Source: Phycisphaerales bacterium
GTDB lineage: Bacteria > Planctomycetota > Phycisphaerae > Phycisphaerales > SM1A02
NCBI GenBank assembly: GCA_029260575.1
Contig: JAJDDB010000003.1
Coordinates: 1 to 64,000 of the forward strand
Reading direction: 5' to 3'
Length of the DNA: 64,000 nt
A model generated the notes under the pieces. It saw only the letters and a program-made list of their open reading frames with translations, did no database searches and was not told where the DNA came from. Shown here piece after piece: positions 1-64,000 of this stretch (positions within the stretch are counted from its first letter, which is position 1; each line of letters starts with the position of its first letter). The position numbers and the translations under genes were made by a program.

Positions 1-66
1 TTGCGCGCGGACGTGGTGCGCCTGTGAAGTGGTCGCACGGCTGTACCCGCCGCTGTTACAAGTGCA

Positions 67-240
67 TCACATGCTGCGAATGGCCGATAAAAGGCGTATG
101 CCAAAGCCTGTCGTTTCAATCCTCATCCCCAACTTCGACCATGGCCCCGTGATCTTCTTCTGGTTGATCCGACGACCATGTTCATCAAGGACGCAGATCG
201 ACGAACTTCTGAGATGGACATCCGCTCCGACGTACCACAT
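67..240 (-). pseudogene. IS110-family transposase, 5' fragment
   Basis: The first ~40 residues (MWYVGADVHLRSSSICVLDE, then GPWSKLG) match the conserved N-terminus of IS110-type DEDD transposases. The Asp of VGADVH is the first catalytic acidic residue. An AAAGGAGG ribosome site lies directly before the ATG, so the native start is kept. After GPWSK the family pattern is lost, except for ETTGFG, which may equal the family E-A-S-x-G-Y-G motif moved closer by a deletion. The reading frame then stops. The rest of the transposase is absent, so this is a dead remnant. It lies 70-100 bases from a truncated PEP carboxylase, which suggests insertion and deletion at this spot. Confidence 0.75.
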
Positions 241-306
241 AAGGGAACCTCCTTTATTCTGGATACGATGGTGAGCACCAGCGTACCGAAGAGGCTTCCT
301 ACTTAG

Positions 307-834
307 AGTCAGGACGGGCAGCGGCAGGGCTCCGACTTCCGCGCGATTCCGTACGCCTTCGCCTGGACCCAGAACCGGCACTTCCTGAACGCGTTCTACG
401 GCTTCGGCGCCGGGCTCGAGCAGGCCACGGGCGGGTCGTGGGCGAAGGCGGAGGAGATGTACACCGGATGGCCCTTCTTCCAGGCCCTCATCGAGAACGT
501 CGCGCTCGCGCGGTGCGACATGGCCATCGCCGCGGCATACGCCGCGATCGTGCCGGAGCCCGGCGTGGGCGACCGGATCGTCGGGATGATCTGGGACGAC
601 TACGAGCGCTCATGCCGCGCGGTGCTTGCGATCACCGGCCGGGCCGAGCTGCTCAGCGACGTGCCGTGGCTGCAGCGTTCGATCGACGTACGCAATCCGT
701 ACGTCGACGCGATCAACTTCGCGCAGATCGATCTTGTCTGGCGCCGCGTCGACGAGGGGGACAGCGAGCAGATCAGCGAGCTGTTGCGGGAATCGGTACA
801 GGGGATCGCGGCAGGGCTTCGAGCGACGGGGTGA
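307..834 (+). pseudogene. ppc: phosphoenolpyruvate carboxylase, C-terminal fragment
   Basis: The frame is open from just after a TAG at 304 and encodes the last ~170 residues of PEP carboxylase (PEP + bicarbonate to oxaloacetate). Visible landmarks are DFRAIPYAFAWTQNR (family R-A-I-P-W-x-F-x-W-T-Q), YGFGAGLE, the segment LQRSIDVRNPYVDAIN, and the terminal IAAGLRATG. The family is ~900 residues long, so about four fifths, including the PEP and Mg sites, is missing. No start codon or ribosome site belongs to this fragment. Homology begins at the junction with the IS110 remnant, which points to transposon-linked deletion. Base composition is clearly GC-richer than the window after 4 kb. Confidence 0.85.
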
Positions 835-835
835 G

Positions 836-1993
836 TCACTCTGCGTGGAGATCGGCGGCGCGGGCCGCGCGGCGGCGTACGCGGCGCCAGATCAGCGTGA
901 TGATCAGCACGACTCCGGCGACGAGCGCGAGCTGGAAATAGCGGATGCGTTGCGCGTGCACGGTCGCGAGGACCGTCACTGTCCCGTCCGGCGCGAGGCG
1001 CAGGACACGCGGGCCCCCGAGCCCTCCGCGGACGCCGAGGATACTCAGAAACGGCGAGATGATGTCGACGCGATTCTCGAGGATGTACACGTCCTCGCCC
1101 GAAACTGCCACGCCCGTGGGAGACCACCCGAACGGGGCGCGATAGACGGTGGTCACCTGATCTCCCGGATCGATCTTCCGGACACACGCCTGGCCGTAGT
1201 CGGCGGCGTAGACGTTTCCGTCGTTGTCTTCCGCGACACCGAGGATGCTGTCCTGCAACACGGGCGACGTGCCGATCGTCGGATCACTGCGGAGCGGCGC
1301 GCCGCCGACGGCGATCACGCTTCCGTCCGGGTTGATGCGGCGGATCGTGCCCCGTTCGGTCGCGAGGATCGACCCGTTGCGGCCCCAGGTGAACGCCTGG
1401 AAGACGCCGAAAGCGACGGGATGCTCGGCTCCCTCCCGCCGTTCGAAGAGACGGGGGATGACGGTGGTCGTCGTGCCCGCCGGCGTTCCGGGCGTGCGCC
1501 GAACGAGCGAGGGGAAGGGTTCTTCGTCGGTGTACACGACTCCGTACGAGGCGCCTTGCGCGTCGCGCACCACGGTGAGGCCGTTGCCGAAGTCGTCGAT
1601 GACGGGCCGCGATCTTGTCCGGTACGTCGTGGGGGTGGGCGGCACGACCGGGCTGAGATTGCCGGCGGGGTCCAGCATCCAGAGGCTGCCTATCCGCGTG
1701 CCGGTCTCCTCGACCCACGGGGGATCACCGACGGTGACCGGCGGCCCGATGAACTCGATGTGCTCGAAGTAGAGGTTGTCGGCGGCGTCGATGGCCAGCG
1801 TGTGCATGTGCCGGCCGACCTCGGTCTGACGCAATCGCCCGTCCGGGCTGATCGTCCAGATCGACCCGTGAGCGAGATCGACGAAGTGAATCGCGTCTTT
1901 CGAGTCGATCACGATGCCGTGACCCGGGTGAGCGGATGCCCACGACGCCGGAACGGCCAGAAGCAGAACGAGAATCAGTGATCGGCAGCGCAT
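836..1993 (-). CDS. exported NHL/SMP-30-like beta-propeller protein with C-terminal membrane anchor
   Basis: The protein has 385 residues. A signal peptide (MRCRSLILVLLLAVPASWASA) is followed by repeated blade-like units such as GHGIVIDSKDAIHFVD, LAIDAADNLYF, ILGVAEDNDGNVYAADY and GVAVSGEDVYILE. These are the NHL/gluconolactonase-like pattern of a six-bladed propeller. One hydrophobic helix (LALVAGVVLIITLIW) and an Arg-rich end (RRVRRRAARAA) give a probable membrane anchor with an inside-positive tail. No catalytic residues can be assigned. A GGAGG site precedes the ATG. An IS3 remnant abuts the 5' side, so the native promoter may be lost. The gene converges with the ppc fragment, with stop codons one base apart. 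Confidence 0.75.
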   Translation of the reverse strand: MRCRSLILVLLLAVPASWASAHPGHGIVIDSKDAIHFVDLAHGSIWTISPDGRLRQTEVGRHMHTLAIDAADNLYFEHIEFIGPPVTVGDPPWVEETGTRIGSLWMLDPAGNLSPVVPPTPTTYRTRSRPVIDDFGNGLTVVRDAQGASYGVVYTDEEPFPSLVRRTPGTPAGTTTTVIPRLFERREGAEHPVAFGVFQAFTWGRNGSILATERGTIRRINPDGSVIAVGGAPLRSDPTIGTSPVLQDSILGVAEDNDGNVYAADYGQACVRKIDPGDQVTTVYRAPFGWSPTGVAVSGEDVYILENRVDIISPFLSILGVRGGLGGPRVLRLAPDGTVTVLATVHAQRIRYFQLALVAGVVLIITLIWRRVRRRAARAADLHAE

Positions 1994-1997
1994 GCGG

Positions 1998-2138
1998 TCA
2001 TTCTACCTCCTCCGTGCCGGTGATCAGCGTGTGGCAAACGCCCACGGCTCTGGCCGCGGCCTTGTTCGTGTAACCCTCGTCGGTCACGAGGCGGACGGCA
2101 TCACGCTTGAACTGTTCCGAATAGCGAGGCTTGGACAA
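1998..2138 (-). pseudogene. IS3-family transposase OrfA, N-terminal fragment
   Basis: SKPRYSEQFKRDAVRLV followed by GYTNKAAARAVGV is the HTH start of IS3/IS911 OrfA. Only ~35 residues are family-like. The frame then runs into the leader of the beta-propeller gene and stops 4 bases before its ATG. The initiator position carries TTG rather than ATG. No OrfB or DDE domain is present. This is a remnant whose edge lies within ~40 bases of the downstream start codon. Confidence 0.7.
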
Positions 2139-2265
2139 GAGCAGGCTTCTTGCTGCCGGGCATTCTCCCGGCAAAGTCCTGTGTCCGCCGTTTGTGGGCC
2201 ACCTCACACATCAAAACTCATGTCGCTAGTCTACTTGCCTCGGGCGCCGCCTTGATCCCTTCCCG

Positions 2266-2633
2266 TCACCCATCTAGCCCCCGATCAGACAGCAACGCCC
2301 TTGACGTATTCCCCGCGATGGCGGCCTTGATGGCGCGCTCGCTGCGCACGCCTTTCTCAAGCGCGGAAGGATAGAACTCGGTGTCGCGCGCTTTGGGAAC
2401 TTGCACGGTCAGTCGCCCGGCCCGCGTGTCGATCGTCTTGGGCTTGTAGCCATTGGCGTACCCGCGACGCAAACCTGTTCGCTCGTTGGACCTGGCGCAC
2501 AGGATCTGCTCGCGCTCGAGCTTCATGCCCGCTTCGAAAAGGCTTGCGAGGCGGCGCCCATGGCTTCGGCTCCTTCCTGAGCGACGAGTTCCACGATCTG
2601 ATCGAGTGCGGTAGAGTGTTCCTGGCGGGTCAT
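2266..2633 (-). pseudogene. IS256-family (mutator) transposase, frameshifted 5' fragment
   Basis: The ATG at 2633 opens MTRQEHSTALDQIVEL...EAMGAA. The family continuation LASLFEAGMKLEREQILCAR, RRGYANGYKPKTIDTRAGRL and YPSALEKGVRSERAIKAAIA sits in another frame. A base or two was therefore lost near 2550, where GCC GCC TCG replaces the expected GCG CTC GCA. After AAIA a second shift gives EYVKGVAV and a stop, matching the family E-M-Y-x-K-G-V in the new frame. The catalytic DDE core is absent. A second-order relic with at least two frameshifts. Confidence 0.8.
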
Positions 2634-3717
2634 GATTGCTCCTTGCTATGGTAAGCGAAAGAGCCTGAATGATCCGCCGTCTTTGATTCGTCAACTTGAG
2701 ACAACAGGCGCGACAGGCCGCGGGGTGAAAACGGCGAGTTATCGACAGCGCGCGACAGTTGCCCCGATTCAAATTCCAGACCGCACGTTACACCATCCCA
2801 ATTCTGGCTGCTAAGACGTTCCTTCGCGGTGACGCGATCGACAACGTCACAGGGATCGACCGTGCGGTTTACCTCACACGCGACATCCACCACAACTCGA
2901 TCATCCGATCGGTGATCGCCATGCTGACGTGTTTGACGGCAATCACAGTCAGTCGATTCGAGACGGATCGCGAGCTACTCGACAAGTGTGATGACTCATG
3001 GGTCCCGCTTCGGACGCGGATTCCCTCGGCGATGTCGATTTGGAATGAATGGGCGGCGGCCGCGATACAGACGGGGCGTCCTGATGAAGTCACTGGGGGT
3101 TGAGCACGCCTACTGATCGCAACCACCCTTGTTGCGTTCGGCACAGCAGAGACAACCATCCCATCACCCGTGCACACGAATCAACCAGAGACTCAGAGAC
3201 TTGGGCACCAATTCGGCCTCATGACCGACGAGCCCATGCCAGCCGGTTATGACCACCGTTGCGAGAGAGAGACCGGCCACAACCCCAAGCGCTCGTAACC
3301 CTTGCGTCTACAGGCTAAAACGACCAACGCCGCCAATGTCTCTCGGCGGCGTCGTTCGTGAACCGTGGGGCCGGCTGCGTTTGCAACCGACCGGGTAATA
3401 GTGCGGGCGCAACCTTCTTCGGGACAGCGTTTCGCGGTCCAAGAAGCGAGACGAGTCGAGTTCGAACGCCGGGAGGTTCAGAGACGTCTGGTTATCGGCG
3501 GCAAGCGGAGCGGGAACCAGCGAAATGTTCCCCGAATCCAACCGTTTCAAACCGTTGGGAACTAGGAAGAGCACCGTCTTGGATCAATTGATAGGGTCAA
3601 CAGGCCAAAAGAGCTCGCGATCCCTAAAGCAGCCGCGCGCCAAATGCGTTCATGTGTCTCGTTTCGACAACAACCCCAGCAGATCGTCGTTGGAACTCCG
3701 GTAAGACACTGGGACCC
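2634..3717. other. gene-free stretch between IS relics
   Basis: No frame here shows a recognisable protein family, ribosome site or steady coding character. The part next to the IS256 relic (2634-2830) is probably its left end. An 8-bp perfect stem (ACGCCGCC at 3327-3334, GGCGGCGT at 3345-3352) is the only clear secondary structure. It has no T-run, so it is not a convincing terminator. Confidence 0.5.
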
Positions 3718-3900
3718 TCAAGGACGTAACGCAACGCCCCGGCCGAGCGGTTCCGCCATTCCCGGCGACGCCCACGTCTCGCGAGCGGCCGCCGCTGCAG
3801 CGAGCAATCGGCGACGGAACCAGAACACGAGGACGAGCCCCCAGATCGCGAAGACGCCGGCCGGGACCAAAGGTGACGTTGTGGACGATGTCGATGGTCG
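3718..3900 (-). pseudogene. orphan C-terminal membrane anchor fragment
   Basis: Reading leftward, the frame gives SPLVPAGVFAIWGLVLVFWF then RRRLLAAAAAA and a stop near 3718. A proline-bearing motif, a single hydrophobic helix and an Arg cluster resemble the C-terminal sorting tails (PEP-CTERM or VPxxP type) of exported proteins. No body of a protein precedes it: the frame merges upstream into the dockerin gene in another phase. It may be the leftover 3' end of a deleted exported protein, or readthrough sequence. Composition is as GC-rich as the IS zone. Confidence 0.35.
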
Positions 3901-3901
3901 A

Positions 3902-6535
3902 TCAGCAGTCGCCCCACCCTGCCAGCAGGTCGAGTAGGTCGAACACATCGACCAGGTCGTTGGCAGGCGCTGCGATGTTCGCGCCGTTGCCGTTGGTCGA
4001 CCAGTTCGTGAGCAGTGCCAGCAGGTCGAACACGTTGATCGTCCCGTCCGGCAGATCGCTGGTGCTGTTGGCAATATCCGCTGCACACGGCAGCGAATCA
4101 ACCGAGAGCGCACCGATCGAAACCAGCGCTTCGTAGTTGCCATCCATGTCCATGTCGGTGTACAGCGTGATGTCATGTGCATCGAACGGGTTGTGCTCGA
4201 GGAACTGCAGCGAGAAGTCGATGATTCCTTCCTCGCCAGGCGGGATCTTGACCGTGCGCACTACCGGTTCGCCCGGCGGCAGACCGTCAAGACTGAGATT
4301 GTCCGACGGCAACATGTCGCCGCCTGTGGCGCGAACCTCGATCGGCACGGAGAGCGTGTCACCGCGTCCGAGATCGCTGCGCGCCACAGCGATTTCGAAG
4401 CTGCCGACGATCGGGCCGGGCCACGGCACGAGTACCACGCCGCCGACAGTGCCGCCGGTCGGACCGGGAACGTACTGACCGCAGAGGTCGCGCCGATCCT
4501 GCACCGAACCGTGACAAACGAAGCTGTGCCCTGACGACTGGTTGGTGATCGTCATCTTGTAACAGCCGATGTTGTATACACTGGTCATGTTCACCGGCCG
4601 CGTGATCTTGACCTGCACCGGTACGCATTGGTTCGGACCGACAGTGATCGGATTCGGACCGAGCACATTGAACTGTGTGGGGCCTGGAATGGTGCAGCCG
4701 AACCCCGCTGGCTCCGGCGAAAACGTCATCTGATACGTTTGTGCGACCGGCGACCAGTTACAGACCGTGGTGGTGACGGTGATTTCGTTTTCGTTTTCGC
4801 AGAATGGTTCGTCCCAGGGAACGTGACACGTGGACTTGCACTTGCCGTCGTTGCCTGCGTTGTAGATTGATGCAACTTCAGATGCGCTCAACTCGCTGTT
4901 GAAGATTTCAACCTCGTCAATCATGCCGTCGAAGAACGCCTGGCCGTCGCCAGGAAAATACATGTACTTGCTCGCGCCGATGTAGAGCGAATCGGCGCTC
5001 GTGAGATTGCCGGCGTGCTGTGTTGGATCGCCGAGTTGTCCGAATGGCGCGCCGTTGAGGTAGAACTGGACGCCCTGCGGGTCGTCACGATCGACGGTCA
5101 CCGCCACGTGCAACAGCTGGTTGATCGGCAGCAGCGTCGAGTTGGTGTGGTACACCGTCGCTTGCGGACCAATGCCGTCTTCGATGATCAAGGCCAGGTT
5201 GCCATCGAGCACGAAGAAGTAGTAGCCGCGCGGCTGTTGATCGCGTTTGTCCACGATGGGCGCCTGCTGCGCGGTGAACTGGTCCATGCGTATCCACGTG
5301 TCGATCGAGAAATCACCGGCTGTTGCCTGTGTGGCAGCACCGAAGTTGAGCGTCGGATGGTCCGGCACGTCAACATGGGACGACGCACCGTCGAAATCCA
5401 GCGCGTTGTCAACCGCGCCTGCGACAGTGCTCGGCGGCGTCGCGCCGGCCCGCAGTCCATGATTTGAATTCACTGAATCGTGCACGACCGAGCCGAATGT
5501 CTCGTCCATCGGCCACCATGCCACCATGCCCGGTGGCGGGGCGATGCACGGCGCGCAGGTATAGCTTGTGCACGTCGTGTTGTCGCCGAGATAGGTCGGG
5601 TTGAGATAGTTGGCATTGGTAAGACAATCCTGCTGGGTCGTGACGATGCAGTTGAAGATCGACGTGCCGGCGATTTGGAAACAACATGCACCTTCTTCCT
5701 GCGGACAATCGGTGCACGAGATGTGTGCGCGATAGCTGTTGTTCGTGACGCCGCAGGGATAGTTGTCCACTATCGGTCCGCCGGCGATGCTGCCGAGGTA
5801 GATCTTCACGTACACGACACCCGGCGCCGGTACGCAGGCGCACAGTTGTGCGACATCGCACAGTTCGGTGTCCGCCTGGGCGACAAGTGTGAGATTGCCG
5901 CAGGACCCAGTGTACATCTCAGCCACGACTGGCGCTTCAGCGTAGAGATCGACGCACACGTAGCGCTCGCCAGACCCGCCGGGATCGCTGACATCGATCT
6001 GCAGCCAGTCGGCGTCCGCATCTCCCATGTCAGCCCACAGCTCGCCACAGAAGTCATCACCGCAGCTGACATCGGAAAACGTATGCGGCGGCGGTGTGTC
6101 GCAGCCGGGGTTCGTGATGTTCTGCCCGCACGGTTCCTGCTCGATGATGGCGCCGGGCGGGCATTGGGTGCAGTCACACAACTGCTGCGCGAGCGCGACA
6201 CACGATGCGTCCCACTGCGTCGAGCAGCATGATGGCATCAGGTTGCAGACCATCAGACAGCAATCAGAGTCATCACAACCGGGCGTAACATGAGGCAGAA
6301 AACACGATTCGGAGGACGGTGATGGACACATTCCCCGAACGGCTTCGCTGTCAGAGTCACCGTCGCGATTGGGTTCCTGCGCAGCTGGCTCGTTTGTCGT
6401 GTGCAGGTTTTGCACGTGATCCGCTGACTGTTGACCATCTGCAACGGTCGCGAGACACATGAGTCCGCCGAGCACAATCAACAAACCGCAGATGATGGCA
6501 CAGGACTGCTGTGTATGTGTTTTGACTGCCTTCAT
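3902..6535 (-). CDS. secreted LamG and GC-type dockerin domain protein
   Basis: The protein has 877 residues. I chose the ATG preceded by AGAGGTG, ten codons inside the longest frame. A signal peptide (~1-35: CAIICGLLIVLGGLMCL...VADG) leads into Cys-rich segments such as DDSDCCLMVCNLMPSCCSTQ. A LamG/concanavalin-like jelly roll spans ~337-555 (MVAWWPMDETFG ... FFDGMIDEVEIFN). The C-terminus (~815-877) carries two dockerin-like Ca-binding repeats, INVFDLLALLTNW and VDVFDLLDLLAGWGDC. LamG domains bind glycans and dockerins bind cohesin-like partners, so the protein is probably a surface or extracellular binding protein. It is divergent from the sigma factor/kinase pair and may be its target; that is an inference from position. 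Confidence 0.85.
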   Translation of the reverse strand: MKAVKTHTQQSCAIICGLLIVLGGLMCLATVADGQQSADHVQNLHTTNEPAAQEPNRDGDSDSEAVRGMCPSPSSESCFLPHVTPGCDDSDCCLMVCNLMPSCCSTQWDASCVALAQQLCDCTQCPPGAIIEQEPCGQNITNPGCDTPPPHTFSDVSCGDDFCGELWADMGDADADWLQIDVSDPGGSGERYVCVDLYAEAPVVAEMYTGSCGNLTLVAQADTELCDVAQLCACVPAPGVVYVKIYLGSIAGGPIVDNYPCGVTNNSYRAHISCTDCPQEEGACCFQIAGTSIFNCIVTTQQDCLTNANYLNPTYLGDNTTCTSYTCAPCIAPPPGMVAWWPMDETFGSVVHDSVNSNHGLRAGATPPSTVAGAVDNALDFDGASSHVDVPDHPTLNFGAATQATAGDFSIDTWIRMDQFTAQQAPIVDKRDQQPRGYYFFVLDGNLALIIEDGIGPQATVYHTNSTLLPINQLLHVAVTVDRDDPQGVQFYLNGAPFGQLGDPTQHAGNLTSADSLYIGASKYMYFPGDGQAFFDGMIDEVEIFNSELSASEVASIYNAGNDGKCKSTCHVPWDEPFCENENEITVTTTVCNWSPVAQTYQMTFSPEPAGFGCTIPGPTQFNVLGPNPITVGPNQCVPVQVKITRPVNMTSVYNIGCYKMTITNQSSGHSFVCHGSVQDRRDLCGQYVPGPTGGTVGGVVLVPWPGPIVGSFEIAVARSDLGRGDTLSVPIEVRATGGDMLPSDNLSLDGLPPGEPVVRTVKIPPGEEGIIDFSLQFLEHNPFDAHDITLYTDMDMDGNYEALVSIGALSVDSLPCAADIANSTSDLPDGTINVFDLLALLTNWSTNGNGANIAAPANDLVDVFDLLDLLAGWGDC

Positions 6536-6822
6536 CGAATCACCTCTTCGCCAGTTCTTCCTCAAACGAGTGTGCCGAAATCGGATCGACGCGGCAATGT
6601 CCCCACCACAGAAGGCACCAACGGCAGACGAATTGGCTCATGAATTGACTCAGATTGAGAGATTTACCCGGCATCGGTTTGTAAAAGCCCGCATAGAACA
6701 TGACAGAACCACCGCGCCGCCCGATACAATGGGCGTTGTGCGGTCGTCCTTCGGCTGTTGGGAATTGCACCAGCAAGCCGGCGACGAGCTCAGAAATAAT
6801 GCTTTTTTGCGAGTCAACGCCT

Positions 6823-7404
6823 ATGGCTGGCGGGAATCAACATGTCACACAGTTGCTCGGCGAGTTGTCGTCCGGCGACGATTCCGCAGCCGGCCGACTG
6901 TTGCCGATGGTCTATGAGGAGTTGAGACTCCTGGCCGGTGCCTATTTTCACGAAGAGCGAGCAGATCACACATTACAGCCGACGGCGTTGGTACATGAAG
7001 CATTCCTTCGACTGGTCGATGAGCCCGATTCTCGCTGGGAGAGTCGCGCGCATTTCTATCGAGTTGCGGCTCGGGCCATGCGGCGCGTTCTTGTCAACCA
7101 TGCTCGTGATCGCAAACGACTGAAGCGCGGCGGCGGTACGCACAAGCTTCCCCTGGCGGATTTCGACTGTGCAAGCAATGATGCACTGGATTACGAGTTT
7201 CTTGATTCTGCCATCGAGAAGTTGGCGGAACTTGACCCGCGAAAGGAACAGATCGTGCAGTTGCGCTACTTCGGCGGGTTTACGATCGAAGATACCGCAC
7301 GCATTCTCGATCTCTCACCAGCTCAGGTTAAACGCGACTGGACAGCCGCCCGTGCATTCCTCTTGCGCGAGATGGGTTACGACGATCCGACAATGTCGTT
7401 ATGA
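6823..7404 (+). CDS. ECF sigma factor (TIGR02999-like planctomycete group)
   Basis: The protein has 193 residues. Region sigma2 (~20-90) reads YEELRLLAGAYF...HTLQPTALVHEAFLRL, and sigma4 (~130-185) reads LDPRKEQIVQLRYFGGFT followed by IEDTARILDLSPAQVKRDW. The L-Q-P-T-A-L-V-H-E-A motif is characteristic of the ECF group common in planctomycetes and usually tied to Ser/Thr kinases. No anti-sigma gene is adjacent. The next gene overlaps by the ATGA tetranucleotide, so the two are translationally coupled and phosphorylation may control the sigma factor. The start is the ATG just before AGGNQHVTQLL; further upstream the frame lacks family similarity. Confidence 0.9.
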   Translation: MAGGNQHVTQLLGELSSGDDSAAGRLLPMVYEELRLLAGAYFHEERADHTLQPTALVHEAFLRLVDEPDSRWESRAHFYRVAARAMRRVLVNHARDRKRLKRGGGTHKLPLADFDCASNDALDYEFLDSAIEKLAELDPRKEQIVQLRYFGGFTIEDTARILDLSPAQVKRDWTAARAFLLREMGYDDPTMSL

Positions 7405-10400
7405 ATCGGGATCGCTGGGTACAAGTCGAAGAGCTGTTTCACGATACGCTGCAGCGTGGCGACGATCAGCGAAGCTCTTTTCTCCACGATGTCGCAGGCG
7501 ACGATAGTGAACTCATTCGCGAAGTGCAGTCCCTGCTCGAAGCGCACGAACGTTCGTCCAGAATGCTGGACGCGCCGGCGCACGGCGGGGTGTCGAAACT
7601 TCTCGATCTCAGCCCCGATCTTGACATCAACGATCCGGTCGGCACGCGGCTTGGGGCCTATCGCATTACTGCGACGCTCGATGCCGGTGGAATGGGCGTG
7701 GTCTACAAAGCTGTACGCGACGACGATGCATACCAGAAGGAAGTGGCAATCAAGCTTGTGCGCCGAAGTCTGATCGGTTCATCCGCCAGCAAACGAGAAG
7801 AACTCACACGACGATTCCAGATTGAACGTCAGGTGCTTGCGTCGCTGGATCATCCATACATCGCACGACTCATTGACGGCGGCACGACCAACGACAACCG
7901 CCCGTATTTCGTGATGGATCTTGTCGATGGCATGCCGATCGATGCGTTTTGCGACCAGAACAGTTTGTCAATTCGTCGGCGACTCGAACTGTTTCTGAAG
8001 GTCTGTGATGCTGTACAACACGCGCACCAGAATCTTGTGATTCATCGTGACCTCAAGCCCGGCAACATTCTCATCACGGACACTGGCGATCCAAAACTGC
8101 TCGATTTTGGGCTGGCGAAGTTGCTCGTTCCACGTGGCAGCGGATTTGAATCTGCCGTCACGGTTTCGCACGAGTTCATGGGCACGTTTGCCTTCGCAGC
8201 GCCGGAACAGGTTGCGGATACCATCGGCGCGACCGATACACGCAGCGATGTGTACGCACTGGGCATGATTCTGTACCTGCTGCTGACCGGCGCCCATGCC
8301 TATGACCTGAAGGGAACGATGACCGAGACGGTGCGTCGAATTCTCGAAGAGCAACCGGCGCCGCCTTCGAAACTCAACCGCGCGATTGATGATGAACTGG
8401 ACACGATTGTCCTGAAGGTATTGGCAAAGGAGCAGGCCCGGCGATACCGATCGGCCGGCGACCTGCGTGACGATTTGCAGCGCTACCTTGACGGTGACGC
8501 CATACTCGCCAAAGCCGACAGTGGCTGGTACGTGCTGCGCAAGAACGTGCATCGATATCGGAAACCGCTCGCGGCAGCATTGATTATCGTGCTGCTCGTC
8601 GCTGCGTTTGCCGTGATTGCAACGGTGCAGGCGATGCACTTGGCAGATCAGCGCAGTGCGTTAGCCGATGCGCTGCGAGCCAGCAACATTGATCGCGGCC
8701 GAATGAATGCCCGGGCCGGAACGCTGACTCTTGCCGAGCAATTCATCTGGCCGCAGCATCTCGAGCGCAACGACCGCCTCTCGCATTGGGCGCTGTGGGA
8801 GGCATATGCGCAGCAGCCCTGCATTCGAACTGTCGCGCACGATCAACTCGACATGCGACGCCCGCTGGTCAGCCGCGATGGACGGCTGGCCACGTACGAC
8901 GACTTCAACGGTCCTGCCGTTCCGATTCTGAACATGGACACCGGCGCCACGCAGCGAACACTCGAACAGGCGCACGGCATGTTTGCAACCCTGGCGTTCA
9001 GCTATGACAGCAGGTTTCTTTTTTCGGCTACTGTTTCCGGCACGCTCGAGCGATGGAATCTGTACACCGACGAGCCGCCGATTGTTGTCTACGACTACGG
9101 ACCGGACACCGCGTTGCAATTCTGCGTCTCGCACGACGATTCTCAAATCGCCTGTGCTGGAGAATTCGGCCTGGAGATTCGCCGAGTGGATGATGGCGCG
9201 CTTGTGCAACAACTGTCCCGCGATCCAATGAACGTGCGAACGATGATGTTCTCGCCCGATGCAGCACACCTTGTCTGCGCCGATGCATCGGAGGTGTTCA
9301 CTGTCTGGGATGTATCGGCCAGGCAAGTGCGGAAGCGCATTGCAGCGTCAACGCGCGCGAAGAAGACAATCGCAATGTCGGCTGACAACAGGTATTGTGC
9401 CATCGACATCGGAGCGACGACGGTAGGAGTTTACGACCTTGAAACGCTTCGTCAGGTCACTGTCGTCGATGAACCGAAGGGTTGGATCACCTCAATTGAC
9501 TTTCACCCGACGCTGTCAGAACCATGGCTGTTGTCCGTGACGAGCATGGACAAACTCGCATTGCTGGTTGATGTGCCGAGCGGACACGTGCGCAGCCGTT
9601 ACGCCGGACATACCTCAGCGATGAACCCGGCATGGTTCACTGACGACGGAACGCGACTTGTCACCGCTGGCCGAGATGGAGCGATCCGATTCTGGGAATG
9701 CGCACCGTGGATGTGCGAATCGACGTGGCCACAGCGCGAAGGCAATGTCTTCAATCTCAAGCTCAGCCCCGATGGTACGACGCTTGCTGCGTGCTACGGC
9801 GGCAGTTCACATGTTGTGCGACTGCTCGATCCGAATGACGGCACCGTGCGCGACGTGTTTCACGGCCACAATGACATCGTGTCGTCCGTTGCTTACGACC
9901 CCACCGGCCAGTATCTCGCGTCCAGTTCGTACGACGGAACGGTGCGCATCTGGCCGCTCAATGAGCCCGATGGCACGACGACGACATCGATCGACATCAG
10001 TGAGACCCGGGCCAACGCCGTAACCGTCTCACCCGACGGACAGTCGCTTGCCGTTGTCGATGACACGGTACGAATCTCGATCGTCGATGTGAACAGCGGC
10101 GCCATAACAAGGCAGTTTCCGTTCGAAGGGCGGCGCATTCCATCTGTGTCATGGAACCCACAAAGCAGCACCATAGCCGTCGCATTGATGGTCGATCCGG
10201 GAGTCGTGCTCATTGACGCTGCGCGCGGATCGCAGCGACCTTTGGAAGAGAGCATCGGCGCCTGCCGAATCGTGCGATTTAGCCCTGACGGATCGCTGCT
10301 CGCTGCTGGCGCGGAGGACGGGGCGGTGCACGTCTGGCAGATGTCCAGCGACGCGACGATCGATTCGCATAGTGTGTTCAGTGGTCACCAGCAGGACGTG

Positions 10401-10673
10401 TTCGCACTCAGTTTCAGTCCGGACGGCTCGCTGCTGGCAACTAGCGGGCGCAGTGGCGCGATCCGCCTGTGGGATATCGAGACCGGCTCCGAGTTCGTGC
10501 GCCTGCCCGGTCATCCGGACATGGTGTTCACGCTGGAGTTCAATCGTGACGGCACGAAACTGTTCTCCGCCGGACGCGACACGATGATCCGCGTGTGGGA
10601 TCTGAAATACTACGACTCGCACATACAAGGCAATGCCTCGTTTCAGCGCGCGAGAAACTCCGAAGCGCGCTAG
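7401..10673 (+). CDS. transmembrane Ser/Thr protein kinase with WD40 repeat domain
   Basis: The protein has 1090 residues. The kinase domain (~84-360) shows the glycine loop DAGGMGVVYKA, VAIKLVRR (lysine), HRDLKPGNIL (catalytic Asp) and LLDFGLAK (DFG). All key residues are present, so it should be active. One membrane helix lies at ~390-412 (LAAALIIVLLVAAFAVIATV). The remaining ~680 residues carry WD40-type repeats, such as FSPDGSLLATSGRSGAIRLW, DPTGQYLASSSYDGTVRIW and GTKLFSAGRDTMIRVWD, a propeller that would sense or dock ligands on the other side of the membrane. Coupled by a 4-base overlap to the ECF sigma gene. A strong hairpin follows the stop. Confidence 0.93.
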   Translation: MNRDRWVQVEELFHDTLQRGDDQRSSFLHDVAGDDSELIREVQSLLEAHERSSRMLDAPAHGGVSKLLDLSPDLDINDPVGTRLGAYRITATLDAGGMGVVYKAVRDDDAYQKEVAIKLVRRSLIGSSASKREELTRRFQIERQVLASLDHPYIARLIDGGTTNDNRPYFVMDLVDGMPIDAFCDQNSLSIRRRLELFLKVCDAVQHAHQNLVIHRDLKPGNILITDTGDPKLLDFGLAKLLVPRGSGFESAVTVSHEFMGTFAFAAPEQVADTIGATDTRSDVYALGMILYLLLTGAHAYDLKGTMTETVRRILEEQPAPPSKLNRAIDDELDTIVLKVLAKEQARRYRSAGDLRDDLQRYLDGDAILAKADSGWYVLRKNVHRYRKPLAAALIIVLLVAAFAVIATVQAMHLADQRSALADALRASNIDRGRMNARAGTLTLAEQFIWPQHLERNDRLSHWALWEAYAQQPCIRTVAHDQLDMRRPLVSRDGRLATYDDFNGPAVPILNMDTGATQRTLEQAHGMFATLAFSYDSRFLFSATVSGTLERWNLYTDEPPIVVYDYGPDTALQFCVSHDDSQIACAGEFGLEIRRVDDGALVQQLSRDPMNVRTMMFSPDAAHLVCADASEVFTVWDVSARQVRKRIAASTRAKKTIAMSADNRYCAIDIGATTVGVYDLETLRQVTVVDEPKGWITSIDFHPTLSEPWLLSVTSMDKLALLVDVPSGHVRSRYAGHTSAMNPAWFTDDGTRLVTAGRDGAIRFWECAPWMCESTWPQREGNVFNLKLSPDGTTLAACYGGSSHVVRLLDPNDGTVRDVFHGHNDIVSSVAYDPTGQYLASSSYDGTVRIWPLNEPDGTTTTSIDISETRANAVTVSPDGQSLAVVDDTVRISIVDVNSGAITRQFPFEGRRIPSVSWNPQSSTIAVALMVDPGVVLIDAARGSQRPLEESIGACRIVRFSPDGSLLAAGAEDGAVHVWQMSSDATIDSHSVFSGHQQDVFALSFSPDGSLLATSGRSGAIRLWDIETGSEFVRLPGHPDMVFTLEFNRDGTKLFSAGRDTMIRVWDLKYYDSHIQGNASFQRARNSEAR

Positions 10674-10706
10674 CCTGCAGGAAGTCGGACATCTGCTCTC
10701 ACAACA

Positions 10707-10734
10707 AGTAGCGCTTTGGTGTAAAAGCGCTACT
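10707..10734 (+). terminator. 11-bp perfect stem-loop after the kinase gene
   Basis: AGTAGCGCTTT, a 6-base loop, then AAAGCGCTACT, starting 33 bases after the kinase stop. The stem is perfect but no T-run follows on either strand, so it may stabilise the 3' end of the message rather than end transcription by itself. Confidence 0.5.
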
Positions 10735-11568
10735 GATAAAGAACGCCCGCCCCTGGCGACGACAGCAAACACCGTCAGTCACTCTAGGATCAGCGAGCAC
10801 AGATTGAGTATGTGGCCTAGTCCTCAGTGAGTCTTTTCACTGATTCTCGCAACGCCACCGCATCTCGCTTCATCCGTTCAATGCGTGCAAGCATGGTGTG
10901 GCGTACACCAGCGGTCCTGCGGTTGTTCTTATCCAGACACTCCACAGCAGCAACCAGCCGGGCAATTTGTTCGTCAAGTGCGCTGTGCTATCCGCCGGCG
11001 CAATGAGGCGACGCCCCTCCGCAACGAACTGTGGCCATCTCAATCGTTGCCAGCACCCCTATTCAGGGCGAAGTGCCGCCTGGACCATTGCCACGACCCC
11101 TGCCCTTACTTGTTTCGTAGATTCGGCCAAGCGTCGATGACACGTTTCAGACCCTCTGGTGCGACAACTGCGCCGGATTCTGCGCCACCCGGCTCTTGGG
11201 CGATCTTTCTGGATTCGTGTAACACTCTGTCGTTACTAGTACTTGCGGCGATGTTCACATCGGCTGATTCGAGTCCTCCCATCGGCACTTTAAGCTGATT
11301 CGTGCGGTCGATACTTAAATGTCTAACAACGAATGAATTAGGCGCATCAAGGCGCTATTCAGCTGCCCCAACCCCCGTTCACCTCCCACGACAATTTTCT
11401 GAAAGTGCTTGACGCCGATTCCCGCGTCAGGTACCAAGAGGCTGTAGAAGAGAACCTGTTTACAGGGCGCTTGAGACAGATCAGCTCGGCCTGCGCGGCC
11501 GGGTTCTTGGTTCAGCCGAGCACGTGGCGATGTCACTTCGGTGTCGAGGGCGAGAAGAGGAGAGTGAA
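10735..11568. other. intergenic stretch without an intact gene
   Basis: Apart from the decayed minus-strand frames at 10817-11288, nothing coding can be supported. The 280 bases before the next gene hold no clear hairpin or promoter, only a GAGGAG ribosome site shortly before the ATG at 11569. Confidence 0.4.
10817..11288 (-). pseudogene. decayed small genes (frameshifted)
   Basis: On the minus strand the 60-codon frame starting at 11288 ends in GLKRVIDAWPNLRNK and a stop. The next frame continues naturally as QVRAGVVAMVQAALRPE and stops. The pattern I-D-A-W-P-x-L...R-A-G-x-x-A-M-V resembles short proteins often found beside site-specific recombinase genes. Further left another frame encodes ALDEQIARLVAAVECLD...RHTMLARIERMKRDAV...RLTED, a clean coiled coil without a start. 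I read these as two broken genes of a lost mobile segment. The family assignment is from memory of the pattern and is uncertain. Confidence 0.4.
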
Positions 11569-12612
11569 ATGGGATATGTACGTATTCGATCGTCGATCGG
11601 TATCTGGTTGATTCCTGCGTGTGTTGCGGGCTCACTCGTATTTACAGCAGGCGCGATCATTGCAGTTCAAGTGACTTCATCAAAAGTCGCTGACTCGACC
11701 GCACAGCACAACAACGTCACACATGACGCTGGAGCGAAAAATCACGACCTCTTGAACGCATGGCCGGCTGTAGACGTCGTTGCTCGCCCCGCTACATTAA
11801 ATGTAGCGATCCACAACGCCGCTTATACCACTGGCAACAAGAGTCCAGCGACCGCACAACCCGCGGCTTCCGAAACGAGATTTTCGAATCATCTTTCCTC
11901 TGATTTTGAGGGAATTATCTGGCAAGACGTTCAAATTGAGGGGAATCGTAAGTACGAGCCCGGAGCTGAGAACGACGAACCCATACGTTGGATTGCCGAG
12001 ACATCCGGCGCGACTCGCCTTCTCGAGTTCCAGAGTCTGTATTCCCAACCTCTGCTTGCGGATAGCAACAGATTCAGCCAGCAACAAGCAACCCTCACTC
12101 AAGTGAATGACGTTCGCCAGCCGCACACGATGGATACTCTTCGTGGCCTTACGCCGAGTGAATCATCACTCAGCATGCTCATAAACGACAATGCGGTGGG
12201 CCTGCTTACACTTGAAGTCCCAGATGCATTCGAGTCAGATGAGCCTACCCCGCATTCATCTGGTTCACCCAAATCGGCAGAGGAAGACACCAAGCCAATC
12301 GGCGATCTGCCCGACAATTCACCGCTCGGCGCAGATCTTGAATTGCTTGATGGTGTTGGAACAGCATCACCCACTGCGAAACCGCTTCCATCCGCGACCC
12401 AGGGTTTGCCGGAACCCATCGCGCTGCCGATTTTGCTCTGCGGATGGCTGTTCATAGCTCGAACGCGCCGCAGAAAACTCTACGATGATGTGTGCAGCTT
12501 CAGAATCCCACCGGGCAGTTCCGATTTTACGCCGTCACAACTCCCAAGCGTCCGGCGCATCATCAAGAACCACAGTCAATCATCACTCAGAAATGCTTCA
12601 CTCGCCCATTGA
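11569..12612 (+). CDS. PEP-CTERM-like membrane/exported protein of unknown function
   Basis: The protein has 347 residues. The ATG follows GAGGAGAGTGAA. An N-terminal helix (IGIWLIPACVAGSLVFTAGA, ~10-32) is followed by a low-complexity, polar middle with no recognised domain. Near residue 283 comes LPEPIALPILLCGWLFIA then RTRRRK: the Pro-Glu-Pro, hydrophobic helix and Arg cluster of a PEP-CTERM sorting signal. Unusually, ~50 more residues follow (LYDDVCSFRIPPGSSD...), whereas such signals normally end the protein. The 3' end overlaps the convergent lipoprotein gene by 37 bases. It could be a non-processed anchor protein. Confidence 0.6.
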   Translation: MGYVRIRSSIGIWLIPACVAGSLVFTAGAIIAVQVTSSKVADSTAQHNNVTHDAGAKNHDLLNAWPAVDVVARPATLNVAIHNAAYTTGNKSPATAQPAASETRFSNHLSSDFEGIIWQDVQIEGNRKYEPGAENDEPIRWIAETSGATRLLEFQSLYSQPLLADSNRFSQQQATLTQVNDVRQPHTMDTLRGLTPSESSLSMLINDNAVGLLTLEVPDAFESDEPTPHSSGSPKSAEEDTKPIGDLPDNSPLGADLELLDGVGTASPTAKPLPSATQGLPEPIALPILLCGWLFIARTRRRKLYDDVCSFRIPPGSSDFTPSQLPSVRRIIKNHSQSSLRNASLAH

Positions 12613-13601
12613 AGCACATCACGATGAATCTGCGCCAACTGGGCAAGAGTAACGTCACCAAAACGGCGCTTGGCAAGACGCATATTCTTCGTATTACTTG
12701 TACGCGACTTGCCTTGCGCGAGTCGCAGACTGTACAAGTCTGCGTGCCAGAGAATTATTCCATGCGCGCCGCCGTTGCGTGCCGCCTTGACCTGCGTTGA
12801 CTGATACTCATCTTTTCCGATGAGCGCCAAGGCATTTTCTTTGTCCACACCCGATCCCGCGCGATAACGATGGTGCAGCATAGGCAGGACTTGCTGCACG
12901 CCAAGCAGGCGTGCCTGTGTTCGCGCAAATTCCACAACTCGAGTGTTCTTCTCGGCTTGTTGTACCTCCACGGATTCACGACGAGCAAGCCCATTGTCAT
13001 ACAGGCTCGGATTGAAGAATGACAATGTGTCAAGACGCTGAATTGCGCGCCGCGCAACGTCATAGTCTTCCCGTCCACGATGCACGTGTGGCGAATCGTA
13101 CGTGCTGACAATCACTCCCGGGAGAATACTTCGCAAATCACGTATCGCTGCGTTCATGCGCCGAGTGGAAAGCTCATACGTCTGCGGATCTGTGCTCTTG
13201 AGGCCGCCAACATACAAGGGTCCTTCCATATCCAGAATGATCGGGCCGTGAAATGCTGGATCGGGAATCCGCATCAGACGCCGTGCCACCGCTTCCTGCA
13301 TCTTTGCTCTGACCGACATGCCATCTGCATCAACAAAAGACTTTGCCGGCAGCATCATCGCATGCTTGAAACCAAACTCCTCGATGTCGACACCGGGCGC
13401 CATTGCAGTCGCCACATACATGTTCTGTGCTCGAACACTTCGCGGTGCAAATCGCGACACTCCATCTTTTGCTCCCGCATCCGTCGCATGTTCATCATCA
13501 ACAATCGGCGGCCCGCCGCTCGCACATCCTGCGAACATCCCCGCCCCCACGGCGCCCCCTGCGATCGATGCGAGATACTGCATGGCATGTCGACGATTCA
13601 T
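12576..13601 (-). CDS. putative lipoprotein, unknown function (TIM-barrel-like)
   Basis: The protein has 341 residues and a GAGGAG site before the ATG. The N-terminus MNRRHAMQYLASIAGGAVGA ends in a lipobox-like F-A-G-C, so it should be a lipoprotein; the RR pair also allows Tat export. The body has alternating strands and helices with PIILDMEGPLYVGG, VIVSTYDSPHVHRG, LSFFNPSLYDN and GAHGIILWHADLYS. This is reminiscent of glycoside-hydrolase-type barrels, with acidic residues at strand ends (DME). I cannot name the family. It converges with and overlaps the preceding gene by 37 bases. Confidence 0.7.
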   Translation of the reverse strand: MNRRHAMQYLASIAGGAVGAGMFAGCASGGPPIVDDEHATDAGAKDGVSRFAPRSVRAQNMYVATAMAPGVDIEEFGFKHAMMLPAKSFVDADGMSVRAKMQEAVARRLMRIPDPAFHGPIILDMEGPLYVGGLKSTDPQTYELSTRRMNAAIRDLRSILPGVIVSTYDSPHVHRGREDYDVARRAIQRLDTLSFFNPSLYDNGLARRESVEVQQAEKNTRVVEFARTQARLLGVQQVLPMLHHRYRAGSGVDKENALALIGKDEYQSTQVKAARNGGAHGIILWHADLYSLRLAQGKSRTSNTKNMRLAKRRFGDVTLAQLAQIHRDVLQWASEAFLSDD

Positions 13602-13798
13602 GTGCGCTCCTCAAAGATGATATTGATGACACCAGCCCATCAAGTTTATGCCACCTGCGGTACAGGGGGAATTCTCTGGCAGCTTGGCGCTGTCGCTGCG
13701 TGTCTACAATCACGGTATGGTCGACCCTGGCGCAAGCTCTACCCTTCTACTGCTCCTGTGGGCGCAAATCAGCCTGCAACCAAGAGTGTGAATCTCTA

Positions 13799-14599
13799 AT
13801 GTTCGGAATAAAACGACGCCGAAGAGAACGAAACCGCCGCAAGCCGTGGCCGGCCGGCTGGCAGCGCATCGTCAATCGAAACGTTCCGTACGTCAAGGCA
13901 CTTTCAACACCCGACATACGCAAACTCGAGGGTCTCGTGCAGGTTTTCCTCGGCGAGACACGTTTCGAAGGCTGCGATGGTCTGAGAATTACTGACGAAA
14001 TTCGAATCACGATCGCTGTACAGGCGTGCCTGCTGCAACTGCATCGTGATGCTGACTGTTACCCGACACTCCACACCATTCTCGTCTATCCGCAGACGTA
14101 TGTCGCCGATATTGCGCACCGACAACCAGATGGGACAGTCATCGAAGGCCCACAAGCACGCCTCGGCGAGTCATGGTCCCAAGGTTCAGTCATCCTGTCG
14201 TGGGATGATGTACTGCGCGGCGCTGCAAACTTCCGTGATGGCCAAAACGTCGTCTTGCACGAATTCGCCCACCAACTCGACGCCGAAACAGGTTCGGTCA
14301 ACGGCGCGCCGCGCTTGTCCGCTCAATCGTCGTATGCCACATGGGCGCGAGTCTTCAGCGATACCTACCAGCAACTTATCAACGACATCACGCACGACCA
14401 TCGCACGTTGCTTGGCCCCTACGCAGCCACACACCCCGCGGAATTCTTTGCCGTGGCAACCGAGAACTTCTTCGAACGACCCGAACTGCTCGAAGAGCGC
14501 TCACCCGATCTGTATCGCCAACTCGCATTGTTCTACAACCAGGATCCCGCCGCCGCAGTCCGCAATGCTCAACACGATGCATTCACGCGTGACCGGTGA
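13799..14599 (+). CDS. mtfA: MtfA-family zinc-dependent peptidase
   Basis: The protein has 266 residues, the usual length for MtfA. In E. coli MtfA is a cytosolic gluzincin-like aminopeptidase that binds the Mlc repressor and tunes glucose PTS expression. The zinc motif HEFAHQLD (~residue 158), and the downstream Glu in HPAEFFAVATENFFERPELL, are the metal ligands and catalytic Glu. ILVYPQTY and GSVILSWDDV are also family segments. The start is the ATG before FGIKRRRRERN; upstream sequence in the frame is unrelated. No PTS or Mlc gene is nearby, so the physiological partner here is unknown. It stands alone, ~115 bases before a tRNA. Confidence 0.88.
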   Translation: MFGIKRRRRERNRRKPWPAGWQRIVNRNVPYVKALSTPDIRKLEGLVQVFLGETRFEGCDGLRITDEIRITIAVQACLLQLHRDADCYPTLHTILVYPQTYVADIAHRQPDGTVIEGPQARLGESWSQGSVILSWDDVLRGAANFRDGQNVVLHEFAHQLDAETGSVNGAPRLSAQSSYATWARVFSDTYQQLINDITHDHRTLLGPYAATHPAEFFAVATENFFERPELLEERSPDLYRQLALFYNQDPAAAVRNAQHDAFTRDR

Positions 14600-14713
14600 C
14601 GATTCGCACCTCACTGCGTACAGTTTCACCACACGACAAGTGGCACTACAATGCCCGTTCCTGCCTCTGGCAACCGCACACCGCCGGCAGGACAACGGAA
14701 TCTCAACCCCGAC

Positions 14714-14800
14714 GGTGGGGTGGCGGAGCGGTTGAACGCGCCGGTCTTGAAAACCGGTATACGCCTCGGCGTATCATGGGTTCGAATCCCATCCCCACCG
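14714..14800 (+). tRNA. tRNA-Ser (anticodon TGA)
   Basis: An 87-base class II tRNA. The acceptor stem GGTGGGG/CCCCACC has discriminator G. The anticodon stem is CCGGT/ACCGG with loop CTTGAAA (anticodon TGA, reads UCA). A long variable arm TACGCC..GGCGTA and T-arm ATGGG TTCGAAT CCCAT follow. The 3' CCA is not encoded. The long variable arm and the anticodon agree on serine. Confidence 0.96.
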
Positions 14801-15062
14801 CTTTCGTTTCTGACTCCGTCACACCTTGGCAGAGGCAGTCACATCAGACCGGTGTTATCGCACTACTCGGAAACACTTTCTAGTCCGGAGTAGCTCTGGA
14901 TACGACTCGATTCGAATGTAACGGGCGCCGTTCGATTGCGAGTATCTTCTCTATCAACTCCAAGCGATCAATTGCCCGGAGTGTGGCCGTGCCTTCTTTT
15001 GCGGAGTTAGTTCTTCAAAGCGATCGTGTGGATGATGGCAGCGACCCGGAAGGAGTTCCCGC

Positions 15063-15905
15063 ATGAAAATGCGTAAAGCATTTCTCTGGATGATGATTGT
15101 ATCGCTGACGTGCGCGGCGGGACTCGGGATCATCGCCATCATCCTCCCGAACATCATTCCCTCCGAGGAAGAGATACTCACTACCGCGCTATTGCTCGGG
15201 TTGTACAGCCTGCCGGCATTGGCGTGTTCCATCGTGCTCGGCAAGGGACGACTGAAACCAATCATGTGGCTCGGAATTGTCGGTTCACTTCTGGCATGGG
15301 TGCTGTGGATGCCGATCGTCTGGATGAATCCCTGGCAATGGACCAGTCAGTTCGACGTCGAGGAAGTCATCTTCAAGACTGGATTTACGCTGACGTTCAT
15401 CAGCATCTGGGCGCTTCATCTGGGCCTGATGAATCTCCTGACGCTTGACCGTGCGTGGTTCGGACACGCGCGCGTAGCAACCCTCGGCGTCGTCGGCCTG
15501 TTGACATTGGTCGGAATCATCGCCCTATGGTTCGAGTATGACGATGACTGGTTCCTACGAGCCGTGGGTGTATTAGGCATCCTCAGCGGGTGCGGGACAC
15601 TCGTCACGCCGATCTTCGCGCTGTTGGATCATCTCAAACGAAGAACCTCGCGCGAATCGATTCCTACCTCGATCACCATGAAGATTTCGTGCCCGCGCTG
15701 CCACACGACGCAGCAGATGAACCTTGGTCGGTCACGTTGCAGTCAATGCGGTCTGCGCATCGAGTTGCACGTCGAAGAACCACGGTGTGCCTGTGGATAC
15801 CTACTGTATGAGCTGACAAGCAATCAATGTCCGGAATGCGGCCGGGTGGTTCCCGAAGCTGATCGCTGGGCAATACAAGAAAACGCGACGAGCCCGATGC
15901 AGTGA
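15063..15905 (+). CDS. polytopic membrane protein with C-terminal double zinc ribbon
   Basis: The protein has 280 residues and an AAGGAG site before the ATG. About six hydrophobic helices fill residues 5-185 (MMIVSLTCAAGLGIIAIIL, LALLLGLYSLPALACSIVL and others). The C-terminal 75 residues are cytosolic-looking, with CPRCHTTQQMNLGRSRCSQC and CACGYLLYEL...QCPECGRVV, two 4-Cys zinc ribbons. The C-x-C-G-Y-x-L...C-P-E-C-G ribbon is a hallmark of planctomycete membrane proteins of unknown role. No enzymatic motif is seen. Confidence 0.75.
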   Translation: MKMRKAFLWMMIVSLTCAAGLGIIAIILPNIIPSEEEILTTALLLGLYSLPALACSIVLGKGRLKPIMWLGIVGSLLAWVLWMPIVWMNPWQWTSQFDVEEVIFKTGFTLTFISIWALHLGLMNLLTLDRAWFGHARVATLGVVGLLTLVGIIALWFEYDDDWFLRAVGVLGILSGCGTLVTPIFALLDHLKRRTSRESIPTSITMKISCPRCHTTQQMNLGRSRCSQCGLRIELHVEEPRCACGYLLYELTSNQCPECGRVVPEADRWAIQENATSPMQ

Positions 15906-15960
15906 AGACCGCAGAGATTCTGATCTGGATTGCGATTGTCAGCAGCTAAAGCCCAATTCA

Positions 15961-16460
15961 TCACGCTGCATCCAATCGCGGCAGCTCCTTCAACTCCACT
16001 ACCTCTGCATTCGCGTCTGTTGCAGTAGCACAGTCCAGTTGCCGACTCACGTCATACTTCCCGCACCCGCCCGGCAATAGCCTTCCCTCGTTTACCTGCT
16101 CCAGATACCGATCACGCAACTCCCGCGCTGCCTTCACCAACTTTGGATCGTTCTTCTGCCGCGGCTTGCGCGGCTTCTTCACCTTCTTCTCCACCAACTC
16201 CTCTTCCGCAGGCGCATCTGCGCGCTCCACATAGCGCACGCCTCCACTTGTAATCATCGCTGCCTTGCCCGAAGGCACACCACCGAGATGTTTACTCTTG
16301 CTGCGCGCCACCGCTGCCTTCTGCGCCCGCGTCACTTTCGGCCGCGCCTCCTGCTCCGGCCGCGTCTTCACCGCTGCGCCGCCCGGCAACGTCTTCTTCT
16401 GCTCCTGCTCCAACCCCTGATTCCCCTTCATCCCCGGCAGCACCACAGGTTTCACATCGC
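15961..16460 (-). repeat. segmental duplication, copy A (copy B at 17222-17722)
   Basis: The two ~500-base segments lie in the same orientation, 760 bases apart, and look well over 90 % identical over most of their length by eye. Homology ends at the same codon (AGA/CGTGATGTGAAACC equivalents of R-D-V-K-P). The opposite-strand YdeI-like gene sits exactly between them. Confidence 0.8.
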
Positions 16461-16485
16461 GCAACCAGGTACGCACAATGCGCAC
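15961..16485 (-). CDS. duplicated basic C-terminal module (truncated copy)
   Basis: The protein has 174 residues and nearly repeats the last ~165 residues of the GNAT-linked gene at 17222-18337. Shared stretches include RDVKPVVLPGMKGNQGLEQE, SKSKHLGGVP, AAMITSGGVRYVERADAP, KKVKKPRKPRQKNDPKLVKA and RELRDRYLEQVNEGRLLP. The acetyltransferase half is missing and is replaced by MRIVRTWL. The two copies differ mainly in the ~30 residues before the shared end ELPRLDAA. It may be a functional stand-alone Lys/Arg-rich protein or a non-functional duplicate. No ribosome site is obvious, and the YdeI-like gene separates it from the parent copy. Confidence 0.55.
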   Translation of the reverse strand: MRIVRTWLRDVKPVVLPGMKGNQGLEQEQKKTLPGGAAVKTRPEQEARPKVTRAQKAAVARSKSKHLGGVPSGKAAMITSGGVRYVERADAPAEEELVEKKVKKPRKPRQKNDPKLVKAARELRDRYLEQVNEGRLLPGGCGKYDVSRQLDCATATDANAEVVELKELPRLDAA

Positions 16486-16596
16486 ACGAAATCCGCCTTT
16501 CGCGCCCAGCGTCGCAACATGGACGCCGCTGCATCAAAATGTGGTGAATCACAAAGGTGTCATGTATAATCTTCAGAACTCCATCGGGCGCACTGT

Positions 16597-17211
16597 ATGA
16601 AGAAACGCCAGGCAAAAACCCACAAAGTCGCTTCTACGATCCGTTTCAGCGCGACACTCTTCCGGCCGGCAGCGACCAATGGCAGCAAGCCTGTCGCTTG
16701 GACCTTTCTCACCCTGCCCAAGCAAGCCAGTGCGAAGCTCCCCTCGCGGGGCATGGTGTCGGTTGAAGGCACAATCAATGACGCTGCTTTTCAAGCCACG
16801 TTGGAACCAGACGGCAAGGGTGGGCATTGGCTCAAAGTGAACAGGAAGATGCGCGAAGCTGTGGGCGCGGAGCCGGGCGATGTCGTCACGCTGAAAATCG
16901 TACCGGCAGCAGAGGAACCAGAACCCAAAGTGCCTGCCGATCTGCGCAAAGCTCTCACAGCCGCTCCGCCGAAGGTGCGGGAGTTGTGGTCGGACATCAC
17001 GCGCATTGCGCGCCGAGATTGGATTCACTGGATCGTCTCTGCCAAGCAAGCTGAGACACGCGCGCGCCGTATCGAAAATACGTGTGATATGCTCGCCAAA
17101 GGCAAGCGACGTCCGTGCTGCTTCGATCGATCTGGGATGTATGCCAAGAACCTCAGTTGCCCCGTCCCCGATCTCGCGGCCGATGACACATCAGGTGACT
17201 CAAAGCGATAA
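16597..17211 (+). CDS. YdeI/OmpD-associated-like protein with DUF1905 domain
   Basis: The protein has 204 residues. The N-terminal ~95 residues fit the DUF1905 beta-barrel (ATLFRPAATNGSKPVAWTFL, LPSRGMVSVEGTINDAAF, KMREAVGAEPGDVVTLKI). The C-terminus fits the YdeI/OmpD-associated family (LTAAPPKVRELWSDITRIAR, DWIHWIVSAKQAETRARRIE, then DMLAKGKRRP). YdeI relatives have been linked to stress and antimicrobial-peptide resistance, but the biochemical role is not established. It is transcribed against both flanking duplicate genes, with only 10 bases to the stop of the right-hand copy. Confidence 0.8.
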   Translation: MKKRQAKTHKVASTIRFSATLFRPAATNGSKPVAWTFLTLPKQASAKLPSRGMVSVEGTINDAAFQATLEPDGKGGHWLKVNRKMREAVGAEPGDVVTLKIVPAAEEPEPKVPADLRKALTAAPPKVRELWSDITRIARRDWIHWIVSAKQAETRARRIENTCDMLAKGKRRPCCFDRSGMYAKNLSCPVPDLAADDTSGDSKR

Positions 17212-17221
17212 AGAAGGTTGC

Positions 17222-17722
17222 CTACGCAGCATCCAACCGAGGCAGTTCCTTCATTTCAACGTGCGAAGCGTGTGCATCAACATCTGTAACCCCTTCCAAC
17301 TGTCTGCTCACGTCATACTTCCCATTCGCAGCAGGCAATAGTCTTCCCTCGTTTACCTGCTCCAGATACCGATCACGCAACTCCCGCGCTGCCTTCACCA
17401 ACTTCGGATCGTTCTTCTGCCGTGGCTTGCGCGGCTTCTTCACCTTCTTCGGCTCCAACTCCTCTTCCGCAGGCGCATCTGCGCGCTCCACATAGCGCAC
17501 ACCACCACTTGTAATCATCGCAGCTTTCCCTGCAGGCACACCACCGAGATGTTTACTCTTACTGCGCGCCACCGCTGCCTTCAGCGCCCGCGTCACTTTC
17601 GGCCGCGCCTCCTGCTCCGGCCGCGTCTTCACGGCTGCGCCGCCCGGCAACGTCTTCTTCTGCTCCTGCTCCAACCCCTGATTCCCCTTCATCCCCGGTA
17701 ACACCACCGGCTTCACATCACG
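17222..17722 (-). repeat. segmental duplication, copy B
   Basis: Partner of the segment at 15961-16460; it forms the 3' part of the GNAT-linked gene. Differences are mostly single substitutions, such as CTGCCGTGGC versus CTGCCGCGGC, plus a replaced stretch near the C-terminus. Confidence 0.8.
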
Positions 17723-18337
17723 CCAATGCGCACCCTCGGGAAGAGGCAACACCAAACGATCCTCCGCAACCGCGCCGTTACTCGTCAGACTCGGATACCA
17801 ATACGGCGTCACCTCATCACCGTCCCGAATCCGCCGCTGCCAGAAGATATGTATCCGCTGCTTGGCGCGGCTGCCCGTCCGAAACGCCAAAGGCACAAAC
17901 CCGATCGCCTCCCAGAACCAGTTCGCCTGAATGTCCTGCGCACACCAGCAGCAGAACAACCGACACCCATACGCAGCACGGTCGAACACCGCCTGCACCA
18001 GCGTCGCCCCCACCAGATGCCGATGCCGAATCGGCAAGACGTTGAGCTGATAAATAATCCCCACATCATCACGCTTCATGTACTGATCACGAGCAACGCA
18101 ATATCCGATCGCGTTGCTCGCATTATCAACCGCAATGACGACATTGCCCTGCTCAATGTTCGTCTCAATCGCTTTGCGCGGCGACCAACCCACCATATGA
18201 CTATGCATCTTCTGCAAACCGTCAATGAAACCGAAATCGTCCAGCGTCGCCTCGCGCACCGACACCGCACACCGCGGACTCGGCAGGGGCACCGCAGGTT
18301 CATCATTGGCATTCACAATATGTGCTTCGTGTGGCAT
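17222..18337 (-). CDS. GNAT-like acetyltransferase domain fused to basic C-terminal module
   Basis: The protein has 371 residues. Residues ~20-165 look like a GNAT fold: VREATLDDFGFIDGLQKMHS, VVIAVDNASNAIGYCVARDQ, IIYQLNVLPIRHRHLVGATL (acetyl-CoA loop region, here R-H-R-H-L-V-G-A), then FWEAIGFVPLAF. After ~200 a Lys/Arg/Pro-rich tail begins (RDVKPVVLPGMKGNQGLEQE ... KKVKKPRKPRQKNDPKLVKA) and ends RELRDRYLEQVNEGRLLP...KYDVSRQL. The tail exists as a second, truncated copy at 15961-16485. Its charge suggests nucleic-acid binding. The substrate is unknown. The tail pattern recurs in planctomycete accessory regions as I recall them. Confidence 0.65.
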   Translation of the reverse strand: MPHEAHIVNANDEPAVPLPSPRCAVSVREATLDDFGFIDGLQKMHSHMVGWSPRKAIETNIEQGNVVIAVDNASNAIGYCVARDQYMKRDDVGIIYQLNVLPIRHRHLVGATLVQAVFDRAAYGCRLFCCWCAQDIQANWFWEAIGFVPLAFRTGSRAKQRIHIFWQRRIRDGDEVTPYWYPSLTSNGAVAEDRLVLPLPEGAHWRDVKPVVLPGMKGNQGLEQEQKKTLPGGAAVKTRPEQEARPKVTRALKAAVARSKSKHLGGVPAGKAAMITSGGVRYVERADAPAEEELEPKKVKKPRKPRQKNDPKLVKAARELRDRYLEQVNEGRLLPAANGKYDVSRQLEGVTDVDAHASHVEMKELPRLDAA

Positions 18338-18362
18338 ATCACTTTCCTGAAAACTTCACCGT

Positions 18363-18707
18363 GTGGACGCAGCGCGTGAATTACTTCTACAATCAAGCGT
18401 GCGTTGCAGAACCTGTCAGTACTCACTCACAAGCCTCGCCGAACACCGTTGTCCGGAATGTGGCACTACATTCGATCCGAATGATCCGGAGACATTTGAA
18501 TCCAAACCTCCGCGCGGCCCCTTTGCGACCGCACTTAGGTGTTGCATTCTTGTGTTCGCCGTTTCATTTGGTATCCAGCTCGTCCTTATCGATTCCGTAA
18601 CCCTAAAGTTGGCCGTGGTTGGAGCTCTCATCGCCGCCGTGGCAACAGTGATTGCATATCCGATCCTGTTGCTGTATTGCGTGATGTTCGACAATCGCAA
18701 CAAATAA
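18363..18707 (+). CDS. small zinc-ribbon membrane protein
   Basis: The protein has 114 residues. A zinc ribbon at ~14-35 (CRTCQYSLTSLAEHRCPECG) leads into TTFDPNDPETF, a planctomycete-typical stretch. Two hydrophobic helices follow (ALRCCILVFAVSFGIQLVLI and LAVVGALIAAVATVIAYPIL). The start is probably a GTG (VDAAREL); no strong ribosome site is visible, and a second GTG is available 12 codons later. Same ribbon type as the protein at 15063-15905. The function is unknown. It is divergent from the GNAT-linked gene. Confidence 0.6.
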   Translation: MDAARELLLQSSVRCRTCQYSLTSLAEHRCPECGTTFDPNDPETFESKPPRGPFATALRCCILVFAVSFGIQLVLIDSVTLKLAVVGALIAAVATVIAYPILLLYCVMFDNRNK

Positions 18708-18759
18708 TCCTCACAACACTTATTGGCATGGTCACATTCTTCGACACCGCGTCGCCCGC

Positions 18760-19453
18760 TCAAAATCCCTGATTCGAAACCGCAGGCAGTTTCCTTCCGC
18801 TCACCGTCTCAATATCACTCGGCGCGTTGGTGTAACTGATCGTGTTGCCGCCGAGCGATATGCCGACACTGCTGAACTGCACGATGAACCGGTCGAAGCT
18901 GCTGTTGACAATCGCAATGCCCTGGTACAGCGTGCTGTTGAACGCCATCGTCCACTTCGCGGGGTTGCCCAGTGCTGCCGGGTTGTTCAGCGGATCAGCT
19001 CCCGCCGCGTTCACCACGACCGTACACTGACCCGCTGACACATCCACAACAGCAACAATCCCAAGCGGCCCAACAGGCGGCGGCTCATGCTGCAACAGGA
19101 AACGTATTGGAGGTGACATACCCCCCCGACGAATTGCGGATCGCGCCACCACGAAACGGAATGTTCAAACTCGTCGCAGCACTAATGTCGTTATCAAACG
19201 TGATCGCCACAACATTCGGCGACGTTTTCGCCGCACTCACAGGCACCGCACCCGCCACGTCCGTGGTGATCTCAGGCGTGCTCTGCAGCACGATCTGTCG
19301 ATCAAACGTCAACGTCAACACTGTTCCCGCTGCTGCTGCATTGGTAATAAGGATCGGCGTGTTTAGCTCCGGCTGATTGATCATCGAGTTCCGGTTTCGC
19401 TTCGGCACATTCGGCCGGGCCTTCTGAATCGGATTTGAATTACTTGCTGGCAT
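18760..19453 (-). pseudogene. Ig-like/beta-sandwich protein split by a frameshift
   Basis: The 5' part (ATG 19453, AAGGAAG ribosome site) reads MPASNSNPIQKARPNVPKRN ... TVLTLTFDRQIVLQSTPEIT ... GGYVTSNTFPVAA and stops at 19085. The 3' part continues in the next frame as EPPPVGPLGIVAVVDVSAGQ ... IVQFSSVGISLGGNTISYTN ... KLPAVSNQGF to 18760. Joined, they give ~230 residues of beta-rich, Big/Ig-like sequence. The shift lies near GTTGCAGCATGAG; a run of seven C (plus strand) ~20-30 bases upstream could also be the error site. It may be a true pseudogene, a sequencing indel, or recoding. It lies downstream of the gene at 19668-20333. Confidence 0.6.
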
Positions 19454-19512
19454 TGTTGTTCTTCCTTTAGTAAGAGTGTTCACCACAGAGCTGCAGAGAG
19501 ACGAGTCTTCTT

Positions 19513-19595
19513 GTCATTCCTGCGAAGGCAGGAATCCAGCGACCACTCGCAAACCGTTCACAGATCGACTGGGCTCCCGCCTGCGCGGGAGTGAC
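19513..19595. repeat. MITE/REP-like element with imperfect terminal inverted repeats
   Basis: The left end GTCATTCCTGCGAAGGCAGG (19513-19539 in full) and the right end (19569-19595, ...CCCGCCTGCGCGGGAGTGAC) form 27-base inverted repeats with ~21 matches. Each end is itself a small hairpin (TTCCTGCGAAGGCAGGAA; CTCCCGCCTGCGCGGGAG). This is the widespread intergenic T-T-C-C-x-G-C...G-G-G-A-A palindrome pair seen in many bacterial genomes, likely mobilised in trans or acting as a transcription boundary. Confidence 0.7.
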
Positions 19596-19667
19596 GAATT
19601 GCAGTTCGCGTCTCCGTGGCACATCAACACGTTTGGCTGTTTGGCTTAGCAGTTGTTTGGCGTTTTA

Positions 19668-20333
19668 CTACGCTGCGATCGTCATACTCACAGGCAGACT
19701 CCACGGCCCGACATCGCCGCGCTTGCCCTGCCAGCGAGCGAAATACGTCGCCACCTTCTTGTTGTCTTCCTCGACGAACGCCACCGCAATCGGGTTCTTC
19801 GTGAAGTTGCCGATGAACTCCGCCTGGCCTTCATCATCAATCGGGTCTTCGCCGATCGCAGCAAAGAGTTGCAAGGATGCCGCCCCAAACGGTTTCGCCC
19901 GCTTTTCCGGCTCCAGTGAATCAGCATATCGCACCGTCTGCGCGCCCGGCGTGTTCGCAACAATGTTCAGCAGCGGCGATGTCTGTGGCGCAAAGATCGG
20001 TTCGCGTGCATTATTCACCGGCCGCACGCCGATGCCCAGCTTCAAGCTGTCATCAATACCGTTGTTGTACTTGATCTGGATCGCGTACTGTCTGCACAAT
20101 GCTTCTGCAGCATTGCGTTTGGTGTCCTTGATGTTGACCGTGTCCTGCGTTCGCGTCGGCACATATGTCGCCACCGACAGCGCATCGCTGAACTCGATAA
20201 CAGCTTCGTTGATCGTGGTCGCATCAGCTCCGGTCAGGTCAAATGAGCCGGGATTCGAAGAAATGCCTTGCGCAAATGCCTCCATCCAGATCAGCAGCTG
20301 CGCATCGGTTCGTGGTATGAATGATTCCGCCAT
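19668..20333 (-). CDS. conserved hypothetical protein (multi-copy planctomycete/metagenome family)
   Basis: The protein has 221 residues. GTAGGAGTTTTACATC before the ATG supplies a ribosome site. The start MAESFIPRTDAQLLIWMEAF, a middle rich in Ala/Thr helices (KRNAAEALCRQYAIQIK), GIGVRPVNNAREPI, and the end YFARWQGKRGDVGPWSLPVS match a pattern I recall from many uncultured bacteria, with no known function. No signal peptide or metal motif. Its neighbours downstream on the strand are the frameshifted Ig-like gene and the GNAT-linked gene, so the three may be one accessory cluster. Confidence 0.65.
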   Translation of the reverse strand: MAESFIPRTDAQLLIWMEAFAQGISSNPGSFDLTGADATTINEAVIEFSDALSVATYVPTRTQDTVNIKDTKRNAAEALCRQYAIQIKYNNGIDDSLKLGIGVRPVNNAREPIFAPQTSPLLNIVANTPGAQTVRYADSLEPEKRAKPFGAASLQLFAAIGEDPIDDEGQAEFIGNFTKNPIAVAFVEEDNKKVATYFARWQGKRGDVGPWSLPVSMTIAA

Positions 20334-20707
20334 GATGTAAAACTCCTACTCTGTCATTGATTGGTTTCACTGGTGCGGCAACCCGCCGCATCATCTTGTC
20401 ACCTTCTCACCTCATCACGCTCTCGTTCCGGTCCCCTGCATCGAGCAACCGCGAACGACAATCCAGCCGAACCTTGCGGAATTTGCCCACCCTCAGGCAA
20501 AACGGAATACGCCGAGCCGTACCATGACACACGCCGAACATCTCACAGCGCGCAGCGAACTCCGCTCCCACTCCCCGGGGAGAGGGCTGGGCTGAATGGA
20601 TTCACTTCCCAGCGCATGACCTGCGCAACATTTTACAAATGTCTTGCGCGCAATGGACTTACAGCACGAGCAAAACGCAGCGCTGCCGCGATTCCCGACA
20701 TCGGAAA
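20334..20707. other. intergenic stretch with a GC-rich palindrome
   Basis: No coding signal. At 20565-20591 there is CTCCCACTCCCCGGGGAGAG followed by GGCTGGG, with a perfect palindrome CTCCCCGGGGAG (20571-20582). It resembles a dispersed intergenic repeat known in planctomycetes and other phyla (C-C-T-C-T-C-C-C-C-G-G-G-G-A-G-A-G-G type). Confidence 0.45.
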
Positions 20708-20918
20708 TGTTCGTAGAACAGTCGGCAATGTTCGTAGAACAGTCGCAAGTGTTCGTAGCGCGACAGGCAATGTTCGTAGAGCGATAGGAAGTGCTCGTAG
20801 CGCGATGCAGAGTGTTCGTAGAACTTCCGGGTGTGTTCGTAGAACGATGTAGAATGTTCGTAGAGCCGTGCGGAAGTTTCCGATTGTTCTACGAACATTC
20901 TCGATAGCGCGATGAACA
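20708..20918. repeat. 21-bp repeat array: eight direct plus two inverted units
   Basis: Eight uninterrupted units of exactly 21 bases start at 20708, 20729, 20750, 20771, 20792, 20813, 20834 and 20855. Each begins with TGTTCGTAG (once TGCTCGTAG), followed by 12 variable bases often containing a GCGA-like core. After one spacer base, two units follow in inverted orientation (20877-20897 and 20898-20918). The array therefore ends in a perfect 14-base inverted repeat, AGAATGTTCGTAGA (20851-20864) and TCTACGAACATTCT (20888-20901). Twenty-one bases equal seven codons, and both strands stay open. The minus strand would encode a heptad pattern of aromatic-Y-E-H (FYEHCRLFYEH). No ribosome site precedes that frame, so DNA- or RNA-level function is at least as likely. 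Confidence 0.85.
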
Positions 20919-21124
20919 TGCGCGCAAGTGCGATGACGCTATCCTAAGGTGCGAGGATTCCTTCCGAAAGCGCTACGGAGCGAGTCGCCAACTCGACGAC
21001 CTCTTTCGGAGACGCGAGGATGACACTGAGGAGAGAGACGATCAGACGGGATAACATGAATAATGTTCTTGCTGGCCATTTGTCTGTGGTATAGTACGAG
21101 CACTAATTGAATCGGAGTTTGGTA

Positions 21125-21343
21125 ATGACTGAAGAACAAGCGAATGCGGTTGCGTCAGCATTAAGCGGAACGCCGTGGCAAAGCGGCGGCGACATATGGC
21201 TCGTCATCGTGGAACGCAAGGACGGCTCGATCGTCGTGATCAGTGACGAGAGCATCTGCGTGTATGCGAATCAGGAATGCCTGGACGGCGGACAACCGGA
21301 TCAGTTCATTAGTCTGGATGCAGCTAATGCTGCGACTTCTTGA
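21125..21343 (+). CDS. small hypothetical protein, 72 residues
   Basis: The ATG preceded by CGGAG begins MTEEQANAVASALSGTPWQS, then GGDIWLVIVERKDGSIVVIS and ...GGQPDQFISL. The compact alternating beta pattern looks like a real small domain. No family is recognised. It is preceded by the 21-bp array, and its 3' end overlaps the convergent vsr gene by 20 bases, so it could be linked to the restriction-modification unit by position only. Confidence 0.6.
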   Translation: MTEEQANAVASALSGTPWQSGGDIWLVIVERKDGSIVVISDESICVYANQECLDGGQPDQFISLDAANAATS

Positions 21344-21743
21344 GAAAGCTGTGGATTCGTCGCGCAAGCCTGTCCTTGTCGTGAGTCTGGCATTCCCAAA
21401 TGATTAGCACCTTCCACCCACCTCGTCGAAGAGCCGCGAGATTGCGATGATCCCTTTTTACATTTCCCTCTCGCTTCTTGCGCCAGAACTCCGCATTGGT
21501 CTTCGGTGTAACCCGGCCAAAACGACAATTGTGCGTGTGCCAGTAGCAGCCATGAACAAGAATGATCTTCTCAAGTCGCGGAAACACGAGATCGGGTTTC
21601 CCGGGAAGATCCTTTCGATGCAGACGGAAACGATAACCCAAGCTGTGGGCCATGCTGCGCACGACAAGCTCGGGCTTCGTGTCCTTGCCCTTGATCGCTG
21701 CCATGCAACGACGACGCTGCTCCGGTGTCAGTACGTCTGCCAT
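21324..21743 (-). CDS. vsr: very short patch repair endonuclease Vsr
   Basis: The protein has 139 residues, the normal family length. Vsr nicks 5' of T in T:G mismatches left by deamination of 5-methylcytosine, starting short-patch repair. Family marks are MADVLTPEQRRRCMAAIKGK, the HRKDLPGKPDLVFPRLEKII strand with catalytic Asp, VHGCYWHTHNC (two His and metal/zinc Cys-His) and LRRGGWKVLIIWEC. I used the internal ATG at MADVL because upstream codons are unrelated. Last gene of the methyltransferase-HNH-vsr run, which is its expected partner context. Confidence 0.93.
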   Translation of the reverse strand: MADVLTPEQRRRCMAAIKGKDTKPELVVRSMAHSLGYRFRLHRKDLPGKPDLVFPRLEKIILVHGCYWHTHNCRFGRVTPKTNAEFWRKKREGNVKRDHRNLAALRRGGWKVLIIWECQTHDKDRLARRIHSFLKKSQH

Positions 21744-21873
21744 GAAACAGGGGTTTCCGAATCGCGGATGTATTACTGCGGTTCTGATTGATACACCCAA
21801 GCACTGGAACTTGTACGAGCTGGCGCTCCTATGAATGCGGATGTATCTTTAATGGGATCATTGGCTCGTAAAA

Positions 21874-22683
21874 TCAACCAGCGCACCCGCATTCTTCCAG
21901 AAACTCTCGATTACGCTGTTGGATATAGCCTGCCAGCGAGTCCTTTATCTCATCAAGGTTGTGCGCAAAGTGAGCTCGACGGTGGCAATTCGGGCATAGC
22001 GCTGCAACATTCTCAAGTGAATCGTCGCCCGAATCGCCCAAGGCTTTGATGTGGTGCGCCTCAATAAACAGTGTGCCATCCACCTTTATAAAGCCCTCCC
22101 ATTCACATCCCGGCATTTCACACTTGCATCCGGAGCGACGTAACGCAAATTCTCGAACCGCCGGATCACGCTCGTATTGGCGAGAAGTCTGTTGCCTGCT
22201 CCTAACACGCATCGAAGACTGACGAGCACGACTTACAATGCGTTCGATACCAACGTCACGATATGTCCTGCTGATCACCGCGTGGGGCTGCTCCTGCTCT
22301 TCCTCTCCCTGCTCATCAGAGTCGGAAGCGGTGATGTCATCAAGTACAAGGGCGAAGACTTGATTGCCATCCGTACCCAATAGAAGTTCATCACCCTCAT
22401 GAAGCCGTTCGAGCAATCCACGCCCCATTCGCGGCTCCGGCTGACGACCTGAACCGACTCTTTCAGAGGCGTAGTAGCTGGTCTGCAATATTCCGCCTCG
22501 TCCAACATTGTGAATCGCGATCAGTCGTTCCTCGTCGTGATGAACCGGCTCGAATCCAGCTATCTGCAGGACCACTCGCTGTTCGGCATTGGGAAGGTAT
22601 GCTCCCTTGTTCACGTCAGTGTGCGTGACGGTCTTCCGGCCTGTCCGGACCATGATCTGCAGAAAATCATCAACTACTGACAT
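21874..22683 (-). CDS. HNH endonuclease, probable restriction enzyme
   Basis: The protein has 269 residues. The C-terminal HNH domain (~185-250) has CKCEMPGCEW, FIEAHHIKALGDSGDDSLEN and VAALCPNCHRRAH: two Cys pairs for structural zinc and the EAHH/N/H catalytic motif. The N-terminal ~170 residues are unassigned (QRVVLQIAGFEPVHHDEERL) and may recognise DNA. It lies 48 bases after the C5 methyltransferase stop on the same strand and before vsr, the arrangement of a type II system. McrA-like 5-methylcytosine-dependent cleavage is less likely, because a co-encoded methyltransferase would then be self-toxic. No ribosome site is evident at the ATG. Confidence 0.75.
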   Translation of the reverse strand: MSVVDDFLQIMVRTGRKTVTHTDVNKGAYLPNAEQRVVLQIAGFEPVHHDEERLIAIHNVGRGGILQTSYYASERVGSGRQPEPRMGRGLLERLHEGDELLLGTDGNQVFALVLDDITASDSDEQGEEEQEQPHAVISRTYRDVGIERIVSRARQSSMRVRSRQQTSRQYERDPAVREFALRRSGCKCEMPGCEWEGFIKVDGTLFIEAHHIKALGDSGDDSLENVAALCPNCHRRAHFAHNLDEIKDSLAGYIQQRNREFLEECGCAG

Positions 22684-22731
22684 TCAGTCAGTATCAGGCG
22701 ACTCGGCCTGAGTTGTCAAACCGCCATCGAG

Positions 22732-23943
22732 TCAGTGCCGACCCGCGACCTGCCGTCTCGACGACTTCTTGAGCAGACAGCCGTTCGGGCGCCTCGTTAG
22801 ATGTGCTGCCATCGTCTGAACAATCTGCCTACCCACCGCCTCGACCACTGGCGGCACGACTGCGTTGCCAAACTGCTTGTACGCCTGTGTGTCCGACACG
22901 ACGATCGGCAGTTCATCCGGAAACCCCATGAGCCTAGCTGCCTCACGGGGCGAAAGCCTCCGAGGGTTCTTCCCCTTTCCCTGTGGAATCAGAACCTCGG
23001 ATCCATCCTTGTAGTAGCGGGCGCTCAGGGTCCGGCTGACACCGTCCAGATCAGTCATACCAAAGCCGAATCCGTTTCCCAGCGCCTTGTGCTTCGCAGC
23101 ATACTTCTGAAGGTAATTCCAGAGGTGATCCGTCAGCGTGTACTTCTCCGGCGATTTGCGATCGAGAATATCGCGGAACTTCGGTGGCGGGCCGACGGGC
23201 AATTCAGGAAACTCAAAGGCCACATTCGAGCCAAACAAATTGCGGTCGAATCCGACGATAAAGATTCGCTCACGATGCTGGGGAACCCATGACGCGGCAT
23301 CAATGATCCGGTCGAAGATAATGTAATCAAGTGCATCCAGCGACTTGCGAATGACATCCCACGTCTTTCTCTTGTCATGCGTACGCAGATTCTTGACGTT
23401 CTCGAGGAGAATCACTGGCGGCCGCTTGATCTCGATCACCTTTGCTAGGTGAAAAAACAGCGCTCCCTGCTTCACGTCCTTGAAGCCGTGCTGCATCCCA
23501 AGACTTTTCTTCTTTGAAACGCCTGCAATGGAAAACGGCTGGCATGGAAAACCAGCGGCGAGTACATCGTGATCCGGGATGTCTTCGGGCCTGATCTCGC
23601 GAATGTCCCCCTCAGGCAGTTCGCCGAACCATGCCTGATAGGTCTTCTGAGAATATTTGTCCCACTCGCTGCTGAACGTGCATCGGCCTCCCACTCGCTC
23701 GAGCCCGAGCCGCATGCCACCGATTCCGGCGAACAGATCGACTAAGGTAAACGGCATTCCGTCCATGGGGGCCGTGGTGCCGTTTTGGACACCGTCAAAC
23801 AGTGGCAGACCCTCCCCGCCCTCCCATGCGTTTGTGAGCACGGAAAGCACAAATTCCTTCTGTGATGTCCGCAGCCCATAGCTCTTCTCATCGATCCACG
23901 CCTTGAGTTGCGGGGGAATGTCACGAATCAGCAGTTGTGGCAT
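22732..23943 (-). CDS. DNA (cytosine-5)-methyltransferase with N-terminal ribbon-helix-helix-like domain
   Basis: The protein has 403 residues. The C5 motifs occur in order: I TLVDLFAGIGGMRLGLE (~65), IV LAAGFPCQPFSIAG with catalytic Cys (~133), VI ILLENVKNL, VIII QHRERIFIVGF, and X near the end FGNAVVPPVVEAVG. It transfers methyl from S-adenosylmethionine to cytosine. The first ~40 residues, MPQLLIRDIPPQLKAWIDEK and SQKEFVLSVLTNA, look like a ribbon-helix-helix of the Arc/FitA type rather than the usual start at motif I. Such a domain could repress its own promoter, and a palindrome lies 21 bases upstream. An AGAGGA site precedes the ATG. First gene of the methyltransferase-HNH-vsr operon. 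Confidence 0.93.
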   Translation of the reverse strand: MPQLLIRDIPPQLKAWIDEKSYGLRTSQKEFVLSVLTNAWEGGEGLPLFDGVQNGTTAPMDGMPFTLVDLFAGIGGMRLGLERVGGRCTFSSEWDKYSQKTYQAWFGELPEGDIREIRPEDIPDHDVLAAGFPCQPFSIAGVSKKKSLGMQHGFKDVKQGALFFHLAKVIEIKRPPVILLENVKNLRTHDKRKTWDVIRKSLDALDYIIFDRIIDAASWVPQHRERIFIVGFDRNLFGSNVAFEFPELPVGPPPKFRDILDRKSPEKYTLTDHLWNYLQKYAAKHKALGNGFGFGMTDLDGVSRTLSARYYKDGSEVLIPQGKGKNPRRLSPREAARLMGFPDELPIVVSDTQAYKQFGNAVVPPVVEAVGRQIVQTMAAHLTRRPNGCLLKKSSRRQVAGRH

Positions 23944-23963
23944 AACGTCCTCTGGGAAAACTT

Positions 23964-23978
23964 GATATCACTGATATC
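23964..23978. promoter_or_regulatory. candidate operator palindrome before the methyltransferase
   Basis: GATATCA-C-TGATATC is a perfect 7+1+7 palindrome, centred 28 bases before the ATG. RHH repressors bind such short two-fold sites, and the encoded methyltransferase starts with an RHH-like segment. Autoregulation is an inference. Confidence 0.5.
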
Positions 23979-24016
23979 GGCAATTCCCAGCAGTTTCGCT
24001 CGGAAGATGTCTGGTG

Positions 24017-24508
24017 TCAAGTCGAGGCCTCCCCATCGCGCAGCGCCGTGACCTCGCGCAGTTCCTGCGCTCTATGTCTTGAGGATTGTAACTGCGTCAA
24101 CTGCTCAATCAGGCTTGCTTTGTCCCGCTCAAGCTGCGCGATCTGCTCCTTCAGCGGGGTTTCCGCGGCGGTGACAGCAGCTTCGATCCGCATGGCTCGC
24201 AGCAGTTCATGCACGCGGTGAATGGCGGCGAGGTTGCAGTTCACCCTGAGCCGGCCGCGGATGAGGCGCCAGTGCATTTCCACGGTGTCCGCTGAGATAC
24301 GCATTTCGTGGCCGATGGCGGCGTAGCGCTGGCACAGCCAGGAGCCGCGCAGAGATTCAGCCTGACGACGCGGCAGTTGCAGCTTCCTGATGATGGCAGG
24401 CCACTCAGGGAACGGTGGTTCAAGCTCCGGCGATTCCGGGGGCGGTGATTTCGGGGGCGGTGATTCCGGGGGCGGCGGCAGGCAGAGTAACTTTGGCGTG
24501 CAGTCCAT
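24017..24508 (-). CDS. LuxR-type HTH protein with proline-rich N-terminus and coiled-coil tail
   Basis: The protein has 163 residues. GGGAGG lies 7 bases before the ATG. After MDCTPKLLCL comes a repetitive Pro-rich linker (PPPPESPPPKSPPPESPE) from 15-base DNA repeats. Residues ~35-105 fit a LuxR/GerE-like HTH: PEWPAIIRKLQLPRRQAESL, ISADTVEMHWRLIRGRLRVN, then AIHRVHELLRAMR. The tail (LKEQIAQLERDKASLIEQL) is a coiled coil. Probable DNA-binding regulator, target unknown. It lies 74 bases upstream of the methyltransferase on the same strand and could be the first gene of that transcription unit. Confidence 0.65.
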   Translation of the reverse strand: MDCTPKLLCLPPPPESPPPKSPPPESPELEPPFPEWPAIIRKLQLPRRQAESLRGSWLCQRYAAIGHEMRISADTVEMHWRLIRGRLRVNCNLAAIHRVHELLRAMRIEAAVTAAETPLKEQIAQLERDKASLIEQLTQLQSSRHRAQELREVTALRDGEAST

Positions 24509-24685
24509 GGCACAGCCTCCCACTGTCAGAGGGGTTTTCGTCTCTGTCTTCCTTCGCCGATGTGTTTATTCATCGGGCATGAACAGCGGAATTCTTCAGT
24601 TGCGCACAGGTCTCGCCATATGCGCGAGTTGGTAGAATTGCGGTTGATGACGCAACGAAACGAGTGTTCCGAGGCAGGACATGCC

Positions 24686-25114
24686 ATGTCGCAGGAGTGG
24701 TTCATCTGGGCGTTGCTGGCTGCGGTCTTTGCTGCGCTGACTGCGATCTTTGCGAAGGTCGGACTCGAAGGCGTCAATGCAGACTATGCAACGCTCATTC
24801 GCACGATCGTGATTCTGGTTGTGCTCAGCATGTTTGTGTATGTCATCGGCGCGTGGCGGAATCCGCTGACGCTGACGCCGAAGACGCTGTGGTTTCTGGT
24901 GCTGTCGGGGTTGGCGACGGGCGCATCATGGGTGTGTTACTTCCGTGCGCTGAAGACAGGCCCTGCGTCGAAAGTCGCACCGATCGACAAGCTCAGCGTC
25001 GTGCTGGTGGCAGTATTTGCAGTTGTGTTTCTCGGCGAGCGCGCAACCGGCCGCGAGTGGATCGGCATTGCAATGATTGCCATCGGCGCGGTTGTGCTCG
25101 CCTGGCGGAAGTGA
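24686..25114 (+). CDS. EamA-family (DMT) membrane transporter, single-domain
   Basis: The protein has 142 residues with about five hydrophobic helices: WFIWALLAAVFAALTAIFAK, TLIRTIVILVVLSMFVYVIG, TLWFLVLSGLATGASWVCYF, VVLVAVFAVVFLGERATGR and IGIAMIAIGAVVLAW. The GLATGASWVCYFRALKTGPA and F-L-G-E-R segments are typical of EamA domains. Full drug/metabolite transporters have two such domains. The half-size form must dimerise. The substrate is unknown. The start MSQEWFIW follows a GGCAGGA site. Confidence 0.85.
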   Translation: MSQEWFIWALLAAVFAALTAIFAKVGLEGVNADYATLIRTIVILVVLSMFVYVIGAWRNPLTLTPKTLWFLVLSGLATGASWVCYFRALKTGPASKVAPIDKLSVVLVAVFAVVFLGERATGREWIGIAMIAIGAVVLAWRK

Positions 25115-25230
25115 GCGAGAACAGAACACTCTGTAGCCCAACGAAAACAGCCCAACGAAAACAGCCGCGCGCATATGAAGCGGACTCGCGGCTCTTGCGG
25201 CTGTGGTGTTGTGTGTTCGCCAAAACGAAC

Positions 25231-25260
25231 AAGCCTCGCGCCGATTCCGACGCGAGGCTT
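25231..25260. terminator. bidirectional stem-loop between EamA and RNA-binding genes
   Basis: AAGCCTCGCG, a 10-base loop, CGCGAGGCTT: a perfect 10-bp stem between two convergent genes. Only short A/T stretches flank it (AAAACGAAC before, ATTA after), so it may serve both directions weakly. Confidence 0.7.
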
Positions 25261-25297
25261 ATTACGTTGTAGCTTTGTTTGCCGTGAGGCGCTGGGT

Positions 25298-25630
25298 TTA
25301 CCAGCCGCCGCGGCGTTGGCCGCCGCCACCTGAGCCGGAGCGAGCACCACCACCATAGCCACCGCCGCCACCACCACCACCGCGACTGTCGTTGCGGGGC
25401 TTGGCTTCGTTGACTGTGAGGTCGCGGCCATCGACATTCTTGCCGTTGAGTGCGCCCATAGCAGCTTGTGCTGCGCTGTCATCCATTTCGACAAAGCCGA
25501 AGCCGCGAGGCCGACCTGTGTCACGATCAGTGACGAGAGCGGCGGATTGGACAGAGCCGAACTCTGCGAACAGAGCTTCGAGCTGCGACTCGGACGTGTC
25601 GAAGGACAGATTACCTACATACAATTTCAT
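25298..25630 (-). CDS. glycine-rich RRM RNA-binding protein
   Basis: The protein has 110 residues. One RNA recognition motif fills ~1-80: RNP2 KLYVGNLSF, RNP1 RGFGFVEM with the aromatic residues that stack on RNA bases. A tail of Gly repeats with Arg and Ser follows (SRGGGGGGGGYGGGARSGSG ... RRGGW). This is the Rbp type of cyanobacteria and planctomycetes, often cold-induced and thought to act as an RNA chaperone. The gene is monocistronic and convergent with the EamA gene across a shared hairpin. Confidence 0.93.
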   Translation of the reverse strand: MKLYVGNLSFDTSESQLEALFAEFGSVQSAALVTDRDTGRPRGFGFVEMDDSAAQAAMGALNGKNVDGRDLTVNEAKPRNDSRGGGGGGGGYGGGARSGSGGGGQRRGGW

Positions 25631-26229
25631 TTCGAGAACCGATCAATCTTTCGCCTGAGTTGAGTAGAACCGTAGCGAGACTTCAGGCGAGAGCGTTCGT
25701 CGGTTGATTCGGGATCGGCCGCGCCGCCGATTGGGCACGTCGATCCTCAGGAATTGAGTGATTGTATGCAGGTAGTTTGGGGAAGCGCGAGAATTCTGAA
25801 ATTGATTTTCGGCTGGCTGTGGCAAGGCGTGTACATGTAAAGGGCGTGGTGCGGAGTGGTTGTGGGCGAAAGGTCAGGGGTGAGCGCGAGGGGTGAGGTT
25901 CAGTCGCGAATTCGAATCTGCTGTGCGGGTGTGGGTATGCGACGGCGGACGTTGCTGGGGGGTGTGATCGGACAACGAGGCTTGGGTGCTGCGGTTATGT
26001 GCTGCACTGCAAACACTATGCGCAATCGGTATCGCCATATTACGTAGGTCGTTGCCCACACAACACCGTATGCATGACACTATTGAGCGTATTGCGCCTT
26101 TGTGAGTGTTGTACCCACGTTTGAACTGCGATTCAATCAAAACGTCTATTTGGATCGTGGTGGGTCAAGACGCTTGTCGATATGTATTACTTAGCTTGAA
26201 GAACCCCGATGTTATGAAGGCTGAAGCAG
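25631..26229. other. 600-base intergenic region
   Basis: No frame has a ribosome site or a recognisable domain. It holds the divergent promoters of the RNA-binding protein and the HDOD regulator. The long 5' side of the RNA-binding gene would be the place for a cold-responsive leader, but I see no defined structure. Confidence 0.4.
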
Positions 26230-28032
26230 ATGACCAGGATTGTGTATCTCGAAGATTGCACGATTATTCGTGAATCGGTCGCGGAGGTGTTGCGCAACCA
26301 GCACTTTTCCGTTGTGACGGCCAGCTCGCCTGAAGAGGCACGGCATGCGATCACGATGTACAAACCAGAGCTTCTTCTTCTGGAATTGGAATTACAATCT
26401 GGTTGGTGTTTCGATCTGCTGAAGCAACTTGTAGATGACGTGGCGCTCACGAGCGTGCATGTGATGGCGCTGACGAATGTTGCAACCCGCGAAGGCGTGC
26501 TCCAAGCGCGGGAGGCAGGTGTCATGGGATACCTGCTCAAGGAGCGATTTACCGTTGATGCGCTTGTGTCAATGATCCGCACGACACTTGCACGGCCGAA
26601 TGTAGTCGAAGCTGCGTCACAAGATGCACCGCACGCGGGCGTCGATGAAGTGCAGAGTGAACCCGCTGAAACCAAGACTCAGCCGACGCACATAAAGGTG
26701 AACGTCTCGAACGAGCAGGCGCTGAGCGAAATGCGTCCACTTGTGACCAAGACGCGCATGAAGGAAGAATTGGAGAAGCTCGAAGAAGTGAAGGCGATGT
26801 CGCCTACCGTCGCTGTGGTGCTTGAACTGACAAATCGCGGCAATGTTGATGTGGAGTCAATTGTCAAAGCGGTGCGTAACGATCAAGCCATTTCACTGAA
26901 GCTCATTCGGTTGGCAAATTCATCGGTGTACTCGCGAGGTGATTCGGTCAATACCCTGAAGGATGCGGTGATGCGCATCGGCATAACGCAGGTGCGTCAG
27001 GCGGTGCTGAACATCGGCGTAATGGACAGCTTCGACAGTGATGATCAAGGCGGAAAGTTACGCATCGGGTATTTCTGGGAGCACTCGATTTCAACTGGTT
27101 TGATAGCTTCTATGCTGGCACGGGAGCATTGCGATCTCGACTCGGATGCTGCGTTCACTGCGGGGTTGATTCATGATGTTGGCAAGTTACTGCTTGCCGG
27201 CCGGCTGCCTGAAGAATACAGGCACGTGCTGAACGTTGGCCATGAACTCGGCATTCCCACCGAGCGAGCGGAATCTCGCCTGCTTGGCTTGAATCATGCG
27301 GAGATAATGGATCGCGTTCTGCGTGCGTGGAACTTTCCGCCGGATCTGATTGATCCAATTGTGTTCCACGAGCTTTCGATAGGCAATGTGCGTCAGGTCG
27401 CACCGAAGCGCATGCGGGATGTGGCGGTGATCGGGTTGGCGAACAGATTGGCGCATGCAATGCTGCTGGGATCGAGCGGCAATGATGTGGTGTATCCCAC
27501 CACGGAGCACTGCCAGGCCCTGAAGGTGCCTGATGCGCTGCTGGAACGCATTCAGGAACATGTGCCCGCAGAAGCGGACGATGTGCGACTGACAATGATG
27601 ACGAAAGGCAATGATGCAAAGTGGACGCCGTTTATCATGACTGTGCAAGAGCGGCTGCCCGCACCGTTGCGGCTGCTTACGGTTTCGATGCACACTACCA
27701 GTGACGCTGTTCAAATTTTCTGCAAACGCCTGAGTGCGCCAATAACCTCCGAGGAGACACCGTTGATCGGCGTCGTACACATTGCCGACAAACGGGAAGT
27801 TGAAGCGTTATCGAAACAGATTCAATCGTTCGCGCAGCAGGGATCTCTTCACGACGATTCGCCACTCATTATTATCTCGCCGAGCGGGGACTGCGAACTG
27901 GATTCAGGCGTGATGCAAATGCACGACACAGCGTTGCTGAAGATACCATATACAATTGACTCATTTCTTCGATGCTGCGAATCAACTGGAAATATAGAAT
28001 CAGAACACTCGGAAACAAAGACCGCTGCCTGA
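26230..28032 (+). CDS. pseudo-receiver and HDOD domain signalling protein
   Basis: The protein has 600 residues. The N-terminal ~125 residues follow the CheY fold (MTRIVYLEDCTIIRESVAEV ... VHVMALTNVATREGVLQARE, GVMGYLLKERF). The switch Thr and the Lys are present, but the phospho-acceptor Asp is replaced by Glu in LLLLELELQSG, so it is probably phosphorylation-independent. An HDOD domain spans ~180-390: LEEVKAMSPTVAVVLELTNR, AISLKLIRLANSSVYSR, FTAGLIHDVGKLLLAGRLPE, with H-D retained. HDOD proteins act in signalling linked to cyclic-di-GMP and motility. The last ~170 residues form another Rossmann-like segment (TPLIGVVHIADKREVEALSK). Not adjacent to a kinase. Confidence 0.85.
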   Translation: MTRIVYLEDCTIIRESVAEVLRNQHFSVVTASSPEEARHAITMYKPELLLLELELQSGWCFDLLKQLVDDVALTSVHVMALTNVATREGVLQAREAGVMGYLLKERFTVDALVSMIRTTLARPNVVEAASQDAPHAGVDEVQSEPAETKTQPTHIKVNVSNEQALSEMRPLVTKTRMKEELEKLEEVKAMSPTVAVVLELTNRGNVDVESIVKAVRNDQAISLKLIRLANSSVYSRGDSVNTLKDAVMRIGITQVRQAVLNIGVMDSFDSDDQGGKLRIGYFWEHSISTGLIASMLAREHCDLDSDAAFTAGLIHDVGKLLLAGRLPEEYRHVLNVGHELGIPTERAESRLLGLNHAEIMDRVLRAWNFPPDLIDPIVFHELSIGNVRQVAPKRMRDVAVIGLANRLAHAMLLGSSGNDVVYPTTEHCQALKVPDALLERIQEHVPAEADDVRLTMMTKGNDAKWTPFIMTVQERLPAPLRLLTVSMHTTSDAVQIFCKRLSAPITSEETPLIGVVHIADKREVEALSKQIQSFAQQGSLHDDSPLIIISPSGDCELDSGVMQMHDTALLKIPYTIDSFLRCCESTGNIESEHSETKTAA

Positions 28033-28172
28033 TTTGAATTGCACGAATCTGTTCAGGCGAAAAGTGATGGTCGCTGAAGTTGATGTCGTACGCAAACGAA
28101 ACAGCTTCGCGAATGCACGGCATTGGGTTGTGCGGGCGTTTCAAATCATTGGGGCGCTTCGAGCGCCCGATG

Positions 28173-28757
28173 TTATTCACGTCTGCGGCGTCTGCCTGCG
28201 GTAATCAGACCAATTCCAAGCAGTGCCATTACCCCGGGCGCGGGAACAACATTGAAGGCGATGTTGTCAATACCCGCATCGCCGTTCGCGGACATGATGG
28301 TCAGCGAGATCAGATTTTCAAAACCAACAGGGGAAACAATGGTTGCTGCGGTCACGTTGAGGTAGTCCATTGATATGGAACCGCCGCCGTCGAAGAATCC
28401 TGCGATGGTCAGATCTGTGCCTGCGATTGGGCCGTCCGTACCCGACTCGCCAATCTCGAGATTCTTCAGATCAAAAACAGCGTCGTCGGCTTCTGAAATC
28501 GTGATCTGCGGCGCGGCCATGGTAAAGTCCCAGGCAAAGTAATCAGTACTGAATCCAGCTTCGTTCAGCCCGATGCTGGAGCTGAAGATTGCATTGTTGG
28601 AACTCACAGATGTCAGCACAAACCCATCTTCAGAATATGGAGTCACGGGAGGTGTCGCTCCTCCGGAAGGCGCTAGACCTTCAAATGTCATGATGTTGGC
28701 CTGGGCTGAGCTTATTGTTGCGCAGAGAATCACAGCGCCTACACATTGCGTTTTCAT
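28173..28757 (-). CDS. PEP-CTERM sorting domain protein
   Basis: The protein has 194 residues. A signal peptide (MKTQCVGAVILCATISSAQA) precedes a beta-rich domain (IMTFEGLAPSGG, FFDGGGSISMDYLNVTAATI, FENLISLTIMSANGDAGIDN) and the C-terminal signal VPAPGVMALLGIGLITAGRR with RRRE. The V-P-x-P-G, one hydrophobic helix and Arg cluster are recognised by exosortase/archaeosortase-like systems. It is probably a surface or matrix protein; the domain type matches many D-x-D-N-I choice-of-anchor proteins. No exosortase gene is in the window. The longer upstream frame lacks a signal peptide start, so I use the internal ATG. Confidence 0.85.
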   Translation of the reverse strand: MKTQCVGAVILCATISSAQANIMTFEGLAPSGGATPPVTPYSEDGFVLTSVSSNNAIFSSSIGLNEAGFSTDYFAWDFTMAAPQITISEADDAVFDLKNLEIGESGTDGPIAGTDLTIAGFFDGGGSISMDYLNVTAATIVSPVGFENLISLTIMSANGDAGIDNIAFNVVPAPGVMALLGIGLITAGRRRRRE

Positions 28758-29099
28758 ACGAATTCTTCTATTCGTTTCTGCTCTCATTTTGGTGCTGCAT
28801 TGTCGGAGCACTCAGGTGAGCGGGCACCAGCAACGCTTCATTACGTGAAGGTCACCTCGGGGTTCTTCAATTGTGAGCGATGCAAAACTGCATGCTCTCT
28901 CACTCTCAAAACAGGTCGTTGACCGCGCTGCGGTGCAGGCCAGCCTCAGGTATCTCCGAATGGGTCGGTGCACACAAGCAAAATGGTTGGAGGCTAGGTG
29001 TATCTCGCTGCACCCACTGCCAACCGACGTCTTTGCAGATGGTTATGACCCAGAACAAAGTGCGATTGTGAGAATTGCGGAGTGTAAATATGGGGAAAA
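28758..29099. other. intergenic, no gene seen
   Basis: Contains only short unlikely frames. A weak dyad (GTGAGCGATGCA ... TGCATGCTCTCTCAC near 28875-28905) is visible. It carries the promoter of the PEP-CTERM gene on one side and the 3' end of fahA on the other. Confidence 0.4.
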
Positions 29100-30425
29100 T
29101 CACTGGGCAGGTTCGATGATGCCGCGGCACTCGCCGAAGCCGATGCGGCGGCAGCCGGCTCGCTCGCACCAGCCGCGCATGATGACTTCATCGCCATCCT
29201 GCAAGAACTTGCGCTGCGTGCCATCGGGTAAGTCAATCGGGTTGGTGCCGCGCCACGTGCGCTCGAGCAAGCATCCACGGTTGAATTCTTCGGGGCCGGA
29301 GACAGTGCCGCTGGCAATAAGATCGCCCGGCTGCATATTGCAACCTGTGCTGGTGTGATGCACCAACATCTGCGCGATCGTCCAATACATGTCATTGAAG
29401 TTGCCGCGACTGATGACATGTGCATCCATATTTGTATCGCGCATCTGCTGCGAACGGATCGACACTTCGACAGTCATGTTGATCTGCATGTCTTCGTTGG
29501 GTTTGAGATAATCCAATGGCTGCGGATCGTCAGCACTGCGATGCGGACCTGCTTCGCGGAACGGTGCAAGCGCATCGAGCGTGACCACCCACGGACTTAT
29601 TGTTGTGCCGAAGTTCTTGGCATTGAACGGGCCGAGCGGTTGGTATTCCCACTTCTGGACATCGCGTGCGGACCAGTCGTTGACGAGCACGAGGCCGAAG
29701 ATGTGATCGGTGGCGCCGACCATGTCGATACGTGAGCCCATTGAGTTGCCGCCGCCGATGAAGAAGCCGACTTCCATTTCATAATCGAGCAGTCGCACCG
29801 GGCCGAACGTTGGTGTGTCCTGGTCGTCAGCTTTGAGCTGACCGTGCGGGCGACGGATGGATGTGCCGCTTTCTACGATCGAACTCGCACGGCCGTGGTA
29901 GCCGACGGGCAGGTGCTTGTAGTTTGGTAATAGCGGATTGTCTGGGCGGAACATTGTGCCAACGTTTGTAGCGTGGCTGATGGATGCGTAGAAGTCGGTG
30001 TAGTCGCCGATGATTGCGGGCAGTTGCATCTCAACATCGGATTGGGGAATGATAAGGCGATCCCGGAGCTGCGCATCATCACGCAGTTGTGCGTCGTCGT
30101 GCCGCAGCAGGTTGCTTATTTCCGAACGCACCGCAGACCACTGACGATGGTTGCGCGACATGAACTCGTTGAGTATTCCGAGGAAAAAATCGGTATCGAG
30201 ATCATCTTCGACAGCAAGGATGCCAGCCTCGACAGCACGGGTGAGATCGAAAACAGAATCACCGATTGCGACGCCGATGTGCGCTGACGCAAGGTCATCG
30301 TTGTCGTTGCGCGTGAACACGCCGAAGGGCAGATTCTGAATGGGAAAGTCGGTGTCGGGATCGTTAGCGGATTCGACCCAACTTGTGAGGCTGGGATCGT
30401 GTGTGTCGTTCGTGTAGTCGGTCAT
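29100..30425 (-). CDS. fahA: fumarylacetoacetase
   Basis: The protein has 441 residues. It hydrolyses fumarylacetoacetate to fumarate and acetoacetate (EC 3.7.1.2), the last step of tyrosine degradation. Metal and catalytic segments are intact: DYTDFYASISHATNVG (Asp ligand and catalytic His), YHGRASSIVESGT, DYEMEVGFFIGGG (Glu ligands) and VLVNDWSARDVQKWEYQPLG (Asp ligand), then FGTTISPWVV. A short internal repeat, DDAQLRDDAQLRD, lies at ~110. Last gene of a minus-strand run behind a conserved unknown and glnS. Homogentisate dioxygenase is not in the window. Confidence 0.95.
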   Translation of the reverse strand: MTDYTNDTHDPSLTSWVESANDPDTDFPIQNLPFGVFTRNDNDDLASAHIGVAIGDSVFDLTRAVEAGILAVEDDLDTDFFLGILNEFMSRNHRQWSAVRSEISNLLRHDDAQLRDDAQLRDRLIIPQSDVEMQLPAIIGDYTDFYASISHATNVGTMFRPDNPLLPNYKHLPVGYHGRASSIVESGTSIRRPHGQLKADDQDTPTFGPVRLLDYEMEVGFFIGGGNSMGSRIDMVGATDHIFGLVLVNDWSARDVQKWEYQPLGPFNAKNFGTTISPWVVTLDALAPFREAGPHRSADDPQPLDYLKPNEDMQINMTVEVSIRSQQMRDTNMDAHVISRGNFNDMYWTIAQMLVHHTSTGCNMQPGDLIASGTVSGPEEFNRGCLLERTWRGTNPIDLPDGTQRKFLQDGDEVIMRGWCERAGCRRIGFGECRGIIEPAQ

Positions 30426-30499
30426 AAGTTGTTGTTGTAGACAGAAGCGGTTTCACCACGAAGGGCCGCGGAGTGGAATAAAAGGAGAAGAGATTGAAA

Positions 30500-31429
30500 T
30501 CAGGATAGCAAGTTGAGTCGTCGCAGGTCTTCACGAGGTTCATCGAAGGAGCACGAGCCGAAAGATACAGCGAAGGTGTTGCGGCAGTCGTCGACAGCAT
30601 CGGCAGGAAGGGTAATGTCGCGCCACGTGATGGCTTCGTCAGTGAAGGTGAACGCGTCGATGGTTGTTTCGGTAAGCAGTTCGCCAATTTGTGCAGTGTG
30701 TATGTCCGTCAGCTTTGCAGCGCAGGCAGCGATGAACATGTTGAGGAAGCCGAATTCATCTGCAGGGACAGCTTCGTTGCGATGGTACAACGGATGATGC
30801 AGGCCGGCGGTGGCCTTGAAGGGAATGTTTGCCGCGGCGCAGGTCTGGATGAAACGCGCAACGTTTTTTGTTGACGGGTACAGATCGGGCGTGACGCCAC
30901 CGGTTCTGACCTTCGCGCCAGCTTCAGAGCCGGTAAGGGCAGCGATCATGCCACGCGGGTCGGCGTCTGAGGCAATCTCAAAAAACGGAAACACTTCATC
31001 GGGAATAATGTCGAGTGCATGGTCGATCTGTGAAGCAGATTCTGCTTTGAGTTCAATTGTTTCGACAACAGCGAGGCCGTTGTCAGATGATGCGTGCTTC
31101 ATGTTGAAAGCTTGGATGCACTCGATGGCGGGATCGAGGTCGGCAGGCGCTGTGGATTTGATGAGTGCGCTTATGCACCAAGGTTCGGAATCGTCATCGT
31201 TCGGTAACAGATCTCTTGCGGCCCGCTCAAACTCGTCGAGCTTCGATGTAGGAATGATGAGACGTGCAAGCATCCACGCGTCGGAGTGTTCGAAATACTG
31301 TGCGTAGTTGCGTACGACATCAGGCAGTTGCAATGCAGCCGGCGGGAACAGGCCGGCGTAGTCGATGAGGTTGGCGAGCAACGCTCGAAGCGCTCCAGTG
31401 GTTGTCTTCGTATCGGAGTTGATCTGCAT
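30500..31429 (-). CDS. conserved hypothetical protein (LIDYAGLFPP family) in fahA operon
   Basis: The protein has 309 residues. The N-terminus carries LRALLANLIDYAGLFPPAAL, a strongly conserved block I recall from an uncharacterised bacterial family. Later segments VRTGGVTPDLYPSTKNVARF, ANIPFKATAGLHHPLYHRNE and FGFLNMFIAACAAK suggest a TIM-like barrel with conserved Lys, Thr and His in the K-A-T-A-G-L-H-H-P motif. It abuts glnS with no gap (stop of glnS next to its start) and precedes fahA by 74 bases, so they are co-transcribed. A role in aromatic or tyrosine breakdown is an inference from position. Confidence 0.75.
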   Translation of the reverse strand: MQINSDTKTTTGALRALLANLIDYAGLFPPAALQLPDVVRNYAQYFEHSDAWMLARLIIPTSKLDEFERAARDLLPNDDDSEPWCISALIKSTAPADLDPAIECIQAFNMKHASSDNGLAVVETIELKAESASQIDHALDIIPDEVFPFFEIASDADPRGMIAALTGSEAGAKVRTGGVTPDLYPSTKNVARFIQTCAAANIPFKATAGLHHPLYHRNEAVPADEFGFLNMFIAACAAKLTDIHTAQIGELLTETTIDAFTFTDEAITWRDITLPADAVDDCRNTFAVSFGSCSFDEPREDLRRLNLLS

Positions 31430-33172
31430 CTATGACTGCCCCGCTACAGTTGTTTCGCGCTGCTGCATCTTTGCCCAGGCATCTTTCAATGTGAGGGTGC
31501 GATTGAAGACGAATGCGCCGGGTTTCGAATCAGTGTCGACACAGAAGTATCCGAGTCGCTCGAACTGGATCGGCTCGCCGACCTGTGCATCTGCCAAGGC
31601 TGGTTCAAGTTTGCATCCCGTACGCACTTCCACTGAACCGGGATTGATATTGTCGACAATCTCGCCGTCTTCGGGGTTCTCTTTCGTAAAGAGATGTTCG
31701 TACAGGCGAACTTCAGCATCGACAGCATGAGCAGCACTCACCCAATGCAGCGTGCCCTTGACCTTTCGCACTTTACCTTCGGCATCCGGCGGCGGATTGT
31801 TGCCGCCACGTGTCTGCGAATCATAGGTGCAGTGCAATTCACTGACGATGCCTGCATCATCAGTGATAAATTCGTTGCACGTGATCCAATACGCGCTGCG
31901 AAGGCGCACTTCACGGCCTGGGCCGAGCCGAAAGAATTTCTTCGGCGGATCTTCCATAAAATCGTCGCGCTCAATGTACAGCTCGCGGCTGAATGGAACC
32001 TGTCGAGTGCCCGCCGAATCATCTTCAGGATTGTTGACGACCTGCATCTGCTCAATCTGATCTTCAGGATAGTTGGTAATAATAATCTTCAGCGGGTCGA
32101 GCACAGCCATGCGCCGCAAGGCGATCTGATTCAAATGTTCACGTTGAACAGCTTCGAGTTTGCTGAAGGCAATGTTGTTGACGCGCTTGGCAACGCCCGC
32201 CTCGTCCCAAAAGCGTCGAATGGCTGCAGACGTATAGCCACGTCGGCGCATGCCGCGCAGTGTCGGCATACGCGGGTCGTCCCAGCCGGTAACGTGGCCA
32301 TCATCTATGAGCTGCTTGAGCTTTCGCTTGCTTGTGATCATGTAGGTGATGTTGCCGCGCGCGAATTCAATCTGCCGCGGTGGATACGACACCCCTTTCG
32401 GCGATTCACCAAGGCCGCGCAACTGCGCAACATACCAGTTATACAACGGACGATGCGCTTCGAATTCCAACGAACACAGCGAATGTGTGATGCCTTCGAT
32501 CCAGTCGCTCTGGCCGTGCGCCCAGTCGTACATGGGATAAATGCACCAGTCATCGCCAGTGCGGGGATGTGTTGCGTGCAGAATGCGATACATCACCGGA
32601 TCACGAAGGTTCATGTTAGAAGATGTCATATCGATCTTGGCGCGCAACACTCTTGAGCCGTTGGAAAACTTCCCCGCTTTCATGCGCCCAAGCAGATCGA
32701 GACTCTCTGCATCTGGACGATCTCGATAGGGACTCGGTGTACCCGGCTCGGTGAGTGTGCCACGAGTTTGACGAATGTCGTCCGCGCTTTGCTCATCGAC
32801 ATATGCCTTGCCGGCTTCAATGAGTTTCATTGCCCAGTCATACAGTTGCTGAAAGTAGTCAGATGCATGGTATTCGTGTTCGCCCCAGGCGAATCCAAGC
32901 CAGCGAATATCTTCCTTAATGGAATCAATGTATCGCTGCTCTTCCTTAACGGGGTTGGTATCATCGAAGCGGAGGTGACATCTGCCATCGAACTGCTCGG
33001 CAATGCCGAAGTCAACACAGATGGCCTTGGCGTGGCCGATATGCAGGAAGCCGTTTGGCTCGGGTGGAAAGCGAGTAACGACAGCCCCACCGTTCCTGTT
33101 CTCCGCAACATCATCGCGCACGATCCTGCTGATGAAATCGTCTTTGGGTTCGTTCGCAGTCATAGCCGGCAT
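31430..33172 (-). CDS. glnS: glutaminyl-tRNA synthetase
   Basis: The protein has 580 residues. It attaches glutamine to tRNA-Gln (EC 6.1.1.18). The class I signature [16 protein letters not shown] (HIGH), [18 protein letters not shown], the GlnRS-specific [20 protein letters not shown] and the KMSKS-equivalent [13 protein letters not shown] are present. The C-terminal anticodon barrels include [20 protein letters not shown]. Start ATG at 33172 with GGAG 5 bases before it. It directly follows gltX (22 bases), so both Glx-tRNA synthetases share a transcript. Having GlnRS means the organism need not rely on Glu-tRNA-Gln amidation. Confidence 0.96.
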
Positions 33173-33194
33173 TTAAGCTCCAAATCGCAGCACC

Positions 33195-34886
33195 TTAGAC
33201 ATCGTTCAAGACTTCACGCTGTTCGAGACATCGTTTCATGCGGCGCAGTGTCGATTCGCGACCGAGTATGACAAGTGTGTCAAAGATAGCCGGGCTGATG
33301 GTTCCGCCACTGACAGCAATTCGCAGTGGCTGAGCAACCTTGCCGAATTTTCCTTCCGCGTTTCTCTCAGCGAATTCATTTAGAGACGTTTCGAGCGTTT
33401 CTGTATTCCATGACTTGATCTCACGCAACATCGGTAGCATTTGTTCGAGAAAGTCGTAACCATTCGGCTCGCCATTCATCAATGCCTTGCGGACGGCCTT
33501 CACGGACGTGTCATACTCGATCGCATCATCGTCCATGATGAAGAAACGCGAGCTTGCAACTTGATCATCCAGTGTTTTGGAACGCGGATGGTTTGCCCTA
33601 CCGAGCAAGAGTATCTGCTCAGCACTGAGCTTCGCGGCGAACTCGGGATGATACGTTTGGACATGGTCCGCAAAGAGTTGCGAGAATGCATCAGCGTCCA
33701 TTGCCTGGATCGCATCGTGATTGAAAGCGAGAAGCTTGGTGCGGTCGAACTTCGCCGGCGCTTTGATGATGCGATCGAAGCTGAAGTTGTTCTTCAGGAA
33801 TTCCAGATCGAATTTTTCCATATCGTTGCCGGGTGACCAACCGAGCAGTGAGAGATAGTTGGTTAAAACGTCGGGCAGGTAGCCAGATCGCCGATAGTCA
33901 TCGACATTGACTTCGGGCAACGTGATACCGAGTGCTGTAGCCAGTGATTCGGCTGTGTCCAGATCAAGCTGACGATCCTTGCGTTCCAGCCACCATGTCC
34001 ACTGCTCATCTTTCACTGCAGGGGTATTGCTGCCGGGGATCGTCGGCGACGCCGTGACGGCTTGCTCGCGTACTGACAGTCGCAGGGCCTTATCTTTGTC
34101 TCGCTTGCTCATCTTCGATCCATCGGGATTGAATATGAGTGAAGCATGGGCGTACACCGGCCTTCGAAAGTTTAGCGCGTCCTGCAACATAACATGCTTG
34201 AATGTATTGGACAGGTGTTCTTGTCCGCGCAACACATGCGACACCTGCATCTGTTCATCATCGACTACAACCGCCAAGTGATACGTCGGCCACCCGTCTG
34301 CTTTGACAATTACGAAGTCGTCCAGTTCGTCTATGCCGGCCTTCTGCTCGCCGCGCACTTCATCAGTGAATGTGATTGCCTCGACATCGGGCAGCTTCAT
34401 TCGTACAACATACGGTTTGCCTTCATCCAGAAATCGCTGCACCGTCGTATCATTGAGGCGCAACGAAGCGCGGTCATAGCGATAATTCTGCTTCGAAGCT
34501 CTGGCCACTTTGCGGGCTGCGTCAAGTTCTTCCGACGACTCGAACGCGCGGTAGGCTAAGCCCGCATCAATCAATTGATTCGCATATCTCCTGTAGATTT
34601 CGAGTCGCTGCGAACTAAAGTATGGCCCGTAGTCGCCGCCGCCGCAGCCCTCAAATTCCGGCCCCTCATCCCACTCGATACCGAGCCATTTCAGATCTTC
34701 AAGAAAACCAAGGCTTGCCGCATCACTGCTTCGTTTCTGATCGGTGTCCTCGATACGCAGGATGAACTTCCCACTCTGCTGGCGCGCAAACGCCCAGCAA
34801 AAGAGAGCTGTGCGGGCTCCACCAACGTGCAAATGGCCGGACGGGCTCGGGGCAAATCGGGTTCGAACAAGGTCAGATTCGGTCAT
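33195..34886 (-). CDS. gltX: glutamyl-tRNA synthetase
   Basis: The protein has 563 residues. It charges tRNA-Glu (EC 6.1.1.17). VRTRFAPSPSGHLHVGGART (HIGH equivalent H-V-G-G), LRIEDTDQKRS, WPTYHLAVVVDDEQMQVSHV, LRGQEHLSNTFKH and the KMSKS loop GSKMSKRDKDKALR are intact. The C-terminal part contains the anticodon-binding helical domain (LDFEFLKNN-like, then KLLAFNHDAIQAMD). After the KMSKR loop there is an extra ~35-residue stretch (TASPTIPGSNTPAVKDEQWT). The ATG at 34886 is preferred over an upstream TTG; no clear ribosome site. Lies between pssA and glnS. Confidence 0.95.
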   Translation of the reverse strand: MTESDLVRTRFAPSPSGHLHVGGARTALFCWAFARQQSGKFILRIEDTDQKRSSDAASLGFLEDLKWLGIEWDEGPEFEGCGGGDYGPYFSSQRLEIYRRYANQLIDAGLAYRAFESSEELDAARKVARASKQNYRYDRASLRLNDTTVQRFLDEGKPYVVRMKLPDVEAITFTDEVRGEQKAGIDELDDFVIVKADGWPTYHLAVVVDDEQMQVSHVLRGQEHLSNTFKHVMLQDALNFRRPVYAHASLIFNPDGSKMSKRDKDKALRLSVREQAVTASPTIPGSNTPAVKDEQWTWWLERKDRQLDLDTAESLATALGITLPEVNVDDYRRSGYLPDVLTNYLSLLGWSPGNDMEKFDLEFLKNNFSFDRIIKAPAKFDRTKLLAFNHDAIQAMDADAFSQLFADHVQTYHPEFAAKLSAEQILLLGRANHPRSKTLDDQVASSRFFIMDDDAIEYDTSVKAVRKALMNGEPNGYDFLEQMLPMLREIKSWNTETLETSLNEFAERNAEGKFGKVAQPLRIAVSGGTISPAIFDTLVILGRESTLRRMKRCLEQREVLNDV

Positions 34887-34944
34887 GGATCGCAAAGCGT
34901 ATCTGCGCAGCCAGCGAAAGTCGAAACACAGGGTCGCTCAATCG

Positions 34945-35880
34945 CTATTTTGCGGTGCGTCGCTGCACCCATCGCCAGGCAAGAAATCCGGGGCCAGACA
35001 GTGCATAGGCGGTAAATGTCACCGCCAGTGTTTCCTGAAACCACCAGATGGCGAGCATCAAGATGATGACCAGCCGCACCACATAGCCGAAGCTCTTGCG
35101 GGCGCGCACGAATCGATTGGCAAAGTGTACATATGGAATCGCGGACACCATTGCCAGAGCGCTGAGCAGCACCACCAGCGGAATACCAAGCGATGCCCAG
35201 CGCGCAAGTACAGTCGGGACTTCATCAAAATAGCGTACGGACAACAGATGCTGGTGCAGTAGAGTCAAACTTGCGACAGCACCCGCAGCGCCCGGAGAGG
35301 GCAATCCGCGGAATCGTCTGCTCTCACTGTGCTGTTCAGCCGACGCTTCAACGTTGTAACGCGCCAGCCGGAGGGCGGCACAACAGACGTACACCGCCGC
35401 GATTGCCCAAACCATTCTCCCAAGGGCATGATCCGTCTCAGCTCCGATGATGGTCACACCCTGATCGCGAAAGTAATTCCCAATGAGCAGCAGCATCATG
35501 TACGCCGGTGCTACGCCGAATGTCACGAGATCAGCAAATGAATCCAGTTGCGCGCCGATGTCGCTGAATGATCGAGTCAACCGAGCAACCGAACCGTCAA
35601 TAGCATCAAGAAACATACCGACAAAGATCAACGCGCCTGCAAATGTGAAATTCGACCACCCCCATGGGCCGACGAAACTGTCGCCACGGCCGGCATAGTA
35701 AATCGCTGCGAAACCCGCTATCAGGTTGCCAAGCGTACACAATGTCGGCAAGACAACCATCGGGGGCATTGCGCGATACCCGCGCTGGCGCCGGGATAAA
35801 CGGTGTTTCTGCGCATCGTCAACCGATTCAGTTGATGCTGGATCTTGCCGAAGCCGTTCGTGTCCGTTAATTGGCGTCAT
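34945..35880 (-). CDS. pssA: CDP-diacylglycerol-serine O-phosphatidyltransferase
   Basis: The protein has 311 residues. It makes phosphatidylserine from CDP-diacylglycerol and serine, the first step to phosphatidylethanolamine. The CDP-alcohol phosphotransferase motif D-G-x2-A-R-x8-G-x3-D-x3-D is complete in DAIDGSVARLTRSFSDIG then AQLDSFADLVTFG. About seven membrane helices surround it (VVLPTLCTLGNLIAGFAAIY, FTFAGALIFVGMF, GIPLVVLLSALAMVSAIP). The start is the ATG after GGAG, 16 bases behind the lipoprotein stop. The ~45-residue polar N-terminus is longer than usual. Confidence 0.93.
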   Translation of the reverse strand: MTPINGHERLRQDPASTESVDDAQKHRLSRRQRGYRAMPPMVVLPTLCTLGNLIAGFAAIYYAGRGDSFVGPWGWSNFTFAGALIFVGMFLDAIDGSVARLTRSFSDIGAQLDSFADLVTFGVAPAYMMLLLIGNYFRDQGVTIIGAETDHALGRMVWAIAAVYVCCAALRLARYNVEASAEQHSESRRFRGLPSPGAAGAVASLTLLHQHLLSVRYFDEVPTVLARWASLGIPLVVLLSALAMVSAIPYVHFANRFVRARKSFGYVVRLVIILMLAIWWFQETLAVTFTAYALSGPGFLAWRWVQRRTAK

Positions 35881-35896
35881 CAACTGCTCCGTATCA

Positions 35897-36892
35897 TCAT
35901 TCGCCGTATTCTGCAGGCGCTTGCGAAAGGCTCGGCGGATACAGGCGATCTGAGATTCGCGGCAGCAGTACAAGCACAATCCTGTTCGGCCGGCCGATAT
36001 CGTTGCTCAACATCCATTGGCCGATGGTTTGCGGCGGTGCTGCCTCAGGACCGACGAATTCGGAGGGCCCAACACTCGAACCCCTGCGCCGAAACGGCTG
36101 CGACTCTGTCGAATCTACAGCGTTGTCAGATTCCTGGCTCATCGTCCACGGAGATTGCGGCGGCGCGCACGTCAAAAGATATGCCGAGTCCGCATCAAGA
36201 AGCTGATCCACAGCCATGCTCGGATACGATTCGATCGGCTCCGGTGGCTCACGACCCAACAGAAGGTTCACATCGGTGCGCTGCGGCCGATGAAACTGCG
36301 GCACAAGTTCGAACTGCAAATACGGCCCGTCTTCCATTGCGACGATCCAACTGCGCATCACAAGCTGCATCTCACCAGCGGGGTACTGTCGAACATGCCC
36401 ATCGATTGCGAGCGGTTGTCCATACCTGCCGATGCCATGCGACGCGACGGAGCGCCAGTTGTAGACCTGACCATGCCACGCGGTTACGTCCAGCGACGCT
36501 CCACCGAGCTCCGCCAGCAGCGTCTCCAATTCACCTGCATCAACTTGAATGAGTCGGAACCCGTTACGCCGTAGGCGCTCGTCAGCAGCATCATGTACCA
36601 CGCCGCCCTCGGCATGCCGCATCAAAACCGTTCGAATGCGCTCTTCATCGTCAGCGATGATCCACTTGCGAATGGCCAGACCGTTGTCAGTTCCAGTCAA
36701 ACGGTTGAGTGCTGAATCCGCCGGCGGCAAGTGTGAGCTGCTGGTCGTGCGCGTTTCGGTCGTCTGTTTTGCATTAGGTTTCAGCCACGCAAAGGGATCA
36801 GTGTTCCCGCCTGGACCTGGCGATTCACATCCGCACAGCGCAGCCGTACAGCACAGAAGGACTGATTTCAGGATGTTCCTTGACTGACCCAT
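35897..36892 (-). CDS. lipoprotein of unknown function
   Basis: The protein has 331 residues. The signal MGQSRNILKSVLLCCTAALC ends in the lipobox L-C-G-C, so it is lipid-anchored. Mature sequence begins ESPGPGGNTDPFAWLKPNAK. The body has DDEERIRTVLMRHAEGGVVH, ERLRRNGFRLIQVDAGELET, LQFELVPQFHR and GQWMLSNDIGRPNRIVLVLL, which look like two alpha/beta modules. No family recognised. Between the LOG gene and pssA on the same strand, with short gaps. Confidence 0.7.
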   Translation of the reverse strand: MGQSRNILKSVLLCCTAALCGCESPGPGGNTDPFAWLKPNAKQTTETRTTSSSHLPPADSALNRLTGTDNGLAIRKWIIADDEERIRTVLMRHAEGGVVHDAADERLRRNGFRLIQVDAGELETLLAELGGASLDVTAWHGQVYNWRSVASHGIGRYGQPLAIDGHVRQYPAGEMQLVMRSWIVAMEDGPYLQFELVPQFHRPQRTDVNLLLGREPPEPIESYPSMAVDQLLDADSAYLLTCAPPQSPWTMSQESDNAVDSTESQPFRRRGSSVGPSEFVGPEAAPPQTIGQWMLSNDIGRPNRIVLVLLPRISDRLYPPSLSQAPAEYGE

Positions 36893-36939
36893 AATTATTG
36901 TGATGCGTTGTCAGATTAATTCGGCCGACAAATCACACG

Positions 36940-38043
36940 TCAATTCTCAGATTTGATGTATGCAAACGTATTGACGCGATCGATCAATTGGCGCAGCCTC
37001 CCATACTTGTGTCGGTGATGTTCGAACACGAGCCGTGGCAACTCAAGATGATCCCGCTCGCCTTCCAGCGCATTGCTCAACTCCATCTTGCCACTACGCA
37101 CAAGCATCGGGAATTCATCGTTCAGCTGCATTAGCTGTTCGCTAGAGATGCTGTGATTGAGTCGAATCACAAGCGACGGCCCGACATAACGACTCGAGTG
37201 ATACACTCGATAGAAATTCAGCGTGTGCTCGACTGCGTCCGCCGGGCTCTTCGCCAGGTAAAACAGATGCATATCTTCGGGGCTGATCATTCCCGATTCC
37301 AGCAGGTTCTTTTCGATGTAATTCAGCCAGTATTCCCAGTACCCATGACCTTCGCCAGCCAGAAGGACAACCGGAACAATGTTGCTCTTACCGGTCTGCA
37401 CCAGCGTCAGCGATTCGAACAGTTCATCCTGTGTTCCGAACCCGCCGGGACAAACAGTCACCGCGTCAGCATGGCTCATGAACATAAGTTTGCGTGTGAA
37501 GAAGTACCGAAAGTTGATGAGTTTCGGATCACCTTCAATCACTTCATTGGCTGTCGTCTCGAACGGAAGCCGGATCGACAGGCCGAAGCTTGCTTCGCGC
37601 TGCGGGCCTTCGTGGCCGGCTTTCATGATCCCGCCGCCGGCCCCGGTGATACTCATCCATTCGTGTTGGGCCATAAGCCGGCTGAATTCACGAGCAGCGA
37701 TATAATCCGGATGTTCATCCGGCGTGCGCGCCGAACCGAAGATCGTTACTTTCCGTGTCGTCGTATACTGATTGAACACCTTGTATGCATAGCGCATTTC
37801 TTTGACTGCGCTGTTCATCAATTTCAGTTGACCGGTGTCGTGGCCGTCACTCACAAGTCGCAGCGACGTCTTGAGCATCTCGCCCACCAACCGCCCGTCG
37901 TATGAGTCGCTGTCGCCGCCGACCAGTTCGACCAGTTCATTGACCAGCGCATCGCGGCGCGAGCGGTCAAAGTCAGTCGTCTTCGTATCAGCAGCGGTTA
38001 TACCTGCTGCACCAGTATTATTTTCGTCTTGAATGCTGCTCAT
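36940..38043 (-). CDS. LOG family protein (Rossmann-fold, cytokinin-activating-enzyme-like)
   Basis: The protein has 367 residues. The core (~100-270) has KVTIFGSARTPDEHPDYIAA, MSITGAGGGIMKAGHEGPQR and the family motif CPGGFGTQDELFESLTLVQT (P-G-G-x-G-T-x2-E). LOG proteins hydrolyse nucleotide 5'-monophosphate N-glycosidic bonds, releasing the base. Older annotations as lysine decarboxylase are not supported biochemically. It carries ~95 N-terminal and ~90 C-terminal residues beyond the compact LOG core (e.g. YVGPSLVIRLNHSISSEQLM). The physiological substrate here is unknown. It starts 9 bases after the stop of the AsmA-like gene. Confidence 0.85.
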   Translation of the reverse strand: MSSIQDENNTGAAGITAADTKTTDFDRSRRDALVNELVELVGGDSDSYDGRLVGEMLKTSLRLVSDGHDTGQLKLMNSAVKEMRYAYKVFNQYTTTRKVTIFGSARTPDEHPDYIAAREFSRLMAQHEWMSITGAGGGIMKAGHEGPQREASFGLSIRLPFETTANEVIEGDPKLINFRYFFTRKLMFMSHADAVTVCPGGFGTQDELFESLTLVQTGKSNIVPVVLLAGEGHGYWEYWLNYIEKNLLESGMISPEDMHLFYLAKSPADAVEHTLNFYRVYHSSRYVGPSLVIRLNHSISSEQLMQLNDEFPMLVRSGKMELSNALEGERDHLELPRLVFEHHRHKYGRLRQLIDRVNTFAYIKSEN

Positions 38044-38051
38044 GTACGTTT

Positions 38052-41000
38052 TCAGTCTCTCGAAGCTGCTGTCCGCCGTTTGGGCATCTCAGGCATCGGC
38101 TCCGGTTCCTTGTCACTTTCAGTCAGGCCCGGCAACGGAACCAGATCCGCCGATGGATCGGTAAGCGGGCCGGATACACGGATTCCAAAAAGTTGATCAC
38201 TGACGCCGCCGACGACATCGCCGACGACCGCCATTGTACTTCGACTGCGAAACAGGACATTCATATCCATCGTCGTCAGATTCAGCAGTCCATCGCCCCG
38301 CAAAATGAGCGTAGGGCATTCAAACAGAATCTGGTCAAGCGTTGCCTGCTGGCCCTCAATAAAGAATGAAATTTCGCCGTAGTCCAGCGAATCGCTCAAC
38401 GGCAGCGTCAATTCCATCACGTGCAGCACTGCCAACAGGAACGGCATGCGGGCAATTCGCCCCTGGGCGATTCGAATGTTCCCGCGTCCGGTTTGCAGTT
38501 CCGGCCGCCCGCGCACACCTTGTAATGATAACCGCCCATATACATCACCACTACGGTCAGTCATTGCAGGCAACAGATATGTGCCATCGGCCTCTTCAGC
38601 ATCATCACCGGCAAGCAGGCCCTCCATTGCGACGCCTGCAAGACTCACGGTAGTTTCGTAGCTGTGATCCTGATCAACACCGAAGTGAGCATCGGCCGTG
38701 ATGATTCCACCATGAATATCTGCTCGAAACCCCTGCACAGAGATTCGGTCATCCGGTTGCAACTTGATCTCCGCTGAAGCTCCTGTCATCGTATTTCCAA
38801 GTGTCCGCAGCGAGTCGATATCTGCAAGGATTGAAAGCCGTGGCTCGTGTTCGGGAATGGTGCGCAACGCAATATCAAACGAACCACGAATCTGCTCGAT
38901 GGTTACGCCACCTGAGAACGCAGCATTGTCTGTCTGTACAAGCGCGCGAAACGACGTAGACCACGGCACATCTTCATCAGGTTCGCTGCCGAGAACTGCA
39001 TTCTGCACGAGTTGCAATCGGCCATCGCGGAGCGTTGTCCCAGGCCCGTCTTGAAAATCAATCGATTGCAGCGCCTGCCGGGCAGTCTCCGGCAACAGCG
39101 ACTGAATTGTCGGGCTGCTCAATTGCCCGTCGTAGTCAATAAGAACATCAACGAATGTAGAGGTGTCGCGCTGCTGCACCCCCCCGGAAAATACAAACCG
39201 GCCGGCCCCCAATATTCCTGACAAGTTATCCGTTGTTACCGCGCCCGGTTGCACCAGAATAGTGCCGCCCGGATCAACAGTTGCGAGCACTGACGTGCCA
39301 TGCACTGTCAACTCTATCGTCTTCGGCTGCAGCGCCAATTCAAAGTCACTTGGCGCATCGGCCCGTGGTGACCTGTAGCGAAACGTAGCATCAAACGTGC
39401 CGATCGGATGCAACGCGTTGAAATCGGCGGCTTCACGATCAGCGCCGATCAATATCATCGCTTCCGTCACTATCGGACATTCAAGGCGACCATCACTCCA
39501 CCGACCGAGCAACTCGAGATTCTGGTCCGTTTCCAGCACGCCGTATATGCCATCCAGTGTCAACAGTCCCTGCATTTGTTCGCCAGTGGAAAGTTGAAAC
39601 TGCAGATCTTCAAAATGCACCTGATCATCGCGCAACCACAATTCGCCGGTCCCGCGCTGAAACGAGACGCGTTCCCCACCAACGTGCGCTATAAGTTGCT
39701 TTGGTCGCAGCCGTAATTCCGGCTCTGCCGACTGTTCACCATTTGTTGCGTAAATAAAAGTGGCGTCGAATGAGCCATCGGGTTGATAGCGATCCCAGAG
39801 TTCTCGCGCGCGATCTACTCCTTCGCGCGGCGCCAGATCAATCAGGTATTCGCCGATCGGCAAGTCCAGAAGGTTCACGATCAATTGCATCTGGCTGGGT
39901 TTGGTGGCAAGTTTCATATACCCCTGTGCGTTCACGACCCCTTCTTGGCTGTGCCAACCGTGTAGCTCGTGAAGTTCAATCGAATCCCGGCTGATGCGAA
40001 GCAGCGCGTTGATGTCGTAAATACCGAATCCGTCCGGCCAGAACAATCCGGATTCACTAACGACCTCTGAAGCCCCACCGCCCGGCTGCGCCGTACCATC
40101 CTCGACTGCCACTGCGAAGTCATACGTGACGTGCTGCCATTCATCCAGTGTGATCGTGCCTCGGTAATTTAGTCGCCCCGAGAGTCCCAGTTCTTTGAGC
40201 ATCTTTGAAACGTCGCTTTGTGTCGCGCCCGGCCAAGGTGGTAACGCATCGTCAACTGCATCTGCTCGTGCGGCTTCGGATTGCTTGAGCTTTTCAACTC
40301 CAGGTGGAATGGCTGCAAGGATTGACGTGCTGATTCGGTCATCCACAACTTCGACCACAAGCTGCGGCTCAACACGGGACGTGCCGATTGGAAAACGAAT
40401 CTCACCTGTCACTTGCCCCAGGCCGCCGGCTGGTGTGATGAATGTCAACCCGGCATCGGATTCGGACTGATCAACGACTATTCGATCCCTTTCCCAATTG
40501 ATTATGCCGCCGGTAATAATGATCGGGTACGGAAATCGTTCAAAGAGAAGCCCACCATCACGGATCGTCATCTTACCCGTGACAAAAGACTCTTCATCCG
40601 GACCTAAGGCTCTGTCGATGCGCAAATCAAGATCAACGTGACCACCCAATGCAAATGGTCCAGCTGAAATGATCCGGTCTACCCGCGCCAGATCCGCACG
40701 CAGCGATCGAATCTGCTCGGCCATTTCAGATTCGTTTGCGTCCGTATTTTCTACGGTACTGCGCAGGAGCGACAGATCGTGCACGATAACTTCACGCCGT
40801 GCGCGTGCTGCATGTATTTCATCGACATCCGGCAACATATCAGCCGCTAACAGACCTCGATATCCCGGCCCGTGAAGCAGCGAGTCGAAGACTTTCTGCT
40901 GATCGCTATTTAGCGCCTCGCGCAACTGCGAATCGATCGGCATTCCATCTGCTGTCAATACCAACGATACTGCAGCCTCGTTTGTCGGCGGCTCGATCGT

Positions 41001-42548
41001 GCCCGACAAATGAATGCGCGTGTGCTCAGAACCGTAGCCGTACAGGTACACCAGATTCACCACGTCACGATCAAACTCGAGATATGCCTCCACATCAGAC
41101 AACGGGTACGGAAAATTCTCGTATCGACACGCAGCATTCTTGATATAAGCCTGGCCGGTCCATTGCTCGGGCTGGGCAATCAACTCGTCATCTTTTCCGC
41201 GAACAGGCGCAGCTCGAGTGATCGTAACTTTCGTATCCAACTCCCAATCGCGCATTTCGAAACGCTCCAGCGCTTCTGCGACAACTTTCGGAATATCCAC
41301 AGCCGGCTGGGCGCGAACATCGTCAGAAGTCAGACGGAATCCGTCCATGGAGAATTCCATTTCAAAGGCTGCTCGCTTGAGTGCTTCATCGAGCCATTCT
41401 GAACGCTGCTGCCATTTCAATTTGGGGAGTTCGGGAATTTCAAGCCGAACGGCATACGGCACGCCGACTACATCTTCCGACGCTTCTGCAGCACCGAGTT
41501 CGCCGCGCAGGTTGTCCAGCGTCAGATGATCACCTTCCAGGCGAATCGCGCCTTCCTTGACCCGCATCCGTGGCCGGCTCGGCGTCTCTTCGACGCGCCC
41601 GTCTCGATAGCGGGCCCAGATGTTTGATGTCTCAACAGGAATCGTCAGCGCGACATCTGCAACATCCAATTCGACGGTAACTGGCGCATCGCGTTTCCAT
41701 GTGACTTGCACACCATCCACACGGCCTTCCAACTGCATGCGATCCCACCAGTCGCGCACGAGTTGTGGACACATGTTGTACGTGCGCTCATCCAACTGCA
41801 ACCCATCAAGCCGGCTGTTGTGCTCATTGGTGGTAACGTTCCAGTCCCCTTTGACGTGCAACCCGCGTTCGCCGATGCCGACACCGTTGGTATCGATTTC
41901 CCCAAGTTCGAAGACAAACCATGAATCATCGGAAGACGATGGATGCATTTCACCAGCGAGACGGCGCACTCCAATCTTCGTATAGGTGCCGTCATTGTGG
42001 GTCCCGAGTTCCACCTGCAGATTGCGAATCTCGATGCTCGGCGGCAACACAGTCGCAGACTCATCATCCGGGTCACTGCTCCAATCCGGCCGCAGCGCCA
42101 TAAAGCTGAATTCACCCGGCTGCTGCGCGCTTTCACTAAGTCGCAAGTGCGCGCCGTCAAGTATCAATGCCTGTATTGCCTTGCCGCCTTCAAGCATCGT
42201 TGCAGGGTCGAGTTGCAATTCGACACGATCAATCTGTCCGACTCTGCCTGCGGTGCCGCTAATTCCGGGTGCGCGAATGACAACACCACGAAACACGAAT
42301 CGGCCGTTGCCGAGGTATGCAGCGTCAGCAATATGTACTGGACCTCCGAGACGCTGTTCAAGAATCGGCTGGGCCTGTGCAATGATGAACCACGACCGCG
42401 TTACCACCCAAAGCGACACGCCAACTGCAATGATGACAATGGCGACCAGCCACGCTGCTATTCTGGCCAGGCGCTTGCGCATTGACCGCTGCGGCCGTGT
42501 GGCGGACGTATCTGGTTGCTCGGAAGGTTTGTTTGATCGGTCGGACAT
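38052..42548 (-). CDS. very large AsmA-like membrane-anchored protein
   Basis: The protein has 1498 residues. One N-terminal helix (RIAAWLVAIVIIAVGVSLWV, ~29-50) precedes a very long beta-rich body: ILEQRLGGPVHIADAAYLGN, GRFVFRGVVIRAPG, LDLRIDRALGPDEESFVTGK, LRGDGLLNLTTMDMNVLFRS. It ends with the AsmA-like signature FGIRVSGPLTDPSADLVPLP. AsmA/TamB-type proteins bridge inner and outer membrane and are thought to carry phospholipids. A coiled coil (RREVIVHDLSLLRSTVENTD ... IRSLRADLARVDRII) sits at ~600-660. I start at MSDRSNKPSEQ because upstream codons are unrelated. First of a long minus-strand gene series ending in pssA and gltX, which suits an envelope-lipid role. Confidence 0.8.
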   Translation of the reverse strand: MSDRSNKPSEQPDTSATRPQRSMRKRLARIAAWLVAIVIIAVGVSLWVVTRSWFIIAQAQPILEQRLGGPVHIADAAYLGNGRFVFRGVVIRAPGISGTAGRVGQIDRVELQLDPATMLEGGKAIQALILDGAHLRLSESAQQPGEFSFMALRPDWSSDPDDESATVLPPSIEIRNLQVELGTHNDGTYTKIGVRRLAGEMHPSSSDDSWFVFELGEIDTNGVGIGERGLHVKGDWNVTTNEHNSRLDGLQLDERTYNMCPQLVRDWWDRMQLEGRVDGVQVTWKRDAPVTVELDVADVALTIPVETSNIWARYRDGRVEETPSRPRMRVKEGAIRLEGDHLTLDNLRGELGAAEASEDVVGVPYAVRLEIPELPKLKWQQRSEWLDEALKRAAFEMEFSMDGFRLTSDDVRAQPAVDIPKVVAEALERFEMRDWELDTKVTITRAAPVRGKDDELIAQPEQWTGQAYIKNAACRYENFPYPLSDVEAYLEFDRDVVNLVYLYGYGSEHTRIHLSGTIEPPTNEAAVSLVLTADGMPIDSQLREALNSDQQKVFDSLLHGPGYRGLLAADMLPDVDEIHAARARREVIVHDLSLLRSTVENTDANESEMAEQIRSLRADLARVDRIISAGPFALGGHVDLDLRIDRALGPDEESFVTGKMTIRDGGLLFERFPYPIIITGGIINWERDRIVVDQSESDAGLTFITPAGGLGQVTGEIRFPIGTSRVEPQLVVEVVDDRISTSILAAIPPGVEKLKQSEAARADAVDDALPPWPGATQSDVSKMLKELGLSGRLNYRGTITLDEWQHVTYDFAVAVEDGTAQPGGGASEVVSESGLFWPDGFGIYDINALLRISRDSIELHELHGWHSQEGVVNAQGYMKLATKPSQMQLIVNLLDLPIGEYLIDLAPREGVDRARELWDRYQPDGSFDATFIYATNGEQSAEPELRLRPKQLIAHVGGERVSFQRGTGELWLRDDQVHFEDLQFQLSTGEQMQGLLTLDGIYGVLETDQNLELLGRWSDGRLECPIVTEAMILIGADREAADFNALHPIGTFDATFRYRSPRADAPSDFELALQPKTIELTVHGTSVLATVDPGGTILVQPGAVTTDNLSGILGAGRFVFSGGVQQRDTSTFVDVLIDYDGQLSSPTIQSLLPETARQALQSIDFQDGPGTTLRDGRLQLVQNAVLGSEPDEDVPWSTSFRALVQTDNAAFSGGVTIEQIRGSFDIALRTIPEHEPRLSILADIDSLRTLGNTMTGASAEIKLQPDDRISVQGFRADIHGGIITADAHFGVDQDHSYETTVSLAGVAMEGLLAGDDAEEADGTYLLPAMTDRSGDVYGRLSLQGVRGRPELQTGRGNIRIAQGRIARMPFLLAVLHVMELTLPLSDSLDYGEISFFIEGQQATLDQILFECPTLILRGDGLLNLTTMDMNVLFRSRSTMAVVGDVVGGVSDQLFGIRVSGPLTDPSADLVPLPGLTESDKEPEPMPEMPKRRTAASRD

Positions 42549-42764
42549 CAGCCAGCGCGTATCTGGGCAGCCATTGGGGATGGCGGCTCCCCTGAGGCTC
42601 CTCACAGGACACGGGCAGAACCCTATCCTATTCCCTGGACCTGCTGTACGCAGCCGCCTGCTGCGTTTTCTGCATGAGAGTTCCGAAACCTCTTTATCGG
42701 CCCAAATCAGTCGAATTCTGACTACAAGCACGAAAATCGTTTTCTCACGGAAAGGACTTCAAGA

Positions 42765-43667
42765 ATGCATGTCGCGCTTACAGGAGTTTCAGGATTCATA
42801 GGATCAGTAACCGCCCGTCACCTTGCAGATGCTGGCCATTGTGTGACCGGACTGGTCCGCCCCACCAGTCGGCGTGAGCATATTGAGCAATACGTCGACC
42901 GATTCGTGGTCGGTGAGCAGGCAGATGAATCCGCGTGGCCGGACTTGCTTGACGGTGCTGACTGCGTCATCCACAACTCCGTGGACTGGGAGCCCATCCG
43001 CAGCAACGATCTTGATGCACATCTGCACAGCAACGTCAACGGGGCGATCAAGCTGCTGCACGCTGCAGCACCGCGCCAATTCATTTTCATCAGCACTGTT
43101 GCGGTACACCACGACATGCGCCCGCGCTGGGAGGGCAAAATCGATGAAGATCATCCATTGCGACCCGCAACGTTGTACGGCGCATACAAAGCGGCTATTG
43201 AGCCACACCTCTGGGATGCGCATTTTCGCAATGGTCAACATACATGTGCGCTGCGTCCGTGTGGAGTGTACGGAATCGATCCGAATCTCTCGCGTTCGAT
43301 CGGCTACCCGATCATCGAGAAACTCCGCGCCGGCCGGTCCTTTAAACGACTCGGCGGCGGGAAATTTGTGCATGTAGAAGATGTGGCTGCGGCAATCGTT
43401 TCGTGCATAGGCAACGAGCGCGCCGCCGGTCAGGCATTCAATCTTGTTGACTGTTACGCCCGGTGGGCAGATTGGGCGAAAATCGTTGCCGAATTGCTCG
43501 GAGTCGATCCTGAGATAGATTTTTCCAGTCCAGCCCAGCCGAAGAATCAATTCAATTCCGAACGCACAAACGACATTCTCAACGTACCACTTGATCGGGG
43601 CTTTGACGGAATCTCGAAGCACCTGCGCGATTTGATCGAAACCATGAACACCGCAACGGTGAAGTGA
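42765..43667 (+). CDS. NAD-dependent epimerase/dehydratase (extended SDR)
   Basis: The protein has 300 residues. It opens MHVALTGVSGFIGSVTARHL with the G-x2-G-x2-G nucleotide loop, followed by the D/R-binding segment CVTGLVRPTSRREHIEQY and the active-site Y-x3-K (TLYGAYKAAIEPHL) with a Ser/Thr in FIFISTVAVH. The C-terminal part (GGGKFVHVEDVAAAIVSCIG) is typical of extended SDRs acting on nucleotide sugars or sterol-like substrates. The substrate cannot be told from sequence. AAAGGACTTCAAGA provides the ribosome site. Divergent from the AsmA-like gene. Confidence 0.9.
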   Translation: MHVALTGVSGFIGSVTARHLADAGHCVTGLVRPTSRREHIEQYVDRFVVGEQADESAWPDLLDGADCVIHNSVDWEPIRSNDLDAHLHSNVNGAIKLLHAAAPRQFIFISTVAVHHDMRPRWEGKIDEDHPLRPATLYGAYKAAIEPHLWDAHFRNGQHTCALRPCGVYGIDPNLSRSIGYPIIEKLRAGRSFKRLGGGKFVHVEDVAAAIVSCIGNERAAGQAFNLVDCYARWADWAKIVAELLGVDPEIDFSSPAQPKNQFNSERTNDILNVPLDRGFDGISKHLRDLIETMNTATVK

Positions 43668-43703
43668 CACCAGCACCACCCGTCAGCACCCGCATGAATC
43701 GTC

Positions 43704-44261
43704 TTATTTCAGAAAACTGAACGACTGTTGTGCTGTGTTCATCGCTTCCGCCAGATGAGGATGCTCGACAAATAGACGCATGATCATCAGCCGCATGACA
43801 TGCCGGAAGTCTTTCCACTCGCGGGCCACCGATTCAGGTCCGTTGACGATTTCAACAGCCTCGGCGAGCGCAGCTTTCATGTATTTGCCGAACGATTTGG
43901 CGTTGATCTCCTGATCCAGAGCTTCGACGATCTTGGACAGCTCCGCTTCGTCCAGCCACACGCCGTGGCAGGTCGGGCAGACATCAATCTCAACGTGCGT
44001 ATCGCCATACTGGAGCCGGCACAGTCGTTTGCTGCACGATGGACAATTGACCGGCCCCGCGTTGATGGTGAACCGGTCACTATGCTTCCAGATATCGAAG
44101 TCGAGCCAGTCGCCATCCGGCAGGGCTATGTCTTTGGCATGAGCAAGCTCGCCGCGATCGAACCACGTGCCGTGGCATGAGAAACAAATCTCGAGTTTAA
44201 GATCGTCAACCTGGCTCGGCGTCAGCGCGGTCTTACAACGTGGACACAGGTGTTCAGACAT
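43704..44261 (-). CDS. zf-TFIIB double zinc-ribbon protein
   Basis: The protein has 185 residues. Two zf-TFIIB-type ribbons: CPRCKTALTPSQVDDLKLEI then CFSCHGTWFDRGELA, and CPSCSKRLCRLQYGDTHVEI then CPTCHGVWLDEAELSKI. Each ends in the diagnostic C-x2-C-x-G-x-W-x-D-x-G/A-E-L. A helical C-terminus follows (LAEAVEIVNGPESVAREWKD). The family is common but uncharacterised, presumed to bind nucleic acid or protein. The start is the ATG before SEHLCPRC. Confidence 0.85.
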   Translation of the reverse strand: MSEHLCPRCKTALTPSQVDDLKLEICFSCHGTWFDRGELAHAKDIALPDGDWLDFDIWKHSDRFTINAGPVNCPSCSKRLCRLQYGDTHVEIDVCPTCHGVWLDEAELSKIVEALDQEINAKSFGKYMKAALAEAVEIVNGPESVAREWKDFRHVMRLMIMRLFVEHPHLAEAMNTAQQSFSFLK

Positions 44262-44322
44262 GCTGCGCATCGTACCACAGCATGAAGTGGTTTCGACATT
44301 CGATTGCCAGGAACGCCTTGCG

Positions 44323-45879
44323 TTATCGAAACGCTGTCTCGGCCAGGTCAATCGCCCGGCTCAGCGCTGCGGCTTTGTTGACAGTCTCTTCGTATTCGCG
44401 CGCAGCTACAGAATCTGCAACAATTCCCGCGCCGGCTTGCAAATGCACTGTCCACTGCGATCCGGTCCGTACGGTCGGCACGACTATCGTGCGCAGCGCC
44501 ATCGCGATATCCATATCACCGCTGAACCCGACCAGCCCGATGCCGCCGGCATACGGCCCCCGCCGGGTCTGCTCAAGTTCATCAATGATCTGCATCGCCC
44601 GGATTTTCGGGGCGCCACTGACTGTTCCCACAGGGAGCGTACGCCGCAGTGCTTCCCAGCAATCCACGCCGACGCGCAGCACACCGGTCAATGTCGAACT
44701 GAGATGCATTACATGACTGTACCGCTCCACGTCCATAATCCGTTCAAGTTTAATCGACCCCAGCGCGCACACTTGCCCGAGATCGTTGCGGCCGAGGTCA
44801 ACGAGCATCACGTGTTCAGCCCGTTCTTTTTCGTCCGCCAGAAGTTCTCGCTCCAGCAATTCGTCTTCTTCTACTGTCATGCCACGGCGGCGCGTCCCGG
44901 CAAGCGGCCGATTCGTCACCACTCGATCACGGCAGCGGCACAATATTTCCGGGCTTGAGGCCACGAGAATCGATCCTTCCGCCTGAAGGTAAATCATGTA
45001 CGGACTCGGATTCACGATCCGCAGCGCACGGTAGATCTCGAACGGATCGGCGGTGGTCGCACGCTCGAATCGTTGGCTGAGCACAATCTGAAACGCATCG
45101 CCCGCTCCTATGTATTCTCTGCAGCGCTCGACAGCCGCTTCAAAGTCACTACGCGCAAAATTGGCTTTCATCTCGGCAGCAGGTCGCTGAGTGAGATTCA
45201 CATCAACAGCGCCAGCAGGCAGCGGAACACTGTGCGTCTCCAGCCGCTCAACAAATTGATCCAGTTCCAAACAACCCGCGTCATACGCCGAATCAATTGA
45301 CGCGTGCTCATCAAGTGATACGTGATGAATCGCAAACAGAACCTTGTCCACGTGATCAAAGATGGCGACCTGCCTGTACAGCCCGAAATGCAGATCGGGA
45401 AGGTTCCGATCGTCAGGCGGCGCAGTTTCGAAAGACAGTTTGCCCGGTTCGAGAAACCGTACGGTGTCATACCCGGCATAACCGACCCAGCCGCCAATGA
45501 AGGCCGGCAGGTTCTCAAACCCCGTGCCCTCCAATCGCACCGATCGAAATGCCTCCGTAAGCGATCGCGGAACATCAAGTGGATTCGCCGACTGGGTCTG
45601 TTCGATAATCGCAGATCGATGATCACTGACCGTCACATCTTGCTGTCGCGCCACGACTTCCAGCCACGGCTGAGCTCCCAGGAACGAGTGGCGACCCACG
45701 GTCTGGCCGTTGTCGACAGATTCGAACAGAAAGCTTGGAGCAGTTCGATCATCCGCCGCAACCAGCCTCCGATACGCCAGCACCGGCGTCAACTGATCGC
45801 TCATGAGCCGTCTGCACAGCGGGATCAGATTGCCTCGCCCGGCCAATCGGTGAAATGTCTCTCGGTCGGGAACGTTCAT
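44323..45879 (-). CDS. trpE: anthranilate synthase component I
   Basis: The protein has 518 residues. It converts chorismate with ammonia or glutamine-derived nitrogen to anthranilate, the first committed step of tryptophan synthesis (EC 4.1.3.27). The chorismate-binding core carries GAGDAFQIVLSQRFE, ILVASSPEILC, NRPLAGTRRRG, DEKERAEHVMLVDLGRNDLG, GTVSGAPKIRAMQIIDELE and YAGGIGLVGFSG. The N-terminal FLFESVD resembles the Trp feedback site (L-L-E-S). PabB is an alternative but has lower identity to these blocks. I start at MNVPDRETFH. No trpG is adjacent, so the operon is split. Confidence 0.92.
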   Translation of the reverse strand: MNVPDRETFHRLAGRGNLIPLCRRLMSDQLTPVLAYRRLVAADDRTAPSFLFESVDNGQTVGRHSFLGAQPWLEVVARQQDVTVSDHRSAIIEQTQSANPLDVPRSLTEAFRSVRLEGTGFENLPAFIGGWVGYAGYDTVRFLEPGKLSFETAPPDDRNLPDLHFGLYRQVAIFDHVDKVLFAIHHVSLDEHASIDSAYDAGCLELDQFVERLETHSVPLPAGAVDVNLTQRPAAEMKANFARSDFEAAVERCREYIGAGDAFQIVLSQRFERATTADPFEIYRALRIVNPSPYMIYLQAEGSILVASSPEILCRCRDRVVTNRPLAGTRRRGMTVEEDELLERELLADEKERAEHVMLVDLGRNDLGQVCALGSIKLERIMDVERYSHVMHLSSTLTGVLRVGVDCWEALRRTLPVGTVSGAPKIRAMQIIDELEQTRRGPYAGGIGLVGFSGDMDIAMALRTIVVPTVRTGSQWTVHLQAGAGIVADSVAAREYEETVNKAAALSRAIDLAETAFR

Positions 45880-45982
45880 GTAGGCGTGAGTGTACTGAGG
45901 CGTGCTCCGTCCGTCTGTCAGGGCGCGGCGGAACCCATCGCATCTGCATCGGTACAATTCCGCTCACGATCCACATCAGCTT

Positions 45983-46738
45983 ATGACTACAACCCAGACC
46001 GATGCCAATTCTGCTGCTGATTCTCGCTCCAACGGACCGTCTGTGGTCGCGCATCTTCGTGGATTGAACAAAACATACTTCAAGCCGGATGGATCGATAC
46101 TGGTTGAGGCGCTCAAGGACATTGATCTGGATATCGAGCGTGGGCAGTACATCGCCATCATGGGCGCATCGGGTTCCGGCAAGAGTACGCTCATGAATCT
46201 GCTGGGTTGTCTGGACCGACCAACCGCTGGGCGATATCTGCTGGACGGTCGTGATGTTTCGGAAATGGATGATGATGAACTCAGCGCGGTGCGCGGCCAG
46301 CGCATTGGTTTTGTCTTTCAGGCGTTCAACCTCATCAGCCAACTCAACATTGTCGAGAACGTGGAAGTTCCGCTGCTCTATCAAGGCATCACCAAATCCG
46401 TTCGCCAGCAAAAGGCAATCGAGAAACTCAAAATCGTCGGCTTGGGTGATCGACTCACGCACAGACCGCGCGAGCTCTCCGGCGGGCAACAGCAACGTGT
46501 CGCCATCGCCCGCGCGCTTGTCAATGAGCCCGCCATCATCATGGCGGACGAACCTACGGGGAACCTGGATACATCCACCGGGAATGCCATTCTCAAGATC
46601 ATCGACGACCTGCACCGTGCGGGTATGACCATCATCATTGTGACACACGATGATGACATAGCCGAACACTGCCAGCGTATTGTGCGGCTGCGCGATGGTG
46701 AGATCGAAAGCGATCTCACATCCAGCCAATTCCGTTAA
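45983..46738 (+). CDS. ABC transporter ATP-binding protein (MacB/LolD type)
   Basis: The protein has 251 residues. Walker [11 protein letters not shown]-loop [12 protein letters not shown], signature [20 protein letters not shown], Walker [17 protein letters not shown] and switch His in [14 protein letters not shown] are all complete. The short form and E-P-T-G-N-L-D identify the MacB/LolD/FtsE-like group, which powers FtsX-type permeases for lipoprotein release or efflux. No permease gene is adjacent; ruvC follows on the same strand 57 bases later. The first ~25 residues ([15 protein letters not shown]) are a non-conserved extension. Confidence 0.92.
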
Positions 46739-46795
46739 CCCGCAAAAAGCTGTCGAGCCCGTGCATTGCTGGACGATCCGGATACCGTGACAGCT

Positions 46796-47293
46796 ATGCG
46801 TATTCTCGGCATTGACCCGGGCCTCGAAATCACCGGCTACGGCTGCATCGACAGCGATGCAAACGCAGTCAAACCGAGCGTCGTCGAAGCGGGTGTACTA
46901 CGTCTAGCTTCACGCAAACCGATGCAGCAGCGCCTTGGGCAGCTCTACCACGATCTGCTTGAGGTTATTGATGAAGTACAGCCACAGGTAATCGTCGTCG
47001 AGAAGCTCTTTGCGCATTACAAGCACGTTCGCACCGCCATGCTGATGGGGCACGCACGTGGTGTTGTGCTGCTGGCTGGTCAGGTGCGCGGGTTGGAATT
47101 ACATGAACTTGCACCGACGGAAGTGAAGAAGGCCATCACCGGCCACGGCCACGCGACAAAACAGCAGATGCAGCACGCAGTCATGGTGCAGTGTGAGTTG
47201 CCTGCCATGCCAACTCCGCATGATGTTGCTGACGCTCTTGCAATTGCGTTGTGCGGCGCCCGCCGACTGTCTGCCCAAGCGTTGGTTCGATAA
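46796..47293 (+). CDS. ruvC: crossover junction endodeoxyribonuclease RuvC
   Basis: The protein has 165 residues, standard length. It resolves Holliday junctions during recombinational repair (EC 3.1.21.10). The catalytic acidic residues are visible: MRILGIDPGLEITGYG (Asp), VIVVEKLFAHYKHV (Glu), and HDVADALAIALCGAR (two Asp). GQVRGLELHELAPTEVKKAI is also conserved. The start MRILGIDPG is the family start; a 10-codon upstream extension is not. ruvA and ruvB are not nearby. Confidence 0.95.
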   Translation: MRILGIDPGLEITGYGCIDSDANAVKPSVVEAGVLRLASRKPMQQRLGQLYHDLLEVIDEVQPQVIVVEKLFAHYKHVRTAMLMGHARGVVLLAGQVRGLELHELAPTEVKKAITGHGHATKQQMQHAVMVQCELPAMPTPHDVADALAIALCGARRLSAQALVR

Positions 47294-47314
47294 GACTCGA
47301 GCAGAGGCAGTCGC

Positions 47315-48169
47315 CTATTGGGCGCTGCGTATGATCAGCGTCACTTTGGTTCCCTTTGGTGGCAGGCGGCGTGTGTGCGCTTCCCATTCCGGCGCCTGTA
47401 CGCTTGAATCATGCGAGATCACTTCGGAATAGCCGATCATCTCGTCGCCGAATGTCGCGAGTCCAATGACTGAACCAGTCATGTCCGCCACGTAGTGTTC
47501 GCCGCCGACGTCCGGGTGATTCGATTCGAATTCCGATCCGCCAAACACCCACGCCGCGCACGGAAAATCATGGCGGCCGAGATGATCGAGAATCCATTCG
47601 CAGATAGAGTGTTCGCGCGTTTCACCATCAGCGTCGACATAGCGGACGTCAATGCGCAGCGCTGACCCGGTCGGCGCGATCAATTCGAATTGCTCATTTT
47701 CATACATCCACATGCCGGGACTTCCAGATTCAAAGCCTGCAAGCAACATCGCAGCGTGTATGTCGCTGGGACGTTGCTCCAGCACGATAAGTGATTCGTG
47801 CTCTTTTGTTCTCGGACTGCACGCAATGAACTCCAGCCATCCCGCATCAATACACACCACGCCGTCAAGCTCGATGTGCTTGCCGTTGACATGAACTGCC
47901 ACGCCCGGAAACGGTGTTGCGATTCGTGGCTCAGCACGCGCTTCGGTCACACCTTGTTCCCGACGAAATTCAGATGTAACTGCGGGAGTGCTGGCCTTTG
48001 TCACGACAGCGCTTTGCGGGGGAGCCTTGTAATTCAATGGCGCATCGCGCTTCGTGGCGGACTGCGTTTCAGCCTGATCACCCTGATTCAGGTTCGATGA
48101 TGTGCAGCCGGCGGGTATGAACACAAACAAAATTGCAACACCGCACAGACTCTTACAGAACTGTTTCAT
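47315..48169 (-). CDS. YdjY-domain lipoprotein
   Basis: The protein has 284 residues. The signal MKQFCKSLCGVAILFVFIPA ends in the lipobox A-G-C-T. The YdjY-like domain spans ~95-270: ELDGVVCIDAGWLEFIACSP, RTKEHESLIVLEQRPSDIHA, AMLLAGFESG, ...WILDHLGRHDFPCAAWVFGG. YdjY has unknown function, but in some genomes it neighbours redox and ferredoxin genes. I start at the internal ATG because upstream residues do not make a signal peptide. It converges with ruvC. An intrinsic terminator-like hairpin lies just upstream of the start (48217-48253). Confidence 0.82.
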   Translation of the reverse strand: MKQFCKSLCGVAILFVFIPAGCTSSNLNQGDQAETQSATKRDAPLNYKAPPQSAVVTKASTPAVTSEFRREQGVTEARAEPRIATPFPGVAVHVNGKHIELDGVVCIDAGWLEFIACSPRTKEHESLIVLEQRPSDIHAAMLLAGFESGSPGMWMYENEQFELIAPTGSALRIDVRYVDADGETREHSICEWILDHLGRHDFPCAAWVFGGSEFESNHPDVGGEHYVADMTGSVIGLATFGDEMIGYSEVISHDSSVQAPEWEAHTRRLPPKGTKVTLIIRSAQ

Positions 48170-48216
48170 AGATGGATCGTACGAGATGCGTCCCAATCGT
48201 TCGCAGTCGGCGCATG

Positions 48217-48253
48217 AAAAAAGGCCCGGTTGGGGTAAACCCCAGACCGAGCC
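48217..48253 (-). terminator. intrinsic terminator-like hairpin upstream of the YdjY gene
   Basis: On the minus strand GGCTCGGTCTGGGG, loop TTTA, CCCCAACCGGGCC is followed by TTTTTT (A-run 48217-48222 on the plus strand). The stem has two small bulges. There is no minus-strand gene that it would end, so it may act as a leader attenuator for the downstream lipoprotein gene or end a short RNA. Confidence 0.6.
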
Positions 48254-48407
48254 CTTCCGGGGGCAAAGTAATCCTGTCGCGTGCATGATATCACCGAACC
48301 AATGCGATGCAACAAGCAACTGGCATAGAATCCGCCCTGAAAGCCCCCTATGAGTGAAAGAATCGCTCTCGGGGTCCGCTCGATCCTCCGTCTACCCTAA
48401 GTCCTTG

Positions 48408-49205
48408 ATGCTCCAAATCACCCGCAAAGTCCGATTCTGCGTTTCGCACTGCCCTGCGTCTGATCCAACGGGGGCAAATACCTTCGCTGCACAACCGACC
48501 ATGACAGGGCTGGGAGCGTTCTACGAATTGAGTCTCATGTGCTGCGGCACGCCGGATGCAAGAACGGGCTATCTCATCAACATCTCCGAATTGGACAGCG
48601 TTGCTCGACGTGATCTGGTTCCGATCATTCAGAACACATACAGCTCAGCTCCAGCTACCGAACCAGCCAGTCTTCTGCCGGCGTTGTTCGAGCAGTTTCG
48701 ACGCAGTCTGCCGGACACCGCGTCGGCGCTTCGTTGGCATCTGACTCCGTTTTACAATCTCACAATCGAAGCCGACAGCATGAACCAGATACAACTTAGC
48801 CAGCAATTTGAATTCGCCGCGGCCCATCGGCTGAATGTCTCTGATTACTCCGAAAAGGCGAATCAGAGCATTTTCGGCAAGTGCAACAACCCCAACGGGC
48901 ATGGCCACAACTATCGAATCGAAGTCGCGATCACGCTCCCGACTACTGCTGAAAATTCAAGCTCGCCATTTTCTCATTCCGCGCTTGAAAGCATTGTCAA
49001 GACGATTGTCATCGACCGATTCGACCATAAGAACCTCAATGCAGATTGCAGCGAATTCGAGATGCGGAATCCTTCCGTCGAGAACATCGCATCCACCTGC
49101 TTTGCCATTCTTGAAGAGCCGCTGCAGTTGGCGGGTGCCGACCTGCACCACGTCACTGTCTGGGAAACCGCCAAAACCTCTTGTACGGTCGCTCGAAACG
49201 ACTGA
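48408..49205 (+). CDS. tandem 6-pyruvoyl-tetrahydropterin synthase/QueD-like protein
   Basis: The protein has 265 residues, about twice a single QueD. The C-terminal domain (~128-265) has QFEFAAAHRLNVSDYSEKAN, GKCNNPNGHGHNYRIEVAIT with the zinc His triad (H of A-A-H-R, H-G-H), DRFDHKNLNADC and the C-terminal HHVTVWETAKTSCTV. The N-terminal half (~1-120) has the same fold pattern (GLGAFYELSLMCCGTPDART, GYLINISELDSVARRDLVPI, ALRWHLTPFYNLTIEA) but lacks the His triad. These enzymes act in tetrahydropterin or queuosine precursor synthesis. The true substrate is unknown here. The start is the ATG before LQITRKVRFC. Confidence 0.82.
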   Translation: MLQITRKVRFCVSHCPASDPTGANTFAAQPTMTGLGAFYELSLMCCGTPDARTGYLINISELDSVARRDLVPIIQNTYSSAPATEPASLLPALFEQFRRSLPDTASALRWHLTPFYNLTIEADSMNQIQLSQQFEFAAAHRLNVSDYSEKANQSIFGKCNNPNGHGHNYRIEVAITLPTTAENSSSPFSHSALESIVKTIVIDRFDHKNLNADCSEFEMRNPSVENIASTCFAILEEPLQLAGADLHHVTVWETAKTSCTVARND

Positions 49206-49282
49206 TTTCGCTACTATCACGTCCACTGAAACTCTGATTCCGGACCTGATATCCACCTCAATTCTTCCGAGATGTCTTCGCC

Positions 49283-50683
49283 ATGAACACCCGTTTGCCC
49301 ATCTGCCTGCTGATCGCCCTTTCCATGTTGCTCGGAGTTGCTGCCAGCCCAGCTGTCGCATTCCAAAGCGAAATGGCACAAACATCATCAGACAATGCCA
49401 TTGAACAGATCGCCAATCGATTCCTGCGGTTGTATCGGTCCGTTCAGGCCGCCGGCGGGATCGACGACACCAATCGCGCCGTCGTGACCAATATGCTTGA
49501 TGAAGTCGAAGCGATGCGCGCAGACAACCCCGACAACATCCGCCTCGCAGCGGTAGCGACGCAACTTGCGGTGCTTTTGAAAGATGACGACCGCGTGTTC
49601 GAGCTCTTTGAGCAGCTCCAACGTATGGCTCCGGACAACGAACAGATTGCCCAGGACTGGCTGAGCTACTTCCGAACGAGCGAATCACCGGAACGTGCAG
49701 ATGACGTTATTGAGCGCCTTGTTGATCTGAATCTTGAAGGCCCTGCCATTCGGCGCACGCTTGCAAGCCACCTCAAGCAGTCCATGCAATACCAGCGTGC
49801 AATCGAATACCTGCGCAGCATCGAACTTGATCCAACCAACAATCCCGATGCGATGGTTCTGCTTGCCGAAGTGCTCTTTGCAGAACACGAATTCCAGCAG
49901 GCATCGGACATCATGGAAAGCATTCCGCAGTCAGTCATGGACCTGAACCCGACCGTGAAGAATAAAGTCGGACAAAATGCGGAGACGTACAAGCAGTACA
50001 TCGAACTCTGGCAGAATGAGCAGCAGATCCGTTCAACAGAAGCTGCTGCTGACGACCTGCCGCGCGCAGAGCTCATCACCGAGCACGGCACGATCGTTGT
50101 TGAGCTCTTTGAAAACGAAGCGCCGAATACTGTTGCAAACTTTTTGACGCTTGCTGAAGAAGGCTTCTACGACGGTACAGCTTTTCACCGCGTGTTGACC
50201 AACTTCATGGCTCAGGGTGGTGATCCGCTTTCCAAGGAAGGTGCCGAAGGCATCGCCGGCACTGGCGGGCCGGGCTACAACATTCCCGATGAACACACCC
50301 GCGATGATCATCGCATGCATTTCTCTGGAAGCCTGTCTATGGCAAAGACCAGCGCACCCAACACGGCTGGCTCGGGGTTCTATATCACGTTTGAACCGAC
50401 CCCCTGGTTGAACGGGCTGCACACAGTATTCGGCCGAGTCGTTGAAGGACTCGATATCGCCCGCAAGATTCGTCAGGATGACAAATTGCTTGCCGTTACT
50501 GTGCTTCGCAAGCGCGACCACGAGTACAGCGTCGAGAAGCTCCCGCTGCCGGGTCAGACGCTGCCAAAGCCACAGCCTACCTCGACGAGCGATGAGGACA
50601 CTGACGCCGAATCGACGACCACCGGCGGGGAAGACGCCGCTTCCAACGCTGATGGCGAAGAGTCAACATCCGGCGACGATTGA
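49283..50683 (+). CDS. exported TPR-cyclophilin peptidyl-prolyl cis-trans isomerase
   Basis: The protein has 466 residues. A signal peptide (MNTRLPICLLIALSMLLGVA ... AVAF) is followed by TPR-like helices at ~40-230 (NIRLAAVATQLAVLLKDDDR, RAIEYLRSIELDPTNNPDAM). The cyclophilin domain (~255-420) reads TEHGTIVVELFENEAPNTVA, FHRVLTNFMAQGGDPL (catalytic Arg, Phe, Gln), SLSMAKTSAPNTAGSGFYIT and WLNGLHTVFGRVVEGLDI. It should catalyse proline isomerisation during folding of exported proteins. The acidic, Ser/Thr-rich tail (TSDEDTDAESTTTGGEDAAS) is probably disordered. Confidence 0.93.
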   Translation: MNTRLPICLLIALSMLLGVAASPAVAFQSEMAQTSSDNAIEQIANRFLRLYRSVQAAGGIDDTNRAVVTNMLDEVEAMRADNPDNIRLAAVATQLAVLLKDDDRVFELFEQLQRMAPDNEQIAQDWLSYFRTSESPERADDVIERLVDLNLEGPAIRRTLASHLKQSMQYQRAIEYLRSIELDPTNNPDAMVLLAEVLFAEHEFQQASDIMESIPQSVMDLNPTVKNKVGQNAETYKQYIELWQNEQQIRSTEAAADDLPRAELITEHGTIVVELFENEAPNTVANFLTLAEEGFYDGTAFHRVLTNFMAQGGDPLSKEGAEGIAGTGGPGYNIPDEHTRDDHRMHFSGSLSMAKTSAPNTAGSGFYITFEPTPWLNGLHTVFGRVVEGLDIARKIRQDDKLLAVTVLRKRDHEYSVEKLPLPGQTLPKPQPTSTSDEDTDAESTTTGGEDAASNADGEESTSGDD

Positions 50684-50996
50684 TCGCAATGTCCTTGTTC
50701 TCCGAATTGCCCGGCATCTCTGTCTTGGTGGTGCGATGCGCGCAAGTCCTCACAAATTGGACCGTTGAACGCGTAATCAGGTCGCTCGGCCTGCGCTGTC
50801 GCGCGGCCCGATAAAGGAATTTTTTTTCGTTTTTCCGCACAAGTCTGTTTCAGGACCTTCCGCGCGCCGATGAGGGGGCGGGAATTCGACGGTGTTCGTC
50901 GAACAAACCCTCGGTACGTTCCCGGCAGCGACGGTGTGGAGGCAAGATTCCTTCCGGCTGTGACAGGGATGAGATTCTGTTAGGAGATCCAAGGTA
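50684..50996. other. intergenic with possible weak terminator
   Basis: A bulged stem GGCC-T-GCGC tgtc GCGC-GGCC (50788-50808) is followed 11 bases later by eight T (50820-50827), a possible terminator for the cyclophilin gene. The rest is a leader for the basic protein, with GGAG and AAGG sites before its ATG. Confidence 0.4.
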
Positions 50997-51542
50997 ATGC
51001 CTACCAAATTCAAAAGCCCTTTTGCAACGTCGTTTAACTCGGCCATCAAGCGCGGCACGCCCTGCAATCAGGCCGTCTGGAACATTTCCAAGCGAACCAA
51101 CAAGCCCGTCAACAAGATCTATGAATCACTGTGGAAGGCCGGCTTCTGCAATCGTCAGAAGTTCAACGGTCAGTGGATCTACTGGGCCAACAACCCGTCC
51201 AAGTCCAACGCAACCAGCTGCAAGGAAAGCCAGTTCAATCAGTGGCAGTGGTTTGTTGACTGGGCAATCGCATCCGGTTTCTGCACACCTGAGCAGCTCA
51301 ACAACAATAAGGGCAGCCAGCAGGAATTCATGAGCTTCTGCAAGAAGTTCTTCGCCAAGCAGTTCAACGGTACCACCACGTCAAGCAAGTCCGGCAGGAA
51401 GGCCTCAACCAGCCGCGTCCGCAAGTCGACTGCCAAGACGACCACAGCTCGCAAGCGCACAAGCACAAAGCGCAAGAACAGCTCCAGCTACAAGTTCCCC
51501 AAGGCCAAGAGCACTTCGCGCCGCTATCGTCGCGCTGCCTGA
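50997..51542 (+). CDS. basic protein with histone-H1-like Lys/Ser/Arg tail
   Basis: The protein has 181 residues. The N-terminal ~120 residues form an aromatic, Asn/Lys-rich globular part with two related halves (FATSFNSAIKRGTPCNQAVW, KIYESLWKAGFCNRQKFNGQ; FNQWQWFVDWAIASGFCTPE, SFCKKFFAKQFNG). The last ~60 residues are a disordered Lys/Arg/Ser/Thr tail (KSGRKASTSRVRKSTAKTTT, ARKRTSTKRKNSSSYKFPKA, KSTSRRYRRAA), like eukaryote-type H1 or Hc1-like tails. It probably binds DNA or RNA. Codon use is strongly biased to C-ending codons (AAC, AAG, TTC), as in highly expressed genes. No specific family name is secure. Confidence 0.75.
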   Translation: MPTKFKSPFATSFNSAIKRGTPCNQAVWNISKRTNKPVNKIYESLWKAGFCNRQKFNGQWIYWANNPSKSNATSCKESQFNQWQWFVDWAIASGFCTPEQLNNNKGSQQEFMSFCKKFFAKQFNGTTTSSKSGRKASTSRVRKSTAKTTTARKRTSTKRKNSSSYKFPKAKSTSRRYRRAA

Positions 51543-51780
51543 TAGACTGCCGATCAGAACTACTCAATGCACTCGAAGGCATCGGCGCACGCCGGTGCCT
51601 TTTCCTATTACCGTTGGGTACTGCTCGGAAGGTCCGATTCCTGCAACCACATCCCAGATTGCAACCCGTCACCCCATCCTGGTGGTCACAGTCCCGTTTC
51701 AATCTGCAATCTTGTTCTTGAAACGGCATCCACGCCCGGTTACGCTCGGTAGTGCCGTACGGGCAACAAGGAGCAGTGCA

Positions 51781-53664
51781 GTGAAAACGACGTGTGGGTT
51801 TGGGTTGTGTGGTGCGCTGACTTTGATGATTGCGTCCACAGTTCACGCATTTGGTCCGGAGTGGGTTGAGGGGATCGGCGGCGGCGGCGATGCTGGTGGA
51901 GACAGAGATACCGCCCAGCCAACGTCCGGCCAGGGCACAATCGGCAGCATCTTCGGGAATCTGAATCCGGGCAGCGCTGGTGTACGCGGTGCGGCGATCG
52001 ATAATGAAGATGTCTATCTCATCTGCATTTCCGATCCGGAGAATTTCTTAGCGACAACAGAAGCGATAATCATCGAACGCGGCGGGCCGACCGGCGGAGC
52101 TTTTGCTGAATTTAATTCCCAGTTGTATCTCTTCGACGCCAGTGGGCTCGGTCTGCTTGGCAATCAAACAACAGGACAACTTGATGATCTAGGTTTTGAC
52201 TTTGCAATGCTCGTCTCGCAAGCGACGGATCTGACCGGACAGACGATTCCGGGGCCGGGCCTGTATCTGCTGGCAATTACATCAAACGGGCAACCGACAG
52301 CCGGCGGCCTGCCGGTGTTTTCTTTTGGTTCGCCTACCGAAATCTCCGGACCAGATGGCCTCGGCGCTGAAACACCGTTGGAAGAATGGGGCCCGCCACT
52401 CGGCGCGTGCTGCATTGACGGCGATTGTGTCGAACTCACTCTGCAGGACTGCGAAGATGCCGGCGGTGTGTATCAGGGTGATGGAACATTCTGCGGTACT
52501 GGTTTCAACGAAACGTTCGGCACGTTCCTGGACATCTCAGAGATCGGCATCCCGGTTCCGTTTGACGAAGATGACCTGCGTCATGATGACAACGACCTGG
52601 GAGCTCAGGTTCCGATCGGGTTTAGTTTCAACCACTTCGGCAACAACCACTCGATTGTTGCTGTCAGCGCAAACGGATATCTCACATTCTCGACCGACTC
52701 GGATGATTGGGGAGAACGGTTTGGCGAGCCGTTCCCGAATGTGTCAGTTCCCAACGATGTCATCGCGCCGCTTTGGAATGACTTCCGCATCGAATTAAAC
52801 GATGACGAGCTGCGAAGCCATTCCTCGGGTGAAGTGCATTACTACAGCGCCAACGGTCAGTTCATTGTGCAATGGACAGATGTCAAGCAGGACTACGGCA
52901 TTGGCAATCGCCGGGCCACGTTCCAGGTGGTGTTGTTTGAAGACACAAATTGCATTGAGTTTCGGTACCAACGCCTTGATGACAATTTGAGCCGTAGCAA
53001 GATTGTCATAGGCATCGAAAACGCGTTCGGCACAGTGGGATTCGATGTGGATTCCTTCTCCGTCAAAGAAAAGGAATTCCTTCGATATTGCCCGACTGGT
53101 GTGAGTTGCACCCAAATGAATGGTGAGCCTAGTCGTGGAGGAGTTCCTTCTGCCCCACTGCAGTATCGCATACTCCTGAGCGGCAGTTGTTTTGCTTCGG
53201 AACTGCTGGGTACGTGCCAGTTGCCGGATGCGAGCTGCTCAGTCGAGAGCGAACAAGACTGCCTTTCACAAAACGGAATTTGGACGTCCGGCGGCGTGAC
53301 GGATCTGGATGATGATGGAATCGCAGATGGCTGTGATGACTGCCCGTTCGATCCGGACAACGACATTGACAACGATGGTGTGTGTGGCGAACTGGACAAT
53401 TGTCCGGAGACGTTCAATCCGAATCAGCAGGATACGGATGAAGACGGCATCGGCGATGCATGTGATGAGTCATGCGTCGGCGACATCACCGGCAGCGGGA
53501 AATCAATCATTCCCGATGGCGATGTCAACATGTATGATCTGATGGCGTTGCTCGCCAACTGGGGCACGGATGGCACCGGAGCCGATATTGCCGAGCCGCT
53601 GGATACCGTTGACGTGTTCGATTTATTGTTTCTTCTGAATGCGTGGGGGCCATGCGCTGAGTAG
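51781..53664 (+). CDS. secreted protein with thrombospondin-3-like Ca repeats and GC-type dockerin
   Basis: The protein has 627 residues and starts at GTG with AAGGAG 7 bases before it. A signal peptide (KTTCGFGLCGALTLMIASTV HA) is followed by a beta domain (~60-200, DVYLICISDPENFLATTEAI, QLYLFDASGLGLLGNQ), a Cys repeat GACCIDGDCVELTLQDCEDA, and a second beta domain (~260-440, GFSFNHFGNNHSIVAVSANG, FIVQWTDVKQDYG). Ca-binding type-3 repeats follow (DLDDDGIADGCDDCPFDPDN, DNDGVCGELDNCPETFNPNQ, DTDEDGIGDACD). The tail has two dockerin-like repeats (DVNMYDLMALLANWGTDGTG, VDVFDLLFLLNAWGPC). Likely a surface binding protein. Confidence 0.85.
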   Translation: MKTTCGFGLCGALTLMIASTVHAFGPEWVEGIGGGGDAGGDRDTAQPTSGQGTIGSIFGNLNPGSAGVRGAAIDNEDVYLICISDPENFLATTEAIIIERGGPTGGAFAEFNSQLYLFDASGLGLLGNQTTGQLDDLGFDFAMLVSQATDLTGQTIPGPGLYLLAITSNGQPTAGGLPVFSFGSPTEISGPDGLGAETPLEEWGPPLGACCIDGDCVELTLQDCEDAGGVYQGDGTFCGTGFNETFGTFLDISEIGIPVPFDEDDLRHDDNDLGAQVPIGFSFNHFGNNHSIVAVSANGYLTFSTDSDDWGERFGEPFPNVSVPNDVIAPLWNDFRIELNDDELRSHSSGEVHYYSANGQFIVQWTDVKQDYGIGNRRATFQVVLFEDTNCIEFRYQRLDDNLSRSKIVIGIENAFGTVGFDVDSFSVKEKEFLRYCPTGVSCTQMNGEPSRGGVPSAPLQYRILLSGSCFASELLGTCQLPDASCSVESEQDCLSQNGIWTSGGVTDLDDDGIADGCDDCPFDPDNDIDNDGVCGELDNCPETFNPNQQDTDEDGIGDACDESCVGDITGSGKSIIPDGDVNMYDLMALLANWGTDGTGADIAEPLDTVDVFDLLFLLNAWGPCAE

Positions 53665-53757
53665 ATCACAACGCATGAGGGCAGTCGCAAATCTCCAAAA
53701 ACAACAGTGACGCCTGTTGGCGCCATCCACTTTCTTGTCGTCAGATTGTCTTCAGTC

Positions 53758-54228
53758 TTATGGCAGGTCTGCTTCGCCGAGAAGCCGGAACTCTTTCTTG
53801 CGAAGGATCTGGCCGGCCAATACTTGATCATCAATCGCAAGAGCAATCGTCGGCGTGCCGTTGGGCCTAATCATCATCGGGTACGCAAACCTGATGTTCA
53901 ATTCGGCTCCAAGCAGGTACAGGCACATGCTGCTGAGTGTATGGTCGTTGCACAGTTCGACGATCAGCAGATCAGATTCTGAATACGCCATGCGGTTTTC
54001 GCGAAGGAGTGCTCGGGCAGCATCGGCATTGTTGGCGATCAGCCGAATAACAGCATGGTCCGCGGATTCCACCACGCTAAAGGCACACAGATGAACTGCC
54101 GCATCCTCATCGAACATACGCACCAGATCGAGCAGCCGGCCAGGCTTGTTCTCAAGGAACACGCTGAATTGCCGTACGCTTGGCGGGGCGTATCGCTGCC
54201 CTGTTCTCTGCGGAATTACCTGGCTCAT
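53758..54228 (-). CDS. tandem ACT-domain protein
   Basis: The protein has 156 residues. The first ACT unit (~18-80: RQFSVFLENKPGRLLDLVRM, VHLCAFSVVESADHAVIRLI) has the F-x-E-N-x-P-G-R-L ligand-binding loop. The second (~85-150: DLLIVELCNDHTLSSMCLYL, LGAELNIRFAYPMMI, PTIALAIDDQVLAGQIL) is more divergent. ACT domains bind amino acids and regulate metabolism. No catalytic domain is attached, so it could be a regulatory subunit. It is 103 bases downstream of mqnD on the same strand. Confidence 0.85.
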   Translation of the reverse strand: MSQVIPQRTGQRYAPPSVRQFSVFLENKPGRLLDLVRMFDEDAAVHLCAFSVVESADHAVIRLIANNADAARALLRENRMAYSESDLLIVELCNDHTLSSMCLYLLGAELNIRFAYPMMIRPNGTPTIALAIDDQVLAGQILRKKEFRLLGEADLP

Positions 54229-54331
54229 GCCCACGTCCTGTCTCCAGACCGCCTCCGAAGATCAAACCGGTCACAACTAGGTCCGATCACTGTTATATAG
54301 CTTACCGTACATATATCTAAAGATGCAAGAG

Positions 54332-55270
54332 TCAATCTCGGCGAATTGGAGATTCGAGGTCATCAGAACTGCCAGAGACACGAAAAACTGCGATTTCCGG
54401 AACGTCAGGTAAGACTCCCAGCCTTGCTCCCTCTGCAAACAGCTTGTGGACAGCTTGTCTGCCGACGTCTCCAAAGTCCAGTGTCCAGCGGTTGACATAC
54501 ATCTTGCAGAACGCGTCCGCCTGCTCCATAGAGACGCCGCGACCGTAGGTGATGGCATAGTTCAGCGACTGCTGTCGATGCGCTAGGGCATATTCCACGG
54601 ATCGTTGCAACAGCCACGTCACACGGTCGAGAGTTCCTGCGCCATACTGCTCATCCAGGTCCATCCGAATCGTATTCACGCCCAGCGGCAATGGTAGATC
54701 GAACATGTCGCGCCACCATTGCCCGAGATCTGCGACTTCATGCAGGTTCGAATCACCGTAGGTCAGTTGGCCTTCGTGAATCACCAGTCCGGCATCCACA
54801 TCGCCTGCCACGACTGCATCGATGATTCGACTGAACTCCAGTTCCACAACCTCAAACGGAAGTCCGCCGAGCAGAATCTGCAGCGACGCAAAAGCGGTTG
54901 TGCGCTCGCCGGGAATCGCCACAGTGAGTGAATCATTGTGAAGGTCTTGAGTTGTCATCGGTCGAGCAGCAACGATTTTCGGTCCATAGCCTTCACCGAT
55001 TGACGCTCCGCATGCCGTTAATGCATATCGATTCGCAACGCGCGCATACTGTGCGCAGCTCATCGCAGTAATGGCATACGTCCCCTGCTCTGACGCCCGA
55101 TTCAACGCCTCGATATCATCGGCTACTGCGGTGAATCGAAACGGTGCTGTGTCGATCGCCGGCGGTTTACCATCCAGCTCGAACAGCGGCCACCACATGA
55201 ATGCATCATCCGGATCAGGACTGTGCGCCAATTGAAGATCAATCGTCTGATTCGCCCGGTCTGTTGTCAT
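54332..55270 (-). CDS. mqnD: 1,4-dihydroxy-6-naphthoate synthase, menaquinone (futalosine) pathway
   Basis: The protein has 312 residues. It converts cyclic dehypoxanthine futalosine to 1,4-dihydroxy-6-naphthoate (EC 4.1.99.29). Family marks are LQLAHSPDPDDAFMWWPLFE, YAITAMSCAQYARVANRYAL, IGEGYGPKIVAA, VAIPGERTTAFASLQILLGG, AGLVIHEGQLTYGD and PLPLGVNTIRMDL. Residues toward the C-terminus keep the periplasmic-binding-protein-like fold. MqnA, B and C genes are not in the window. It lies upstream of the ACT-domain gene. Confidence 0.92.
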   Translation of the reverse strand: MTTDRANQTIDLQLAHSPDPDDAFMWWPLFELDGKPPAIDTAPFRFTAVADDIEALNRASEQGTYAITAMSCAQYARVANRYALTACGASIGEGYGPKIVAARPMTTQDLHNDSLTVAIPGERTTAFASLQILLGGLPFEVVELEFSRIIDAVVAGDVDAGLVIHEGQLTYGDSNLHEVADLGQWWRDMFDLPLPLGVNTIRMDLDEQYGAGTLDRVTWLLQRSVEYALAHRQQSLNYAITYGRGVSMEQADAFCKMYVNRWTLDFGDVGRQAVHKLFAEGARLGVLPDVPEIAVFRVSGSSDDLESPIRRD

Positions 55271-55299
55271 AGCGGCCGATCATAGTCACCGTGGCGCAA

Positions 55300-55338
55300 G
55301 AAAAAACGCTGCCGGGCGAAGCATTCACCCGGCAGCGT
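55300..55338 (-). terminator. intrinsic terminator of the dockerin metalloprotease gene
   Basis: Stem ACGCTGCCGGG/CCCGGCAGCGT (55306-55316 with 55328-55338), 11 perfect pairs with an 11-base loop. On the minus strand a TTTTTT run follows. It sits 25 bases after the protease stop, and its T-run ends ~30 bases before the mqnD start. Confidence 0.9.
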
Positions 55339-55362
55339 GTGAGGATTGGAAATCAAGCTCGT

Positions 55363-58164
55363 TTACGGGCAGCTGCCCCATCCTTCGAGCAGTGCAAGCA
55401 GGTCAAAGACATCAACAACATTTGTCGGCGGTGCTATGTCAGCGCCGGCTCCGCCTGTACCCCAATTCTCGAGCAATTCGAGAAGATCGAAGACGTCTAT
55501 TGCGTTGTTGGCGACGATGTCTCCTGGACAACCCGTATCCGGAGGCGTGCAATCGACTTGCACAAGTTCTACGCCGTCAACCGCGGCTTCAACGATCGAA
55601 CCGGGGTCTGTGTCTTCAGCAGTAAAGCGGATCTGGAACTGGTTGTTCTGCACAAAGCCCGGAACATCATCCAGCGTAAACTGCGCATTGAACCAGCCAC
55701 CGGATGTGCCCGTACCAGCCGGGCCGACGACTTCAAGCGCCTGCCAGCCGGAACCATCGTTGATCTCGACAGTGAATGGATCGGAATTCGGCCCATCACC
55801 TGTGTCATTGGAGAACCATCTCCAATAGCTGATCGTGAACCCGCCGCCCGTGGCATCCATAACCGGACTGGTTAATGTCGTTGCGCCGCCGTCGACATCA
55901 CTGTTGCCAGCGACATTGTCGGTCACAAAGCACTGGCCCGAACCATCGGCATCTGCTGAGGGGTCGCCTCGACTGCCATCGGCCGGAACGCCGCGATCCC
56001 ACTGTCCGTCTGTCGCGCCGCCCGAAACGGACCAACCGAGGTTGGATTCGAAATCGTCGTCGAAGGACGTTGTACCTTCGCTGTAGGCGCTAATCACCGT
56101 GTGGCTGGATACCGGTGCGCCGTCCGGTGAATCGGCAGAAAGGCCGCTCGTGGATTGAGTAACAAAATAGTAATCCACCGCTGTACCACAATCGGACATC
56201 GGGAACGTTCCTTCATACAGGTCGCCGCCGACAGACGTCATAACCGAAGACTGGAAACCACTGCCGGTGTCAACCCACATAACCGTGCTGTTCGGCACGA
56301 TTGTGCCGTCGAGCGCAAGCGCTTCAATTTGAATTGTGGTCGAACCGTCCGGGTTGGCAAAGGACGCCAGACCGTTGGGCAGGTTGATGCGAACCGTCGA
56401 AACTTCCGGCGGCAGCATGTTGTGTACACGGAAGCCCTCTGCGATTTCGGCAAAGTGCGGCGTGCCATCATCAAGATTGCCGTTGTCGTCATCCAGCGTC
56501 AGGAAGTCGATGGCAATCTGCGGCGTGATGGACGAGCCGGAATGCACAAGCATTGAATTCACAAACAGGTTTGCGAGAATGTCAATGTAGTTGCCCGGAT
56601 TCGTGAGGATCAATTCGTTGCGTGTATCCCAGACGCAGCCCGAAATGAGCTGGCCGCAAGTATGAATAGCGTCACTGCACGGATACTGCATGGTGTTGTC
56701 TGCGTTGCGAAGCGGGCCGTTGCAGTCGCCGAAGAAACCGAGGCCGAGCCGATTGTCATCAAGAATCAACAACGACATGCAGTCGCCTGCGCCCTCACCG
56801 TATTGCCCCTGACCGCTGCCCGCGGCATTGACCAGGTGATGGCCGTATTCATGATGGATCACGCTGGACCACGCGGTGTTCGGAACGGATGCACCGCTGG
56901 ACAGGCAGAAGTTAATCGACTGATCCGCCGGGTCATACCACGCATTCTGCGGGCAGAAGCCGTCGGTCCGATTGACATGGACAGGAAAGTCAACATTGCT
57001 CAAAGTCGGGTAGGCCGGGTTAAACTGCAGCACAAAGTCGCGAACAAGGTTCGCCTCGACGTACGCGTTAATCTGTGCCTGTTCCTGCTCGGTCGCGCCG
57101 GCACTTCCAAACAAGACATTTGCAGGCGTCGCACCTGCTACCGTCTCTTGCATGTCAGCGCCGGCTTCATTGAACACGTCAAACCACATGCCTTTAAGCA
57201 ACATAGTAAACGTGCCGCCGGAGAAGGTCGATGTGAAATCGCCGTTGACATCAGTGAATACGCTTTGCACACCGTTGGTCACAGTTGCATACGGAAGGGG
57301 CTTGGAAATCTCCGGCTCGCAGTCCGCGATGGCCGGGCCATCAGACGCATTGCCGCTGACGTTGCCGTTTACCGTTCCGAAGTGAATCAGGAATTCTTCA
57401 AAGAGCACCTGGCCGGTATTGGCATCGGTGATAACCCGCCATTTTTCAGCGCCATTCGCGAGGACCATTTCATCAGCAAGCGCCGCCGGAGCCGGCTTAC
57501 CCGGCATGCCTGCAAAAATCACACGCCTGCTCGAAAGAATCTGTGACGCGGCGCCGCCGGCCATAGCCTTGGCGTTGCGCTTTCCGGCTGCACTGATCAC
57601 GTTCGGATTCTTAGCAGCAGCAACCTGAAAGTTGCCGAGGTCGCGTACATCGGGATTCAGAAGAACAACCGGATTATTCGCTTCGTTGCGAACCAGCGCT
57701 GTCACGCGCGAGCCATACACCGGCACACCATCGCGCACCTGCTGATAGTACACCGCGGTGAACTTGTACTGCCCTGTCGCCGCATCAAACATCAACGGCA
57801 GACTGCCTTGTCCGGCGGGAAGATGTTCCGCACCTGCAACCAGGTCTGCGGCAACAGCGCCGAACAATGCAGCCGCATCTGCGACTGCAGTATCAGCGGC
57901 GATTTGTGCGCTCGGACCAAAAGCAAGCGGCGCGCCTGCCAGTCTTGCTGTGCCATCACTTTCAATGATTTTCACGCCAGGATGGGCATCCAGATACGCT
58001 GCCCTGACGTTGATCGTCTCAGGCGAATCGTCTGCCGGGCCACCGGTGCCGTCGACCGGCCCAGCAGCAAGGGCGTTATGCCCCCCAGCTCCCAAAGTAA
58101 GAATAACCCCTGCTAGCCCGGCTACAGCCAGGCTGCGCAGTCCGACAGCCAATCTGATTTGCAT
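55363..58164 (-). CDS. secreted M4/M36-like metalloprotease with GC-type dockerin
   Basis: The protein has 933 residues and AAGGAG before the ATG. A signal peptide (MQIRLAVGLRSLAVAGLAGV ILT) leads to a propeptide with FTP/PepSY-like segments (AATGQYKFTAVYYQQVRDGV PVYGSRVTALV). The catalytic zinc site is HHEYGHHLV (~436) with the downstream GEGAGDCMSLLI supplying the third ligand, as in thermolysin/fungalysin clans. A beta-sandwich ~720-870 (FDDDFESNLGWSVSGGATDG) and the dockerin tail (IDVFDLLELLENWGTGGAG, VDVFDLLALLEGWGSC) follow. An extracellular, surface-anchored peptidase. Family M36 versus M4 cannot be settled by eye. Confidence 0.88.
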   Translation of the reverse strand: MQIRLAVGLRSLAVAGLAGVILTLGAGGHNALAAGPVDGTGGPADDSPETINVRAAYLDAHPGVKIIESDGTARLAGAPLAFGPSAQIAADTAVADAAALFGAVAADLVAGAEHLPAGQGSLPLMFDAATGQYKFTAVYYQQVRDGVPVYGSRVTALVRNEANNPVVLLNPDVRDLGNFQVAAAKNPNVISAAGKRNAKAMAGGAASQILSSRRVIFAGMPGKPAPAALADEMVLANGAEKWRVITDANTGQVLFEEFLIHFGTVNGNVSGNASDGPAIADCEPEISKPLPYATVTNGVQSVFTDVNGDFTSTFSGGTFTMLLKGMWFDVFNEAGADMQETVAGATPANVLFGSAGATEQEQAQINAYVEANLVRDFVLQFNPAYPTLSNVDFPVHVNRTDGFCPQNAWYDPADQSINFCLSSGASVPNTAWSSVIHHEYGHHLVNAAGSGQGQYGEGAGDCMSLLILDDNRLGLGFFGDCNGPLRNADNTMQYPCSDAIHTCGQLISGCVWDTRNELILTNPGNYIDILANLFVNSMLVHSGSSITPQIAIDFLTLDDDNGNLDDGTPHFAEIAEGFRVHNMLPPEVSTVRINLPNGLASFANPDGSTTIQIEALALDGTIVPNSTVMWVDTGSGFQSSVMTSVGGDLYEGTFPMSDCGTAVDYYFVTQSTSGLSADSPDGAPVSSHTVISAYSEGTTSFDDDFESNLGWSVSGGATDGQWDRGVPADGSRGDPSADADGSGQCFVTDNVAGNSDVDGGATTLTSPVMDATGGGFTISYWRWFSNDTGDGPNSDPFTVEINDGSGWQALEVVGPAGTGTSGGWFNAQFTLDDVPGFVQNNQFQIRFTAEDTDPGSIVEAAVDGVELVQVDCTPPDTGCPGDIVANNAIDVFDLLELLENWGTGGAGADIAPPTNVVDVFDLLALLEGWGSCP

Positions 58165-58473
58165 GTTTGAAGCGCTCCTTCTTCGCCCGCGTCGAATTTG
58201 TGTCCCCACACCTCAACGACGAATCGGCAATCCTCTGTTGCTGCCGTTACTCACGCCGCGTCGTGTTCTATACGTACGTTCGTGGCTTGAACCCGTTCTG
58301 ATCCATCGGCGTTGCAGATTCCAGCGAATCGAGGCCGTTTACTCGGAGCCGCTTCCCGGGGCTGTTGACACCACATTCCGTGCGCCCGGAGCCCCCTGCA
58401 CGAACACCACGTCATCGCAACCGCATATTAACACAAGACTTGTGATAGGCCAATGAGAATCAGACAACCAGAT
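58165..58473. other. intergenic, no gene seen
   Basis: Upstream region of the metalloprotease gene and downstream end of the acyl-CoA ligase gene. No frame with a ribosome site, no clear hairpin. Confidence 0.4.
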
Positions 58474-59976
58474 TCACTCGCTTGGTGATGCCGGCTGACG
58501 CGAGGTGTTCTTACCCAGAGTCTCAGAATTCAATTCGCGACGCATGATCTTGCCCGTCGGATTGCGCGGCAGCGCATCAAGCACGCGAATATCGCGCGGA
58601 ACCTTGTATTGAGCCAGATGTTCCCGACAGTGCGACCGAAGCTCCGTCTCGTCAAAAGCTGCGTCATCCACCAGTTCGATGAACGCCAGCGCAACTTCGC
58701 CGCGCGATTCATCCTGCATCCCAATGACTGCGGAATCAGAAACTGCAGGATGCGCGTTGAGCACCTCCTCAATCTCACGCGGGAAGACATTCTCGCCACC
58801 GATGATCAGCATTTCTTTGAAACGGCCGGTGATATAGAGGTGCCCATCGTCATCAAATCGCCCCATATCACCCGTATGAAAAAACCCATCAGTATCGAGA
58901 ACCCTGGCTGTCTCCTCCGGAAGTTTGTAGTACCCAGCCATCACGTTCGGACCTGCAATACAGACTTCGCCATCTTGATTCGGGCCGAGCGAGTTTCCTT
59001 CTGTGTCAATGATCTTTTCCTGCACACGCGGAAGCGGCTGCCCCACCGAACGCGGTTTATAGTCTTTTAAGAGACACATGTTCGAGACAGGCGACGTTTC
59101 TGTGAGGCCGTACCCCTCGTTGATGCGCACACCGAATCGTTCGAAGAATCCGTTTGCGACACCCTCGGGTAACGGCTCCCCGCCGGAGACAAGAAACCGA
59201 AACGTCTCAAAGTGTTCCGGCGTCGCGCTCTTGGCATGTAGCAGCGCGTTATACATCGATGGTATTGCGATGAGGGCAGACACAGAATGTTTCTTGAACA
59301 GATCGAGCATGCGCTTGGGCGCGAACCGCGCGGTGTACACAACCTTGCACCCGACCGACAACGGCAACAATGTCAGCACTGTGAGGCCGAAACTGTGAAA
59401 CTGCGGCAGCACTCCAACCAGAGTGTCGCGACTGTCAAAGTCCGCCCATTCGACGCATTGCTCAACGTTGGATGCAAGATTCTCAACAGTCAGCATGACA
59501 CCCTTGGGCCGTCCTGACGTGCCGGATGTATACAAAAGCACCGCGATATCGTCGCCTGCCTTCTTCGGACACCGCCGAAACCTCGGCAAACCCCTGAATG
59601 CCATCTCATCCATTCGTAGTTGCGTGACCGACTCCGGCAACGGGCCGAAGTGCTCAACCATCGGCTTGACCGTGACAACAGCATCCAACTCCGCATTGTC
59701 AATGACGTACGCAAGATCTTCGTTCTTGAGCAGGTAATTCAACGGCACAACAGTCTTGCCCAGCAGCCACCCAGCTATGAGCGCTGCGGGAAACAAACCC
59801 GAGGTCGGAAGCATGACACCGATGTGCGCTCTGTCAGTTGCCTCGTCGATGGCGGTAGCCAGATGCAGCGCAGCCAGGTACAGCTCGTAGCTCTTCCAAG
59901 TCCGCTGATCGTCCGTGATGATCGGCCGAAACGGATGCCACAGCAGTTGTCTGAGAATCGGCTTGAGCACTCGCAT
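58474..59976 (-). CDS. AMP-dependent synthetase/acyl-CoA ligase
   Basis: The protein has 500 residues. It activates a carboxylic acid with ATP through an acyl-AMP intermediate, then transfers it to CoA or another thiol. Motifs: P-loop AVLLYTSGTSGRPKGVMLTV, QFHSFGLTVLTLLPLSVGCK, NEGYGLTETSPVSNMC (A5), DGFFHTGDMGRFDDDGHLYI TGRFKEML (A7-A8) and the terminal NPTGKIMRRELN with catalytic Lys (A10). The A5 and gate region resembles long-chain fatty acid ligases. The substrate is not fixed by sequence. The internal ATG at RVLKPIL with GGAG is preferred to an upstream GTG. Confidence 0.9.
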   Translation of the reverse strand: MRVLKPILRQLLWHPFRPIITDDQRTWKSYELYLAALHLATAIDEATDRAHIGVMLPTSGLFPAALIAGWLLGKTVVPLNYLLKNEDLAYVIDNAELDAVVTVKPMVEHFGPLPESVTQLRMDEMAFRGLPRFRRCPKKAGDDIAVLLYTSGTSGRPKGVMLTVENLASNVEQCVEWADFDSRDTLVGVLPQFHSFGLTVLTLLPLSVGCKVVYTARFAPKRMLDLFKKHSVSALIAIPSMYNALLHAKSATPEHFETFRFLVSGGEPLPEGVANGFFERFGVRINEGYGLTETSPVSNMCLLKDYKPRSVGQPLPRVQEKIIDTEGNSLGPNQDGEVCIAGPNVMAGYYKLPEETARVLDTDGFFHTGDMGRFDDDGHLYITGRFKEMLIIGGENVFPREIEEVLNAHPAVSDSAVIGMQDESRGEVALAFIELVDDAAFDETELRSHCREHLAQYKVPRDIRVLDALPRNPTGKIMRRELNSETLGKNTSRQPASPSE

Positions 59977-60090
59977 GCAGTCAGTCTCCACCTATTCCGA
60001 GGATGAGATTGTGTAGTGAAAACATGTGTATGTACGATACGAGCGGTAGTTGACAGCTGCCAATGATGCACAGGTTTGCGGGAGTCACGG

Positions 60091-60870
60091 ATGATGACGC
60101 GGACGATCACAAGTGTTGTTCTTGCAGGAATCTGTCTCATCACGCTTGCAGGTTGCGAGACAGGCCAATCCACAACTTCGCTTGACCACGCTCTCAAACA
60201 CTACAACAGCTGCCGATATAGCCTCGCGCAAGAACAGGCTCAGAACGTTCGCAATACCGCTACGGGCGCGCTTCGAGCTTCTGCGGCGTACCTGGCAGGA
60301 CTCTCAGCGTATCAACTCGGCCACATCGAACAGGCGCGCTCAGACCTGTCCATCGCAGCTTCATCCACGGACCAACAGACGGCAGGCCTGGCCAGCGCTC
60401 AACTTGGCATCATCGAACTCGACCGCAACAACCCGATCCTGGCAGCTCGTCACTTCGAAACTGCATCAAGCAAGTTGGAAGGATCAGTGGCACGTCAGGC
60501 ATCGCAGCATGCTGCCATGGCGTATCAGGCTGCAGGTGACTTTCAGCAGGCCGAGCGCTGGGCAAGACACAGTGAGGCACTTGCGACAGAAACCAACAAG
60601 GCAGGCTCGGCGATTCCGATGAGCAACCGTTTTGTCCTGCAGGCTGGGGCCTTTCAAAGCCGCATCCGCGCTGAACGCACCGCTCGTGAATTGGAGCCTC
60701 TGGCCTCGGATCTGAGGCTCGGACCAGTGCGCATCGTTCAGGGCCCCACCAGCAGGGGGGCTGATCTACACATGGTGCAGTTCGGAGCGTTCCGAAATCG
60801 GTCTGAGGCAAATCGAGCTCGCGCGAACCTCGGCCGGCTCGAGGTGATCGTCGTGCCCTCAATGCAATAG
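60091..60870 (+). CDS. lipoprotein with TPR repeats and SPOR domain
   Basis: The protein has 259 residues and GGGAG before the ATG. The signal MMTRTITSVVLAGICLITLA ends in the lipobox A-G-C. TPR-like helices at ~30-165 (HALKHYNSCRYSLAQEQAQN, AAYLAGLSAYQLGHIEQARS) are followed by a SPOR domain (~180-258: RFVLQAGAFQSRIRAERTAR, LHMVQFGAFRNRSEANRARA, NLGRLEVIVVP). SPOR domains bind denuded glycan strands at division septa. The protein is probably an envelope or cell-division accessory factor. Confidence 0.88.
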   Translation: MMTRTITSVVLAGICLITLAGCETGQSTTSLDHALKHYNSCRYSLAQEQAQNVRNTATGALRASAAYLAGLSAYQLGHIEQARSDLSIAASSTDQQTAGLASAQLGIIELDRNNPILAARHFETASSKLEGSVARQASQHAAMAYQAAGDFQQAERWARHSEALATETNKAGSAIPMSNRFVLQAGAFQSRIRAERTARELEPLASDLRLGPVRIVQGPTSRGADLHMVQFGAFRNRSEANRARANLGRLEVIVVPSMQ

Positions 60871-60948
60871 CAGTACCTGCACGAACAGCCTGCAAACTGC
60901 GAACTGCGTTTTCGGACAGCCTCAGCCGTTCGCCGAATCTAGAATGAC

Positions 60949-62073
60949 ATGATGAACGTTGCGGGCTCCAAACTCCGATGCAGCCAATCGACCAGTAGAG
61001 CATCACTCTGTTTCGCAGGAGCAATGTCTGTATTGATGGCAAGTCAGGCGGTTGCAGATACAGCACACCAGGACACACAACCTGGCGCGCAGCACACGAT
61101 TCCCGCCGCTGTGCAGGACGACCCACGCTACGGACTTCTCAGTCCCCTGCCCGAGACCGGCGGTATCCCGGCGATTTACAACATGCTGCACGGCCCCAGT
61201 GAGGCCGAACTCGCTCACCGTGCCAAAGCCCGGGAATATGAGAAGCAATTCCGATTGCTGAAACGCGATTATTTCCAAAGCCTGAAGAATGAAAAGGCTG
61301 TGCGAAATGGTCTGGCCGAACTCGCTGAATTCACCGATCCCGCTGCGTTTCAGCCGATGCTCGAAGTTTTTGCTGACAGTCCGGAACCGATTCTGCTGGC
61401 CATCTTTGATCAACTTGCAGCGCAGGGTCCATATGGTCTGGCTGCGCTGTCGGGGTACGTCATTCAGAACGCCGGAGACAAAGCTGAAGACCGCGAGTTA
61501 GCGCTATGCAATGAAGCAACGATGCTGCTCAGCGAGCAGCTCAAGGATACAGCCACTCCAGCACCGGTGTTGCAGGTCTTGGATTCAGGCCTGCGGAATC
61601 CGGCACACCAGATTGCGAACAACGCTGGCGCGTTGGCAGGGGCAATGAACGCTGTCGAGACGATTCCCCTTCTGATTTTCGCCCAGGCCACTCAGGACAA
61701 CGTCAACCAGCAGACAGGCGACCTCGCGTGGATCGCCATCCAGACGCAAACGGTCTACGTGTCAAATGTACAGCCTGTAGTTGGAGACGATTCCGGTGCA
61801 TTCCAACCCGTCTTAGGCGTTCTCAGTGAGGGTGTTGTTCTTCGCGTATGGGATGCTGTCGCCATCAACTACCGCACCTACATTCACCGTTCGCTGGTGG
61901 CAATGACCACCCACGAATGGGGTGAATCCACCGAATACCTTGCCTACGACATGCGGGCATGGTGGCATTGGTACAACACTGAGTTTGTGCCTTTCAAGAA
62001 CGAGCAGATCGCCATGGCCCGGCTGGAACAGCAGAATCAGGCTGGGACAGACAATCCACCAGCTAAGCCCTGA
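60949..62073 (+). CDS. exported hypothetical protein with HEAT-like helices
   Basis: The protein has 374 residues. A weak signal peptide (SLCFAGAMSVLMASQAVADT) and a polar stretch lead to helical segments ~115-240 (NGLAELAEFTDPAAFQPMLE, LAIFDQLAAQGPYGLAALSG, IANNAGALAGAMNAVETIPL) that resemble HEAT/Armadillo repeats. The C-terminal domain (DLAWIAIQTQTVYVSNVQPV, AVAINYRTYIHRSLVAMTTH, MRAWWHWYNTEFVPFKNEQI) is Trp-rich and conserved-looking. I do not recognise a family. It follows the SPOR lipoprotein by 78 bases on the same strand. Confidence 0.7.
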   Translation: MMNVAGSKLRCSQSTSRASLCFAGAMSVLMASQAVADTAHQDTQPGAQHTIPAAVQDDPRYGLLSPLPETGGIPAIYNMLHGPSEAELAHRAKAREYEKQFRLLKRDYFQSLKNEKAVRNGLAELAEFTDPAAFQPMLEVFADSPEPILLAIFDQLAAQGPYGLAALSGYVIQNAGDKAEDRELALCNEATMLLSEQLKDTATPAPVLQVLDSGLRNPAHQIANNAGALAGAMNAVETIPLLIFAQATQDNVNQQTGDLAWIAIQTQTVYVSNVQPVVGDDSGAFQPVLGVLSEGVVLRVWDAVAINYRTYIHRSLVAMTTHEWGESTEYLAYDMRAWWHWYNTEFVPFKNEQIAMARLEQQNQAGTDNPPAKP

Positions 62074-62494
62074 CCCAACCCCAATTCCTGGAAGAGCTTG
62101 TATCGGGCCTCTTGCCCAGATTACCAACAATACGCTGGGCGACTGCGCCGTCGCGCCATCAGGAAAGACCATCAGTTCTGAGTTTTTCCTTCTGATTCAC
62201 AGCAAAATTCCTTGACGCGTGAGCAAATTGCGACCACTCTAGCTATGTCAGGGTAGGCGGAATCCGTCTCCTGACGTTCTGAGAGAGACAGAAGAGAGTG
62301 AGCGCTGTGTTACGGGCGGACCGTGCAACGAGCGATTTATTATGCGCGCGTTGATCGAGCAGCGTTGAAAATGCAATGATCGTGCCCATGTGCGGGGCAT
62401 TTAGAAATGTGTTCATTGGCCAATGAATAGGCTCGGGCACTACAGCACTGAAGCGAGTGCTCGAACCCGAGGAGAAACCAGGAGGATCTCTCTT
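62074..62494. other. intergenic region before a PEP-CTERM gene
   Basis: No coding signal. A small dyad GTCAGG ... CCTGAC (62247-62275) is visible. The last 15 bases hold a strong AGGAGG site for the gene at 62495. Confidence 0.5.
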
Positions 62495-63109
62495 ATGAAA
62501 GCTACAGCTAAGGCAGCATTGTTCGGAGGCGCACTGTTCGCCGCCGGCATGACAACCACGGCCGACGCGCAGTGGAACCTGGACGAAGTAACGTCATTCC
62601 ACCAGGTGTTCGCAGGTCTCGGCGGGACACCGGGCGCACCCGGAAGCTACGGCTACGGTACCGGCTCCACGTATGTAATCTTCGGTGGCACACTGCAAGG
62701 TGTCGGATACGCGGCGATTTCGGATTCGAATGTTTCCGCATATATCGACATCGCTGGTACCGGCTATGGCAATGCTCGAGCCATTGCCAACGTGACCGTG
62801 GATGCTTCCAAGAAGATCTATGCGGACTGGGACTTCACAGGCTATGCCCCCGGCGCGTTTAGCTATGCCACGATCCAAGTGTACAACTTCGACACTGGAC
62901 TTCTGGAATTTCAATATGGTCCGGGAACTTCCGGAGCAGGAGTCTCAATTATTCTGTCGCCTGGGGTCAACTACCAATTGGTGGTGGTCGCGGACGCTGA
63001 TGCACCCGCGTTTATGTGGGGCGGATTCAGCAAGCCCGTTCCGACTCCGGGAGCTCTTGCAGTGCTTGGACTGGGCGCGCTCGGTGTTCGACGCCGACGA
63101 CGATCCTGA
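62495..63109 (+). CDS. PEP-CTERM sorting domain protein
   Basis: The protein has 204 residues and AGGAGG 9 bases before the ATG. A signal peptide (MKATAKAALFGGALFAAGMT TTADAQ) precedes a Gly/Tyr-rich beta domain (GSYGYGTGSTYVIFGGTLQG, ADWDFTGYAPGAFSYATIQV, VSIILSPGVNYQLVVVADAD). The tail VPTPGALAVLGLGALGVRRR plus RRS is a PEP-CTERM signal. No known enzyme. Probably abundant at the surface or in the matrix, given the strong ribosome site and a strong terminator. Other PEP-CTERM proteins are at 11569 and 28173. Confidence 0.88.
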   Translation: MKATAKAALFGGALFAAGMTTTADAQWNLDEVTSFHQVFAGLGGTPGAPGSYGYGTGSTYVIFGGTLQGVGYAAISDSNVSAYIDIAGTGYGNARAIANVTVDASKKIYADWDFTGYAPGAFSYATIQVYNFDTGLLEFQYGPGTSGAGVSIILSPGVNYQLVVVADADAPAFMWGGFSKPVPTPGALAVLGLGALGVRRRRRS

Positions 63110-63146
63110 CCAATACTGATCGCTTCCCTCAATTGAGGACAGACTC

Positions 63147-63179
63147 AAGGCCGTCCGTGCAACTCACGGGCGGCCTTTT
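63147..63179 (+). terminator. intrinsic terminator of the PEP-CTERM gene
   Basis: AAGGCCGTCCGT, 7-base loop, ACGGGCGGCCTT, then TTCT. Twelve pairs (one G-U), 38 bases after the stop. A short palindrome CCTCAATTGAGG (63128-63139) sits just before it. Confidence 0.9.
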
Positions 63180-63194
63180 CTATTGTGGCCCACT

Positions 63195-64000
63195 ATGATT
63201 CGAGACATGCATCAGCCACAGTCACCAAAAGGGCCCAGCAGTGTTCAGGCGAAACGGGATAAACAGATCGCCGACGCGCAGCGCGCCATAAATGAAGATC
63301 GCATCCCCGATGCAATCACCATTCTTGATGCTTTTCGCAAGAAGGTGCCACGTGATCCGCGGGGCCTGTTCCTGACAGCCATCATCCTCGAACGAAGGGG
63401 AAATTCTTCAAAAGCGAGGGAACTCGCGCTCAAAGCATCCAAGTCGCTGGAGACTCCCGATACGCTTCTCTTGATCGCTCGATGCGACCGCAATAAGGGC
63501 AACACCGATGAATGCGTCGCGATGTGCAACAGACTCCTTCAGAAGTACCCAAATTTCCTTCCAGCCGTGCTTATGAAAGGTGGCGCGCTCGAGGAGGCGG
63601 GGCGTGCGGAGGAGGCCCAGGCTTGCCTGGAGCCGGTAATTCAAGGACACAAACAACGCGGCGAAGAGCCATTGCCGGTTGCGCGTTTCGAGTGGGCAAA
63701 ATTGCTCGTGCAACAGAAAGAGTACGACCAGGCGATTGAACTGCTTGAAGAAGACACCGACGGCCGCAACCTGGCCGATGTTGGACTCGCAACGATTGCA
63801 CAACATCTCAAAGCCAAGGCATACGATCGCAAGAAAGACTATGCCAACGCGTACTCAGCTGCGGATCAGGCCAACGAGATGTCGCGCGTTGACTTCAGCG
63901 AAGAACTCTATGCCGAGCAGGTAGATGTCCTCATTGAGAACTGGTCTTCCGATCGCCTGACGCTATACCCGCATAGCACATGCGAAAGCGAAGTGCCGAT
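63195..64000 (+). CDS. TPR protein, probably TPR-sulfotransferase, cut by the window end
   Basis: The frame is open through base 64000, so 268 residues are visible and the C-terminus is missing. The start is an ATG (MIRDMHQPQSPKGP) or a second in-frame ATG four codons later. TPR helices run from ~20 to 240 (KQIADAQRAINEDRIPDAIT, DTLLLIARCDRNKGNTDECV, RAEEAQACLEPVIQGHKQRG, FEWAKLLVQQKEYDQAIELL). The last visible residues WSSDRLTLYPHSTCESEVP are the type of linker that precedes the I-F-I-V-G-M-P-R-S-G-T P-loop of TPR-linked sulfotransferases in planctomycetes. That domain is not in the window, so this is inference. Confidence 0.75.
   Translation, partial: MIRDMHQPQSPKGPSSVQAKRDKQIADAQRAINEDRIPDAITILDAFRKKVPRDPRGLFLTAIILERRGNSSKARELALKASKSLETPDTLLLIARCDRNKGNTDECVAMCNRLLQKYPNFLPAVLMKGGALEEAGRAEEAQACLEPVIQGHKQRGEEPLPVARFEWAKLLVQQKEYDQAIELLEEDTDGRNLADVGLATIAQHLKAKAYDRKKDYANAYSAADQANEMSRVDFSEELYAEQVDVLIENWSSDRLTLYPHSTCESEVP

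What the first reader, a model, noticed from the sequence alone, without database searches (positions are those of the whole stretch)
20708..20918. Perfectly periodic 21-bp repeat array with two terminal inverted units
Eight direct units of exactly 21 bases share a TGTTCGTAG core with 12 variable bases, and two inverted units close the array, making a 14-base perfect inverted repeat. The period is constant with no insertion, and both strands are open (heptads of Y-E-H on one strand, N/S-V-R-R on the other). It could be a multi-site operator or binding array, a repeat RNA, a recoded coiled-coil micro-gene, or a mobile repeat family. CRISPR is excluded by unit length. The position beside the restriction-modification unit and a small conserved-looking gene may matter.
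Basis: partly seen in the sequence, partly recalled or inferred. Interest (0 to 1): 0.65.

Follow-up and report, generated by a model that had tools for sequence, protein, structure and literature searches.

The report
Genome-wide 21-bp phased intergenic arrays
The repeat is one of a dozen or more non-coding DNA arrays in this bacterium that share a strict 21-base (two helical turns) spacing and partly palindromic cores but mostly not the same sequence, a format also seen in two relatives, which suggests rows of protein-binding sites and matters because no such class was found described.

Summary
The array is real: 8 direct 21-bp units (20708-20875), one base, then 2 inverted 21-bp units (20877-20918). 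It is not isolated. A gap-free paralogue (8 direct + 2 inverted in the same places) lies on contig C16: 53 substitutions in 211 bp, no indel, 4/90 core sites changed against 49/121 others. Substitutions ignore codon position (10 synonymous, 31 nonsynonymous codons, one stop), so the Y-E-H 'protein' is not under protein selection. An unbiased scan of 1.26 Mb shows 21 bp as the dominant intergenic tandem period (about 11 arrays; other periods 0-3), with different cores in most arrays; a relative in another family of the order has 5-6 such arrays in 0.5 Mb. Unit consensuses are dyad-symmetric beyond chance; per-unit RNA hairpin covariation is not supported. Best reading: rows of sites for dimeric or polymerising DNA-binding proteins, spaced two turns apart so all face one side. 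The binder and function are unknown. No match in Rfam, phages or plasmids, and no description in the open literature searched.

The parts
20708..20875 (+). eight direct 21-bp units, core TGTTCGTAG (fifth TGCTCGTAG) plus 12 variable bases
20877..20897 (-). first inverted 21-bp unit, exact core, 15-base perfect inverted repeat with units 1 and 2
20898..20918 (-). second inverted 21-bp unit, core TGTTCATCG (2 mismatches)
20687..20928 (.). whole stretch that aligns without gaps to the C16 paralogue (L220:12734-12975, reverse strand)
20659..20919 (-). open frame of Y-E-H heptads (86 codons); judged not to be a gene
19668..20333 (-). flanking gene, 221 aa, no Pfam family; its 5' end faces the array
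21107..21343 (+). flanking small ORF (72-78 aa), coding-like score, no Pfam family above cut-off

Best explanation
The array is a non-coding row of sites for a DNA-binding protein that binds as a dimer and probably polymerises along DNA. Shown: each unit is a conserved core plus a linker whose sequence drifts freely but whose length does not change; units repeat every 21 bp; unit consensuses across arrays tend to be dyad-symmetric; the same format, with other cores, recurs in intergenic DNA of this genome and of relatives. Inferred: 21 bp is two turns of B-DNA (10.5 bp each), so all cores lie on one face and neighbouring proteins can touch; different arrays, having different cores, serve different binders or one binder that reads the format. 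What binding does (local repression, silencing, or chromosome organisation) is not known.
For: Window against C16 paralogue: 53 substitutions, 0 indels in 211 bp; 4/90 core sites changed against 49/121 others, p = 2.6e-10; leave-one-out version p = 9e-8. L187/L233 pair: 53 substitutions, 0 indels in 463 bp. L183/L201 pair: 15 mismatches, no gap in 95 bp. Other intergenic paralogues in the genome: 426 mismatches with 37 gap openings, so about 10 gaps would be expected in 121 substitutions. Intergenic lag spectrum: 21, 42 and 63 give 10-12 loci each, other lags 0-3. Dyad symmetry: combined p = 2.7e-11 over 15 arrays (13 own, 2 from relatives) and 1.6e-9 over six arrays of G037 (one array shared). 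No codon-phase signal. Most arrays lie outside genes called with a codon model.
Against: No binder was identified and no neighbour gene type recurs. Cores differ between arrays, which one regulator would not explain. Dyad symmetry of the window units alone is not significant (p = 0.15). No clear bias to divergent promoter regions (5 of 14 against about 20% of intergenic length). One paralogous pair has a 20-bp period (L192/L225). The core-versus-linker contrast is strong in two of three pairs, weak in L187/L233.
Confidence: 0.42

Rival explanations
1. Selfish or neutral satellite elements: whole arrays are copied to new places, grow and shrink by unit exchange, and do nothing for the cell; fold-back arms arise by template switching.
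For: Arrays are dispersed as whole copies; at one orthologous locus in two congeneric species the array shrank from about 14 units to about 2-3 with its end conserved; inverted units or long inverted arms beyond column-shuffled controls in about half of 18 arrays.
Against: Core/linker contrast between paralogues and absence of indels in 121 substitutions are not expected of neutral DNA. Copy numbers are low: two full copies of each element.
Confidence: 0.25
2. A structured non-coding RNA: the transcript folds back through the inverted units, or each unit forms a small hairpin that binds a protein.
For: Folding energy of the window array is 4 standard deviations below dinucleotide shuffles on both strands; conserved fold of window and C16 z = -7; some arrays fold well on one strand only, C4 for example. 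One Bacteroidota-type array (L116) shows within-unit compensatory pairs.
Against: Eight direct units alone do not fold better than column shuffles; no within-unit covariation (p = 0.42); compensatory pairs at chance level (5 against 4.3); L187/L233 show no structure (z near 0). No Rfam match.
Confidence: 0.16
3. Small genes for heptad-repeat (Y-E-H) proteins.
For: Open frames of 86-95 codons in window, C16 and C32; C32 frame has a coding-like codon score (12.0; true genes average 14.3).
Against: Window/C16: 10 synonymous against 31 nonsynonymous codons, substitutions even over codon positions, stop in C16. L187/L233: 17/18/18 over codon positions. Some arrays have stops in all six frames. Inverted units read the other way. 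No Pfam match.
Confidence: 0.06
4. REP/BIME-type or MITE-type mobile repeats moved by a Y1 (RAYT-like) or other transposase.
For: Units contain GTAG; terminal inverted units recur; three Y1 transposase genes exist in the genome.
Against: Core pairs outside arrays are at control level; no array next to two of the three Y1 genes, and the third has a different array about 1 kb away with an ORF between; no high copy number; no obvious target-site duplication.
Confidence: 0.08

Closest known systems
Cooperative multimer binding to direct repeats (BldC of Streptomyces, PMC5859096; Apl of phage 186, sites one turn apart, PMC7498355; SARP heptameric repeats, PMC5930380)
   Same: several short sites in phase with the helix, occupied by cooperating proteins
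   Different: those are a few sites of one known protein; here up to 16 units, two turns apart, with a different core in most arrays and no known binder
Plasmid iterons and centromere arrays (own knowledge)
   Same: direct repeats of about 20-22 bp on one DNA face
   Different: those lie at one origin or partition site beside rep or par genes; here a dozen or more chromosomal arrays
REP/BIME elements (PMC3733652)
   Same: short palindromic, intergenic, pairs in opposite orientation, GTAG inside the unit
   Different: no dispersed single units, strict 21-bp tandem period, low copy, not flanking the transposase genes
CRISPR arrays
   Same: constant core plus constant-length variable part
   Different: 21-nt unit far too short; variable parts are partly conserved and inherited between paralogues
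Bacterial minisatellites and heptanucleotide repeats
   Same: tandem, unit number changes between species
   Different: units are old and diverged yet without indels, core selectively conserved, no 7-bp sub-period

Membership tests
REP/BIME | many dispersed copies of the unit in intergenic DNA | tested here: not met
   core pairs with up to 3 mismatches outside arrays at control level
REP/BIME | unit repeats flank a RAYT/Y1 transposase gene | tested here: not met
   three Y1 genes found; none flanked by this array; one has another 21-bp array 1 kb away behind an ORF
CRISPR | repeats and spacers each roughly 25-40 nt, spacers unrelated | tested here: not met
   21-nt units; linker columns partly conserved
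Heptad-protein gene | purifying selection on the protein | tested here: not met
Known structured RNA | match to an Rfam model | tested here: not met
   only a tRNA in 124 kb including four arrays
Structured RNA (new) | compensatory base changes | tested here: inconclusive
   none above chance in window/C16; few sequences
MITE | terminal inverted repeats and target-site duplication, several copies | tested here: inconclusive
   inverted units present, no obvious duplication by eye, two copies
Phased operator or iteron array | sites at multiples of the helical turn with conserved core and free linker of fixed length | tested here: met
Phased operator or iteron array | a protein that binds it | not testable with these tools
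   needs footprinting or pull-down
Plasmid iteron | beside a replication or partition gene | tested here: not met
   neighbours are unrelated genes

The most novel reading that the evidence does not exclude
A genome-wide class of chromosomal elements in Phycisphaerae-type bacteria defined by format, not sequence: 21-bp (two-turn) phased rows of partly palindromic cores, mostly a different core in each array, often with inverted units, held by selection on phase and core. It would point to an undescribed architectural or silencing system, perhaps with a family of binders, and possibly with relatives in other phyla.
Probability: 0.35. Interest if true: 0.85.

Novelty: new variant of a known kind. 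Interest (0 to 1): 0.66.

Why it matters
A repeated format with a fixed helical phase but changing cores is unusual in bacterial chromosomes. If the arrays bind proteins, they mark a layer of regulation or chromosome organisation in a poorly studied phylum, and array plus binder would be a ready tool (tandem sites on one DNA face). The scan method (intergenic lag spectrum) is simple and could show at once which bacteria have such arrays.

Tried and rejected
Similar DNA in phages and plasmids: none. Same core in 120 genomes of the class: only the own genome. A TTCRTAG pattern scan of all genomes found over 119 loci, but about half are 7-bp microsatellites; the rest include genuine palindromic 21-bp arrays in Bacteroidota, Chloroflexota, Spirochaetota and others, but the pattern itself fixed the period, so they do not prove that 21 is special there. 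Viral hits looked like coding repeats by eye (not tested further). Coding reading of L187/L233 was entertained (430-aa frame) and dropped after the substitution test. Promoter-region bias tested, not significant. Promoter and terminator scan of the intergenic region at chance level. Ten literature searches found no description; the library is open-access only.

Full report
Observation. The window holds eight direct 21-bp units at 20708-20875 and two inverted 21-bp units at 20877-20918, separated from them by a single base. Seven of the eight direct cores are TGTTCGTAG, the fifth TGCTCGTAG. The first inverted unit is exact over a 15-base inverted repeat; the second has two core mismatches. The array lies between a 221-aa gene (19668-20333, minus) and a small ORF (21107-21343, plus), in a region without called genes.

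It is not a single occurrence. The two-core pattern finds only this array and one on contig C16; with mismatches, arrays on C32 and C4 appear. The C16 array aligns to the window array over its whole length, including the switch from direct to inverted units. Over the 211 bp there are 53 substitutions and no indel. Only 4 of 90 core sites differ, against 49 of 121 other sites (p = 2.6e-10). The core was defined from the window units, so I repeated the test leaving the tested unit out; it stays strong (p = 9e-8). Within the array the linkers differ widely between units, so the cores are not alike because of recent duplication.

Not a protein. In the Y-E-H frame, window and C16 differ by 10 synonymous and 31 nonsynonymous codons and C16 carries a stop; changes fall evenly on codon positions. 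A second paralogous pair with other cores (L187/L233, 463 bp, 53 substitutions, no indel) gives 17/18/18 over codon positions and no frame with a synonymous excess. No array tested shows a three-base rhythm in column conservation. Several arrays have stops in all six frames. The C32 frame has a coding-like codon score and remains the one possible exception.

A genome-wide format. I scanned 1.26 Mb of the genome (window plus 60 stretches of 20 kb) for self-similarity at every lag. With genes masked by a codon model, lag 21 and its multiples 42 and 63 give 10-12 loci each; every other lag gives 0-3. The arrays have different cores: for example CGTT...AACG in L182, CTCCCGGG in L197, GTTCATAGCTCT in C4. 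Some switch core halfway while keeping the 21-bp phase (L187/L233, L231). One paralogous pair has a 20-bp period (L192/L225), so 21 is dominant, not absolute. The scan favours indel-free arrays, but indel-rich ones would have shown up as extra lags.

Relatives. G037, of another family in the same order, has eight lag-21 intergenic loci in 0.5 Mb, of which five or six look like such arrays of 11-16 units, with cores such as CGGATCCG, ACGCGT and CGAACGACTCG. G009 (same family) has one, G012 none in small samples. In G046, a congener of G037, related arrays occur; at one orthologous locus, fixed by a 72%-identical neighbour protein, the array is reduced to about two or three units while its terminal inverted unit and edge are kept. 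Arrays thus gain and lose units between species.

Anatomy. Unit consensuses are more dyad-symmetric than column-permuted ones (combined p = 2.7e-11 over 15 arrays, of which 13 are from the own genome; p = 1.6e-9 over six arrays of G037, one of them in both sets), though the window array alone is not significant (p = 0.15).

RNA. The window array folds well on both strands because of the inverted units, but the direct units alone do not, units show no internal covariation, and window/C16 compensatory pairs are at chance. No Rfam family matches. I cannot exclude an RNA, but nothing demands it.

Mechanism. Fixed linker length with free linker sequence, conserved core, dyad symmetry and a period of two B-DNA turns are what rows of protein sites on one DNA face look like (established knowledge on helical phasing; BldC and Apl are examples of cooperative binding to phased repeats, PMC5859096, PMC7498355). 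As a yardstick for indels, other intergenic paralogues of this genome show 37 gap openings per 426 mismatches, so about ten were expected in the 121 array substitutions where none was seen; this set is small and heterogeneous. Identity of the binder, function, and why cores differ are open. A selfish satellite with some structural constraint is the main rival.

Neighbours show no common theme: restriction-modification genes here, Abi_C and a UvrD/PD-(D/E)XK protein at C16, a caspase-like protein at C4, metabolic and unknown genes elsewhere.

Limits. Gene calls are from a simple codon model; organism names of G handles are hidden; about 31% of the genome was scanned for period; no expression data exist here; literature was searched only in an open-access library.

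Noticed in passing
window 15961-16485 and 17222-18337: Two minus-strand ORFs share a nearly identical C-terminal domain (KHLGGVP.GKAAMITSGGVRYVERADAPAEEEL...), the second fused to a GNAT-like N-terminus.
   Followed up: no
window 19511-19596: Inverted pair of CGTC-type palindromes (GTCATTCCTGCGAAGGCAGGAATCC) with relatives at L231:4027-4112; similar sequence borders the L187/L233 elements.
   Followed up: partly
window 21324-23943: Vsr endonuclease, HNH protein and C5 cytosine methyltransferase in a row (minus strand), a likely restriction-modification unit.
   Followed up: partly
L192:3987-4403 and L225:13122-13436: Paralogous pair of intergenic arrays with a 20-bp instead of 21-bp period in the same genome.
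   Followed up: partly
L215:6567-6887 and L233:15525-15845: 321-bp non-periodic intergenic paralogues, 87.5% identical without a gap.
   Followed up: no
L116:1103-1403: 21-bp hairpin array with clear compensatory changes inside units (GTAG/CTAC, GTGG/CCAC, GGCG/CGCC).
   Followed up: partly
L298:2913-3120: Another 21-bp array (TGCGCAAACGG core) in the own genome about 1 kb from a Y1 transposase gene.
   Followed up: partly
L026-L144: About half of the TTCRTAG pattern hits are 7-bp microsatellites (GTTCATA), many in Prevotella and other Bacteroidota.
   Followed up: partly
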